DNA of 48,286 nucleotides from Bacteroidota bacterium (GCA_018266475.1 JAFEAI010000266.1:1-48286), one strand, 5' to 3'; shown: positions 1-48,286, numbered from the stretch's first letter. Program-made: numbers and translations. Notes: generated by a model not told the origin, from the letters alone.

Positions 1-461
1 AGGTTCTTTGCCGACACATCGATGACTTTTGTTCCGGCGGCGTGCTTCTTCTTCTGCGCGAAGAACTCGGGTGTGCGGAAATAGTACGAGAGGTATTTCG
101 GGTCTTGCTTGTGCTTGATGACCGTCGCGTGCCCGCCGGTGACGATTTGGGAGTTGCCCAACCATGCTACGGCCTTGCACACGTCTTCGACGTTTTCGCT
201 GGTGTTGGTGATGATGATGTCGCCGGTGTCTACCTTGGCGAGCGGGGCAGCGGTTTCCGGTGCGACGAACGAGATGGTCTCGTTCGCCCACACGCCGTAG
301 TAGGTGTAAATCTGGCCGTAGTGGATGCAGCCGATGCCGGATTCCGCGAAGACCGATTTCGGAAGGCCATTGCCACGTACCAATACGGCAAAGTCGCCAA
401 GAGCTCGAAACTCCACTCCCTGCGGGCAAAGCTGCGCGATCAGTTCATCGATCCGGCTCAT
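1..461 (-). CDS. hsdS: Type I restriction-modification specificity subunit HsdS (partial, C-terminus outside window)
   Basis: The first 153 codons of a specificity subunit are visible; the frame is open through base 1, so the rest lies outside the window. The N-terminus MSRIDELIAQLCPQGVEFRALG followed by RGNGLPKS and CIHYGQIYTYYG is the usual opening of the first target recognition domain in HsdS proteins. HsdS gives sequence specificity to the HsdM2S methylase and the HsdR2M2S nuclease. Its ATG overlaps the stop of the DUF1016 gene in an ATGA arrangement (458-461), so the two are probably translationally coupled. HsdR is not in the window and may lie beyond base 1. Family assignment is firm; the target sequence cannot be read from this. 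Confidence 0.88.
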   Translation of the reverse strand, partial: MSRIDELIAQLCPQGVEFRALGDFAVLVRGNGLPKSVFAESGIGCIHYGQIYTYYGVWANETISFVAPETAAPLAKVDTGDIIITNTSENVEDVCKAVAWLGNSQIVTGGHATVIKHKQDPKYLSYYFRTPEFFAQKKKHAAGTKVIDVSAKN

Positions 462-1552
462 GCTCCACCTTGTTGTAATTCGCGCTCGATGTCTTCAATG
501 CTGGGCAAGCTGCTTTGCAGGGTGGCCGGCAGGGCACGGGTAAGTTCGTAGCTGGAAACGCCAATGGGTTTTTCCACCCCGCGCAGGGCGTATTCGGCCA
601 GCACGCGGTTGGGTTGCTGGCACAGGATAAGGCCGATGGTGGGCTGGTCGCTTGCGTGGCGCAGTTTATCGTCCACCACGTTGCAGTAGAAATTCATTTT
701 TCCGGCATACTCGGGTTTGAATTCGCCGCGCTTCAGGTCGATCACTACGAAGCAGCGCAGCTTCAGGTGATAGAACAGCAGGTCGATGTAGAAGTCCTGC
801 TCGCCGATGCCGAGGTGGTACTGCCGCCCCACGAAGGCAAAGCCCCGCCCCAGCTCCAGCAGGAATTTTTCCAGGTGCGCGATCAGGCCGGTTTCCAGCT
901 CGCGTTCGTGAAAGCCCGCTTCCAGCGTGAGGAAGTCGAACAGGTACGGGTCTTTGAGGGCTTGTTGCACAAGGTCGGAATCGGGTTCAGGCAGGCGCAG
1001 CGCAAAGTTGGATGCCGCTTTGCCTTGGCGGATATGGGTGGACGATCCGATCTGCATCAGCAGCATGTTGCGGCTCCAGCCGTTGGCTACGGCAGCCTGC
1101 ATGTACCAGCGGCGGGTGGGCAGGTCCTTTACCTTGGCCATCAGCTCGGCGTGGTGGCCCCAAGGGACCGACTGAATGAGTTCAAGCGGAAAAAGTGCCA
1201 CGGGCTGTGGCCCTTTTTCCGGCGCGTTGGTTTGTGCCACGGCTTGTGGCACAATTGGCAGCTCCGGGTACTCGCGGTAGAAGGCCAGCATCCGCTTGAT
1301 GTTGCGTTCCGAGAACCCCTTTTCTTCGGGAAGCGCATTGTGCAGGTCTTTCGCCAGGCGCGGGATCACCCCGCTGCCCCAGCCCTCTTTGCGCTGGCGG
1401 GCATCTATCAGGGCGCCGATGTCCCAATAAAGGCGGATCAACTCGGCGTTTACCGCGAGCAAGGCGCGGGTTTGCGCATGGCGGATGCGCCGTTTGATGT
1501 CGGACAGCAGGCCGGCATAGTCGGCCGGCAATTTGATGGCCTTGTCCGTCAT
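458..1552 (-). CDS. YhcG/DUF1016-family PDDEXK nuclease domain protein
   Basis: This 364-residue protein has an N-terminal helical DUF1016_N region (about residues 10-150, with the WDIGALI and GWGSGVIPRLAKDL motifs) and a C-terminal PD-(D/E)XK nuclease fold. DFYIDLLF (253-260) supplies the first acidic residue, and IDLK (271-274) supplies the D-x-K pair. These proteins are often carried inside type I restriction or other defence loci; their substrate is poorly defined. Here it sits between hsdM and hsdS, with its start overlapping the hsdM stop (1549-1552) and its stop overlapping the hsdS start. That makes it an integral operon member. The catalytic residues look intact, so an active nuclease is likely, but its role in the restriction complex is inference. 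Confidence 0.9.
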   Translation of the reverse strand: MTDKAIKLPADYAGLLSDIKRRIRHAQTRALLAVNAELIRLYWDIGALIDARQRKEGWGSGVIPRLAKDLHNALPEEKGFSERNIKRMLAFYREYPELPIVPQAVAQTNAPEKGPQPVALFPLELIQSVPWGHHAELMAKVKDLPTRRWYMQAAVANGWSRNMLLMQIGSSTHIRQGKAASNFALRLPEPDSDLVQQALKDPYLFDFLTLEAGFHERELETGLIAHLEKFLLELGRGFAFVGRQYHLGIGEQDFYIDLLFYHLKLRCFVVIDLKRGEFKPEYAGKMNFYCNVVDDKLRHASDQPTIGLILCQQPNRVLAEYALRGVEKPIGVSSYELTRALPATLQSSLPSIEDIERELQQGGA

Positions 1553-3135
1553 GCCTCTTCCTCTTCCAGATCGGCCACGATGGCATCAATGGCCGTGCGC
1601 AACTCGGCCTGCCGCGCCACGATGCGGGCTATTTCAGCGTTCAGCGCCCGGATATCCACCGCCTCGCGCTCGTCCTTTTGTTCCACGTAGCTGCTGACGG
1701 CAATGTTGTAGCCGTTGGCGGCAATGTCGCCGTTCTCCACCAGGCGGGCGAAGTGCTGGATGCTCCGGCGGCCGATGAATGCATCGAGGATCTTTTGCCG
1801 ATGGGCGTCAGCCAGCTTGTTCTTGTTGCCGCTGCGCACGAACTCGGCGCTGGCGTCAATGAACAGCGTGGCGTTGTCGCGCTTGGATTTCTTCAGCACG
1901 ATGATGCAGGTGGCAATGGTGGTGCCGAAGAACAGGTCGGGCGGCAACTGGATCACCGCATCCACATAGTTGTTGTCGATCAGGTACTGGCGGATCTTCT
2001 GCTCGGCGCCGCCGCGATAGAGCACGCCGGGGAACTCTACGATGGCCGCCGTGCCATTCACCGCCAGCCAGGCGAGGATGTGCAGGGTGAAGGCCAGATC
2101 GGCCTTGCTCTTGGGGGCGAGCACGCCCGCCGGTGCAAAGCGCGGGTCGTTGATCAGCAGCGGGTTGGCGTCGCCATCCCATTTGATGGAGTAGGGCGGA
2201 TTGGAGACGATGGCCTCGAAGGGTTCGTCGTCCCAGTGCGCCGGGTCGGTCAGTGTGTCGCCATGCGCGATGTTGAACTTCTCGTAGTTCACGTCGTGCA
2301 GGAACATGTTGATGCGGCACAGGTTGTAGGTGGTGAGGTTGACCTCCTGGCCGAAGAAGCCCTGGCGCACCTTGTCCTGGCCCAGCACCTTCACGAAGTT
2401 GAGCAGCAGCGAACCCGATCCGCAGGCGGGGTCATAGACCTTGTTGACCTCGGATTTGCCGACCACGGCGATGCGCGCCAGCAGCTCGGAGACCTCCTGC
2501 GGGGTGTAGAACTCGCCGCCGGACTTGCCGGCGGTGGAGGCGTACATCTGCATCAGGTATTCGTAGGCGTCCCCGAACAGGTCGATGCTGTTGTCGGCAA
2601 AGCCGTTGGTGCCGCTGGCCAGGGGCAGGTCGCCGATGGCCTCGAGCAGTTTCACGAGCTTTTCGTTGCGCTTGGCCACGGTGGGGCCCAGCTTGGCGCT
2701 ATTTACGTCGAGGTCGTCGAACAGGCCCTTGATGTCGTCTTCGCTGTCGCTGCCATTGGCGGAGCCTTCGATGTGCGCGAACACGCGCGAGAGCACTTCG
2801 TTGAGGTTGGCGCTGTCGCTCCGTGCCTGGGCGCGCACGTTGGCAAACAGCTCCGAGGGGAGGATGTAGAACCCCTTTTCCTTCACGGTTTCGGCGCGGC
2901 CGAACTCGGCATCGGCATCGCTCAACTTGGCGTAGTCGAAGCGGGAGCTGCCCGCGCGGCGCTCCTGGGTGTTGAGGTAGCCGGTGAGGTTCTCCGAGAT
3001 GAAGCGGTAGAACAGCATGCCAAGCACATAGGTCTTGAAATCCCAGCCATCGACGCTGCCGCGCAGGTCGTTGGCGATGCGCCAGATGGTCTTGTGCAGC
3101 TCGGCGCGTTCGGCGGTGCCGTTGTTTTCGGGCAT
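1549..3135 (-). CDS. hsdM: Type I restriction-modification DNA methyltransferase subunit HsdM
   Basis: A 528-residue N6-adenine methyltransferase of the type I class. An N-terminal helical HsdM_N domain (about 10-165) is followed by the catalytic domain with GEFYTPQEV (207-215), the SAM-binding motif DPACGSGSL (235-243) and the catalytic NPPY motif (312-315). It would methylate adenines in the HsdS-defined target. I chose the ATG at 3135 because the longer in-frame start adds 21 residues of low-quality sequence. A TATCTTGC box (3140-3147), close to the Bacteroidota -7 consensus, sits only four bases upstream, which suggests a very short or absent leader. It is the first gene of the visible hsdM-DUF1016-hsdS operon. 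Confidence 0.95.
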   Translation of the reverse strand: MPENNGTAERAELHKTIWRIANDLRGSVDGWDFKTYVLGMLFYRFISENLTGYLNTQERRAGSSRFDYAKLSDADAEFGRAETVKEKGFYILPSELFANVRAQARSDSANLNEVLSRVFAHIEGSANGSDSEDDIKGLFDDLDVNSAKLGPTVAKRNEKLVKLLEAIGDLPLASGTNGFADNSIDLFGDAYEYLMQMYASTAGKSGGEFYTPQEVSELLARIAVVGKSEVNKVYDPACGSGSLLLNFVKVLGQDKVRQGFFGQEVNLTTYNLCRINMFLHDVNYEKFNIAHGDTLTDPAHWDDEPFEAIVSNPPYSIKWDGDANPLLINDPRFAPAGVLAPKSKADLAFTLHILAWLAVNGTAAIVEFPGVLYRGGAEQKIRQYLIDNNYVDAVIQLPPDLFFGTTIATCIIVLKKSKRDNATLFIDASAEFVRSGNKNKLADAHRQKILDAFIGRRSIQHFARLVENGDIAANGYNIAVSSYVEQKDEREAVDIRALNAEIARIVARQAELRTAIDAIVADLEEEEA

Positions 3136-3203
3136 GGGTGCAAGATAGAACGCCAGTGCGCACCGGAGCTGGCGGGCCGCAGGAGGGTGGTTTCCCAAAC
3201 TCT

Positions 3204-3227
3204 CACGCGAGCGTCCACGCTCGTGTG
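3204..3227. repeat. Short inverted repeat upstream of hsdM
   Basis: CACGCGAGCGT (3204-3214) and ACGCTCGTGTG (3217-3227) form an 11-bp hairpin with a single G-T pair and a two-base centre. It lies 69 bases upstream of the hsdM start, outside the predicted -7 box. It could be an operator or a cruciform; the sequence alone does not decide. Confidence 0.5.
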
Positions 3228-3275
3228 GTCATCCTTCCGTCGCCCCTGTCTCCGTTCAACTCACTGCTTAAGCTT

Positions 3276-3362
3276 CCGCAGGGGTTCTCGCAGAGGACCC
3301 TGCTATACGGCATCTGATTCGATGCGTTGAACCCGCAGGGTCCCGAGGCGGAGACCCGGCGG
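3276..3362 (-). terminator. Long nested stem-loop downstream of the DEAD-box helicase gene
   Basis: Four nested helices can be drawn. CCGC (3276-3279) pairs with GCGG (3359-3362). GGGTTCTC (3282-3289) pairs with GAGACCC (3351-3357) with one bulged T. GGACCCTGC (3295-3303) pairs perfectly with GCAGGGTCC (3335-3343). GCATC (3310-3314) pairs with GATGC (3321-3325) around a six-base loop. The structure starts 15 bases after the helicase stop codon, so it may end that transcript or protect its 3' end. There is no U-tract, and a structured non-coding element or a dispersed palindromic repeat is equally possible. Confidence 0.5.
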
Positions 3363-3377
3363 GAGTATGAAGTTGAA

Positions 3378-4883
3378 CTATCGCCCTCCGCCGCCGTTCC
3401 TGCGCGGCCCGCGCCAGCGGCGGCGGTTGTTGTTGCTTCCCGCAGCGGCCTTGGCGTGGCCGCCACCGGCGGTTTGGTCCAGGTCGCGCATCAGTTCTGC
3501 GGTAAGGGCGGCAAAGTCGGTGCCTTGGGCCTTGGCGTGGCCGGCGTGCCCGTTGTTTTCGGCAGCGGGGCGGTTTCCACGACCGGCGTCGGGGCGGCTT
3601 TCGCGGTGCTGGCGCACGTTGCGCGGTTCGCGCACGTCGCCTGCGTGCCGCTGCTGGCCCTGCTGCTGCTGGCCGCCCCTGCGCCCATGGCGTTGGGGTG
3701 TGGGCACGGCGATGGGCTCGGCATGTTCACCGCTAACCGGGTAGGGGTGTTCCTCCACCACGGGCACCTGCCGGTTGATCAGCTTGGTGATGTCGCGCAG
3801 GTAGGCGCGTTCCTCCGCGTCGCACAGCGAGATGGCGATGCCGCTGGCCCCGGCACGGCCGGTGCGGCCGATGCGGTGTACGTAGGTCTCCGGGATGTTG
3901 GGGATGTCGTAGTTCACCACGTGGCTCAGCGAATCGATGTCGATGCCGCGCGCGGCGATGTCGGTGGCCACCAGCACGCGGGTCTTGCGCTCCTTGAAGT
4001 TGTTGAGGGCGCGCTGGCGGGCGTTCTGTGCCTTGTTGCCGTGGATGGCCTCGGCGCGGATGCCGGCCTTGTCGATCAGGCGGGCCAGCTTGTCGGCGCC
4101 GTGCTTGGTGCGGCTGAAGACCAGCGCCACCGGGATGTCCCGCGTGTTGAGCAGGTGGATCAGCAGCTTGGGCTTGTTGGCCTTGTCCACGAAGTACACC
4201 TCCTGCTGCACGGTTTCGGCGGTGGAGGAAACCGGGGTGACCTCCACCTTTACAGGATTGGTGAGGAGCGAGGCCGAAAGTTTCTGGACCTCAGGGGGCA
4301 TGGTGGCGCTGAAGAAGAGCGTTTGGCGCTGCTTGGGCAGGGCGGCGATCACCTTGCGCACATCATGGATGAAGCCCATGTCCAGCATGCGGTCGGCCTC
4401 GTCCAGCACGAAGAAGCGCAGGTCGTTCAAGTGGACGTAGCCTTGGTGCATCAGGTCCAGCAGGCGGCCGGGGGTGGCCACTAGGATATCCACGCCGCTG
4501 CGCAGGGCATCGGTCTGGGGCTTTTGGCCCACGCCGCCGAAGATCACCGTGGTGCGCAGGCGGGTGTGGCGGGCGTAGGAGCGGAAGCTCTCATCGATCT
4601 GGATGGCCAGCTCGCGGGTGGGCGTAAGGATCAGCGCCTGAATGATGCGCTTGCCGCCCCGGCCCGTGCCGCCGCCGTCCACGGCCAGGTGCTGGATGAT
4701 GGGAATGGCAAAGGCGGCCGTTTTACCGGTGCCGGTTTGCGCAACGCCAAGCAGGTCGCGGCCTTCCAACAGGTAGGGAATGCTCTGGGCCTGGATGGGC
4801 GTGGGCGTGGAGTAGCCTTCTTGTTGAAGGGCTTTCAGGATGGGCTCGATGAGACCGAGCTGGTCAAAGGAAGTGTGTGCCAT
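3378..4883 (-). CDS. rhlE: DEAD-box ATP-dependent RNA helicase, RhlE-like
   Basis: A 501-residue RNA helicase. The Q motif lies near 23-32, Walker A AQTGTGKT at 48-55, PTRELA at 88-93, DEAD at 161-164, SAT at 192-194, ARGIDID at 311-317 and HRIGRTGR at 336-343. The conserved core ends near residue 375. After it comes a 120-residue tail rich in Arg, Gly, Asn and Gln ending in [15 protein letters not shown], a typical RNA-binding tail of the RhlE group. Such proteins unwind short RNA duplexes in ribosome assembly, RNA decay and cold adaptation. A perfect TACCTTTG box lies about 160 bases upstream of the start, predicting a long 5' leader. It stands alone as a transcription unit. CsdA/DeaD-type function cannot be excluded. 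Confidence 0.93.
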
Positions 4884-5043
4884 AGTGGCAATTACGGGAA
4901 TTAACGGTCCGGGTCACTGCGCCACGGAACGCGGTTTGTCTTTTTTGAAAATCCGCCCTCGATCTGGTCCGGCGAGCAATGATCCGCTGGGGATGGCGCC
5001 TGGACGATACCCCGAAAGGGTGAAGCTGGGCGCTTGGGCGGGG

Positions 5044-5051
5044 CAAAGGTA
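5044..5051 (-). promoter_or_regulatory. Bacteroidota -7 box (TACCTTTG) for the DEAD-box helicase gene
   Basis: On the minus strand the sequence reads TACCTTTG, an exact match to the Bacteroidota -7 consensus TAnnTTTG. No TTG is found at the expected 19-21 base spacing upstream, so the -33 element is weak. If it is used, the transcript would carry a leader of about 150 bases before the helicase ATG at 4883. Confidence 0.5.
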
Positions 5052-5146
5052 GGGCTTTTAAGGAAGGTGAACAGTAGTCGGTCTTTGGTGAACGGCTCCG
5101 ACCACCTACGAACTACGCTCTACGAACTGTTGCGGGTTGAAGGAAG

Positions 5147-5232
5147 CAGTGGGCAGATGGCAGCGGGAAGTGGGCAGTGGGAAGTGGGCAGATGGCAGCG
5201 TGCAGTGGGCAGATGGCAGTGGGCAGATGGAC
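5147..5232. repeat. Degenerate GTGGGCAG / AGATGGCAG minisatellite
   Basis: Imperfect copies of CAGTGGGCAGATGG and GGGAAGTGGGCAG follow each other for 86 bases, almost without C outside CAG. The strand asymmetry (purine and G rich on plus) is marked. It lies between genes and has no reading frame of interest. Slippage-generated low-complexity DNA is the simplest reading. Confidence 0.75.
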
Positions 5233-5284
5233 GGAACTTGTAACAGATGGATTGATAGGTGGTTATCGTAATAAATTCAAGTTA

Positions 5285-5302
5285 ACATAATATAAATTAT
5301 GT
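5285..5302 (-). terminator. AT-rich hairpin overlapping the epimerase stop codon
   Basis: ACATAAT (5285-5291) and ATTATGT (5296-5302) form a 7-bp stem with an ATAA loop. The epimerase TAA stop (5297-5299) lies in one arm. The stem is all A-T except its closing C-G, which is weak for a terminator. It marks a sharp local drop in GC content. Confidence 0.3.
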
Positions 5303-6343
5303 GCCGATTGGGCCAAAGCTCAGGTCTGCCTTTAGCACCGCTCCGATGCCTGGCCGCCCGGGCATCACCAACTCGCCGTTCCGCATATCCATCCCCTCGA
5401 AGGGATCATTCCTGATCAACCATGGTCCATCCAGGTCGATCAGCTCGGCACAGCCCGCCAGATGTGCCATGGCTGTGCATCCCAAGGAACTCTCGCTCAT
5501 GCTCCCGAGCATCACCTTCATGCCCAGCTCCCCAGCGCGTTCCGCCATGGCTATGGCCAGGTCAAGTCCACCGCATTTTATCAACTTGATGTTCACGCCA
5601 TTATATACTTTGTGTGAATGTTCAAGTTCAGCCAGGTTTTGAATCGCTTCATCTCCATATATGCACACTTTAAGCAACCCATGTAATTCCCTCTGCATCA
5701 GTTCATCATCTGTAGGATACGGTTGTTCCACGCCCAACAGTCGGCTTCCGGCAGTTTCCGCCAGCATCGTGCCTTGCTCCACGCTGACTAATCCCTGGTT
5801 TGCGTCAAGGAAGATCGGCCGCGTATCCAACTCCTTAACAGCCAATATCGTAGCCTTGGATTCCGGGTGCCCCACCTTCAGCTTCAACCCGCCGCTCTGG
5901 GGAAGCTCCATCAACTTGGCCCGGAGGTCCGCAAGCGGAGTTATGCCCAAGGTAACCAGGGTAACCGATGGCTTTATGCTGCTTATATTAAGTACCTGTT
6001 TAACAGAACAATTACTTGACTTGCTTAAAACATCAATACAAGCCATGTGCAACGCATTTCGGCACCCCATGGCCCCCGGACCGAAGAGCCTTTCGTCATC
6101 CAGCAGGCGCAGCAGCTCGGATATGGAACCTGGTGCATAATCCGCTACGGCGCGCAAGCGATCCACCACGGCATGCGGTTTTTCGGCCAAATACGGCGGC
6201 AAGGTCACCTCGCCATAGCCTGCCACCCCATTCTGCTCCAGCTTGATAAAAATGCTGTCGGTGCCGTCGCGCACGCCGTGGGATGTTTCAAACGGGTGCT
6301 TGAAGAGCAGACGGTAAGGTGCGTAGCTGATGCGAACGGGCAT
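5297..6343 (-). CDS. Dipeptide (L-Ala-D/L-Glu type) epimerase, enolase superfamily
   Basis: A 348-residue muconate-lactonizing/mandelate-racemase group enzyme. The capping domain (about 1-115) precedes a barrel with the KxK catalytic pair (K154 and K156 in GGLKLKVG), metal ligands D180 (FLDANQG), E206 (GVEQP) and D231 (YGDEA), a Lys-rich strand NIKLIKCGG (251-259), and the C-terminal DxD of LIDLDGP (301-307). That DxD is characteristic of dipeptide epimerases, which bind the substrate amino group with it. The likely role is recycling of murein-derived Ala-Glu dipeptides. I chose the ATG at 6343; an upstream start adds 15 unconvincing residues. A CACTTTTG box (6349-6356) lies just upstream. 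The middle of the gene (about 5580-6040) is visibly richer in A+T than its neighbours. It is divergent from ccmB. Confidence 0.88.
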   Translation of the reverse strand: MPVRISYAPYRLLFKHPFETSHGVRDGTDSIFIKLEQNGVAGYGEVTLPPYLAEKPHAVVDRLRAVADYAPGSISELLRLLDDERLFGPGAMGCRNALHMACIDVLSKSSNCSVKQVLNISSIKPSVTLVTLGITPLADLRAKLMELPQSGGLKLKVGHPESKATILAVKELDTRPIFLDANQGLVSVEQGTMLAETAGSRLLGVEQPYPTDDELMQRELHGLLKVCIYGDEAIQNLAELEHSHKVYNGVNIKLIKCGGLDLAIAMAERAGELGMKVMLGSMSESSLGCTAMAHLAGCAELIDLDGPWLIRNDPFEGMDMRNGELVMPGRPGIGAVLKADLSFGPIGT

Positions 6344-6468
6344 GGCCGCAAAAGTGGAATGAGGGGCAACGACTTCCCACGGGGTCACTTCCCGGAATGT
6401 ACACGATCCATTGGTGGAGAAAGTGCTGCTATTACGTTGGTGATGGTCAAGGCTACCTTCGCGGCCCG

Positions 6469-7137
6469 ATGCACACCGCCGAGATCGCCCACCTGTTGCG
6501 GCTGGAATGGGAGCTGGACCGCCGCCAGAAGCACGTATGGGGCAGCATGGCCCTGTATGTGGTAAGCACGGTGTACGTATGCTACCAAGGCGTACGCCAC
6601 CTGGCCGAGGTGCCCGTTTGGAACGCTTTGTTCTGGATCATCCTGCTGTTCGCCGCCTTCAATGCCCTGGGCCGCTCCTTCCAGCGGGAAAGCCAAGGGC
6701 GGCAGCTCTACCTTTATACACTGGCCTCGCCGCGCAGCGTGGTGCTGGCGCGCACGCTGTACAACGCCCTTACGATGGCCGTGCTGAGCCTGCTGAGCCT
6801 GTGCGCCTACGCCCTGTTCATCGGCAGCGGCCCGCTGGAGCAATCGCGCGCGGACATCTTCCTGGCGGTGGTGCTGGCCGGGGGCATCGGCTTCGCCATG
6901 GCCCTTACGCTGATCGCCGCGCTGGCCGCCCGCGCCGGCAACGGCATCGGCCTGATGGCCATCCTGGGCTTCCCCATTGTGCTGCCCATGCTGCTGAGCG
7001 TAATGAAGGCCAGCAAATTGGCACTGGACGGCATGGGCTGGAATGTCACGGGAAAGTATGTCCTGTGGTTGGTGCTCATCGACCTGATCACCGTGGCCTT
7101 GGCCTGGCTGCTCTTCCCCTACCTTTGGCGCGACTGA
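6469..7137 (+). CDS. ccmB: Heme exporter membrane protein CcmB
   Basis: A 222-residue integral membrane protein with about six hydrophobic segments, the usual CcmB length. The N-terminus HTAEIAHLLRLEWELDRRQK and the segment FNALGRSFQRESQGRQLYLYTLASPRS, written here as two parts of a family signature, match the cytoplasmic N-terminus and first loop of CcmB. It is the permease of the ABC-type CcmABCD complex that loads heme onto CcmE. No ccmA ATPase gene adjoins it in this window. I prefer the ATG at 6469 over an upstream start that would add 24 residues. A TACCTTCG box (6454-6461) lies seven bases before it. Its stop overlaps the ccmC start as TGATG (7135-7139). First gene of the ccm cluster. 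Confidence 0.88.
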   Translation: MHTAEIAHLLRLEWELDRRQKHVWGSMALYVVSTVYVCYQGVRHLAEVPVWNALFWIILLFAAFNALGRSFQRESQGRQLYLYTLASPRSVVLARTLYNALTMAVLSLLSLCAYALFIGSGPLEQSRADIFLAVVLAGGIGFAMALTLIAALAARAGNGIGLMAILGFPIVLPMLLSVMKASKLALDGMGWNVTGKYVLWLVLIDLITVALAWLLFPYLWRD

Positions 7138-8156
7138 TGAAAGGCTGGTGGTGGAAGGGAATTTCGGTGGCACTGTTGCTCTATGTGGTGGTGGTGGGCC
7201 TGCGGACCCGCCTGGGGCCCACGCTGGTGCATGCCTCCATCGACCGCATCGCACCGGGCGGGGCGAGCTTGGAGGCCACGGGCTACAACACGCACTTTCT
7301 GCGGGAAACGCCGCAGGCATGGCTTGAAAATGACGGGCAGCGCATTTGCGCCACGCACGTGGAAGTGGTCTCCAACAATTCGTTCAAAGCCGACTTCAAC
7401 GTGCCGGCCGGCCTGCGCAGCAACCTCACCAGCCTGTGGGCCTGGGATGCGAAGGACGGCCCCTTGGTGCTGCGCGACGCCTTCTTCACCGAGGGCCTGG
7501 GCCAAGGCATGGCCGGGGAAAGCTGCACCGTGGGCAGCGCCCCGCGCAAGGGGTTCAACTTCCCCAACCGCTCCATCCTCAACGAAACCATCCGCAACCT
7601 GTTCTTCCATGTGCCCATGTGGTTCACCATGATGGTGCTGATGACCATTGCCTTTTGGCAAAGCCTGATGGTGCTGCGCACGGGCGATCCCGCGGCGGAC
7701 CGCAAGGCCCTGGCCGCCGTGGACGTAAGCCTGCTCTTTGCCGCACTTGGGCTGATCACCGGCAGCATTTGGGCGCGTGCCACCTGGGGTGACTGGTGGA
7801 CCAGTGACCCCAAGCTCAACGGCGCCGCGGTAACCGTGCTGATCTATGCCGCCTACCTGATCCTGCGCGGATCGGTGCCCGACCCCCACAAACGCGCACG
7901 CCTCGCAGCCATCTACAACATCTTCGCATTTGCGCTCATGCTGGTGTTCACCATGGTGCTGCCCCGGCTTACCGACAGCCTGCACCCCGGCAATGGCGGC
8001 AATCCCGCCTTCAGCCAGTACGACCTGGACAGCAGCCTGCGCGCCGTATTCTACCCCGCCGTGGCAGGCTGGGTGCTGCTGGGGCTGTGGGCGTACGACC
8101 TGCAGCGGCGCTATGCCCGACTAAAACACTTGGCCGATGAAGTCAACGATCGTTAA
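7137..8156 (+). CDS. ccmC: CcmC-like heme-handling protein with an extra extracytoplasmic region
   Basis: A 339-residue protein; classical CcmC is near 240. One membrane segment (about 8-22) is followed by some 120 residues with no membrane segment and no fold I recognise, then by the CcmC-like core. Core features are HVPMWF (158-163), containing the first conserved His; the tryptophan-rich signature WGDWWTSDPK (217-226), in which the usual WxWD is WTSD; and SLHPG, containing the second His. CcmC places heme with CcmE at the outer face of the inner membrane. The gene overlaps ccmB at its start and ccmD at its end. The extra domain and altered signature deserve checking against other Bacteroidota CcmC/CcsA proteins. 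Confidence 0.82.
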   Translation: MKGWWWKGISVALLLYVVVVGLRTRLGPTLVHASIDRIAPGGASLEATGYNTHFLRETPQAWLENDGQRICATHVEVVSNNSFKADFNVPAGLRSNLTSLWAWDAKDGPLVLRDAFFTEGLGQGMAGESCTVGSAPRKGFNFPNRSILNETIRNLFFHVPMWFTMMVLMTIAFWQSLMVLRTGDPAADRKALAAVDVSLLFAALGLITGSIWARATWGDWWTSDPKLNGAAVTVLIYAAYLILRGSVPDPHKRARLAAIYNIFAFALMLVFTMVLPRLTDSLHPGNGGNPAFSQYDLDSSLRAVFYPAVAGWVLLGLWAYDLQRRYARLKHLADEVNDR

Positions 8157-8391
8157 CCGCCTGATCGCCGTCATGGCCCTGCTGGCCTGTGCGGTGGCTA
8201 CCTTCGCAGCACCCGGAACGCCGGGCTGGCTGGAGGAAAAGATGTACGCATCGGGCAAGATCAACACCGTGGTGATGGTGGTGGGCGTGGTGCTCGTCGG
8301 CATTGCAGCCTGGATGTTCAGCCTGGACCGCAGGCTGGGGAATTTGGAAAAGCGGATCCATGACCGCGGCACGCAGCACAAAGCAAACTAA
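8137..8391 (+). CDS. ccmD: CcmD-like small membrane protein
   Basis: An 84-residue protein with an N-terminal hydrophobic segment (about 6-25, possibly a signal peptide ending TFAAPG) and a second one (about 43-62, INTVVMVVGVVLVGIAAWMF), followed by a charged tail DRRLGNLEKRIHDR. The tail and the position between ccmC and ccmE fit CcmD, which stabilises the CcmABC complex and helps release holo-CcmE. The start overlaps the ccmC end by 20 bases, and the stop is two bases before the ccmE ATG. Short size limits certainty, but context is strong. Confidence 0.75.
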   Translation: MKSTIVNRLIAVMALLACAVATFAAPGTPGWLEEKMYASGKINTVVMVVGVVLVGIAAWMFSLDRRLGNLEKRIHDRGTQHKAN

Positions 8392-8392
8392 C

Positions 8393-8788
8393 ATGAAACG
8401 CAGCCATCTCATCGCCCTTGTGATCATCGCCGTGGCCGTGGCCGCGCTGGTCGGCTCCCTGAGCGACAGCAGCAGCTATGCCAGCCTTTCCGAGGCCTTT
8501 GACAAGCCAGGCAAGGAATTCCATGTGGTGGGCACGCTGGACCGCTCGCAACCGATCATCTACGAACCCAGCGTGAACGCCAGCCTCACCACCTTCTCCA
8601 TGGTGGACCTCAACGGCAAGAAGTGCAAGGTGAACCTGGCCATGGCCAAGCCCAACGACCTGGAGCGCAGCGAGCGCCTGGTCCTCATCGGCAAGGCCGG
8701 CGGCAACGGTGAGTTCGAGGCCAAGGACATGCTGCTGAAGTGCCCCAGCAAATACAACGAGGAAAACAAGGTGACCGCCGGCCTTTAG
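8393..8788 (+). CDS. ccmE: Cytochrome c-type biogenesis protein CcmE, CxxxY variant
   Basis: A 131-residue heme chaperone. An N-terminal membrane anchor (about 5-22) is followed by an OB-fold domain. The heme-attachment site reads LLKCPSKY (114-121), so C117 occupies the place of the covalent His and Y121 the axial Tyr. Most CcmE proteins have HxxxY; a CxxxY class is known from Desulfovibrio and archaea. It accepts heme from CcmABCD and passes it to CcmF for apocytochrome maturation. I chose the ATG at 8393, which gives the anchor directly; the longer frame reads through ccmD. Last gene before a repeat-bearing spacer and ccmF. Confidence 0.88.
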   Translation: MKRSHLIALVIIAVAVAALVGSLSDSSSYASLSEAFDKPGKEFHVVGTLDRSQPIIYEPSVNASLTTFSMVDLNGKKCKVNLAMAKPNDLERSERLVLIGKAGGNGEFEAKDMLLKCPSKYNEENKVTAGL

Positions 8789-8790
8789 TC

Positions 8791-8962
8791 GATCAGATGA
8801 TCAGAAAATCAGATGTTCAGATGATGGAATGCCTTGGATGCGAATTTGACCGGACGATCCTTTTCAAAGGCTCTTTCAGCGGTCTCCCGAAGGGGGCCCT
8901 GAGGCAACGTAACTTACTGATCGTCTGATTTTCTGATCTTCTGATTTTCTGATCCTCTGATC
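8791..8962. repeat. Mirrored TCAGAT/ATCTGA repeat clusters flanking a roughly 95-base core
   Basis: The left cluster (8791-8823) contains GATCAGAAAATCAG at 8799-8812. The right cluster (8917-8962) contains its exact reverse complement, CTGATTTTCTGATC, twice (8925-8938 and 8941-8954, 16 bases apart), plus shorter CTGATC pieces. The core between them is not repetitive and has no ORF. The element fills most of the ccmE-ccmF spacer. It resembles a small non-autonomous palindromic insertion or a simple-sequence expansion. Confidence 0.75.
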
Positions 8963-8975
8963 CCCCTTCCGCTCC

Positions 8976-11765
8976 GTGAACAGTTCCATCCAGTACATCG
9001 GTGAGCACGCCTGGGCAGGGCAGCTCGGACATATCTTCACGCTCCTCGCGTTCACCGGCGCCTTGTTGGCCATGGTGGCCTACGTGCTGCATGCGCGCAC
9101 CGGCGATGCCGGATGGCGCACCGTGGCGCGCTCCGCCTACCGTGTGCAATCGCTTGCCGTGGTGGGCATTGTGGCCACGCTGTTCGTAATGCTGCTCAAC
9201 CACTGGTTCGAGTACGACTATGTATGGAAGCACAGCAACACGGAAATGCCGCTGCGCTACATCGCCAGTTGCTTTTGGGAGGGCCAGGAGGGTTCTTTCC
9301 TGCTCTGGGCCTTTTGGACCACGGTGCTGGGCAACCTGCTGATGCGCAAGGCGGGCACCTGGGAAAGCCCCGTGATGGCCGTATTCTCGCTGGTGCAGGC
9401 CTTCCTGGCCACGATGGTGCTGGGCATCTACATCCTGGGCACCAAGGTGGGAAGCAGCCCCTTCCTGCTGGTGCGCGAGCTACCGGAGAACATCGGCCTG
9501 CCATGGACCAAGCTGCCCAACTACCTCGGCCTGATCCCCCAGTTCAAGGACGGCCGCGGGCTGAACCCCCTGCTGCAGAACTATTGGATGGTGATCCATC
9601 CGCCCATCCTCTTCCTGGGCTTCGCCTCCACCCTGGTGCCGTTCGCCTTCGCCATTGCGGGCCTCACCACGCGGCGCTTCAAGGAATGGATGGCCCCTGC
9701 CCTGCCGTGGACCTTCTTCTCCATCGGCATCCTGGGGCTGGGCATCCTGCTGGGCGGGGCGTGGGCCTATGAATCGCTGAGCTTCGGCGGCTTCTGGGCC
9801 TGGGACCCGGTGGAAAACGCCTCGCTGGTGCCGTGGATCACCTTAGTGGGCGCAGGCCACCTGATGCTGATCAACAAGCGCAAGGACACCTCGCTCTTCA
9901 CCACGTTCATCCTCACCCTCACCACCTTCCTGCTGGTGCTCTACAGCACCTTCCTCACCCGCAGCGGCGTACTGGGCGACACCAGCGTACACAGCTTCAC
10001 CGGCGAGGGGATGATGGCCGGCCTGCTGATCTTCCTGTTCAGCTTCGTGGTGCTAAGCGTGTGGGCCATCATCCAGGACCGCGGCGACCGGTGGTTCTAC
10101 CTGGGGCTTTCGCTGCTGATCTTCGCCCTTGGCACGGCCTTGCACGTGGAGGTGGCCGCCATCCTGCTGTTCGGCGCGGCAAGCATTGTGATGACCGTGC
10201 TGGCCTACCGCAAGGGGCCTTTCCAACGCAAGGAGGATGAGGAACTGCTGAGCCGCGAGTTCTGGCTGTTCATCGGCTCGCTGGTGCTTGCATTGAGCGC
10301 GGCACAGATCACCTTCAGCACCTCGGTGCCCGTGTTCAACCTGCTGCTGGCCCCCTTCCAAAGCATGCTGGACGGCCTGCACCACGCCACCGGCTGGGGC
10401 TGGGCGCAGGAACTGGCCAAGGCCAAGCTGGCGCCCCCCGTGGAGGCCAAGGCGCACTTCAACAAATGGCAGGTGCCGTTCGCCTTCATCGTGGCGCTGC
10501 TGGTGGCCATCGGGCAGTACCTGGCCTACAAGAAGACCGGCCGGAAGAAATTCCTCCGCAGCCTGCGCTGGCCGTTCCTGCTTGCCGTGGCGCTCACCGC
10601 CCTGCTGGTGTGGCTGCTGGGCTACCGCTTTTCCGAACTGAACCTGGTGGCCCTGCTGTTCGCCACCCTGTTCGCCGTGCTGGCCAACGTGCTGTACATC
10701 CCCATGGTGCTGAAGGGCAAGCGCGCCAAGGCCGGCCCGTCCATTGCGCACGCCGGCTTCGGCCTGCTGCTGCTGGGGGCGCTCATCAGCATGTCCCGCC
10801 AGGAAAAGATCAGCCGCAACACCTCCGGCCCGGTGCTGAGCTACCTGAACAAGGACTTCAACGACAGGCAGGACATGCTGCTGTACCTGCACGACACGGT
10901 GCCCGTGGGCGAGTTCTTCGTCACCTTCCGGGGCAAGCACCAGGACCGCGTGAACCTGCACTACGACATGGACTACTTCCGCGCCGTGCCCGCCAGCTAC
11001 CATGCAGGCGACACGGTGCGCGTGGGCAACACGTTGTTCACCGCCCGCGACAACCACACCGCCGGCACCCAGTTCCTGCCCGACCAGCCCGCGCACTGGC
11101 AGCCCTTGGAAACCTTCACCCGCCGCGAACTGTGGCGCGCGCGGCTTTGGCGGCCCACCATGCCCGGCCCAAAGCAGTTCGCACTGGAGCCCATGGTGCA
11201 GCTGAACCCCCGCTTCGGCAATGTGGCCGAGCCCAGCACCAAGCACTGGCCGCAGCGCGACCTGTACACCCACATCCGCTATGCCAAGCTGGACAGCGCC
11301 TCGGACGGCTTCATGCCCGAACGGCTTTACGAAAAGAACCTCGGCGACACCATCGTCACCCCCACCTGCATTGTCCTGCTGGACAGCGTGCGCACCATCC
11401 GCGACAGCGTGACCATCAACCGCCTGGGGCCCGACTTCACCGTGTACGTGCTGGACATGCGCGTGCGCGACCTGTACGACGAGCACCGCTGGTTCGAGGC
11501 GCACCCGGTGGTGATCTACCACAAGGACGAGCCCGTGGGCAACAAGGGCTTCGACATCCCCGAGCTGAACGTGAAGTTCGGCTTGGCCACGGTGAAGGGC
11601 AACCGCATCGGGCTGAACATGAGCGAGCGCGAGTTCGTCATCATGCAGGCCATCCTGTTCCCGGGCATCAACATCCTGTGGATCGGGGTGATCCTGATGG
11701 TGCTGGGAACCTTCCATAGCGTGCGGCACCGGGTGGTGCTGATGCGCCGGGGGAAAGACGAGTGA
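8976..11765 (+). CDS. ccmF: Cytochrome c heme lyase subunit CcmF (CcsA superfamily)
   Basis: A 929-residue polytopic membrane protein, longer than the roughly 650 residues of proteobacterial CcmF. Signature segments are WEGQEGSFLLW (101-111), NYWMVIHPPILF (202-213) with conserved H208, and the heme-binding tryptophan-rich motif FGGFWAWDPVENASLVPW (270-287). An extracytoplasmic C-terminal region of about 300 residues lies before a last membrane helix near 890-910. CcmF takes heme from CcmE and attaches it to CxxCH of apocytochromes. The start is GTG at 8976; no closer ATG keeps the first helix. The gene stands 187 bases after ccmE, with repeats between them, and no ccmG/ccmH follows. Confidence 0.93.
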   Translation: MNSSIQYIGEHAWAGQLGHIFTLLAFTGALLAMVAYVLHARTGDAGWRTVARSAYRVQSLAVVGIVATLFVMLLNHWFEYDYVWKHSNTEMPLRYIASCFWEGQEGSFLLWAFWTTVLGNLLMRKAGTWESPVMAVFSLVQAFLATMVLGIYILGTKVGSSPFLLVRELPENIGLPWTKLPNYLGLIPQFKDGRGLNPLLQNYWMVIHPPILFLGFASTLVPFAFAIAGLTTRRFKEWMAPALPWTFFSIGILGLGILLGGAWAYESLSFGGFWAWDPVENASLVPWITLVGAGHLMLINKRKDTSLFTTFILTLTTFLLVLYSTFLTRSGVLGDTSVHSFTGEGMMAGLLIFLFSFVVLSVWAIIQDRGDRWFYLGLSLLIFALGTALHVEVAAILLFGAASIVMTVLAYRKGPFQRKEDEELLSREFWLFIGSLVLALSAAQITFSTSVPVFNLLLAPFQSMLDGLHHATGWGWAQELAKAKLAPPVEAKAHFNKWQVPFAFIVALLVAIGQYLAYKKTGRKKFLRSLRWPFLLAVALTALLVWLLGYRFSELNLVALLFATLFAVLANVLYIPMVLKGKRAKAGPSIAHAGFGLLLLGALISMSRQEKISRNTSGPVLSYLNKDFNDRQDMLLYLHDTVPVGEFFVTFRGKHQDRVNLHYDMDYFRAVPASYHAGDTVRVGNTLFTARDNHTAGTQFLPDQPAHWQPLETFTRRELWRARLWRPTMPGPKQFALEPMVQLNPRFGNVAEPSTKHWPQRDLYTHIRYAKLDSASDGFMPERLYEKNLGDTIVTPTCIVLLDSVRTIRDSVTINRLGPDFTVYVLDMRVRDLYDEHRWFEAHPVVIYHKDEPVGNKGFDIPELNVKFGLATVKGNRIGLNMSEREFVIMQAILFPGINILWIGVILMVLGTFHSVRHRVVLMRRGKDE

Positions 11766-11802
11766 CCCACGTGGGTGCAGTTGTTGCGGGCCTTCAGCCC
11801 GC
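11765..11802 (+). terminator. Hairpins directly after ccmF
   Basis: ACCCACGTGGGT (11765-11776) is a perfect palindrome touching the ccmF stop codon. GCGGGC (11786-11791) and GCCCGC (11797-11802) then form a 6-bp G-C stem with a CTTCA loop, followed by a T-containing run. This is a reasonable terminator for the ccm cluster, though without a clean U-tract. Confidence 0.5.
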
Positions 11803-11857
11803 TTGTGCTGCTTGGGGCGTCCTTTTACGGGCTTTGGTGGGATGGTTGGCCCTGTGA

Positions 11858-11994
11858 ACTTTCCTGGGATCGCTTCGCGCGTGTGGGCCGCTCGCGATAA
11901 CGGTGCGCCGTGGCCCTGCCACAGGGCACCGTCATTGCGAGGCGTTTTGTTGACGTGAAGCGCCAACAAATGCCGAAGCGATCCCAAGAAAGTC
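11858..11994. repeat. 137-bp palindromic element with 20-bp terminal inverted repeats
   Basis: The ends, 11858-11877 and 11975-11994, are inverted repeats matching at 19 of 20 bases. Inside, ACGGTGC and GCACCGT flank a GTGG/CCAC stem, and a CTCGCGATA/TCATTGCGAG pair extends that inner helix imperfectly. The end sequence (GGGATCGCTTCG) and the inner TCATTGCGAG resemble dispersed palindromes seen in many bacterial genomes. There is no transposase ORF. It lies between the convergent ccmF and toxin genes. Confidence 0.75.
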
Positions 11995-12027
11995 TGTAAA
12001 GCGTTCGATCAGAATCACTTCAGCAAG

Positions 12028-12324
12028 TTAAGGGCCGAACCGCTTGCTGGGTTTCCTGCTGGTATGCCGTACCTGATAGACGGTGATCACGTCGCCATCC
12101 ACCACAAAAACCACACGATAGTGAGGGAATCCTTCGACCAGCACATATCGGAATACATTCTTACGCACTTGATAGAAAGGGGCTTCCAGCAGTCCCTTGT
12201 ACGTTTTCTCCAATGCAGCCACGAACCTATCGTCCAATCCAACACGTTGCGATCCATACCAAGCCTTGATCTGCTCAGTTTCCTCCTGTGCCTCATCACG
12301 AACGACCAGGACATGAGCACTCAT
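12028..12324 (-). CDS. ParE/RelE-family toxin of a type II toxin-antitoxin system
   Basis: A 98-residue basic protein with the ParE/RelE layout: an N-terminal helical hairpin (DEAQEETEQIKAWYGSQRVGLDDRFV), VRKNVFRYVLVEGFPHYRV-type beta strands (split here only for description) and the closing DVITVYQVRHTSRKP. ParE members poison DNA gyrase and RelE members cleave mRNA on ribosomes; the absence of clear RelE catalytic residues favours ParE, but this is tentative. Its ATG overlaps the antitoxin stop (12321-12324), the usual antitoxin-first order with translational coupling. Confidence 0.85.
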   Translation of the reverse strand: MSAHVLVVRDEAQEETEQIKAWYGSQRVGLDDRFVAALEKTYKGLLEAPFYQVRKNVFRYVLVEGFPHYRVVFVVDGDVITVYQVRHTSRKPSKRFGP

Positions 12325-12566
12325 TTGCCCGAGTTCCGGAGCCGCCTGAGGGATTCCTCCATGGTATAGGAAGCTCCTTCACCACGGAGATGCCTTGCGC
12401 GACGCAATTCAAGTTCAGCCAGCTCTTCAGCGGTAAAATCCTCGTCGGTCCCCGTATTCTCACGGCGAACTTTATGCAGCAAGGTCCGGATGGCCTCCAG
12501 CACGCCCAGGTCCTGTTCATCCTTGATCATTCGGACGATCTCGGTCTGCAGGTCAATGGCGGTCAT
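12321..12566 (-). CDS. Antitoxin of the ParE/RelE-type module
   Basis: An 81-residue, acidic, helix-rich protein. The central EELAELELRRARHLRGEGASYTMEES part and the C-terminal RRLRNSGK resemble small addiction-module antitoxins that wrap around RelE/ParE toxins; there is no obvious DNA-binding domain. It is the first gene of the pair and overlaps the toxin by four bases. A TATCTTTA sequence (12586-12593, minus strand) is a near-consensus -7 box 20 bases upstream. The module sits next to a palindromic element, as mobile toxin-antitoxin pairs often do. Confidence 0.75.
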   Translation of the reverse strand: MTAIDLQTEIVRMIKDEQDLGVLEAIRTLLHKVRRENTGTDEDFTAEELAELELRRARHLRGEGASYTMEESLRRLRNSGK

Positions 12567-12678
12567 GGAGAAGAAGTTGCTTGTGTAAAGATAGGATCCT
12601 TGAACAAAAAGTCCGCAGGGCGCCCATCAAGGCGCCATCAACACCCCCCTATTCCCCTCCCCTTCCGAACTTCGCGCC

Positions 12679-13464
12679 ATGCAAAGCATCTTGATCATCG
12701 GCACGGGGCGTTTGGCGTTCCACCTCGGTCATGCGCTGAAGCATAATGGACTGGGGCTGGCGGGTGTTGCCGGGCGCAATGCCGGGCGCACCGCGAAGTT
12801 GGCGGATAAGCTGGGGTGCGGTGCCTTTGGCCTGCATGGTGCCTTGCCCCCGGCGGGGATGCGCGTGCTCGCGGTGAGTGATGACGCCATCCGGGCCGTG
12901 GCGGAAGCGCTGCCGAAGGACGGCACCCCCGTGATACACCTCAGCGGGTCCAATTCCCTGGACCTGTTGCAGGCGCATGCCCGCCGCGGGGTGATGTGGC
13001 CCATGCACAGCTTTGGCACCGGGGAACCTGCGGACTTCTCCACGATCCCGCTGGTGATCGACGCGGACGATGAAGCCACCTTGGCGTTGGTCCGCAAGGT
13101 GGCCTCCACCCTTTCCGGGCACGTGGTGCAACTGCCCATGGAACAGCGGCAACGCCTTCACCTCAGCGCGGTGATGGCCTCGAACTTCCCCGTGTTCCTG
13201 CTGCGCGAGGCTTCGCGATTGCTCACCGCGCACGGCATTGATGCCACACTGCTGCATCCACTGTGGAAAACCGCTGCGGAAAGGGCGCTCCATGATCCCG
13301 ACAAGGCCGTTACCGGCCCTGCCCGGCGCGGGGATGTGAACACCATGGCCAAGCAACTGGAGCTATTGGCCGATGAACCCGAACTTCGCCGCGCCTATGC
13401 GGCACTGAGCAAGTTGATCCTGCACACCTATCACCCCGAAACCCGTGGCCAACAAGACCTATAA
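12679..13464 (+). CDS. Rossmann-fold and DUF2520 domain protein
   Basis: A 261-residue protein with an N-terminal NAD(P)-binding Rossmann domain (IIGTGRLAFHLG near residue 6, SDDAIRAVAEALP near 70) and a C-terminal helical DUF2520 domain from about 125. It resembles the 6-phosphogluconate dehydrogenase/ketopantoate reductase superfamily, but no substrate is established for this family. Its ATG is preceded by GAACTTCG (12667-12674), a near-consensus -7 box. It overlaps the next gene by 20 bases and opens a run of four genes (DUF2520, KdsC-like, UbiA-family, Maf), an order I recall from many Bacteroidota. Confidence 0.85.
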   Translation: MQSILIIGTGRLAFHLGHALKHNGLGLAGVAGRNAGRTAKLADKLGCGAFGLHGALPPAGMRVLAVSDDAIRAVAEALPKDGTPVIHLSGSNSLDLLQAHARRGVMWPMHSFGTGEPADFSTIPLVIDADDEATLALVRKVASTLSGHVVQLPMEQRQRLHLSAVMASNFPVFLLREASRLLTAHGIDATLLHPLWKTAAERALHDPDKAVTGPARRGDVNTMAKQLELLADEPELRRAYAALSKLILHTYHPETRGQQDL

Positions 13465-13969
13465 GGAGCTCTTAGCCGGCATCCGCACCTTCATGTTCGA
13501 CGTGGACGGCGTGTTCACCAGCGGCCATGTGCTGCTGCACCCCGGGCTGGACCCTGTGCGCAGCTTCTACACGCGGGATGCCTACGCCGTGCAGCATGCG
13601 CTGAAGGAAGGCCTGCGGATCATCGTTATCTCCGGCGGCGTATCACCGGGCGTGGCCGAAAGTTTTGCCCGGCTTGGGGTGGCCGAGTTCTTCCATTCCG
13701 TGGCCAACAAGAACGCCAAGCTGGACGAATTGGTGGCAGGCGGGCTGGACCTGGAGCACACCGCCTACATCGGCGACGACATCCCCGACCTGCGGGTGAT
13801 GCAGCGCGTGGGCCTCCCCTGCTGCCCGGCCGATGCGGCCGAGGAGATCAAGGCCATCAGCCGCTACGTATCGCGCTTCCCCGGCGGTGGCGGCTGCGTG
13901 CGCGACGTGCTGGAGCAGGCCATGAAGGTGCAGGGCAAATGGCTTACCGAACAAGCGCACCACTGGTAG
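13445..13969 (+). CDS. kdsC: KdsC-like HAD phosphatase (3-deoxy-D-manno-octulosonate 8-phosphate phosphatase family)
   Basis: A 174-residue HAD-superfamily hydrolase of the cap-less KdsC type. The catalytic motif FDVDG (18-22) gives nucleophile D19 and general acid D21. ISGG is motif II, and YIGDDIPDLRVM holds the metal-binding acidic residues. KdsC removes phosphate from KDO-8-phosphate in LPS inner-core synthesis; related phosphatases act on sialic acid precursors, so the substrate is inferred. It starts at GTG 13445 inside the end of the DUF2520 gene; no ATG precedes the catalytic motif. The UbiA-family gene follows after one base. Confidence 0.87.
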   Translation: MANKTYKELLAGIRTFMFDVDGVFTSGHVLLHPGLDPVRSFYTRDAYAVQHALKEGLRIIVISGGVSPGVAESFARLGVAEFFHSVANKNAKLDELVAGGLDLEHTAYIGDDIPDLRVMQRVGLPCCPADAAEEIKAISRYVSRFPGGGGCVRDVLEQAMKVQGKWLTEQAHHW

Positions 13970-13970
13970 C

Positions 13971-15002
13971 ATGCTGGCTTTCCTGCGGCTCACCCGGCCA
14001 TTGAACCTGCTGATCATCGCCTTCACCATGGTGGCCATGCGCTACGGCGTGGTGGGCGGTTTTCTCGCGGTAAGCACCGATGAACTGCAAACGCTGGCCA
14101 TGGACCCCGCCGCCACCCTGTTCCAGCAGGTGCCCGGCAACACGTTCGCCCACGGCTTTCCCGCGCTCCTCTTCTGGCTGCTGGTGCTCAGTACCGTGCT
14201 GATCGCTGCGGGCGGCAACGTGCTCAACGACTATTTCGACACCCGGACGGACCGGGTGAACAAGCCCGATGCCGTGATCGTGGGGCGCAGCGTAAACCGC
14301 CGCGCGGCCATGCTCGGCCATTGGGTGCTCACGGCCATCGGCGTGGCCATCGGGCTTTTGGTGGCCTGGCGCGGCGGGCAACCAAGGCTGGCCGCCATTC
14401 CGCTGTTCGCCGCCTTTGCCTTGTGGGCCTACAACACCCGCCTGAAGCGCACCTTCCTGGCGGGCAACGGCTTAGTGGCCGTGCTGGTGGCACTGGTGCC
14501 GCTCACGGTGGGGCTGTACGAGATCCCCGCCTTGCAGCAGATGTACGGGTTGAAGGCCACCGGCACCGCCATCACCGGCGCGCCGGTGGAGATCGAGTTC
14601 GGCTTCCATGGCCTGTGGGCCTGGACCTGGGGCTATACCGCCTTCGCCTTCCTCACCACCCTGGTGCGCGAGCTGCAAAAGGACATGGCGGACATCAAGG
14701 GCGACCAGGCCGACGGCTGCCGCACCGTGCCCATTGTCATGGGCATCGGCTGGGCCAAGGCGATCACCTTGCTGTACCTGGCGGCCACCATCATTGCGCT
14801 GCTCATCGTCCGCTCCCGGATGCTCACCGGCAAGTTCGCCTACTGGTACATCGGTGCCGGGCTGGTGGTGCCGCTGCTGCTTTCGGCGGGGTTCACCTAC
14901 GGCGCCTCCTCGCGCAACCAATTCCTCACCGCGGGCAACATCCTCAAATTGGCCATGGCCATCGGTGTAGCCTCCGCGTTTTTCATGCGCCAATTGCTAT
15001 GA
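13971..15002 (+). CDS. UbiA-family prenyltransferase, geranylgeranylglycerol-phosphate geranylgeranyltransferase-like
   Basis: A 343-residue membrane protein with eight to nine hydrophobic segments. The two aspartate-rich motifs of UbiA enzymes are present: NDYFDTRTD (86-94) and DMADIKGD (238-245), which bind Mg-prenyl diphosphate. The prenyl acceptor cannot be read directly. Bacteroidota copies at this position are usually named after the archaeal lipid enzyme, but a quinone or hopanoid-related role is not excluded. A loop of about 35 residues near 183-215 separates membrane segments. The stop overlaps the maf start as ATGA (14999-15002). Confidence 0.85.
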   Translation: MLAFLRLTRPLNLLIIAFTMVAMRYGVVGGFLAVSTDELQTLAMDPAATLFQQVPGNTFAHGFPALLFWLLVLSTVLIAAGGNVLNDYFDTRTDRVNKPDAVIVGRSVNRRAAMLGHWVLTAIGVAIGLLVAWRGGQPRLAAIPLFAAFALWAYNTRLKRTFLAGNGLVAVLVALVPLTVGLYEIPALQQMYGLKATGTAITGAPVEIEFGFHGLWAWTWGYTAFAFLTTLVRELQKDMADIKGDQADGCRTVPIVMGIGWAKAITLLYLAATIIALLIVRSRMLTGKFAYWYIGAGLVVPLLLSAGFTYGASSRNQFLTAGNILKLAMAIGVASAFFMRQLL

Positions 15003-15598
15003 ACAGTGAACGCCCCCTGCTTCCTTGGCGGATCGTGCTCGCCTCGGGCAGCCCCCGCCGCAGGCACCTGCTGCACGGGCTTGACCTTCCGGTGGAGATC
15101 AGCCAAGCGGACATCGACGAAACGCCGCCGCCGGGCATGCCGCCCCACCAGGTGGCCGAGCACCTGGCCCGCCGAAAAGCCGAAGCTTGGGCAGGCGTCT
15201 TGGCCGACGACCAGGTGCTGGTGACCGCCGACACCACGGTGCTGCTGGGCAATCTGCTGCTGAACAAGCCGGTGGACGCGGCCGATGCCCGGCGCATGCT
15301 GAGCCTGCTCTCGGGAAAGGAGCACCAGGTGATCACCGGCGTGTGCCTGCGCACGGCAAGGGCCGTGGAGAGCTTCAGCGACACTGCGCTCGTCCGCTTC
15401 CGCAGCCTCAGTGCCGAGGAGATCGCCTATTATGTGGAGCGGTACAACCCGCTGGACAAGGCCGGTGCCTACGGCGTGCAGGATTGGATCGGCTACACCG
15501 CCGTGGAACGGATCGAAGGCAGCTTCTACACCGTGATGGGCCTGCCCATGCACAAGGTGTACGCCGCACTGAAGGCGCTTGCGCCCGCAGGGATATAG
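14999..15598 (+). CDS. maf: Maf-family nucleotide pyrophosphatase
   Basis: A 199-residue Maf protein. SGSPRRR (16-22) is the substrate-binding loop, VTADTTV carries the catalytic Asp, and the later YNPLDKAGAYGVQ segment supplies the family Lys and Gln. Maf proteins hydrolyse non-canonical or methylated nucleoside triphosphates to monophosphates; some also affect septation. The start at 14999 is set by overlap with the UbiA-family stop and gives the normal length. It ends six bases from the oppositely directed T9SS gene. Confidence 0.93.
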   Translation: MNSERPLLPWRIVLASGSPRRRHLLHGLDLPVEISQADIDETPPPGMPPHQVAEHLARRKAEAWAGVLADDQVLVTADTTVLLGNLLLNKPVDAADARRMLSLLSGKEHQVITGVCLRTARAVESFSDTALVRFRSLSAEEIAYYVERYNPLDKAGAYGVQDWIGYTAVERIEGSFYTVMGLPMHKVYAALKALAPAGI

Positions 15599-15604
15599 CC
15601 ACCC

Positions 15605-18004
15605 CTACCGCAGCAACAGCACGTGCCCGGCGTGTTCGTGGGCCTCGCCAAGCGCGTCGGTGATCCACAGCTTCCACACGTACACCCCCGTGGGCGCCTC
15701 GCCGCCATCCCAGCCCCGGTCGAGGTCTTCCGTGGTGAACAGCGGCGCGCCCCACCGGTCGAAGATCATCAACCGCGCATCCTTGGGGGCCTGCACCGAG
15801 GTGATCGGCAGCAGCACATCATTGATGCCGTCATTGTTGGGCGTGAAGGCGTTGGGCATGAAGAGCTGGAAGCGGTCCTCCACGCACACCACGGTTTGCC
15901 CCGATGCGCTGCAACCCGCGCCGTTCGAGGCTTCCAGGGTGACCGCATAGCAATCCACCGCATCATAGGTGAAGCTCGGGCTGCGTTCACCCGAGCTGCT
16001 GCCTGCGGCATCCCCGAAATGCCAGGTGAACTGGTCGGCATTGAGCGTGGCGTTGCTGAAGTGGATGGTGGGCTCGGAGATCATGGCCACCGGCGGCACG
16101 GCGCTGAAGGACACCACCGGTGACGACGCGGCATGCACCAGGTCCGGCACGGCCACCTGGCCCGTGCAGCCCTGGGCATCGGTTACCACAAGGCCGATGC
16201 TGAAATCACCGCCGGAGGTGAAGCAGTGCCCAGGCTGTTCCGCAGTGGAAATGCCACCGTCGCCAAAGGTCCATGAATAGGCGGCCGCACCTGCAGGTTG
16301 CGGGGTGAAGGAGACGCAAAGCGGCGTGCATCCTGCCGTGGCCGAAGCGGTGAACGATGGCTGGAAGGCCTGCCCCACGGTGGCGGTGACCGTGGCCGGT
16401 GGCGAGGCACAGCCATGCGCGTCCGTGGCCACCACCGTGTACGTGGTGGTGGCGGACGGCGCCACATCGGGCCCGTTCGGGGACCACGAGAACGCGTATC
16501 CGCCGCTGCCCCCCGTCGCAGTGGCCTGCAACGTGGCACTTCCGCCTGCGCAAATGGACACCGGCGGCCCCGGCTGCACCGATACGGGTGCGGACTCACC
16601 TATGGTGGCCGATTGGCTTGCGGTGCATCCTTGCGCATCGGTGGCCGTGCAGGTTACTTGGCCGGGCGCAAGGCCGGTGGCGGTGGCTGTGGTGGTTCCT
16701 GAAGGCGACCACACCAGGCCCACCGGTGCCGTGCCGCCCGTTACCTGGGCGGTTGCCGTGCCGTCGGCGCCCCCGTTGCAATTCACATCGGTGTGCGCAA
16801 TGGCAATGGCCAACGTGTTCGCGGACGGTGCTAGCGTGGTCGCGGCCGTGGCAGGGCAGCTGTTCACGGCAGTCACCGTAACCGCGTAATTGCCCGGCCC
16901 CAGGCCGGAAAGTGCCTGCGTGGTGGCACCGCCCGGCGACCATACGTAGTTCACCGGCCCATTGGCCCCGGTCACGGCGGCCTGCACGCTGCCGTTGCTT
17001 TGCCCGCAGGAGGGCTGCACGGCAGTAACCGTTACGCCCAGCACACTGATCTGCTGGGCGGCCGTGGCCGTGGCCCCGCATCCATCCGTGGCGGTGAGGC
17101 TCACGGTGTAGGTGCCGGGGCCGGCGTAGGTGTGCGAGGGGTTCTCCTGTGCCGAAGTGTTCTGCGGCGATCCGGCCTCGCCGAAATTCCAGGCGAAGGT
17201 GTGCGGGCAGGGTGTGGAGGAATTGATGAAATCCAGCGTTGTTCCGTTGCAATCCGCAGTAAACGCGGCCACCACGGGCGGTGCTTCCTCGATCAGCACA
17301 TCATCAATGGCAATGCCATCGTAATCGTTGCAGGTGCTGCCGGCGCCGAAAAAAAAGCGGAACCGCACGCTGGGCGCATGGGCCAGCCCGGCCAGGCAAT
17401 GCATGGCGGTAACCCATCCGCCGCTTCCGCCGCCGCCCATGCAACTGCCTTGCGTAGGGTCCACGCGCCCGCTCCAGCCGTTCTTGGGGCTGATGGTATT
17501 GGGCAGGTTGGTGATATTGGCGGTATTGAACCAATGGGCGGTGTTGCAATCGGCCACGTCGCTGAACGAACCCACGTTGCTGTAGGTGGTGCCGCCATTG
17601 GTGGAATACTGGAACACCATGCCGTCGTACTGTTTCTCCACCTCCCAGAAGATCTTGAAGGAGATCCGCGGATTGTTCAGGCCGGAGAAATCAAAGCATG
17701 GGCTTTCCAGCCAGGAGCGTTCATTGTTGGTGTAGAACGTGCCGCTGAGGCCGCCCACGCACCAGCACTTGGTGCCGCTGGCGGCCGCATTGATCAGCGG
17801 GTGGGCGGGCGTGCCCCATGCCCAATCGTTGCCGGTGCCGCCGCTGGCCCAGGCGGGGCCGCCCTCGAAGCCTTCGCTGTAGGGAAACGAGGAGATCGGG
17901 ATGCCGCACTGGCCCTTCGCAGTAGGCAGCACGCCGCCCAAGGCCCCAGCTGCGGCAAGCAACAGCAGCCGCAGCAAGGGCCTTGTGGTTGAACCCGGGT
18001 ACAT
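15605..18004 (-). CDS. Large secreted PKD-repeat protein with T9SS type B C-terminal sorting domain
   Basis: A 799-residue secreted protein. The signal peptide is MYPGSTTRPLLRLLLLAAAGALGG with cleavage near TAKGQ. Residues about 30-240 form a MAM/jelly-roll-like domain with many paired Cys (SPCFDF, AIDDVLIEE). PKD-like or Ig-like modules follow (WNFGEAGSP, HTYAGPGTY, and a second set with WTFGDGG and WHFGDAAG). The last 85 residues, from PNAFTPNNDGINDV, are the gliding-motility/T9SS type B sorting domain. It would cross the outer membrane by T9SS and act at the cell surface, perhaps in adhesion. I chose the ATG at 18004 over a TTG at 18022 because a GATCTTTG -7-like box lies at 18020-18027. 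Confidence 0.88.
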   Translation of the reverse strand: MYPGSTTRPLLRLLLLAAAGALGGVLPTAKGQCGIPISSFPYSEGFEGGPAWASGGTGNDWAWGTPAHPLINAAASGTKCWCVGGLSGTFYTNNERSWLESPCFDFSGLNNPRISFKIFWEVEKQYDGMVFQYSTNGGTTYSNVGSFSDVADCNTAHWFNTANITNLPNTISPKNGWSGRVDPTQGSCMGGGGSGGWVTAMHCLAGLAHAPSVRFRFFFGAGSTCNDYDGIAIDDVLIEEAPPVVAAFTADCNGTTLDFINSSTPCPHTFAWNFGEAGSPQNTSAQENPSHTYAGPGTYTVSLTATDGCGATATAAQQISVLGVTVTAVQPSCGQSNGSVQAAVTGANGPVNYVWSPGGATTQALSGLGPGNYAVTVTAVNSCPATAATTLAPSANTLAIAIAHTDVNCNGGADGTATAQVTGGTAPVGLVWSPSGTTTATATGLAPGQVTCTATDAQGCTASQSATIGESAPVSVQPGPPVSICAGGSATLQATATGGSGGYAFSWSPNGPDVAPSATTTYTVVATDAHGCASPPATVTATVGQAFQPSFTASATAGCTPLCVSFTPQPAGAAAYSWTFGDGGISTAEQPGHCFTSGGDFSIGLVVTDAQGCTGQVAVPDLVHAASSPVVSFSAVPPVAMISEPTIHFSNATLNADQFTWHFGDAAGSSSGERSPSFTYDAVDCYAVTLEASNGAGCSASGQTVVCVEDRFQLFMPNAFTPNNDGINDVLLPITSVQAPKDARLMIFDRWGAPLFTTEDLDRGWDGGEAPTGVYVWKLWITDALGEAHEHAGHVLLLR

Positions 18005-18151
18005 GGCGTGAACGCGCCGCAAAGATCGGGGAGGCCGGGGAAAGCAGTGTCAAGGGATCGTTAGGTAGGTTGGCCCCATATTTGGAGCGCGTTCTCCATC
18101 AATGGGCCAATAACCGCATACCCGGCCCCAACCGATAAAACTCCTACCCTC

Positions 18152-18763
18152 ATGAACCTAAAGATCTTCCTTCCGCTTGCCGTTGCCATGGCCAGCGCAG
18201 GCATTGCCCGCGCCCAAGTGGCCATAAATCCCCAGTTGGGCATCAATTACACGCAATTGCTGAACACCCCGTCCGATGTGGTTTCATCGGCCAACGCCGG
18301 CGTTCAGTTGGGCGTGGATTTCCGCTTGGGCGACCGCCTGTACTTCCAACCGGGCGCCTTCTTCGGGCGCAGTGCCACGGTGATCAAGTTCAGTCCGCTG
18401 GACACCAGCTTCATTGAGGACAACATGATCCGCACCACGGCCAAGGTGAAGGCGCTGCTTGGCTACAATCTCATCCATGGCGAGGCCTTCCGCCTGCGCG
18501 TTAACGCGGGCCCCACCTACGAGGCACTGCTGAGCGTGGACAACAAGAATGACAAGATCGCCTTCAACAAGAGCGATTACAACGGAGGCTCATTCAACAT
18601 GGACGGCGGCGTAGGCGTGGACCTGGCCTTCCTCACCCTGGAGACCGGCGTGAGCTATGGCCTCAGCAAGGCGTTCAAGGATGAAGGAAAATTCCTGAAG
18701 TCCAGCAAGTACTTCACCTGGTACGCCACCTTGGGCATTGTGATCGGCGGCAAGCCGAAGTAG
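18152..18763 (+). CDS. Outer-membrane beta-barrel protein, PorT-like family
   Basis: A 203-residue protein with a signal peptide (LPLAVAMASAGIARAQ, cleaved after AQ) and alternating amphipathic strands typical of a small outer-membrane barrel: QLGVDFRLGDRLYFQPGAFF, VKALLGYNLIHGEAFRLRVNAGP, TYEALL and a closing TWYATLGIVIGG. It resembles the OMP_b-brl_2/PorT-like family, whose members include a T9SS component and many unassigned porins. Position between two T9SS type B cargo genes is suggestive, but it may simply be a surface protein of unknown role. Confidence 0.8.
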   Translation: MNLKIFLPLAVAMASAGIARAQVAINPQLGINYTQLLNTPSDVVSSANAGVQLGVDFRLGDRLYFQPGAFFGRSATVIKFSPLDTSFIEDNMIRTTAKVKALLGYNLIHGEAFRLRVNAGPTYEALLSVDNKNDKIAFNKSDYNGGSFNMDGGVGVDLAFLTLETGVSYGLSKAFKDEGKFLKSSKYFTWYATLGIVIGGKPK

Positions 18764-18771
18764 CGGCGGGC

Positions 18772-20529
18772 TCAGCGCAGCAGCGTCACCGTGCCGTGCA
18801 GGTCGTAGACCTTTCCATCGGCGGCCACGGCATGCAGCAGGTAGAAGTACGTGCCTTCGGGAAGCACCTCGCCTGCGGCCGAGCGGCCGTCCCACGCCTG
18901 GTGGATGCGCTCCATGCGCGCCACCTTCTGGCCCCATCGGTTGAATACCTGCACATCCAATGAAGCAAGGTTGCCCCCGGTCACCCGGAAGGTATCGTTA
19001 TGGCCGTCGCCATTGGGGCTGAACACGTTGGGCACCACCAGTGAATCGGCATGGGCCGCGATACACACCAGGGCGGTGGTGGTATCGGCGCAACCGGCAG
19101 CGTTCATCACCGCGAACGTCACCGGGTAGCAACCGGCGCCGGGAAAGGTGAAGGCCGGGGATGCCTGTGTGGAAATGCTGCCTGCGGGATCTCCGAAAAG
19201 CCAGGCCCATACGGTGGCCCCGCTGCTTTCATCGGTGAACTGCACCTGCGGGTCGGCTACCGTGGGCGCCTGCGGGCTCCACGAAAAGTGCGCGGTGGGC
19301 GATGGCGAAATGGTGAAGGGGCCCACGGTCCGTTGCAGGTCGGGGCAGCCATTGGACTGCTGCACCACCAGGGTTGCCGTGTACTGGCCCGGGATGGTAT
19401 AGCAATGTGCGGCACTGCTGTCGCTGGAGAACGAGTCGTCGCCAAAGTCCCAGAGATAGGAATTGCCTACGGCCGAGGTGGCGGCAAACGTGATGCAGTG
19501 GGTGGCGCAGCCGTCCAGCACGGTGTGGCTCACGGCTACCGCACCACCTCCGTCAATGGTGACCACCACTTGGGTGCAGATGGTATCGTTGCAGGCCGTG
19601 ATGGCGCAGAAGGAGAGTGCGACCGGTCCGCTTTCGCCGTTGCCGGGCGTATAGGTGGTGGCCAGGGCATGGGCATCGCCAAAGGAGCCTGCGCCGCCGC
19701 GCCAGAGCACCGACACGTGTGCACCGCTAACCACGCCGGCCAGCGCGGCCGTACCTCCGCAGGCAATGTTGCCGCCGCCGCCAGGCACAGACACTAAGGT
19801 GGGCACGAAGGGAGCCTGGCACCCGTAGTTCACATAGCTCACCACCGGTTGACCGGGCCAGGTGAAGTTGGCCGTGGCGCCGTCGTTTTCCGCCGAGGTG
19901 CCTCCATAAGTGCCATAGACGTTCACCAATTGATTGGCATCATAGGTGGCGGTATCGCCGCATGCAGTGCCGGTAACGGACATGCGCAGCCAGCGCATCA
20001 TGGGCGGCCCCGGGGTGGTGGTCACGGGCTGGCCCACCATGTCGCTGTTCCTGAAATGGCCCTGGCTGTTTCCCGGTGCCTGGAAGATGATGTACAGGGT
20101 ATCGTTCAGGTTGGTGAACGGATTGGCCTGCACGCACATGTTGGTGGAGGTGATGAAGATCACGCGCTTGCCTGCCGGGATCACCCCTGCGGGAGGCTCC
20201 ACCAGATGGCCGCATCCCTGGATGGTGGCGTTCAGCTGGGCGGTGAGGGAGGCGGTGGCGGCGTTCTGCACAATGCCGCGGAAGGTGCTGCTGTAGAAGG
20301 TGAACACCAAGTTGCTCAAGGAAATGGGCGCGGGCCCGGTGATGAAGCGCACCATCTCGTTCATGCCCTCGGTGCTGCCCGGGCAGTCGGTTTCGGAAAT
20401 GCAGGCATCCACAAGGATGCTCTCGATCTCCAAGCACTTGGTGGGTATCTGGGCATGGGCGCCCAAGGCCGCGGACAAGGATGCGGCAAGCACTGCCGGG
20501 GCAAGGAGGTTCGTGTTCAATAGGGCCAT
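18772..20529 (-). CDS. Secreted lamin-tail-like/PKD protein with T9SS type B C-terminal sorting domain
   Basis: A 585-residue secreted protein with a signal peptide (MALLNTNLLAPAVLAASLSA, cleavage near AHAQ). The first 190 residues (ESILVDACISE, EGMNEMVRF, VIPAGKRVIF) look like a lamin-tail-type beta-sandwich often found at the start of Bacteroidota surface proteins. PKD domains follow (YLWDFGDDSF near 350, WAWLFGDPAG near 440). The tail from VPNVFSPNGDGHND is a T9SS type B sorting domain. Likely cell-surface location; no enzyme motif seen. It converges on the small barrel gene with eight bases between them. Confidence 0.87.
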   Translation of the reverse strand: MALLNTNLLAPAVLAASLSAALGAHAQIPTKCLEIESILVDACISETDCPGSTEGMNEMVRFITGPAPISLSNLVFTFYSSTFRGIVQNAATASLTAQLNATIQGCGHLVEPPAGVIPAGKRVIFITSTNMCVQANPFTNLNDTLYIIFQAPGNSQGHFRNSDMVGQPVTTTPGPPMMRWLRMSVTGTACGDTATYDANQLVNVYGTYGGTSAENDGATANFTWPGQPVVSYVNYGCQAPFVPTLVSVPGGGGNIACGGTAALAGVVSGAHVSVLWRGGAGSFGDAHALATTYTPGNGESGPVALSFCAITACNDTICTQVVVTIDGGGAVAVSHTVLDGCATHCITFAATSAVGNSYLWDFGDDSFSSDSSAAHCYTIPGQYTATLVVQQSNGCPDLQRTVGPFTISPSPTAHFSWSPQAPTVADPQVQFTDESSGATVWAWLFGDPAGSISTQASPAFTFPGAGCYPVTFAVMNAAGCADTTTALVCIAAHADSLVVPNVFSPNGDGHNDTFRVTGGNLASLDVQVFNRWGQKVARMERIHQAWDGRSAAGEVLPEGTYFYLLHAVAADGKVYDLHGTVTLLR

Positions 20530-20630
20530 TCAGGGCGTGGTTTTCTGCCGGCAAGCGCCAATTCCCTTCCGGGCTTTAGGTGCGCAATTCACCGGCACGA
20601 ACATATTTACGGTTTTCCAGTTGCGGTGTG

Positions 20631-20656
20631 GCCGGTGCCCAATGTTTTCCACCGGC
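20631..20656 (-). terminator. Hairpin downstream of mazG
   Basis: GCCGGTG (20631-20637) and CACCGGC (20650-20656) form a perfect 7-bp stem with a 12-base loop, 57 bases past the mazG stop. A short T-run lies in the loop rather than after the stem, so terminator activity is uncertain. Confidence 0.4.
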
Positions 20657-20712
20657 AGGCATGGATGAAAGATCCATGGCCGATCCCCGTGGCCAACCTA
20701 TCGTTCAGGGCA

Positions 20713-21495
20713 TCAAATGCGTTTGGCCCGTTCCCAGTAGGCATCCATTTCGGCCAGGCTCATCTCGCCCAGCTTCCTGCCATCCTTGCGAGATTCGGTC
20801 TCCAGGTATTGGAACCGCTTGATGAATTTGCGGTTGGTGCGCTCCAGCGCCTCATCGGGGTCGATCTTCAAGAAGCGGGCATAGTTGACGATGCTGAACA
20901 GCAGGTCGCCCAATTCGTCCGCCTGCTTGGAGCTGCCCGCGTCCACCTCCGCCTTCAGTTCGGCCAGTTCCTCATGTACCTTCTCCCATACCTGCCCGGC
21001 ATGTTCCCAATCGAAGCCCACGCCGCGCGCCTTGTCCTGTATGCGGATGGCCTTCACTAAGCTGGGCAGGCCGCGCGGCACGCCCTGCAGCACGCTGCGC
21101 GGTGCTTCGGCGTCGGCATCCATTTTCTCCTGCAGTTTGATCTTCTCCCAGTTGGCCTTCACCTCCTCCTCCCCTTCCACCTTCACTTCGCCGTAGATGT
21201 GCGGATGCCTGCGGATGAGCTTTTCACAAATGCCGTTCAGCACGTCGGCCATGGTAAAGGCGCCTTTCTCTTCGCCGATCTTGGCGTAGAACACGTTGTG
21301 CAGCATCAGGTCGCCCAGTTCCGCCTTCACCTCCTGGAGGTCGCCCTTCAGGATGGCATCGCCCAGTTCGTAGGTTTCCTCAATGGTGAGCGGGCGCAGG
21401 GTTTCCAACGTTTGCTTGCGGTCCCACGGGCACTTGGCGCGCAGGTCGTCCATGATGTCCAGCAGGCGTTGAAAGGCTTCCAGGCGGGGATCCAT
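20713..21495 (-). CDS. mazG: Nucleoside triphosphate pyrophosphohydrolase MazG
   Basis: A 260-residue two-domain MazG. The first domain has CPWDRKQT (22-29), EETYE (39-43) and ELGD (59-62), giving the EExxE...ExxD metal site. The second domain near 165-205 repeats the pattern as EELAELKAE and DELGDLLFS. MazG hydrolyses NTPs and dNTPs to monophosphates and pyrophosphate, removing aberrant nucleotides and tempering ppGpp-linked stress. The ATG at 21495 matches family N-termini. TAAACTTG (21500-21507), a near -7 box, lies four bases upstream. It is divergent from the FucP-type transporter gene. Confidence 0.94.
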   Translation of the reverse strand: MDPRLEAFQRLLDIMDDLRAKCPWDRKQTLETLRPLTIEETYELGDAILKGDLQEVKAELGDLMLHNVFYAKIGEEKGAFTMADVLNGICEKLIRRHPHIYGEVKVEGEEEVKANWEKIKLQEKMDADAEAPRSVLQGVPRGLPSLVKAIRIQDKARGVGFDWEHAGQVWEKVHEELAELKAEVDAGSSKQADELGDLLFSIVNYARFLKIDPDEALERTNRKFIKRFQYLETESRKDGRKLGEMSLAEMDAYWERAKRI

Positions 21496-21657
21496 GGCGC
21501 AAGTTTATGAACCACCATGGGCTGAACGGCCACTTCACGGACCGGCCACGCAAAAACAAGGCTGGCTTAACGGTTGATCGCCTCCGGTTGGAAAATTCCC
21601 CGTGCGGGAGGCACCCGGGCGGGCTGCGCGTGTACTTTCACCCGCCACAGAAAGCCC

Positions 21658-22911
21658 ATGGCCCACCGCACCCACGCCACCTCCGCCGTAGTGATCATCG
21701 GCGTGCTCTTCTTCCTGTTCGGCTTCGTCACCTGGATCAACGGCCCGCTGATCAGTTACCTGAAGATCGTGTGCGAGCTGAACAGCGGCGCTGAGCCCTT
21801 CTATGTGACCTTCGCCTTCTACATCGCCTACTTCGTGACCGCATTGCCCATGTCCCGGGTGCTTGGGCGCACCGGCATGAAGCGCGGCATGATGTACGGC
21901 CTGTTCACCATGGCGCTGGGCGCGCTGCTGTTCATCCCTGCCGCGCAAAGCCGCTCCTACGGGCTGTTCCTGGCGGGGTTGTTCGTGATCGGCACCGGTC
22001 TTTCTCTGCTTCAGACGGCGAGCAATCCGTACATCACGGTGGTGGGTCCTATCGAGAGCGCGGCGGCACGGATCAGCGTGATGGGCATTTGCAACAAGCT
22101 GGCCGGCGTGGTGGCGCCGTTCATTTTGGGCGCGGTGCTGCTGTCCGATGCCGATACGCTGCAAGCCGACCTGGAAGCGCTGCAAGGCCCGCTGCTGGCC
22201 GCCCGCCTGAATGAACTGGCGCAGCGCGTGGTGCTGCCGTACGCGGTGATGGCAGCGGCCTTGGCGGGCTTGGGCCTGCTGGTGCGGTTTTCGGGCCTGC
22301 CGGAGCTGGACCCCGAGGTGGATGCACCGGGCGTGGCCACGGACGGTCGCGGCATTTTATCCTTTCCAAACCTGGTATGGGGCGTGTTGGCCCTCTTCCT
22401 GTACGTGGGCGTGGAGGTGATGGCCGGGGACACCATCGTGGTGTATGGCACGGCCATCGGCCTGCCGCTGGGAGAAGCCAAGCACCTCACCAGCTTCACC
22501 ATGGGCGGCATGGTACTGGGGTACATCCTGGGGATTGCCGCCATTCCCCGGTACATCTCCCAATCCAAGGCACTGGCGGCCTCCGCAATGCTGGGCGTGC
22601 TGCTCACCATTGCCGCCACGCTCACCCACGGCTATGCCTCGGTGTTTTGCATAGCGGCACTGGGCTTGGCCAATGCGCTGGTATGGCCCGCCATCTGGCC
22701 GTTGGCGATCGCGGAGCTGGGGCGGCACACAAAGACCGGCAGCGCGCTGCTGATCATGGCCATAGCCGGTGGTGCGGTGCTTCCGTTGGCGTATGGCCGC
22801 TTGGCCGCCGAACCGGGCATTGGCCACCAGCAAGCCTACTGGATGATGGTGCCCTGCTACCTCTTCATCCTTTGGTATGCCATGGGCGGCCATAAACGGA
22901 AAGTGTGGTAG
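21658..22911 (+). CDS. Sugar MFS transporter, FucP/GluP family
   Basis: A 417-residue major facilitator with about 12 membrane segments. FFLFGFVTWINGPLI, split from the next helix, and LKIVCEL followed by FYIAYFVTALP are hallmarks of the fucose/glucose-galactose permease branch, as is GxGLSLLQTASNPYITVVGP-type sequence in helix 4 (residues about 110-130). Such proteins import a sugar with protons. I chose the ATG at 21658, which starts just before the first helix; the longer frame adds 28 non-membrane residues. The substrate cannot be assigned from sequence alone. Confidence 0.9.
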   Translation: MAHRTHATSAVVIIGVLFFLFGFVTWINGPLISYLKIVCELNSGAEPFYVTFAFYIAYFVTALPMSRVLGRTGMKRGMMYGLFTMALGALLFIPAAQSRSYGLFLAGLFVIGTGLSLLQTASNPYITVVGPIESAAARISVMGICNKLAGVVAPFILGAVLLSDADTLQADLEALQGPLLAARLNELAQRVVLPYAVMAAALAGLGLLVRFSGLPELDPEVDAPGVATDGRGILSFPNLVWGVLALFLYVGVEVMAGDTIVVYGTAIGLPLGEAKHLTSFTMGGMVLGYILGIAAIPRYISQSKALAASAMLGVLLTIAATLTHGYASVFCIAALGLANALVWPAIWPLAIAELGRHTKTGSALLIMAIAGGAVLPLAYGRLAAEPGIGHQQAYWMMVPCYLFILWYAMGGHKRKVW

Positions 22912-22957
22912 GCCGCAGCTCCGTCCATCGCCAGCGCCGCCCGATAGCTGCGTGCAA

Positions 22958-22971
22958 GGGTGGGCCCACCC
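22958..22971. repeat. Perfect 14-base palindrome in the transporter-channel spacer
   Basis: GGGTGGGCCCACCC is self-complementary over its full length. It lies 46 bases after the transporter stop and 26 bases before the -7 box of the channel gene. It could be an operator for the channel gene or a terminator remnant. Confidence 0.4.
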
Positions 22972-22996
22972 CCAGCGGCAGCCCCTATCGCCGCCC

Positions 22997-23004
22997 TACT
23001 TTTG
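22997..23004 (+). promoter_or_regulatory. Bacteroidota -7 box (TACTTTTG) for the ligand-gated channel gene
   Basis: TACTTTTG matches TAnnTTTG exactly and lies 58 bases before the channel ATG at 23063. No TTG is visible at the -33 position. Use of this box would place the 23019-23039 hairpin inside the leader. Confidence 0.5.
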
Positions 23005-23018
23005 CCCCTCCCGGCCAG

Positions 23019-23039
23019 CTGCCCGCCAGCGGTGGGCAG
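23019..23039 (+). promoter_or_regulatory. Strong hairpin in the predicted leader of the channel gene
   Basis: CTGCCCGCC (23019-23027) pairs with GGTGGGCAG (23031-23039) with one G-U pair around an AGC triloop. It is 23 bases before the start codon. It may be an attenuator or mRNA stabiliser, or the terminator of the upstream transporter gene, whose stop is about 108 bases earlier. Confidence 0.4.
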
Positions 23040-23062
23040 GGGCCTGCTACCGCAATCGTGTG

Positions 23063-24133
23063 ATGCCGCCCCGTCACTTCCTTCCTCTCCTGCTCCTTTT
23101 CTGCCTGCTCCCCGCCTTTGCCACGGCTGCCAAAGAAAAGCCACCGTTGCGCGTAGGGATCGCCGGCACGGCGCCGTTCATCAATGGGGACACCACCGGG
23201 ATCGCCATCGACATCTGGCGCGAGATCGCCGGGGAGATGGCACAGCCGTACTTGATCACCCGCTTTGCCTCGGAACACGAGGCGCTCGCCGCACTTGAGG
23301 CCGGCGAGGTGGATGCGGTGGTGGGCCCGGTGACCATCAGCTCCGACCGCGCGGAACGGTTCGGCCTCACCCAACCCTACTGCCGGGCCAGTCTTTCCAT
23401 CCTTTCCCGAAGCGACGAGTTCGACCTGTGGGGCCGCATCCAGCCGTTCTTCAGCAAGCGGCTGCTGTACGCCACCGGGGTGTTCGTGTTCATCCTGGCC
23501 TGCGTGGGCACGCTGCTGTGGCTGGCGGAGCGCAAGGACAACGAGCAGTTCCCCACCTCCCCTGCGCGGGGCATCGGCAATGGCATGTGGTGCGCCATTT
23601 CCACCATGACCACCACCGGGTACGGCGACATCGCTCCCGTTACCCTGGCCGGGCGCATCATCGCCGGGGCCTGGATGGTGATCTCCTTCCTCTTCGCCAC
23701 CTCCATGGTGGCCGGCATCGCCAGCACCCTTACCCTCACCGGCATGAACCGCAATGTGATCGACAATGCGGACCAGTTCGGCGGGAAAAAGATCGCGGTG
23801 CTCCAGGATTCGCCGGCTGCGGAGTTCGTGCTGGAGCACAGCGGCAAACCTGTTCCCGAACCCGACCTGGAGGCCTGCTATGCCGCATTGAAGAATCGCC
23901 AGGTGGAGGCCGTGCTCTTCGACCGCCCGCAGCTGCTCTTCTTTGCGCAGCAGAAGCACGATGGCGAAATCTCCGTATCCGATGCCCACTACCTGCCTGA
24001 AGGCTATGGATTCGCCTTCCGGCCCGGCTCCCCCCTGCTGAAGCCGGTGGACGTGGAATTGCTGCGGATGAAGGAAAACGGGGCCGTAGACAAGATCCTG
24101 GAGAACTGGCTGGGCCCGATGGGCATCAAATAG
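23063..24133 (+). CDS. GluR0-like ligand-gated potassium channel (periplasmic binding domain split by a pore module)
   Basis: A 356-residue protein built like prokaryotic glutamate receptors. Signal peptide at 1-23; first lobe of a family 3 solute-binding domain at about 27-125 (EIAGEM, GEVDAVVGPVTISSDRAERF); first membrane helix about 134-155; pore loop 172-190 with potassium filter TTGYGD (184-189); second helix about 197-222; second lobe about 240-350. Family 3 domains bind amino acids. There is no fourth helix, as in Synechocystis GluR0. It would open a potassium pathway across the inner membrane on ligand binding. I chose the ATG at 23063, which starts the signal peptide. Ligand identity is unknown. 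Confidence 0.9.
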   Translation: MPPRHFLPLLLLFCLLPAFATAAKEKPPLRVGIAGTAPFINGDTTGIAIDIWREIAGEMAQPYLITRFASEHEALAALEAGEVDAVVGPVTISSDRAERFGLTQPYCRASLSILSRSDEFDLWGRIQPFFSKRLLYATGVFVFILACVGTLLWLAERKDNEQFPTSPARGIGNGMWCAISTMTTTGYGDIAPVTLAGRIIAGAWMVISFLFATSMVAGIASTLTLTGMNRNVIDNADQFGGKKIAVLQDSPAAEFVLEHSGKPVPEPDLEACYAALKNRQVEAVLFDRPQLLFFAQQKHDGEISVSDAHYLPEGYGFAFRPGSPLLKPVDVELLRMKENGAVDKILENWLGPMGIK

Positions 24134-24261
24134 CCCGTACCGTCGGCCTGCGGGATATGCGCCTCCTGGCCGGGGAATGGCAACGGGCGGCCCGGCCCGG
24201 TGCCCATGCACGCGAAGATGCCGAACTTTGGCCCGGCCACCGCCCAGGTGCCCCGGCAACC

Positions 24262-25125
24262 ATGAACCTTTATTCCATCGAAACAGGATTTTTCAAACTG
24301 GACGGCGGCGCCATGTTCGGCGTGGTGCCCAAAACACTGTGGGGCAGCAAGCACCCGGCAGATGCGGACAACCTGTGTACATGGGCCATGCGCTGCCTGC
24401 TGGTGGAAACCGGCGGCCACTTGGTGCTCATCGACAATGGCATCGGCAACAAGCAGGATGAAAAGTTCTTCAGCCATTACAAGCTCCACGGCAGCGCCAC
24501 CTTGGAGGGTTCGCTGAAGAAGCACGGCTTCACGCCGGACGACATCACGGACGTCCTCCTCACCCACCTGCACTTCGACCATTGCGGGGGCAGCATCAAG
24601 CGGCAGGGGGAAAAACTTGTGCCCGCCTTCCGCAACGCCCGCTACTGGAGCAACCGCTTCCACTGGGAATGGGCCACCCGGCCAAACCCCCGGGAAAAGG
24701 CCAGCTTCCTGCGGGAGAACATCCTGCCCATCCAGGAAAGCGGCCAATTGAACTTTGTGGAAGCGGACAGGAAAACTGAAGCCGACACGCCATACGTGAA
24801 GGATCTGTTTCCCGGTTTCGACGTGCTGATGGTAAACGGCCACACGGATGCCATGATGATCCCGCACATCGCCTACAAGGGCCGCACGCTGGTGTACCTG
24901 GCCGACCTGATCCCCAGCGCGCACCACATCCCCATCCCCTGGGTGATCAGTTACGACACGCGCCCGCTGCTGAGCATGCAGGAGAAGGCGCCCGTGCTGG
25001 AGAAGGCGGCAGATGCGGGCTCGATCCTCTTTTTCGAGCATGATGACGTTACCGAATGCGCCGTGGTGGAGCGCACGGAAAAAGGCGTGCGCCTGAAGGA
25101 GGCCATGCCCCTGTCGGCCTGGTAG
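24262..25125 (+). CDS. MBL-fold metallo-hydrolase
   Basis: A 287-residue metallo-beta-lactamase-fold protein. The zinc motif THLHFDH (101-107) is followed by further ligands in VNGHTDA and VYLADLIPS. The N-terminus, with a GGAMFGVVPKTLW stretch, and overall length match the branch that includes quorum-quenching lactonases and alkyl/aryl hydrolases. It is probably cytoplasmic, since there is no signal peptide. The start at 24262 is favoured because a GAACTTTG -7-like box lies at 24223-24230; the longer frame would begin before that box. The precise substrate is not readable. Confidence 0.88.
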   Translation: MNLYSIETGFFKLDGGAMFGVVPKTLWGSKHPADADNLCTWAMRCLLVETGGHLVLIDNGIGNKQDEKFFSHYKLHGSATLEGSLKKHGFTPDDITDVLLTHLHFDHCGGSIKRQGEKLVPAFRNARYWSNRFHWEWATRPNPREKASFLRENILPIQESGQLNFVEADRKTEADTPYVKDLFPGFDVLMVNGHTDAMMIPHIAYKGRTLVYLADLIPSAHHIPIPWVISYDTRPLLSMQEKAPVLEKAADAGSILFFEHDDVTECAVVERTEKGVRLKEAMPLSAW

Positions 25126-25128
25126 CGC

Positions 25129-25500
25129 TCACCTATCCGGGCCGCCGCCCCAGCGAAACCCGAACAGGCGCAGGCCCCTGCGGGGAATGCCGATGTACAC
25201 GCCGTCCGCGCGTTCCTGCACCGGGTACACCACGGCTGTTTCCGCGCCGCCCGCGCGGTTGCGCCCGGTGCGCAGGTCGAACCCCATTTGATGCACCGGG
25301 CATACCACGCAGGCATCCTCGCACCAGCCGCCGATGAAGCTGCTGCCCTGGTGCGGGCAGCGGTCCAGCAAGGCATGCAGGCGGCCCTGGTGGCGCACAA
25401 TGCAAACCGCCCTGCCGCCCACGCGCACGCCCAGCAATGCGCCCTCCGCCAACTGTTCGGGCCTGCCTTTGCGCACCCTGTGCCACCGTATCGCCGCCAT
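25129..25500 (-). CDS. Small Rieske [2Fe-2S] ferredoxin-like protein
   Basis: A 123-residue protein with both Rieske motifs: C48-P-H50 followed by QGSSFIGG, and C67-P-V-H70 followed by QMGFDLRTG. It lacks membrane segments and oxygenase domains, so it resembles small ferredoxin subunits such as NirD/biphenyl-type electron carriers. I chose the ATG at 25500, which overlaps the comEC stop (25498-25502), so the two genes are probably co-transcribed. The upstream frame would add 39 non-conserved residues. The electron-transfer partner is not in view. Confidence 0.85.
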   Translation of the reverse strand: MAAIRWHRVRKGRPEQLAEGALLGVRVGGRAVCIVRHQGRLHALLDRCPHQGSSFIGGWCEDACVVCPVHQMGFDLRTGRNRAGGAETAVVYPVQERADGVYIGIPRRGLRLFGFRWGGGPDR

Positions 25501-27563
25501 CAGGGGCGAACATACGCCCCTTGTTCCCGCATATCGAATACGGGCACCTTCAGCTCCGCAGCCCGCTGCTGCAGGCCCATGCGGGTCCTTCGGTCCAGGT
25601 TCGGGCACAGCACCCATTGGGCGGCTTGCCCCCCGGGCAAGTCCCCCGGTCCATGCCCATGCGGTGCCTTGCCGTGAAATACCAGCACTTCGCCCACGGA
25701 CGGTGAAGAAGGAGGATATCCGCCTGCGGCATCGCGGAACAAATACGTGTCGCGGCCGATCCCCACGGAAGCGGGCAAGCTGTCGGTGCGCACCACCCGG
25801 AAGGCCCCTGCATCACGGGCGTGCTGCGCAATGCTGCGGTCCGCGCGGTCCGTGGCCCCCGTGGTGAAAGCATAGAGCGTGCGCCCTTGTACAAAGGCAG
25901 TGGTGACGCCTTCCTTTGCCTGGTACACGGCAAACCCTTGCTGGCCATTGCGCCGATGGGCGGTCCAAGCCCATCCGAACAGCAGCACGGCGAGCATGGC
26001 CACGGAGCCCATGCGCGCCCAACGGCGGCGTAGCAGCAGCCAAAAGGAAGCGCACACCAGCAGCACGTACATGCCGGCCATGCCCCAAAATCCCACGCGC
26101 ACGGCAGGATAGGCCCCGGGCAGGTCCGCGAAGAAGCCCGCCAGCAGGCCCAGCAGCAGCAACAGCCACTTCATGCCCACGGCCACGGCAGGGCCCAGCA
26201 CGGGCACGGCATGCACGGCCAGCAGCAGGATGCCTCCATAGACCTCGATCCCCACCAGCCCCACGATCACCATGTTGGCCGGCAGGAACCATACCGGGAA
26301 GGCGCGGAACATGTACAGGCAAAGCGGAAGCGTGAAGGCCTGCGCAGCCAGGCTTACCGCCAGCAAGGACCAGAAAAAGCCGGCCACCGCATTGGGAGGC
26401 GCCCACAGGCGCACAAGGGGCTGGTAGAACACGATGATGCCCAGCACCGCAAGGAACGAAAGCTGGAACCCCAGCTGCGCCAGCATCTGCGGGTCCCAAA
26501 GCAGCAACAACACCCCTGCACAGGCCAACCCGTTCAGCGAACCGGTCCGCCAGCGCACCATCTCCGCCACGGTAAAGAGGGAGAACATGATGGTGGCACG
26601 CAACACCGAGGGCTCGAACCCCGTAAGGCCCGCATAGCCCCACAGCGCTGCCAGGGCGGCCATGCCGCGCAGCCAGCGCCCGCGCCGGCCCTTCCCCAGA
26701 AATACCAGGCCCCACAGCACGGCTACATAGATGATGCCCACGTGCGAACCGCTCACGGCAAGCACATGAATGGTGCCGCTGCGGATGAATGCCTGGTTCT
26801 GGTCGGTCGCCATCTCATCCCTGATCCCCAGCAGCAGGGCCTTGGCCAATGCGCGCTCCCGTTCCGGCAACCCCGATGCCTTCAACCATGCGGAAATGCG
26901 GTCCCTCATTTGCTCAAATCCGCTCTTTTCCACCGGTGGCCCCATGAACGCCCAATGCTCCTTCGGGGCAAAGCATTCGTGGTACACCCCGCGGCTGGCG
27001 GCCCATTGGCGCGCATCAAACCCGCCCGGATCGGGCACCTTGGTGATCGGCAGCACGGCCGCCGCCAGCACCAGCCGATCACCGGCCCGCACGGTGCGCC
27101 CGGAGCTGTCCGAAAGCAACGTGACCAGCAGCCCTCCGCTCGCCGGCCGCGCCCCTGCCCCATCCACCACGGCACGTGCCTTGGCCCATGCACGCACGAT
27201 GCCTGCCCTTGCCGAAGCCACTTGCTCCACTTCCACCACCACGCCATTGGCCGCCTGAAACGCCCCTCCCACATGGTCCGGGCGACGCAGGGGATCGCGC
27301 AGCGCCTGCCAGAACACGCCTATGCAAAGCACCAGCGCGAAAAACACCGCTCCGGGAACCCAGCGCCACCGGTACTGCTGCGGCCGGAATGAAACCCACA
27401 GCCACACGATGAACAGGCCGATCACCCATGCCCACCCCGCCACCAGGCCCGGCAGCATCCACCGCCCCAGCAACAGCCCGGCAATGAACGGCACGGCGGC
27501 GCGCAGAAATGGCGCACGCGCCAAGGCACTGGACAGGCGATCGCTGTTGCGCATGGGTTCCAT
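25500..27563 (-). CDS. comEC: ComEC/Rec2 family DNA-uptake channel protein
   Basis: A 687-residue membrane protein. N-terminal helices are followed by a DUF4131-type OB-fold region (about 80-190), then the competence domain with LLGIRDEM, RSGTIHVLAVSGSHVGII and TGFEPSVLRATIM, three classic ComEC segments, and about ten membrane helices. The C-terminal part is short and shows no HxHxDH zinc motif, so the metallo-beta-lactamase nuclease domain is degenerate or missing. ComEC forms the inner-membrane channel for single-stranded DNA in natural transformation. Start options are ATG 27563 or 27554; a GGAGGG stretch upstream slightly favours the first. Confidence 0.9.
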   Translation of the reverse strand: MEPMRNSDRLSSALARAPFLRAAVPFIAGLLLGRWMLPGLVAGWAWVIGLFIVWLWVSFRPQQYRWRWVPGAVFFALVLCIGVFWQALRDPLRRPDHVGGAFQAANGVVVEVEQVASARAGIVRAWAKARAVVDGAGARPASGGLLVTLLSDSSGRTVRAGDRLVLAAAVLPITKVPDPGGFDARQWAASRGVYHECFAPKEHWAFMGPPVEKSGFEQMRDRISAWLKASGLPERERALAKALLLGIRDEMATDQNQAFIRSGTIHVLAVSGSHVGIIYVAVLWGLVFLGKGRRGRWLRGMAALAALWGYAGLTGFEPSVLRATIMFSLFTVAEMVRWRTGSLNGLACAGVLLLLWDPQMLAQLGFQLSFLAVLGIIVFYQPLVRLWAPPNAVAGFFWSLLAVSLAAQAFTLPLCLYMFRAFPVWFLPANMVIVGLVGIEVYGGILLLAVHAVPVLGPAVAVGMKWLLLLLGLLAGFFADLPGAYPAVRVGFWGMAGMYVLLVCASFWLLLRRRWARMGSVAMLAVLLFGWAWTAHRRNGQQGFAVYQAKEGVTTAFVQGRTLYAFTTGATDRADRSIAQHARDAGAFRVVRTDSLPASVGIGRDTYLFRDAAGGYPPSSPSVGEVLVFHGKAPHGHGPGDLPGGQAAQWVLCPNLDRRTRMGLQQRAAELKVPVFDMREQGAYVRP

Positions 27564-27659
27564 CGGTTCCCTCCGGGCACCGCCGGCACTTGCCGGCCCT
27601 TCTCCACGGGGAACAAGGTAGTTGCATTCGCCGGTCCTTCCGCATCCCGGCCCGCAACC

Positions 27660-27667
27660 GATCTTTG
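27660..27667 (+). promoter_or_regulatory. -7-like box (GATCTTTG) before the DUF5683 gene
   Basis: GATCTTTG differs from TAnnTTTG only at the first base and lies 12 bases before the ATG at 27680. The same octamer followed by CGGCGC occurs before the type B T9SS gene on the minus strand (18020-18027), which supports a promoter role. Confidence 0.4.
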
Positions 27668-27679
27668 CGGCGCTGCACC

Positions 27680-28261
27680 ATGGCGCGCTGGAAAACATCT
27701 TTGGCCTTTTGCACCTGCATGGCCCTGGGCGGAACCCTCCGGGCCGCTGCCCTGCAACCGGACAGCACCCGGGCGGACAGTGCCCGAAGCGGGGATTGGC
27801 GCATGCGGCACCAGCCCGCCCGCGCGGCCCTCTACTCGGCCATTCTCCCGGGCGCCGGCCAGGTGTACAACCGCAAGTACTGGAAAGCACCCATCGTCTT
27901 GGCCGGCCTTGGCACCTGCTGGTGGTTCATCCAGGACAACAACACGCAGTTCCAACGGTACAAGACCGCGTACTTGGACGTGGTGAACGGGCGCGCCGAC
28001 GAGTTCAACGGCCGGTACAGCGCCGCCCAGTTGCGCAATGTGGCGGACACCTACCAGCGCTGGCGCGACCTCAGCTATGTGGCTGCCGGCCTGGTGTATG
28101 GCCTGAACATCGTGGATGCCACGGTGGACGGCTATTTCGTACGTTTTGACGTAAGCCCGAACCTCGCCCTGCGGGCCGGCCCCAGCCTGGACCTGATGGC
28201 AAAGGGGGCCGCCGGCCTTACGCTCTCCTTCCAGGTCCATTCGCACCCGCACGCACCATGA
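27680..28261 (+). CDS. DUF5683 family protein
   Basis: A 193-residue protein. A signal-peptide-like start (WKTSLAFCTCMALGGTLRAAA) is followed by the DUF5683 core: ARAALYSAILPGAGQVYNRKYWKAP in two conserved pieces, a membrane segment IVLAGLGTCWWFI, and a second amphipathic segment DLSYVAAGLVYGLNIVDATVDG. The function of the family is unknown. It typically precedes dapB and lepB in Bacteroidota, as here; its stop overlaps the dapB ATG (28258-28261). The start at 27680 is supported by a GATCTTTG box just upstream. Confidence 0.85.
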   Translation: MARWKTSLAFCTCMALGGTLRAAALQPDSTRADSARSGDWRMRHQPARAALYSAILPGAGQVYNRKYWKAPIVLAGLGTCWWFIQDNNTQFQRYKTAYLDVVNGRADEFNGRYSAAQLRNVADTYQRWRDLSYVAAGLVYGLNIVDATVDGYFVRFDVSPNLALRAGPSLDLMAKGAAGLTLSFQVHSHPHAP

Positions 28262-28977
28262 AGATCGCGCTCTACGGATACGGCAAAATGGGAAAAGCCA
28301 TTGAACAGGCCGCCCATGGCCGCGGCCACCAAGTGGTGCTGAAGGTGGACCGGGAAAATGCCGGGGCGCCTCCGGCCGGGGCGGATGTCGCCATTGAGTT
28401 CAGCCGACCTGATACCGCGTTGGCCAACATGCGCCTGTGCCTGGAACACCGCGTGCCCGTGGTGGTGGGCACCACGGGATGGCACGACAGGCTTGCCGAG
28501 GTGGAGGCCCTGGTGGAAGCCGCCCATGGCAGCTTGCTTTGGGCCAGCAACTTCAGCATCGGCGTCAATCTGTTCTTCAAGCTGAACAAATACCTGGCCG
28601 GGCTGATGGACCTGCATACCGGCTATGCTGCGGAGATCGAAGAGACCCACCACGTGCATAAGCTCGACGCGCCAAGCGGCACCGCCATCACCCTGGCGCA
28701 GGGCATAGCACAACGCCACCACCGCTACCACGGCTGGAAGCTGGCAGGATCGGAACAGCCCGATGGCACGGGCGCGGTGCCGATCCACAGCCACCGCACC
28801 GGTGAAGTACCGGGCACGCATACGGTAACCTGGGCTAGCCCGGAAGACCGCATCCAGATCACGCACGAGGCCTTCGGCCGCCAGGGATTCGCCACGGGCG
28901 CCGTGGTAGCCGCCGAATGGCTGCGCGGCAGGCACGGCCTCTTCACCATGGAAGACCTGCTCGGCCATGCCCTGTAA
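28258..28977 (+). CDS. dapB: 4-hydroxy-tetrahydrodipicolinate reductase
   Basis: A 239-residue DapB. The N-terminal nucleotide-binding loop is YGYGKMGKA (7-15), GTTGW marks the end of the Rossmann domain, and ETHHVHKLDAPSGTA (about 129-143) is the catalytic and substrate loop with the His pair and Lys. It reduces the cyclised product of DapA with NAD(P)H in the diaminopimelate/lysine pathway, feeding peptidoglycan. It is shorter than the roughly 270 residues of E. coli DapB, as in other Bacteroidota. It is coupled to DUF5683 by an ATGA overlap. Confidence 0.95.
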   Translation: MKIALYGYGKMGKAIEQAAHGRGHQVVLKVDRENAGAPPAGADVAIEFSRPDTALANMRLCLEHRVPVVVGTTGWHDRLAEVEALVEAAHGSLLWASNFSIGVNLFFKLNKYLAGLMDLHTGYAAEIEETHHVHKLDAPSGTAITLAQGIAQRHHRYHGWKLAGSEQPDGTGAVPIHSHRTGEVPGTHTVTWASPEDRIQITHEAFGRQGFATGAVVAAEWLRGRHGLFTMEDLLGHAL

Positions 28978-28984
28978 GCGCCGG

Positions 28985-28992
28985 TACCTTTG
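28985..28992 (+). promoter_or_regulatory. Bacteroidota -7 box (TACCTTTG) before the signal peptidase pair
   Basis: TACCTTTG matches the consensus exactly and lies between the dapB stop and the first lepB ATG (29056). There is no TTG at the -33 position. It suggests that the lepB genes can be transcribed independently of DUF5683-dapB. Confidence 0.5.
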
Positions 28993-29055
28993 CAACTTTT
29001 AGCCCCGGATAGCAAGTTCCTTGCCCACCTTGCGCCCCGCCTTCACCACCTGCCC

Positions 29056-30615
29056 ATGATCGCCTGGTTCCTTCTTGCCCTCTACATCGCCGCCTTGTTC
29101 ATCTGCCTGCCGAAGATCTTCGCCAAGGCCGGTGAAGCTGCCTGGAAAGGCGCCGTGCCCCTGTACAACCTGGTGGTATGGAACAAGATCCTCGGGAAGC
29201 CTTGGTACTGGCTGGTCCTGTTGCTGGTGCCCGGGGTGAACCTGCTGATGCTCATCATCTACAATGTGAACACCAGCATCGCGCTCGGCAAACGCACGCT
29301 GAAGGAGCATGTGATCATGGTGCTCGTGCCCTGGGTGGAACTGTCAAACCTGGCCTTCCACCCCAAGTACAAATGGGTGGGCCCCATCCCTCCCGGGCAG
29401 CGCAAGCGCAACCTCCTTGGCCAGTGGGGCGATGCCATTCTCTTCGCCGTGATCGTGGCCACCGCGTTCCGCGCCTTCACCTTCGAGGCCTTCACTATCC
29501 CCACCGAATCCATGGAAAAATCCCTGCTCGTGGGCGATTACCTGTTCGTAAGCAAGCTCAGCTACGGCCCGCGCCTGCCCATGACGCCGGTTACCTTCCC
29601 CTTCACCCACCACACCCTGCCGCTTACCGACCACACGCCCAGCTTCACCAACTGGTTCAAGCTGCCGTACATGCGCCTGCCCGGCTTTGGCAAGCCCCAA
29701 AAGGGCGATGCCGTGGTGTTCAACTTTCCCGAAGGCGACACCGTGGTGGCCAACTTCCAGAACATGAGCTACTACCAGCTAGTGCGCATGAGCGGACGGG
29801 ACAACCTGGTGAACCGCCACCGCGTGGTGTTCACCCTGCCCGATGGCCGCAAGGGCAGCAGGCCCGCCGGCGACATCCTGGTGCGCCCGGTGGACAAGCA
29901 GGAAAACTACATCAAGCGCTGCGTGGGCACACCGGGGGACACCATCGAGGTGGTGGACGGCGTGGTACACGTCAACAGCAAGGCGGAACCGCTGGTGGCC
30001 ACCGGCCAGTATGCCTACGATTTCGTGGTCAAGGACCCCTTCAACAAGCGGGTGCTCAAGGACCAGTACGACATCACCACCACGGACGTCACTGAGGATA
30101 ACGGCATCGCCGAGATCCCCTTGACGGCCAGCAACGCCGAAGCACTTGGCAAATTCGGAAACGTGGTGAGCATGACGCGCGAAGACAAGCCCCGTGGAGC
30201 GTATGGCGCCAAGGACTTCTGGCCCATCTTCCCCAACAACCCCGCCTTCAATTGGAGCGAGGACAACTTCGGCCCGCTGTGGATTCCCAAGGCCGGTGCC
30301 TCCATCAAGCTCACCGCCGCCAACCTGCCGCTGTACCGGCGCGCCATTACGGCCTATGAAGGCAACACGCTGGATGAAAAGAACGGATCCATCTGGATCA
30401 ATGGTGTGCAAACGGACACCTACACCTTCAAGCAGGACTACTATTGGATGATGGGCGACAACCGCCACCGCTCGCAGGATTCGCGCTTCTGGGGCTTTGT
30501 GCCCTACGACCACGTGGTGGGCAAGGCCGTACTGGTTTGGCTTACGGTGGACCCCGAGAAAGGCGGCTTCCCCTCGGGCATCCGCTGGAAGCGGTTGTTC
30601 ACCCGGGTGCGATGA
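29056..30615 (+). CDS. lepB: Signal peptidase I with N-terminal membrane extension
   Basis: A 519-residue type I signal peptidase. An N-terminal DUF5684-like region with about three membrane helices (1-100) precedes the S26 peptidase domain. The catalytic Ser is S152 in TIPTESMEKSL, the general-base Lys is K287 in YIKRCVGTPGD, and MGDNRHRSQDSRFWG is the conserved box E. A large insertion lies between Lys and box E. It removes signal peptides from exported proteins at the outer face of the inner membrane, including the many secreted proteins of this window. The start at 29056 begins the first helix. It overlaps the second peptidase as ATGA. Confidence 0.94.
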   Translation: MIAWFLLALYIAALFICLPKIFAKAGEAAWKGAVPLYNLVVWNKILGKPWYWLVLLLVPGVNLLMLIIYNVNTSIALGKRTLKEHVIMVLVPWVELSNLAFHPKYKWVGPIPPGQRKRNLLGQWGDAILFAVIVATAFRAFTFEAFTIPTESMEKSLLVGDYLFVSKLSYGPRLPMTPVTFPFTHHTLPLTDHTPSFTNWFKLPYMRLPGFGKPQKGDAVVFNFPEGDTVVANFQNMSYYQLVRMSGRDNLVNRHRVVFTLPDGRKGSRPAGDILVRPVDKQENYIKRCVGTPGDTIEVVDGVVHVNSKAEPLVATGQYAYDFVVKDPFNKRVLKDQYDITTTDVTEDNGIAEIPLTASNAEALGKFGNVVSMTREDKPRGAYGAKDFWPIFPNNPAFNWSEDNFGPLWIPKAGASIKLTAANLPLYRRAITAYEGNTLDEKNGSIWINGVQTDTYTFKQDYYWMMGDNRHRSQDSRFWGFVPYDHVVGKAVLVWLTVDPEKGGFPSGIRWKRLFTRVR

Positions 30616-31547
30616 AGCTGGCCGGGAGGCTGAAAAAAATCCCCGAATGGGGCCAGGCCCTCCTGCTCGCCTTGGGCTTGCTGCTGCTGCTGCACTTGTT
30701 CGTCCTTCGCTGGGTAACGGTGCGCAGCACCAGCATGTACGCCACGCTGCTGCCCGGCGACCTGGTGGGCGTGGAACGGTGGGCCGCCTGGACCGGCCTG
30801 CACCGCGGCGACATCGCCGTGTTCCACGATCCCGTGCAGGACGACCGCCCCATGCACCAACGGCAATTGCTGGTGAAGCGCATTGCCGGAGGACCTGGTG
30901 ACGTAGTGGAGATCCGGGATGGAAACCTGTTCGTCAACGGCATCGCCGTGCCCCCCGCCCCCGGCCAAACCGGGCGGTGGATGGTCCGCCTGAAGGAAGG
31001 AACCGATGCCAGCGGGCTGCTGGCGCAGATCGGCCTGCCCGCCGATTACGTGCTTGCTGGCCGCACCGTTTTTGAACTTCCCTTGAACGAGGCCCTGGCC
31101 GCCCGCCTGCGGAAGCTGCCCGAAGTGGAGGATGCCGACCTGCAGGGAAGCAGCCGCCGGGCGGCAAACAACCTGTTTCCCTTCGGCCCCAACTTCCGAT
31201 GGAACAATGACAACTACGGCCCCCTCCACGTGCCTGCCGCAGGGGATACGGTGGATATAACCCCGTACACCCTGCCGATCTACGACCGCATCATCAGCCG
31301 GTACGAGCAAAATGTCCTGGCCGCCACCGGCAAGGAACTCACGATCAATGGCAAGGCGGCCAACCGCTATGTCATCCGCAAAAACTACTACTTCGTCCTT
31401 GGCGACAGCCGAGATTTCAGCGCCGATTCCCGCTACTGGGGCTTCGTTCCCGGGGATCATCTTGTGGGCCGCGCCTCCTTTGTACTGCTCAATGCACGGT
31501 CCTTTGGCGGGCATCCCGTACAAGGGCGCATCCTCAAAGGCCTGTAG
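30612..31547 (+). CDS. lepB: Second signal peptidase I
   Basis: A 311-residue S26 signal peptidase with a single N-terminal membrane anchor (about 15-32). The catalytic Ser is S41 in RSTSMYATLLPGD, the Lys is K89 in LLVKRIAGGPGD, and LGDSRDFSADSRYWG is box E. All catalytic elements are intact, so this is a second active peptidase, not a relic. It lacks the N-terminal extension of its neighbour, and the two differ widely in sequence, which argues for old paralogs with divided substrates. Start fixed by the four-base overlap with the first gene. Confidence 0.93.
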   Translation: MKLAGRLKKIPEWGQALLLALGLLLLLHLFVLRWVTVRSTSMYATLLPGDLVGVERWAAWTGLHRGDIAVFHDPVQDDRPMHQRQLLVKRIAGGPGDVVEIRDGNLFVNGIAVPPAPGQTGRWMVRLKEGTDASGLLAQIGLPADYVLAGRTVFELPLNEALAARLRKLPEVEDADLQGSSRRAANNLFPFGPNFRWNNDNYGPLHVPAAGDTVDITPYTLPIYDRIISRYEQNVLAATGKELTINGKAANRYVIRKNYYFVLGDSRDFSADSRYWGFVPGDHLVGRASFVLLNARSFGGHPVQGRILKGL

Positions 31548-31566
31548 GCTTCCGTACCTTGCACCC

Positions 31567-32052
31567 ATGCGATCACTCCTGGCTCCTGCACTGGCCCTGG
31601 CCTTGTTCGCCTGCACATCCTCAGGGCCGGAGCGGCTTTGCAAGCGCTTCTTCACCCCCTACCCGGACATGGTGGGCCAACGTGCCCGTACCGCGCTCAA
31701 CGGGCCCTTGCTGGATGCCATGGCCTTGTATGCAAAAAGTGATTACCAGGGGGCCATCCCCGCCCTGCAGCAAGTGGTTGAAAAAGACCCGCGCAACAGC
31801 ATGGCACGCCTGTACCTGGTAAGCTCCCTTTTGGCCACGGGCGACCCCTACAAGGCGGAAATGCACTTGGATTTCATGGAGAACTACAAGGACCGCAGTT
31901 ACGCCGACCAGGTGGACTGGTACAACGCGCTGTGCTGGCTTTGCGAAGGGAACGCCAAACGGGCAGCGGTACAGGCGGAATGGATCGCCGGCCGCCCCCA
32001 TACCTACCGCAAGGAAGCGGCCGAACTGGCCAAAGCCTTGGGCAATCCCTGA
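31567..32052 (+). CDS. TPR-containing lipoprotein
   Basis: A 161-residue protein with a lipoprotein signal peptide; the lipobox is LFAC with lipidated C16. The mature part holds tetratricopeptide-like helices (SDYQGAIPALQQVVEKDP, then SMARLYLVSSLLATGDPYKA). Probably anchored in the outer or inner membrane as a protein-interaction module; no partner is evident. TACCTTGC (31555-31562) lies four bases before the ATG and resembles a -7 box. It lies between the signal peptidases and a Nudix gene. Confidence 0.8.
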   Translation: MRSLLAPALALALFACTSSGPERLCKRFFTPYPDMVGQRARTALNGPLLDAMALYAKSDYQGAIPALQQVVEKDPRNSMARLYLVSSLLATGDPYKAEMHLDFMENYKDRSYADQVDWYNALCWLCEGNAKRAAVQAEWIAGRPHTYRKEAAELAKALGNP

Positions 32053-32058
32053 ACCGCA

Positions 32059-32724
32059 GTGCCGCTCTCCGCTACCGAATTGCAATCCCGCCTGCGGCAA
32101 CCCCTTCCGGGGCATAATGCCTTTGCTGCGTTGAACGGCTATCCGCGGCCTTCGGTGGAAGCCGCCCTTGGCATGCAGCCGCCGCCCCGTGAGAGTGCCG
32201 TGCTCATCCTTGTGTATCCGCTGAACGGCATCGACCATACCCTGCTGATGCGCCGCCCCGTGTACAAAGGCGTCCATAGCGGGCAGATCGGGTTCCCGGG
32301 CGGCAAGCGCGAACCCGGCGACCGGTCCCTGCGGGATACCGCCCTGCGTGAATTCCGGGAGGAAACCGGGGCCGCCACGGTGGAGTTTCAAGTGGTGGGC
32401 AAGCTCTCGCAAGTGTACATCCCGCCCAGCCGCACGGTGGTAACCCCCATGGTGGCCTGGGCGCCTGCATTGGGGGCGGTGCATCCCGACCCCCATGAAG
32501 TGGCCGCCCTGCTGGACGTGCCGGTGGGCGACCTGCTGCGCGATGACATCCTGCGCCGGAAGTCCATCCCCATGGGCATCGCCGGCATGGAACGCATGGC
32601 CGCCTATTGGGAGGTTCAAGGCCAAGTGGTGTGGGGCGCCACCGCCCTGATGATCGCGGAATTGCGCGCAATTCTTGGCGTACCCCTCCCTCCTCTGCCA
32701 AAATGCGGCCCTGTGGATAAGTAA
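32059..32724 (+). CDS. Nudix hydrolase, CoA pyrophosphatase-like
   Basis: A 221-residue Nudix protein. The Nudix box GGKREPGDRSLRDTALREFREETGA is complete in the GX5EX7REUXEEXGU pattern (about 76-100; only the key residues matter here: E81, R92, E93, E96, E97 by rough count). The flanking sequence ESAVLILVYP and HSGQIGFPGG matches the NudL/CoA pyrophosphatase group, which hydrolyses CoA to 4'-phosphopantetheine and ADP. The start is GTG at 32059, six bases after the TPR gene stop. Confidence 0.87.
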   Translation: MPLSATELQSRLRQPLPGHNAFAALNGYPRPSVEAALGMQPPPRESAVLILVYPLNGIDHTLLMRRPVYKGVHSGQIGFPGGKREPGDRSLRDTALREFREETGAATVEFQVVGKLSQVYIPPSRTVVTPMVAWAPALGAVHPDPHEVAALLDVPVGDLLRDDILRRKSIPMGIAGMERMAAYWEVQGQVVWGATALMIAELRAILGVPLPPLPKCGPVDK

Positions 32725-32735
32725 CCGCCAGGCCA

Positions 32736-32766
32736 TTGCGCCCGTACCACGGTTCCTGTACATTTG
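32736..32766 (+). promoter_or_regulatory. Complete Bacteroidota promoter (TTG, 20 bases, TACATTTG)
   Basis: TTG (32736-32738) is followed after exactly 20 bases by TACATTTG (32759-32766), matching the -33/-7 promoter described for Bacteroidota (TTTG or TTG, 19-21 bases, TAnnTTTG). The T9SS type A gene starts 18 bases downstream at 32785. This is the clearest promoter in the window. Confidence 0.75.
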
Positions 32767-32784
32767 TCCTACATCCCGTGCATC

Positions 32785-33570
32785 ATGAAGACGCCCTTCC
32801 TCCGCAAGTCAGCAGCACTCCTCGCGCTGGTGGCAGCCACCGCATCCGTTCAAGCCGCCGACGTGGACATCACCATGGCGGCGAACAACAACGGCCAGCT
32901 GGAAGTGAAACTGAGGCCATCCGCCAACTTTGACGGCATGGTGAGCAGCCTGGTGATCACCTTGAAATGGGATGCCTCCAGCGAAGCGCACCTGGGTGCC
33001 ATCCAGCAGGACCAGCCTGCGGCCACCTACCTGCCCATCAGCCGCAGCGGCGGCGAGCAGGACGATGCCGGCAGCCGCTACCAGATCTTCGTGGGCTTCG
33101 GCATGACGCCCATGCAGTGGGTGCCCACCGACTGGGTGGCAGGCCAGGAATACACCGTGATGACCATTCCGGTAACCGGCACGGCGGAGTTCAGCTTGGT
33201 GAACAACACGTGGACCAACCTGAACAACGCGGACTACTACCTGGCGCTCGGCGGGCTGGACGAAACCGGGACGATCTATGGCGATATCACCACCGGAGTG
33301 GTGGCCGGGGAAGCCGGGGCAACCGGGCTCTCCGTGGTGCCCAACCCCACCGACAAGGCCACCCTGGTGACCATGGAACTGCGCAAGCCGCAGGACCTGA
33401 AGCTGGACCTGCTGAACGCCGCCGGCCAGTCGGTGTGGAAGGATGTGCGGCCCAATGCCAGCGGCACGCTGCGCATTCCACTGGACATGTCCTCCTTGGA
33501 CAAGGGCGTATACCTGTTGCGCGTGCAAAGTGCCGAACGGACGGTAACGCAGCGCGTGGTAAAGCGGTAA
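32785..33570 (+). CDS. Secreted protein with T9SS type A C-terminal sorting domain
   Basis: A 261-residue secreted protein with a signal peptide (KSAALLALVAATASVQAA, cleavage near VQAAD). The middle (about 24-180) is a beta-rich, cohesin-like domain with no enzymatic motif. The last 80 residues, starting LSVVPNPTDKATL and ending with LDKGVYLLRVQSAERT and a basic tail, are a canonical T9SS type A sorting domain. It would be exported through T9SS and linked to the surface or released. The start at 32785 fits a consensus promoter just upstream. Confidence 0.87.
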   Translation: MKTPFLRKSAALLALVAATASVQAADVDITMAANNNGQLEVKLRPSANFDGMVSSLVITLKWDASSEAHLGAIQQDQPAATYLPISRSGGEQDDAGSRYQIFVGFGMTPMQWVPTDWVAGQEYTVMTIPVTGTAEFSLVNNTWTNLNNADYYLALGGLDETGTIYGDITTGVVAGEAGATGLSVVPNPTDKATLVTMELRKPQDLKLDLLNAAGQSVWKDVRPNASGTLRIPLDMSSLDKGVYLLRVQSAERTVTQRVVKR

Positions 33571-33583
33571 TGCCCACGTGACC

Positions 33584-33613
33584 TTCAGATCAGCCCAAAG
33601 TGGACGATCTGAA
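33584..33613 (+). terminator. Hairpin between converging genes
   Basis: TTCAGATC (33584-33591) and GATCTGAA (33606-33613) form a perfect 8-bp stem with a 14-base loop, 13 bases after the T9SS type A gene and upstream of the convergent cyclase gene end (33804). It is a possible bidirectional terminator. The remaining 190 bases of the gap show nothing else. Confidence 0.45.
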
Positions 33614-33803
33614 AGCCCACGGTGGCATAGGCCCTGTGTACTCGCAAATGATCGGAACGGTGCGAAGCCGAAAACCGACACTGTTGTTTGCCCCAACGGC
33701 ATAACCGGCCTTTCCGGGACCATCAGCAAGTGCGTTTGCCGCAGCACCGTTGCCCATGGCGGCATGGGCGGAAAAGCGGGAGCCTTGCACGGCAAGCGCG
33801 CCC

Positions 33804-36800
33804 TCAGGCAGTGGCGGCCACCATTTCAAGCTGCATGGCCGCGAAAAACCGCTCGTTGGGCCTCATCCCGTCATCGCCGAGGCTGAACATCGGCTTCAGG
33901 CGGCGGACGAAGTACATGTCGATCTTCCCCTTGTTCTTGGCCTCCACCTGGCCGCGGTGCTCACACTCGAAGTAATCCTTCACCAAGTGATAGGTGGTGC
34001 CGCTAACATTCACCTCCCCGGGTGCGCCGCTGCTTTCCATGCGGCTTGCGGTGTTCACGGTATCGCCCCAAATGTCGTAGGCGAACTTGCGCTTGCCCAC
34101 CACCCCGGCCACCACGGGCCCGGAGTGCAGGCCGATGCGCAGCACCCATGCCGCACCGTTCGACCCGTTCCGTTCAGCATGCCACCGGATCATCTCCTCG
34201 CGTACGTCCATGGCGGCCATCACGGCCCGCAGGGCATGGCCTTCCACCGTGGCGGGCAGGCCGCACGCGCTCATGTAGCTGTCGCCGATGGTCTTTATCT
34301 TTTCGATGCCGTAGCGGGCCGTAATGTGGTCGAATCGCACGAAGCATTCGTCCAGCTCGGCCACCAATTGCTCCGGGGTCATCTTCTCGGCGATGGTGGT
34401 AAAGCCCTTCATGTCGGTGAACATCACGGTCACCTCGTTGAACCGCCGCGCCGTGGCCTTGCCGGTTTCCTGCAGTTCGTCGCTCACGGCCTTGGGCAAG
34501 ATGTTCAGCAGCAGTTCCTCAATGCGCACCTTTTGGCCCGCTATCTGTTCGCTCTTGGCGCGCACTTCGGCCGTACGCTCCTCCACCCGCTGCTCCAGCA
34601 CCATGTTGCGCAGGCGCAATTGGCGTTCACGCAGCTTCACATAGCTGATGGCCCCGCTGATGGCCACAATGGCGGCAAGCGACAGGAACCACCAGCTCTT
34701 GTACCAGGGCGGAAGGATGGTGAACCTCAACTCCGCAGGATGTTCGCTGAAGAGCCCTGAACGCCCCATGGCCTTCACCTTGAACACATAATCGCCGGGC
34801 GGAAGCGCGGGGTAGTGTACATCGGTCTCCCCCGTCACCGGCTGCCAAGCTTTGTCCAGCCCATCGAGGATGTATTGGTAGCGCACCGCCTCGGGATCGC
34901 TCAGGCTCACGCTGCCGTATTCGATCCGCAGGTTGTTGTCTCCATGGCCAAGTTCCAAGTTGCCCCAGGATGGCCGGTCCTCCAGGTTGATCTTCAATCC
35001 GCGGATGGCCACCATGGGCGGCATCAGGCGCTCCTGGCCGGCCGGGGGCGCCACAAGCACGGCGCCATTGGCGGTGCCGAACCAGAGGTCGCCATTGGCC
35101 GCAAGCAAGGCACTGTTGGGCTTGGCCTCAATGCCGGTAAATCCGCTGCGCGCGGTGTACCGGATAAAGCGGCCCTGGTCCGGCACCCATTCGTTCAATC
35201 CCTGGCTGGTGCCCACCCAAATATGGCCGTCCTTGTCCGCTACCATGGACCGGATGGAATTGCTGACCAGTCCGTCATCCACCGTGTATTCAGCAACCTT
35301 CAGTCCGTTCTGCACCACAAGTATGCCCCTCCCTTCGGTGCCCACCCACAGGCGGCCTTGGCCATCCTCGCTGATGCAGGTGGGGCTGTAGGTGAAGCCC
35401 AGGTCGAGCGCCTTGGCCGAAGAACCGTCCACCCTGCTGATCCCGCTTCCGGTACTGCCCGCCCAGATCACGCCATTACGGTCCTTGTACAAGGTGGAGA
35501 TGTGTTCGCCGGGCAGGCCATCGGCCACATGCAGCACGGTGGGCACCGTGCCCTCGCGGTGGTGCGCCAGTCCATTGATGGTGCCCACCCACAGGTCCCC
35601 GTTGGCCCCGGTGGCCAATGCCGTCACCTTGTTCTCGGCAATGCTGCCGGCGAGTTCCAGGCGGTTGCTGGGCTTGAACGTTCTGGGGTCGAAATCGAAG
35701 AGCCCCCCGTCCTCGGTGCCGATCCATATATGCCCGCGTTCATCCTCGGCGAGGGCGCGCACATGGTTGCTGGTGAGCAATCCGTCCTGCATGGTCAGGT
35801 GGCGCACGGAGGATGCCCCGTTGGCCCCCGGCACCAGGATGGTGATGCCGCCGTTGGTACCGAACCAAATGGTGCCGTCGCGCGGTTCGGTCACCGCCCA
35901 CACCTGGCGGTCCACGAGGTGATCATCCTCGGTGAATGAGCGGAAACGCTCCCCCTTGAACACATCGAGACCCGCATCGTGCGTGCCGACCACCATGTTT
36001 CCCTCGCGGTCGCGCAGCAGGCAGCGAATGCGTTGGCTGTGTGTGCCATTGCCGGTATTGAAGCGGCGGATCCCTCCTTTTTCAATGCGGGCCAAGCCAT
36101 TGTCCCAGGTGCCTGCCCATACCCGCCCTTGGTCGTCCTGGCTGAAGCACATGACGAAGTTGCTGGGGAACGCGGTGGCAATGTCATACGTGGTTGCTTC
36201 ACCCGTTCCATGGTCGAGGCGGACCGCTCCATTGCTTTGGGTACCTATCCATAGGTTTCCTTCCCGGTCCTGGAAAAGGGCGGTGATGCCGGCCACCACG
36301 GGCATGCCTTTTGGCGTGAAGGGTGTGAAGCGGGATTTGCCGGGGTCCCATTCCTTGAGGCCGCCCTGGGCTTCCAGGAAGATGAGTCGGCCATCGTTCA
36401 GGGTGGTGATGCCGGTGATGCGGGAACTGATGCCGCCCTGTTCGGTGATGTGCGCTGCATGCACCGTGCCGTCCTTTGGCACATCCGCAAAGCGGTAGGC
36501 CCCATCGCCGAAGGTGGCCACCCACACCTGCCCCTGGCTGTCCTGCGCGATGGCGGTAATATCCTTGGCAGGCTGGGCATCGGCCAGTTTGAGCGGCCTG
36601 AAGCGGCCCCCTTCGGCCAGGCTGATGCCGCCCCCGAGATGGCCGGCCCACAGGCGCAAGGACCTGTCGAGAAAGAGGGTGCGCACGCCATTTGGCGCCA
36701 GCTGGTCGGCGGTGCCGAAGTTCCTTACCTTATTGCCGTCATAGCTGGCCAGGCCCGCCTCGGTACCTGCCCAAAGCATGCCGGTGCTGTCCTGCAGCAG

Positions 36801-36923
36801 TGCATACACCTTGGAAGCGGGCAGGCCGTCACGCACGGCCACGTTCTCGAAGAAGTAGCGTTGTGCGCCGGCGGGCAACGCCAGGGATGCGCAAACGGCT
36901 ATCGGGATCAAACGTTGGAGCAT
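33804..36923 (-). CDS. Two-component-regulator-type beta-propeller/Y_Y_Y receptor fused to a class III adenylate cyclase
   Basis: A 1039-residue membrane receptor. Signal peptide MLQRLIPIAVCASLALPAGAQ; then about 620 residues of beta-propeller repeats (LWAGTEAG, LWIGTQSNG, IWIGTEDGG and similar); a Y_Y_Y domain (about 645-730); a membrane helix (about 740-760); a coiled coil (about 765-805); and a cyclase domain (about 825-1000). All class III residues are visible: metal Asp D837 and D881, substrate K877 and D950 (the ATP-specifying pair), N957 and R961. It should make cAMP in response to an outside signal. Propeller receptors usually carry kinases; here a cyclase replaces them. I chose ATG 36923 because it starts the signal peptide. 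The gene follows the caspase-like gene by 28 bases. Confidence 0.92.
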   Translation of the reverse strand: MLQRLIPIAVCASLALPAGAQRYFFENVAVRDGLPASKVYALLQDSTGMLWAGTEAGLASYDGNKVRNFGTADQLAPNGVRTLFLDRSLRLWAGHLGGGISLAEGGRFRPLKLADAQPAKDITAIAQDSQGQVWVATFGDGAYRFADVPKDGTVHAAHITEQGGISSRITGITTLNDGRLIFLEAQGGLKEWDPGKSRFTPFTPKGMPVVAGITALFQDREGNLWIGTQSNGAVRLDHGTGEATTYDIATAFPSNFVMCFSQDDQGRVWAGTWDNGLARIEKGGIRRFNTGNGTHSQRIRCLLRDREGNMVVGTHDAGLDVFKGERFRSFTEDDHLVDRQVWAVTEPRDGTIWFGTNGGITILVPGANGASSVRHLTMQDGLLTSNHVRALAEDERGHIWIGTEDGGLFDFDPRTFKPSNRLELAGSIAENKVTALATGANGDLWVGTINGLAHHREGTVPTVLHVADGLPGEHISTLYKDRNGVIWAGSTGSGISRVDGSSAKALDLGFTYSPTCISEDGQGRLWVGTEGRGILVVQNGLKVAEYTVDDGLVSNSIRSMVADKDGHIWVGTSQGLNEWVPDQGRFIRYTARSGFTGIEAKPNSALLAANGDLWFGTANGAVLVAPPAGQERLMPPMVAIRGLKINLEDRPSWGNLELGHGDNNLRIEYGSVSLSDPEAVRYQYILDGLDKAWQPVTGETDVHYPALPPGDYVFKVKAMGRSGLFSEHPAELRFTILPPWYKSWWFLSLAAIVAISGAISYVKLRERQLRLRNMVLEQRVEERTAEVRAKSEQIAGQKVRIEELLLNILPKAVSDELQETGKATARRFNEVTVMFTDMKGFTTIAEKMTPEQLVAELDECFVRFDHITARYGIEKIKTIGDSYMSACGLPATVEGHALRAVMAAMDVREEMIRWHAERNGSNGAAWVLRIGLHSGPVVAGVVGKRKFAYDIWGDTVNTASRMESSGAPGEVNVSGTTYHLVKDYFECEHRGQVEAKNKGKIDMYFVRRLKPMFSLGDDGMRPNERFFAAMQLEMVAATA

Positions 36924-36951
36924 GCGCCAAATGGCATTTGCCCGGCGGCCG

Positions 36952-39105
36952 TCACCGGGTAAGTTCATAGAAGCTCGGGTCGTTTCCGGCGGCATCGCTC
37001 ACCACCAGCGTGGTCTTCACGCTCTCGCTGTAGTTCTCCATCAGCCCTTTCAAGGGGCCGTAGTTGTAGAACGAGTACACATCGTCGGCCTTTCCGTCCA
37101 CCGGTATCCAATAGGCCTTTCCGCCCTCGCTGCGGCCGTGCCCCTCGTACCACACCAGCAGGGTGTTCACTTGCGAGCCGCGCACCTGGTCCCGCAGTTC
37201 GATGTTGAAGAACCGCTCCATCTCGGCCTTGGATAAGTTTTTCTTCACCACCGTGCGCTGGGCCTGGTATTTGGAGAATGCCTTCCGCATCTTGTCCATT
37301 CCCAAGCTGCCCAATGCGGGCATGTTGCGGTAATTGCTGTTTTCAATGTAGACCACCCAGGTGTTTCCCATGGGCGATGCGGCCTTCTCCGGGTCGGCCT
37401 TGGGGGCGGCGGCTGCCACTACGGGTGCTGCGCGCTTAATGGTGCAAAGCCGTTCGGTGACATTGCCGTAGTTGTCCTCGGCGCGCACCGTAAAGCGGTC
37501 CTTTCCGGCCAGGTCCAGCTTGATGCTGAAGTCGGTGGCGGTGGTGTCCGGCATGAAGCTGGCGAACTTGCCGTCCACCGTTACGGACCGGATGCCGCTG
37601 GGATCGCTGGCCCGTCCTTCCACGAAGATCTGGTCCTTGTCCGCAGGCAAGGTGGCTGTGCCGTCGGCAGCCACGGCGGGCTGTGTTACCAGCAGTGCCG
37701 GGGGATCGGCCTCGGTGCGCTGCACGTTCAGGGAGATCGCGGACCGGTTGCCGTACACATCCTCGGCAACCACCTCAATGGCTTTTGCCTGCGGGGCAAG
37801 GGGGATGGTGGCGCGGAACTCCGGGGAGCGGTCCTCGGGGTCAAAATCGGCGGGTACGCCTTGTACCAGGATGGTTTTGATCGGGCTTTTGTCACGGACA
37901 TGGCCGGCCACTTTCACGGTTGCCAACGCGCTGCTCACCTGCACCAGGTTGTCCTTGCGCATGGGTTCCACCACGGTTACCACCGGCGGGTCGCCCTCGC
38001 GGTTGGCCTCGAACACACGCAGCTGCACCCGTTCCTTGCTGGCGGTTATGGCCTTCAGGTCAGCAGGGGTCCAAGCATCCGGATGCGCCTTTATCTGTTT
38101 TTCGGCCAGGCCGAGGTCCTTGGCGGCGCGTTCCAGGTCCAGGTTGGCCTCGCTGCATTCGGCGCGCAGCAGCAGGAAGCGCACATTGTCCGGGTATTGC
38201 AGCAACAGCTTGTTGATGTCGTTCACCGCGTTCTGCTCCTGGCCGAAGCCGTGGTAATACAGGGCGCGCTGGTAGTAGACCACGGAATCTTCGCGCCCCA
38301 GGGCCACGCACTTGCTCACGTCGTCCACGGCTTTTGCAAATTCCTTTTGGAGGGCAAATGCCTTGCTGCGGACAATGAGCAGGTCCGTGCCGGAGGGGTT
38401 CAGCTCCAGCCCCCTGGAGCAGCGGTCAATGGCTTTTTCCAGCGCCCGGATCTGCATGGACACGCCGCGGAATCCCGCATGCAGGCGCAGTTGGCATTCT
38501 GCCGAGGCCACATACGCGGCCTCATAGAGCGGGTTCCATTGCAGCACCTTGTCCAGGTCGGCATCGGCAGTGGCGTAGTCGGCGGAGGCCATGCGGCTGA
38601 GGGCATGCAGGTAGTAGGTGTCGGTGGTGGCTTTTTGCGAGAGGGCGGCATCGGCGGAAGCCACGGCGCAGGCCACGTCCCTCAGGTCCAGGCAGGCCCT
38701 GGTCTTGGCCTGTAGTGCGGGCATGCTCTTTGGCGCCACGCCCAACGCGGCATCGGCGTATTGCCTGGCCTTTGCCGGCTGATGGGCGTCCAGGCAGGCT
38801 TCGGCGGTGGTGGTAAGGATGGCGGCATCGCGCGGGGCCAGCTTGGCCACCTCTTCGAGGTCCGCCATGCGTTCATCCAAGCGGCCCATGTCCAAATACA
38901 AAGCTGCGCGGCCTTGGCGCGCCTTCACATATTCCGGATTTACGCGGATGGCAAACCCGTATTGTTCCAGGGCCGCGTCAAGTTGGCCTGCGGCACGCAA
39001 TTTCTCAGCCTCTTTCACAAAGGCCTTTCCATCCTGGGCAAGGCCCAAGCAGGTACTGATGCACAATGAAGCCGCAAGGCATGCGCGGATGGCCTGGTGG
39101 AACAT
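36952..39105 (-). CDS. TPR and caspase-like (C14) protein with substituted catalytic Cys
   Basis: A 717-residue protein. Signal peptide at about 1-23 (LGLAQ), then TPR repeats (about 24-330), two Ig-like modules (about 360-560), and a C-terminal caspase-like domain from about 590. The catalytic His is present (Y-E-G-H656-G), but where caspases have DAC the protein reads SDAAGND (703-709), so the Cys is A706. The chain ends 11 residues later, leaving out the second half of a normal p10-like region. It is therefore a probable pseudo-protease. It precedes the propeller-cyclase gene with a 28-base gap, so the two likely act together. Probably periplasmic. Confidence 0.87.
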   Translation of the reverse strand: MFHQAIRACLAASLCISTCLGLAQDGKAFVKEAEKLRAAGQLDAALEQYGFAIRVNPEYVKARQGRAALYLDMGRLDERMADLEEVAKLAPRDAAILTTTAEACLDAHQPAKARQYADAALGVAPKSMPALQAKTRACLDLRDVACAVASADAALSQKATTDTYYLHALSRMASADYATADADLDKVLQWNPLYEAAYVASAECQLRLHAGFRGVSMQIRALEKAIDRCSRGLELNPSGTDLLIVRSKAFALQKEFAKAVDDVSKCVALGREDSVVYYQRALYYHGFGQEQNAVNDINKLLLQYPDNVRFLLLRAECSEANLDLERAAKDLGLAEKQIKAHPDAWTPADLKAITASKERVQLRVFEANREGDPPVVTVVEPMRKDNLVQVSSALATVKVAGHVRDKSPIKTILVQGVPADFDPEDRSPEFRATIPLAPQAKAIEVVAEDVYGNRSAISLNVQRTEADPPALLVTQPAVAADGTATLPADKDQIFVEGRASDPSGIRSVTVDGKFASFMPDTTATDFSIKLDLAGKDRFTVRAEDNYGNVTERLCTIKRAAPVVAAAAPKADPEKAASPMGNTWVVYIENSNYRNMPALGSLGMDKMRKAFSKYQAQRTVVKKNLSKAEMERFFNIELRDQVRGSQVNTLLVWYEGHGRSEGGKAYWIPVDGKADDVYSFYNYGPLKGLMENYSESVKTTLVVSDAAGNDPSFYELTR

Positions 39106-39163
39106 TTATGCACAATGGCAGCCAATTTTCGGGCGTGCCGGGGGCCAATGTACTAAATGTGCA

Positions 39164-39180
39164 AACCGCAAGGTGCGGTT
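39164..39180 (-). terminator. Hairpin overlapping the fabI stop codon
   Basis: AACCGCA (39164-39170) and TGCGGTT (39174-39180) form a perfect 7-bp stem with a 3-base loop. On the minus strand it starts within the fabI TAA and is followed by TTTGCACATTTAG. It is a plausible terminator for fabI and separates it from the caspase-like gene. Confidence 0.5.
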
Positions 39181-39997
39181 ATTCCTCCCCGCCGATCTTC
39201 TCCACCACCATGGGTGTAGCTCCCGTGCTGCTGAACCCGCCGTCGTGGTAGAGGTTCTGCATGGTGACGTAGCGGGTGAGGTCGCTGAAGAGGGAGATCA
39301 CGTATGCGGCGCAATCTTCGGTGGGGGCATTGCCCAGCGGGCTCATCTGCTCGGCGAAGTCGAACAGCCCGGTGAAGCCCTTGATGCCGCTGCCCGCCGT
39401 GGTCTTGCTGGGGCTCTGGCTCACGGTGTTCACGCGGACCTTTTTCTGGATGCCGAGGTGGTAGCCCCAGGACCGGCCGATGCTTTCCAGCAGGGCCTTG
39501 GCATCGGCCATGTCGCCGTAGCCGGGAAACACGCGCTGTGCGGCGATGTAGCTCAACCCTACGATGGATCCGCCGTGTGCCAGTGCATCGGTTTTCACTG
39601 CGGCCTGGATCATGCGGTGGAAGCTCATGGCACTGATGTCCAGCGTCTGCTTGTACCACTCGTAGTTGAGGTCGGTATAGGCCTTTCCCTTGCGGACGTT
39701 CGGGCTCATGCCGATGCTGTGCAGGAGGAAATCCACGGGCCCGCCCAGCTGTTCCTTGGCGCCCTGGAAGAGTTTTTCCAGGTCTTCATCCTTGGTGGCA
39801 TCGGCGGGGATGATCGCAGATCCCGTTTGCGCCGCGAGCTGGTTGATCTCGCCCATGCGCATGGCCACCGGCGCATTGGTGAGCACGATGCTGGCGCCTT
39901 CGGCATGGGCCATGGCGGCCACCTTCCAGGCGATGCTTTGCTCGTTCAAGGCGCCACTGATCACGCCGCGCTTTCCTTTCAACAGTCCGTATGCCAT
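39179..39997 (-). CDS. fabI: Enoyl-[acyl-carrier-protein] reductase (NADH) FabI
   Basis: A 272-residue FabI of the short-chain dehydrogenase superfamily. The N-terminal GALNEQSIAW (15-24) is the FabI nucleotide-binding variant, and the active site is Y150 and Y160 with Y160-x6-K167 (YGDMADAK). It performs the last reduction in each round of fatty acid elongation. TATCTTCG (40017-40024) on the minus strand is a -7-like box 19 bases before the ATG. It follows recN on the same strand, 60 bases downstream, and may have its own promoter. Confidence 0.95.
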   Translation of the reverse strand: MAYGLLKGKRGVISGALNEQSIAWKVAAMAHAEGASIVLTNAPVAMRMGEINQLAAQTGSAIIPADATKDEDLEKLFQGAKEQLGGPVDFLLHSIGMSPNVRKGKAYTDLNYEWYKQTLDISAMSFHRMIQAAVKTDALAHGGSIVGLSYIAAQRVFPGYGDMADAKALLESIGRSWGYHLGIQKKVRVNTVSQSPSKTTAGSGIKGFTGLFDFAEQMSPLGNAPTEDCAAYVISLFSDLTRYVTMQNLYHDGGFSSTGATPMVVEKIGGEE

Positions 39998-40057
39998 TTG
40001 GTGCGTGTTTGCGGGCCGAAGATAGAAGGATGATCCACTGTGCAGAAGGGTGCGGGA

Positions 40058-41716
40058 TCACTTGTTGCCCAGCAGCTCCCGGGCGTTTTCCAGGGCGGCC
40101 CCGGTGGTCTTGCTGCCGCTGAGCATGCGTGCCACGGCCAGTAGGCGTTCCTGGCCCGCCACGGGACGGATGGTGGTTTGCACCCGCTCGGCCTCATGGT
40201 CCTTGGTCACCAACAGGTGGGTGTCCGCCTTGCTGGCGATCTGCGGCAGGTGGGTGATGGCGATCACCTGCCGCTGCAGGGCCATGCGTACCAGCAGGGT
40301 GCCCACGCGGTGGGCGGTTTCGCCGCTCACGCCGGTATCCACCTCATCGAACACCACGGTGGGAAGGTCCTTGTTTGCGGTGGCCAGGCTGATCAAGGCG
40401 AGCATCACGCGGCTGAGCTCACCGCCGCTGGCCGCCTTGTCCAAGGGTTCCGGGGCACGGTCGCGGTTGGCGGAAAACAAGGCGCGGACGGCATCGATGC
40501 CGGTGGGGCCCGGTGTGGTCTCTTCGCGGCTGAACTGGAATGCGGCATGCGGGATGCCCAGGTCCTTGAGCAGTTCCGCCACTTTTGCAGCCAAGGGCTT
40601 TAGCGCCTTCTGCCTTTTTGCGCCCAGGGCCTCCGCCTGCCTAAGCACCCGGGCATGCAGGTCTTTCTCCCGGTGTTCAAGGCGGCTTACGGTTTTCTCC
40701 AGCGATCCGATGTTGGCGATGCGTTCGGCCATGCCGTCACGGATGGCGATCAGGGCATCGGCATCATCCACCCGGTGCTTGTGCTGCAGGCGCACCAGCA
40801 GGTCATGGCGCTCCCTCATGCGGTCCGCTTCGGCGGGGTCCAGCTGCACGCGGGCGGCCAATTGCGCGGCCTCCTCGGCAATGTCGCGGAGCTCCACGGC
40901 GGAGCTGTGCAGGCGGTCCAGCAGGTCCTGCACCCCTTGGTCGATGCGGCCGGCCTTGGCGGCGGCTTGCCGGATGCCGGCCAGCATGCCGGTGACGCCC
41001 TGCTCCTCCTGGATGCCTCCCTCAATGGCATGCAACGCCTGGGCAAGCTCTTCGGCATGTTCCGCGCGGGAGAGCGCTTGTTCCAGCTGCGGTTGTTCAC
41101 CTTCGGCCAGGTTTGCCGCCCGCAGTTCATCGTATTGGAACTGCAGGTAATCGCGCTCGCTCCTGCCCTGCGCCTCCTGTTCACGGGCTTTCAGCAGCTC
41201 ATCCTGCGCAGCCTGCCAGTTGCGGTAGGTGCCCGCATATTCCGCCACGGCGCGGCCATGGCCGATGAAGTTGTCGATCAGGCTCAATTGAAAGCCGGGC
41301 GTATGGAGCAGCAGGGCCTGGTGCTGGCTATGGATGTGTACCAGGCGTTCCCCCAGGTCGCGCAGCTGGTCGATGCGGACGGGCGTATCGTTGACGAACG
41401 CCCTTGAGCGGCCACCGGCCTCCAGTTGGCGGCGCAGGATCATGGGGTCCTCCTGCGGCACGCCGTTGCGCAGGCACCATTCGGCGGCGAAGGACCCCTC
41501 CGCGGCATCGCCTACTTCAAGTTCGATCACGCATCGCTTGGCGGGGTCGCGCTGAAGGTTGCCCTCGGCGCGGTCGCCCATGGCCAGGCCCAGGGCGCCC
41601 AGCAGCACGCTTTTTCCGCTGCCCGTTTCGCCAGTGATCACGGTAAGGCCGGGATCAAGCGGAAGGTCCAGCTCCTCGATCAGCAGGAAGTTGCGTACGG
41701 TGATGCGGCGCAGCAT
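40058..41716 (-). CDS. recN: DNA repair protein RecN
   Basis: A 552-residue SMC-like ATPase. Walker A is GETGSGKS (29-36); a long coiled-coil middle follows; the ABC signature SGGELSRVMLAL and Walker B VVFDEVDTGVSG lie near the C-terminus. RecN acts in double-strand break repair with RecA. I chose the ATG at 41716 (MLRRITVRNFLLIEEL), which matches RecN N-termini; the longer frame adds ten residues. It is downstream of the porD-like gene in the bamD-rpoZ-coaBC-porD-recN run. Confidence 0.95.
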   Translation of the reverse strand: MLRRITVRNFLLIEELDLPLDPGLTVITGETGSGKSVLLGALGLAMGDRAEGNLQRDPAKRCVIELEVGDAAEGSFAAEWCLRNGVPQEDPMILRRQLEAGGRSRAFVNDTPVRIDQLRDLGERLVHIHSQHQALLLHTPGFQLSLIDNFIGHGRAVAEYAGTYRNWQAAQDELLKAREQEAQGRSERDYLQFQYDELRAANLAEGEQPQLEQALSRAEHAEELAQALHAIEGGIQEEQGVTGMLAGIRQAAAKAGRIDQGVQDLLDRLHSSAVELRDIAEEAAQLAARVQLDPAEADRMRERHDLLVRLQHKHRVDDADALIAIRDGMAERIANIGSLEKTVSRLEHREKDLHARVLRQAEALGAKRQKALKPLAAKVAELLKDLGIPHAAFQFSREETTPGPTGIDAVRALFSANRDRAPEPLDKAASGGELSRVMLALISLATANKDLPTVVFDEVDTGVSGETAHRVGTLLVRMALQRQVIAITHLPQIASKADTHLLVTKDHEAERVQTTIRPVAGQERLLAVARMLSGSKTTGAALENARELLGNK

Positions 41717-41779
41717 GGCAGTAGGCTGTGGCGAACGGGGGAACAATACGGGCAGGGAGCCGGTGCAAGCGCCCCTTCC

Positions 41780-42682
41780 CTATTGGCTCCCCTTCATCAT
41801 CTCCATGTACTGGTTGATGTGCCCCGGGTCGATGATCTGCAGGGTGTTGTACACCTTGGCGCGTTCCTGCGGGTCTGCACCCTTGAAGAGGCTTACCAGT
41901 TCGTTGTACTTGGCATTGAACATCACCTGGAGGTTGTAGCTGCTGGGCTTGGCCTGGTGTACCGATTTGAGCGTTTCTATGGCAGCCGCGCACGCCTTGC
42001 GCCCGGTGGCCACGTCCTGGTACATCACATCGAACCCGTTGCGGTGGTAGTCGTACAGGAATTGCCGCAAGGGCCTGAAGACGGCCTGCTGCTGGTTGTC
42101 CAGCAGCCAATAGCGGTTTTTCTGGTCCTCGAAGGCCTTCCAGCCGGATTCGGAGGCGTTCTGCGCGTTGTTCACCACGTTCTGCGCCTGGGCGTAGTAG
42201 TCGGTGCCGCCCATGGGCGAAAAGGTGTCGGCATCCACGCCGAGGATGAAATAGGCGTAGTAGGCCACAATGGAGGAGAGGTTGGAGGAGAAGCGTTCGG
42301 GGGAGAACTCGATCTGGGTGTTCTCCAGGAAGGTGATCTGCACGTTGTTGTCCAGGATGTCCATCACCGGGCTGAGGTAATCGGTGCCGTACACGGGCCG
42401 GGAGTAGATCACCTGGAGGGTGCCGGAGAAGCGGTCGGCCGCTGCCTGCTCGTTGATGGTGAGCAGCATGTTGCAATCGAGGCGTTCGGATGGGCTGAAG
42501 TTGAGCGCGGTCCAGCGGCGCGTGTTCATCAGCTGGGCGATGCTGGTCTCCATGCTTTCGAACACGCGCTTTGGGGTGCTCTGGATCTTGGGCGCGATCA
42601 CGGACACCTTGCAGTTGAACTCCTGCGCGCGGGCAGGGGCCAGGACCAAGAGCGGCAGCACAAGGAGGAACTTACTTCGCAT
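41780..42682 (-). CDS. porD: DUF4835 family, PorD-like T9SS-associated protein
   Basis: A 300-residue secreted protein with a signal peptide (RSKFLLVLPLLVLAPARAQ). The mature part contains FNCKVSV at its start, RRWTALNFSPSERLDC, SRPVYGTDYLSPV and VAYYAYFILGVDADTFSP, features I recall from the DUF4835 family. NCBI names this family PorD and links it to T9SS; the mechanistic role is not settled, so the symbol is tentative. Its start overlaps the coaBC stop by 11 bases, in the usual coaBC-DUF4835-recN order. Confidence 0.8.
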   Translation of the reverse strand: MRSKFLLVLPLLVLAPARAQEFNCKVSVIAPKIQSTPKRVFESMETSIAQLMNTRRWTALNFSPSERLDCNMLLTINEQAAADRFSGTLQVIYSRPVYGTDYLSPVMDILDNNVQITFLENTQIEFSPERFSSNLSSIVAYYAYFILGVDADTFSPMGGTDYYAQAQNVVNNAQNASESGWKAFEDQKNRYWLLDNQQQAVFRPLRQFLYDYHRNGFDVMYQDVATGRKACAAAIETLKSVHQAKPSSYNLQVMFNAKYNELVSLFKGADPQERAKVYNTLQIIDPGHINQYMEMMKGSQ

Positions 42683-43901
42683 GGGGCAATAATATCGCGA
42701 TCCGGCGCAAGATGGAACGGGCCACTTCCGCCTTGGTCATCAACGGCAGTTCCTCCGTGTTCTTGTCCGCCCCTACCAGGGTCACTTTGTTGGTGTCATG
42801 GCCGAAGCCCGCACCGGCATCCTTGAGTGAATTGAGGACGATGAGGTCCAGGTTCTTGCGCTGGAGCTTCCCCATGGCATGGGCGAGTTCGTTGTCCGTT
42901 TCCAAGGCAAATCCGGCAAGCACCTGCCCCTTTTGTTTCTGTCCGCCCATCCAGGCCAGGATATCCTCGGTGGGTTCCAGCTCCAACGCAGGAAGGCTTG
43001 TGCCCTTCTTCATTTTTTCGGCTGCTGCATGCGCGGGGCGCCAGTCGGCCACGGCGGCGCTCATGATGGCCACGTCGCAGTGTGCAAACCGGGCCTTTGC
43101 GGCAGCGGCCATTTGGGCTGCCGACACCACGTCGGTGCGGTGTACCGCAGGGTGGTCCAAGGCCAAGGCCACCGGCCCTGCGATCAGCTCCACGATGGCG
43201 CCCTGCGCGGCGGCCTCGCGGGCCAAAGCGAAGCCCATCTTGCCCGAGCTGCTGTTGCCAATGAAACGGACGGGATCAATGGCTTCGTGGGTGGGGCCTG
43301 CGGTGATGAGCATCCTTTTGCCGGCCCATGGCGATCCCGCGTTCATGGCTTCGGCCACGCGCCGCACAATGTCCTCAGGTTCGGTCATGCGGCCAACGCC
43401 TGCAAGGCCGCTGGCCAATTCCCCGTCCTCGGGCCCGATCAGGTGCAGGCCCCTTGCCGTCAGCCGTGCCAGGTTGTCCGTGGTCTCCGGGGCGCGGTAC
43501 ATCTCCATGTCCATGGCAGGCGCGGCGAAAGCGGGGCACTCGGCGCTGAGCCAGCAGGCCATCAGCAGGTTGTCGCATAGCCCATGGGCCATTTTGGCCA
43601 AGGTATGGGCCGTGGCGGGAGCGATCAGCAGCACATCCGCCCATCGGGCCAGGTGTACATGGTCGTTCCAAGTGGTGGTGCCTTCTTCCTTTTGCACCAG
43701 GTCCGTTAGCGCAGGCCGCCCGCTGAGGGTGGAAAGCACCAGAGGGGAGACGAAATCGTGGGCGGCGGGTGAAAGCACCACCTGCACTTGGGCCCCGGCC
43801 TTTACCAGGGCGCGCACCAGCATGGGCGCTTTGTAGGCGGCAATGCCGCCGGACACGCCCAGCAGCACCCTGCGCGGAAGAACTGCCGGCGCACCCATCA
43901 C
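42672..43901 (-). CDS. coaBC: Bifunctional phosphopantothenoylcysteine decarboxylase / phosphopantothenate-cysteine ligase
   Basis: A 409-residue CoaBC. The flavoprotein decarboxylase half (about 10-185) has SGGIAAYK, HVHLARWAD with the catalytic His and PAMDMEMY in place of the common PAMNxxMW; GRMTEP ends this half. The ligase half (about 195-400) has ITAGPTHEAIDPVRF and the SGKMG loop, AAVADW, and the C-terminal NDxxxN region seen as VLNSLKDAGAGFG. It performs two consecutive steps of coenzyme A synthesis. In the operon it follows rpoZ by 15 bases. Confidence 0.94.
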   Translation of the reverse strand: MMGAPAVLPRRVLLGVSGGIAAYKAPMLVRALVKAGAQVQVVLSPAAHDFVSPLVLSTLSGRPALTDLVQKEEGTTTWNDHVHLARWADVLLIAPATAHTLAKMAHGLCDNLLMACWLSAECPAFAAPAMDMEMYRAPETTDNLARLTARGLHLIGPEDGELASGLAGVGRMTEPEDIVRRVAEAMNAGSPWAGKRMLITAGPTHEAIDPVRFIGNSSSGKMGFALAREAAAQGAIVELIAGPVALALDHPAVHRTDVVSAAQMAAAAKARFAHCDVAIMSAAVADWRPAHAAAEKMKKGTSLPALELEPTEDILAWMGGQKQKGQVLAGFALETDNELAHAMGKLQRKNLDLIVLNSLKDAGAGFGHDTNKVTLVGADKNTEELPLMTKAEVARSILRRIAILLPHAK

Positions 43902-43916
43902 CAGGTTGGCAACGGT

Positions 43917-44252
43917 TTACTGGGCTTCCTTCACGCCCGGCTCGGGGCGGCGGAACACGATGCGGCCGTGCATCAGCTCCTCCACGGCGATGGTGGACGG
44001 CTTGGGCATGCGCTCGAATTGCTTGCTTAGCTCGATCTGCTCGCGGTTCTCGTAGATCTCCTCGATATTCTCGCCGGACACGGTGAACTCCTCCATGCGG
44101 TGGTTGATCTCCTCCTTCACCTCCACGGCGATCTGGTTGGCCCGCTTGCCCAGGATGGCGATGGTTTCGTAGATGTTGCCCGTTTCCGTGTCCATGCGGT
44201 TCACATCGCGGGTCACGGTGGTCTTTGCGGCTTGCAGGTAGTGGGGGTTCAT
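43917..44252 (-). CDS. rpoZ: DNA-directed RNA polymerase omega subunit (Rpb6-like)
   Basis: A 111-residue protein. The core NIYETIAILGKRANQIAVEVKEEI (described here by its ends NIYETI and KRANQI) is the omega/Rpb6 signature, where omega helps assemble the beta-prime subunit. The N-terminal and C-terminal extensions are typical of Bacteroidota. Start overlaps the bamD stop by four bases (44249-44252). Confidence 0.9.
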   Translation of the reverse strand: MNPHYLQAAKTTVTRDVNRMDTETGNIYETIAILGKRANQIAVEVKEEINHRMEEFTVSGENIEEIYENREQIELSKQFERMPKPSTIAVEELMHGRIVFRRPEPGVKEAQ

Positions 44253-45058
44253 GGCGTCTCTTGGCTGTGCGGTCTTTTCTGCGGTGCGTTCAGGTCCCGG
44301 AGCATGGCCCGGGCTTGTGGCATGCGGGCACTGTTGGGAAAAGCGTCCGCGAAGGTATTGAATGATCGGATACCGGCTTCGGTACGTTCGGCCTTTTTGG
44401 CCTCCACGCTGTTCACGGCCAGGTCGTGGTCGGCCTGCAGGATGCTGAACAGGGCCTCCTCACGGTATATGGAGTTGGGCCAGGTGCGCAGGAAGCTCTT
44501 CAGGGCTTCACTGGCGGATTGGTAATAGCGCAGGCGCAGGTATTGCTTGGCGCCGGCGAAGTCCTTTTTCTCCAGCTTCAGGCGCAATTGCCCCACCAGC
44601 GAAAGGCATGAATCCTGCAATGCGCTTTCCGGATACCGCACCATGAAGAGTTCCAGCTTTTCAATGGCCGTGCGGGTGTCGCGCTGGTCCAGTTCATATT
44701 CCGGCGATTCCTTGTAGTGGCAGTAGGCGGCCAGGAAGTCGCATTCCTCGGCGTGCGGGCTGTTGCGGAAGGTCTTGGAGAAGTTGCCGAGGTAGTAGCT
44801 GGCCATGATGTAGTCCTTCATGCCGAAGTAGCCCTTGGCGTAGTAGTAGCTTACCGGCTCGAAGAGCGTATCCCCGCGGGTAAGGCTAAGCAGCTCCTCC
44901 AGCAGGGGCATGGCCCGGTCGTAGTCGGGTTTTTCAAAGTACTGCACGGCCATGCGGTACTTGTACTTCACGTCGGTGCTTTTCACCGCCTTGCCAAACT
45001 CGCTGCAGGAGGTCAGCAGCAGGGCGGCCAGCAGGGCGTAGAGGGGGATTTTCCGCAT
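44249..45058 (-). CDS. bamD: Outer-membrane assembly lipoprotein BamD
   Basis: A 269-residue lipoprotein with lipobox LLTSC (C18 lipidated). It consists of tetratricopeptide-like helix pairs (YRMAVQYFEKPDYDRAMPLLEEL, FRNSPHAEECDFLAAYCHY and more), as in BamD/YfiO, an essential part of the BAM machine inserting outer-membrane beta-barrels. I chose the ATG at 45058 rather than the one four codons earlier because it starts the signal peptide directly; a perfect TACCTTTG box lies at 45068-45075. It opens the rpoZ-coaBC-porD-recN run. Confidence 0.92.
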   Translation of the reverse strand: MRKIPLYALLAALLLTSCSEFGKAVKSTDVKYKYRMAVQYFEKPDYDRAMPLLEELLSLTRGDTLFEPVSYYYAKGYFGMKDYIMASYYLGNFSKTFRNSPHAEECDFLAAYCHYKESPEYELDQRDTRTAIEKLELFMVRYPESALQDSCLSLVGQLRLKLEKKDFAGAKQYLRLRYYQSASEALKSFLRTWPNSIYREEALFSILQADHDLAVNSVEAKKAERTEAGIRSFNTFADAFPNSARMPQARAMLRDLNAPQKRPHSQETP

Positions 45059-45067
45059 GGAGGGCGG

Positions 45068-45075
45068 CAAAGGTA
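45068..45075 (-). promoter_or_regulatory. Bacteroidota -7 box (TACCTTTG) for the bamD operon
   Basis: On the minus strand the octamer TACCTTTG matches the consensus exactly and lies nine bases before the bamD ATG. A TTG occurs 23 bases further upstream, slightly more than the usual spacing. The predicted leader would be only a few bases long. Confidence 0.55.
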
Positions 45076-45139
45076 GGGCTGCCTGCGTACACGGCCCTCA
45101 ACCCTGCGCCATGTGCCCTTCCCACCTCCCCCGGTGCGG

Positions 45140-45889
45140 TCAAAAAGGCTTGAGCTTTCCTTTTTTCAACTTGATCGCCAAGCGGGCCACGTCATCCTCA
45201 CCCCGCACGTCGATGCGCTTGATCTCGTACAGGTCGCGGCTGGGGGTGCGCTCGGGCTTGTTGCCAATGCGGAAGGCGGCCTCCACACCGGTGGTTGCCA
45301 GTGCCTTTTTCATGGCGGCCAGCGCGGCGGCATCCTTCGGCCTGGCCCCGTAGGGCCATGCCAGCACGGGGTGCCACGGCAGACCGGAGACGCTGAAGAC
45401 CTCCATGGACCGCCGCATGACGGCTGCTGCCTGCTGCGCGGAAAGCCGCTTGAAGTCCTCGTGGTGGTGGCCGTGCAGCGCCAGTTGCACCAGCTCGGGG
45501 TCCAGGGTGCGGTATTCCTCCGGCGCCATCTTCCTGTCCAGCTCATCGGCGGCCTGCGGATAGCTGCCGTCCAAGGTGCCGGTGATCACGAAGATGGTGG
45601 CGGGCCAGCGGAACGCCTGCAGCAACGGATACAGGTGGGTGAGGTTGTTGCGGTAGCCGTCGTCAAAGGTGAGCAGGAGGTCGGAAGCCAGGGCGGGCCG
45701 CGCTCCCTTTGCCGTAGCCATGAAATCGCGCAGGTGCAGCGGGCGGAAGCCGTTGTCCCGCAGGTAGGTGAAGTGCTCCCGCAGCTGCTCCGGGGTAACG
45801 GTAAGGCCGTCATGTAGGCCCGGCCAAACGCGGTGGTACATCAGCACCGGAATGCCCTTAATGCGGGGAAGCAGCCAATGGAGCGCCAT
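45140..45889 (-). CDS. Polysaccharide deacetylase (NodB fold, CE4)
   Basis: A 249-residue NodB-type deacetylase without a clear signal peptide. IPVLMYHRV opens the fold, LLTFDDGY (residues 72-79) carries the catalytic base and metal Asp (D76, D77), and LHGHHHEDF (138-146) gives the HxxxH metal pair (H139, H143), in place of the more usual SHTxxH. WPYG is a later motif. It removes N- or O-acetyl groups from a surface glycan, possibly LPS-related given the neighbouring divergent glycosyltransferase. GACCTTTG (45894-45901) is a -7-like box four bases upstream. Confidence 0.9.
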   Translation of the reverse strand: MALHWLLPRIKGIPVLMYHRVWPGLHDGLTVTPEQLREHFTYLRDNGFRPLHLRDFMATAKGARPALASDLLLTFDDGYRNNLTHLYPLLQAFRWPATIFVITGTLDGSYPQAADELDRKMAPEEYRTLDPELVQLALHGHHHEDFKRLSAQQAAAVMRRSMEVFSVSGLPWHPVLAWPYGARPKDAAALAAMKKALATTGVEAAFRIGNKPERTPSRDLYEIKRIDVRGEDDVARLAIKLKKGKLKPF

Positions 45890-45939
45890 GGGCCAAAGGT
45901 CGGCATTGCCGGGCAGTCCTTTCTTTGCACCCGCAAGCC

Positions 45940-46710
45940 ATGGAGAAGCTCAGCGTGGTGATCATCACCCTCAACGAGGCGGCGGACATCGCCCGGGCCG
46001 TGCGCTCCGTGCATGGGCTGGCGGACGAGGTGGTGGTGGTGGACAGCGGCAGCACCGACGGCACCCAGCGGATCGCGCAGGAGGCCGGGGCCCGCGTGGT
46101 ACACCGCGATTTCAGCGGGTACGGCGAGCAGAAGCACTTCGCCTCCGAGCAGGCCGCGAACCCCTGGGTGCTGAACATTGATGCCGACGAACACCCCTCC
46201 GAGGAGCTGAAAGCCTCCATCCGGCGCATCCTGGAACAGCCGCAACACGGGGCCTACACCATGAACGTGCTCACCTCCTACTGCGGGCGCTACATCCGCC
46301 ATTGCGGCTGGTACCCCAACCGGAAGCTGCGCCTGTGGGACCGCCGCCGGGGCGCCATGAGCATGGACAAGCTGCACGAAGGCTGGCGCCCGGCCGCCGG
46401 GGCCACTACCGGCCATCTGCAAGGCGACCTGCTCCATGAGGGCTTCCCCACCATCGACTCGCACATGGAGCGGATCATCCGCTATTCGGAGATCGGGGCC
46501 CGCTTCGACCTGGCGCGCGGCAAGCGCACCGGCCTGCTGAAACTGCTCCTGGGGCCCGCCTGGGTGTTCTTCACCATGTACGTGCTGCGCGGCGGCTTCC
46601 GCGACGGCCTGCCCGGCTACCTGGTGTGCCGCACCAGCGCCACCGCAGCCTTTGTGAAGTATGCCAAGATCAGGCTCTACGCGCGTCAGGCTGAAGCACC
46701 CCGGCAGTAA
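45940..46710 (+). CDS. Glycosyltransferase family 2, WaaE/KdtX-like (LPS core)
   Basis: A 256-residue GT-A glycosyltransferase. LSVVIITLNE (4-13) is the nucleotide-sugar binding start, VVDSGSTDGT (34-43) the second motif, and DADE (81-84) the metal-binding DxD. GWYPNRKLRLWDRRRG and HLQGDLLHEGF are typical of the WaaE/KdtX branch that adds glucose to the LPS inner core. The C-terminus carries an amphipathic membrane-associated stretch (about 205-240). The start at 45940 is preceded by TTTCTTTG (45920-45927), a near -7 box. Confidence 0.9.
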   Translation: MEKLSVVIITLNEAADIARAVRSVHGLADEVVVVDSGSTDGTQRIAQEAGARVVHRDFSGYGEQKHFASEQAANPWVLNIDADEHPSEELKASIRRILEQPQHGAYTMNVLTSYCGRYIRHCGWYPNRKLRLWDRRRGAMSMDKLHEGWRPAAGATTGHLQGDLLHEGFPTIDSHMERIIRYSEIGARFDLARGKRTGLLKLLLGPAWVFFTMYVLRGGFRDGLPGYLVCRTSATAAFVKYAKIRLYARQAEAPRQ

Positions 46711-46762
46711 GGCCAGCTGCGCACCTCCCCTTACCTTCGCCGCCGCAGAGCAACGAACCATC

Positions 46763-48007
46763 ATGAACGACATCTTCGACAAGATCCGGAAAGACGCAGG
46801 CCCCATTGGCCGCCATGCCAAAGCATCGCACGGCTATTTCTCCTTCCCCAAGCTGGAAGGCGAACTGGGGTCGCACATGACCTTCCGCGGCAAAGAAGTG
46901 CTGGTGTGGAGCCTGAACAACTACCTGGGCTTAGCCAACCACCCGGAGATCCGCAAGGTGGATGCACAGGCCGCCAAGGATTGGGGCCTCGCCTACCCCA
47001 TGGGCGCCCGCATGATGAGCGGCCAAACCAAGTACCACGAACAGCTGGAGGACCAATTGAGCGAATTCATGGGCAAGGAGGACACCTTCCTGCTCAACTT
47101 CGGCTACCAAGGCTGCATGAGCACCATCGACGCGCTGCTCACGCGCCACGATGTGCTTGTGTTCGACAGTGAATGCCATGCCTGCATGATGGACGGCGCC
47201 CGCCTGCACAGCGGAAAGCGCTTCCGCTTCCAGCACAACGACATGGAGAGCTTCGACAAGCAGTTGGAACATGCCCGCAAGGTGGTGGAGCAAACCGGCG
47301 GCGGCATCCTGGTGATGACCGAAGGCGTCTTCGGCATGGCCGGCGACCAAGGCAAGCTCAAGGAGATCGTGGAACGCAAGGCCAAATACAACTTCCGCCT
47401 GCTGGTGGACGATGCCCATGGCTTCGGCCAAATGGGCAGCCATGGCCGCGGCACGGGCGACGAACAGGGCGTGCAGGACCAGATCGACATCTACTTCGGC
47501 ACCTTCGCCAAGAGCATGGCCAGCATCGGCGCCTTCATCAGCGGGCCCGAGGACGTGATCATGTTCCTGCGCTACAACATGCGCAGCCAAACCTTCGCCA
47601 AGAGCCTGCCCATGCCCATCGTCATCGGTGCCATGAAGCGCCTGGAAATGATGCGCACCATGCCCGAACTGAAGGAAAAGCTATGGACCATCACCCGCGC
47701 CCTGCAGGAAGGCCTGCGCAAGGACGGGCTCGATATCGGCAAGACCAACAGCTGCGTAACGCCCGTGTACATGAAGGGCAACATCCCCGAAGCCACCAAC
47801 GTGGTGCTGGACCTGCGCGAGAACCACGGCATCTTCTGCAGCATCGTGGTGTATCCGGTGATTCCCAAGGGCGAGATCATCCTTCGCCTGATCCCCACCG
47901 CCACCCATAGCTTGGAGGACGTGAAGCGCACCATTGAGAGCTTCAAGCAGGTGAAGACGAAGCTGGAAGCCGGGGAATACAAGGCGGAAAGCATCGCCAA
48001 CGTGTGA
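46763..48007 (+). CDS. PLP-dependent alpha-oxoamine synthase, serine palmitoyltransferase-like
   Basis: A 414-residue fold-type I PLP enzyme. VWSLNNYLGL (48-57), TEGVFGMAGDQG (186-197), VDDAHGFG (215-222) and TFAKSMASIGAF with PLP Lys K250 place it in the alpha-oxoamine synthase family (SPT, KBL, BioF, AlaS). Bacteroidota commonly use such an enzyme to condense serine with acyl-CoA for sphingolipids. The usual GSGGSR-like stretch reads PMGARMMSGQTKYH, so this may be a divergent SPT or a paralog of other function. The ATG at 46763 is preceded by TACCTTCG (46732-46739). The gene abuts the hairpin repeat array. Confidence 0.85.
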   Translation: MNDIFDKIRKDAGPIGRHAKASHGYFSFPKLEGELGSHMTFRGKEVLVWSLNNYLGLANHPEIRKVDAQAAKDWGLAYPMGARMMSGQTKYHEQLEDQLSEFMGKEDTFLLNFGYQGCMSTIDALLTRHDVLVFDSECHACMMDGARLHSGKRFRFQHNDMESFDKQLEHARKVVEQTGGGILVMTEGVFGMAGDQGKLKEIVERKAKYNFRLLVDDAHGFGQMGSHGRGTGDEQGVQDQIDIYFGTFAKSMASIGAFISGPEDVIMFLRYNMRSQTFAKSLPMPIVIGAMKRLEMMRTMPELKEKLWTITRALQEGLRKDGLDIGKTNSCVTPVYMKGNIPEATNVVLDLRENHGIFCSIVVYPVIPKGEIILRLIPTATHSLEDVKRTIESFKQVKTKLEAGEYKAESIANV

Positions 48008-48286
48008 GGGCCAACGGCCCGCCCTCATACCCTCCCGACGCATAGCGTCGGGCTCGCTGCCCATAAAATTGGCGGAGCGCCGAAGGCGCGCCCTCATACC
48101 CTCCCGGCGCATAGCGTCGGGCTCGCTGCCCATAAAATTGGCGGAGCGCCGAAGGCGCGCCCTCATACCCTCCCGACGCATAGCGTCGGGCTCGCTGCCC
48201 ATAAAATTGGCGGAGCGCCGAAGGCGCGCCCTCATACCCTCCCGACGCATAGCGTCGGGCTCGCTGCCCATAAAATTGGCGGAGCG
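48008..48286. repeat. Tandem 69-bp repeats, each with two hairpins, running to the window end
   Basis: Repeat units start with CCCTCATACC at 48022, 48091, 48160 and 48229, exactly 69 bases apart; the fourth runs off the window. Each unit contains CCCGACGC-ATA-GCGTCGGG and GCGCC-GAA-GGCGC. In unit 2 one base change (A to G) turns an A-U into a G-U pair. A degenerate hairpin GGGCC-AAC-GGCCC directly after the stop codon replaces the GCGCC-GAA-GGCGC stem with a compensatory pair change. The units have no spacers between them, so this is not CRISPR. Confidence 0.9.

Follow-up and report, generated by a model that had tools for sequence, protein, structure and literature searches.

Most discussion of bacterial caspase homologues concerns cell death or stress, with cyanobacteria as the main setting. 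That a caspase fold without catalytic activity can persist as a binding partner with a regulatory role is familiar from animals, in which cytosolic pseudo-caspases of the c-FLIP type control caspase-8. Among prokaryotic caspase homologues, pseudo-orthocaspases are defined by a p20 domain without p10 and by loss of the catalytic dyad, and in the survey by Klemencic et al. (2019, PMC6426788) no more than 10 of 1078 Bacteroidetes sequences are counted as pseudo-variants. On the receptor side, the hybrid two-component or 'two-component regulator propeller' receptors of Bacteroidota resemble in build the receptor described here, sharing with it the periplasmic Reg_prop and Y_Y_Y parts and a single transmembrane helix beside the output.

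Both kinds of protein meet in two neighbouring genes, A and B, of the window, i.e. the whole stretch of 48,286 nucleotides of Bacteroidota DNA that was analysed. According to the original prediction, two ORFs lie here 28 bases apart on one strand, and both were indeed found at that place on the minus strand. While the longest ORF of gene B starts at 36995 and overlaps gene A by 44 nt, the ATG at 36923 puts the signal peptide at the extreme N-terminus and leaves a gap to A of exactly 28 nt. The features of the two genes are as follows.

36952-39105, minus strand: gene A, 717 aa, exported TPR/Ig-like/pseudo-caspase protein
39034-39105, minus strand: signal peptide of A (aa 1-24), by hydropathy, also in the relatives sampled
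38005-39033, minus strand: TPR superhelix of A (aa ~25-367), by Pfam TPR, AlphaFold helices and Foldseek TPR matches
37426-37992, minus strand: two Ig-like beta-sandwich domains of A (aa ~372-560), by a Glucodextran_B match and model strands 375-559
36955-37374, minus strand: caspase p20-like domain of A (aa ~578-717), ending just past the catalytic-Cys position
37138-37140, minus strand: His656 of A, the caspase dyad His (GHG), kept in the window protein
36988-36990, minus strand: Ala706 of A at the catalytic Cys position (DAAG versus DACE in active relatives)
36924-36951, minus strand: spacer from A stop to B start, 28 nt
33804-36923, minus strand: gene B, 1039 aa, propeller-receptor adenylate cyclase
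36861-36923, minus strand: signal peptide of B (aa 1-21), by sequence and N-terminal position
34914-36860, minus strand: periplasmic regulator-propeller region of B, Pfam Reg_prop in 9 stretches, E 1e-62
34713-34901, minus strand: Y_Y_Y domain of B, Pfam PF07495, E 9e-13
34632-34688, minus strand: transmembrane helix of B (aa 746-764 of the 1039-aa form), hydropathy peak
33906-34451, minus strand: class III adenylate cyclase domain of B, by PF00211 Guanylate_cyc, catalytic residue alignment and PDB adenylate cyclases

Judged from its sequence, the 28-nt spacer is too short for a separate promoter, and A and B are probably co-transcribed. An Rfam search gave no match. In the surroundings, a tandem pair of signal peptidase I (LepB-like) genes occupies 28990-31547 on the plus strand, and lepB homologues adjoin the A/B locus in congeners as well. 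A small exported protein with a C-terminal sorting domain of the type IX secretion (T9SS) type is encoded just downstream of B on the opposite strand (32764-33570); this T9SS-CTD gene is found in several congeners, including ones without A and B (L271, L272). With somewhat more confidence than doubt, A and B are read here as one transmembrane signalling module in which the dead-caspase protein A would regulate the cyclase of B, and whose ancestor would have been an active caspase paired with a SpoIIE output.

Within the window's genus, the only one sampled for its order, B lies directly downstream of A in 39 of the 42 genomes with A (the window's own included); in the remaining three, the contig breaks off within A. 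Three congeners have neither A nor an orthologous B. In G020 and G029, both ~99% complete, recN, fabI, the T9SS-CTD gene, nudix and lepB follow each other in order with both A and B absent, leaving no room for either gene between fabI and the T9SS-CTD gene. Since the whole A/B region is syntenic within the genus, adjacency there is not independent evidence, and the stronger evidence comes from outside it. A genome-wide scan yielded 280 relatives of A, 80 of which were kept as loci; a propeller gene sits directly downstream of A in 76 of these, and of the four exceptions, two lie at contig ends. The two families adjoin in the same order and on the same strand in nine or more families of the class, and hence the pairing is not due to chance. 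Flanking genes, named by eye from sequence, vary from fabI in the window's genus to ribD-like, algH, pyrH, dnaK or others elsewhere, and the upstream neighbours of A differ between lineages while the A/B pair stays. Conserved adjacency of the two families, set beforehand as the test of the pairing, is thus seen in almost every congener and recurs, with different flanks, in many unrelated Bacteroidota.

Outside the genus, the partner of A combines Reg_prop with SpoIIE (PP2C), the PP2C catalytic Asp residues being present and Y_Y_Y being detected in two of the three partners scanned. Among the 80 loci, 49 hold a dyad-intact A with a complete SpoIIE partner and 15 a truncated A with a complete cyclase partner, and no mixed combination of caspase and output occurs. 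When the class was surveyed further, 12 complete SpoIIE pairs came up, a few of them from genomes that recur under a different label, together with a single pair broken by a frameshift; the dyad is intact in all of these. The form with pseudo-caspase and cyclase is seen only in the window's genus. Hence, of the signalling module as first proposed, the conserved pairing stands, and its pseudo-caspase/cyclase make-up is corrected to a derived form of a wider caspase/propeller-SpoIIE pair.

Unpaired copies of A occur in several families (among them f3 and f62, and as further copies f27 and f41). In the unpaired A proteins of f3 (L262, L263, L265, L266, L267), His and Cys are both lost with the full-length domain kept, and in these sequences dead caspases are taken to have arisen a second time within the A family; in the second A copies of f27 (L081, L083, L264), the catalytic Cys is replaced by Thr and no propeller gene adjoins. 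There are also f3 genomes with A and a propeller-SpoIIE gene on different contigs (L076 with L206; L079 with L207), in which the pair appears to have been split. Unpaired copies, together with propeller-cyclases without A (L086, L087, L089), which indicate that B-type receptors can work alone, speak for a rival reading in which A and B share an operon without touching each other, A serving in the envelope as a scaffold or for peptide binding and being coupled to B in expression only, and B sensing its own ligand alone. This arrangement is considered rather unlikely, as the pair is conserved over long range across changing gene contexts and A and B are absent together. Both points fit the preferred reading, a joint signalling module.

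Recognition of the caspase in A required relatives as well as a separate model of the last 143 residues. For A alone, no caspase was detected by Pfam and NCBIfam, Foldseek with the whole AlphaFold model (mean pLDDT 89) gave only TPR-type proteins among the matches listed, and the results of a PDB profile search were filled by TPR proteins. PF00656 matches all 22 of the 22 full-length A relatives aligned over the caspase region (best 4e-14); over the cut-off, it matches none of four A proteins of the window's genus and nothing in the whole window genome. With the model of residues 575-717 (mean pLDDT 71), caspases fill the best 50 VIA rows, and caspase-1 is aligned over 128 residues at 3.4 Å (VIA-align Z 13.6) in a match whose last caspase-1 residue is 290, shortly after the catalytic Cys285; the best Foldseek match is MALT1 (5.9e-6). 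This Z score, the exchange of Cys for Ala706 and the N-terminal signal peptide seen by hydropathy confirm the earlier description of A as an inactive caspase fold with a signal peptide. In terms of C14 caspases, the p20 fold is present and the His-Cys dyad is not, and with p20 lacking p10 and the dyad lost, A is a pseudo-orthocaspase.

The A protein ends 11 residues after Ala706, at a point where distant relatives with GHG and DACE continue in the alignment for ~70 more residues. A sequencing error or pseudogene as cause of the truncation was rejected, because the same end is common to the aligned congeners with different stop codons. The p20 region is the slowest-evolving part of A, with dN/dS of 0.09-0.15 versus 0.13-0.23 elsewhere in a comparison limited to usable (unsaturated) dS. 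These low ratios mark it as a retained non-catalytic domain instead of a decaying one, and they show purifying selection acting on the dead caspase. For the same reason, it is improbable that the dead caspase is a decaying vestige of the ancestral caspase-phosphatase system, without a present role and leaving B as a stand-alone cyclase receptor: although the Cys is gone, some congeners have Ala or Leu for the dyad His (GAG, GLG) and the entire C-terminal part is missing, no region of A is more conserved than the truncated domain (dN/dS about 0.1), and the C-terminal motif S-x-[YF]-[ED]-L-[TS]-R-stop is preserved in every congener aligned. In the signalling module preferred here, the remaining p20 part would be in use.

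Gene B had been described as a transmembrane receptor with a complete cyclase, and this holds: hydropathy gives one transmembrane helix only, PF00211 covers the whole domain (E 2.9e-54, profile 3-181 of 183), and the catalytic set is complete, comprising the metal Asp pair (FTD, GDS), the Lys/Asp pair (EKIKT, YDIWG) and the transition-state Asn and Arg. The full set is likewise present in the alignment of all paired cyclases of the genus. The Lys/Asp pair is the adenine-specifying one, as expected for ATP, and the solved structures closest to the domain are adenylate cyclases; the product is probably cAMP. Four other close cyclase genes, and at least five class III cyclase genes in all, are present in the window genome, and its four cNMP-binding (Crp/Fnr-like) proteins (L208-L211) display no canonical cAMP pocket by eye. 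It is very improbable that A and B are a form of the PorZ/PorU-type surface machinery that serves type IX secretion or LPS attachment instead of signalling. PorZ matches below threshold, for B and for one SpoIIE partner, the T9SS-CTD gene adjoining the locus and the hand-over of A-LPS from PorZ to the PorU sortase (PMC8545088) do point that way. However, the PorZ score (NCBIfam NF052228) is 86 against a cut-off of 260 bits and is explained by shared propeller repeats, B has, unlike PorZ, a transmembrane helix and an output in the cytoplasm (cyclase or SpoIIE), and the T9SS-CTD gene is present without A and B in G020 and G029.

How the signalling module came by its cyclase can be read from the trees. 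The sensors of the cyclase partners form one clade (100*) nested in the SpoIIE-linked sensors (joint clade 100*), and the AU test rejects a constrained grouping with the orphan propeller-cyclases (p 0.0075). The cyclase domains of B type, in turn, group with those of the orphan propeller-cyclases (98/95), long branches being flagged in this tree. Taken together, the sensor tree, the AU test and the cyclase-domain tree mean that a sensor already in place received a new output domain; as far as phylogeny can tell, they show a SpoIIE output swapped in place for a cyclase, in the lineage in which the caspase died. Replacement of the whole SpoIIE receptor gene by a cyclase receptor was also considered and is rejected by the sensor tree and the AU test. 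The A tree shows the window's A descending from the same family as the SpoIIE-linked ones, and on it the dyad was lost three times, each time without an adjacent SpoIIE gene (in the window's genus and in two unpaired lineages). These losses hint that proteolysis goes with the phosphatase version, three losses being too few for statistical power, and caspase death and cyclase gain on one branch (n=1) are associated, not proven to be linked.

In the proposed mechanism, exported A would work in the periplasm as co-receptor or regulatory subunit for the propeller/Y_Y_Y ectodomain of B, acting via its TPR, Ig-like and dead p20 parts. A itself, or a ligand presented by A, would bind the ectodomain and the signal would pass through the single transmembrane helix to a homodimeric class III cyclase, which would make cAMP; the physical contact of A and B and the direction of the signal are presumed in this scheme. 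The ancestral form would have joined a dyad-intact caspase to a SpoIIE (PP2C) phosphatase output, with the active caspase probably gating or processing receptor or ligand. In the window's genus, the output changed to a cyclase and the caspase lost its Cys and the remainder of the catalytic half, so that what is left may be a conserved non-catalytic binding module. More tentatively, an exported caspase may control a propeller receptor with PP2C output in many Bacteroidota and one Chlorobiota-labelled MAG, the window's lineage possibly having rewired this system to a cyclase and a dead allosteric subunit. An exported, conserved caspase-fold protein tied to one receptor family offers a testable signalling role, and the natural swap of phosphatase for cyclase under the same sensor, in the lineage in which the protease died, is a ready experiment on the purpose of proteolytic activity that also bears on how receptor ectodomains drive different outputs.

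While all parts are of known kinds, the conserved two-gene pair is apparently undescribed. In the papers searched, no description of the A/B pair was found in either version, and a word search in surveys of prokaryotic caspase homologues gave no mention of a cyclase partner and, for all but the second survey, which was searched for a cyclase only, none of SpoIIE. What is new is that a receptor comes with an exported partner of caspase fold and that its output can be exchanged. Compared with the propeller receptors of two-component type, B has a class III cyclase where HisKA, REC or HTH_AraC outputs would stand (no Pfam match to HisKA, receiver or HTH was obtained in B) and a separate exported partner of caspase fold. 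The ancestral partner of A resembles SiaA and other SpoIIE (PP2C) membrane phosphatase receptors in being a membrane receptor with SpoIIE output, and NCBIfam SiaA matches one SpoIIE partner over the phosphatase with 198 bits at a cut-off of 700; the partners of A differ by their propeller/Y_Y_Y sensor and the caspase beside them, and the window's output is a cyclase. PorZ has no transmembrane helix or cytoplasmic output, and PorU, whose peptidase fold is of clan CD, is an active sortase; nevertheless, a propeller/Y_Y_Y-like protein likewise works there with a peptidase-fold protein (PMC5121618, PMC8545088). The notion of a dead-caspase regulator is shared with c-FLIP, the homology being limited to the fold. 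Comparable to A are the (pseudo-)orthocaspases (PMC6426788), likewise of p20 fold without p10 and, in the pseudo-forms, with the dyad lost, although the A family shows Cys exchanged for Ala with His mostly kept (His/Ala in the window) instead of the Tyr/Ser pattern. Unlike orthocaspases, A is exported, cut just past the Cys position, missed by Pfam C14 and paired with a receptor gene.
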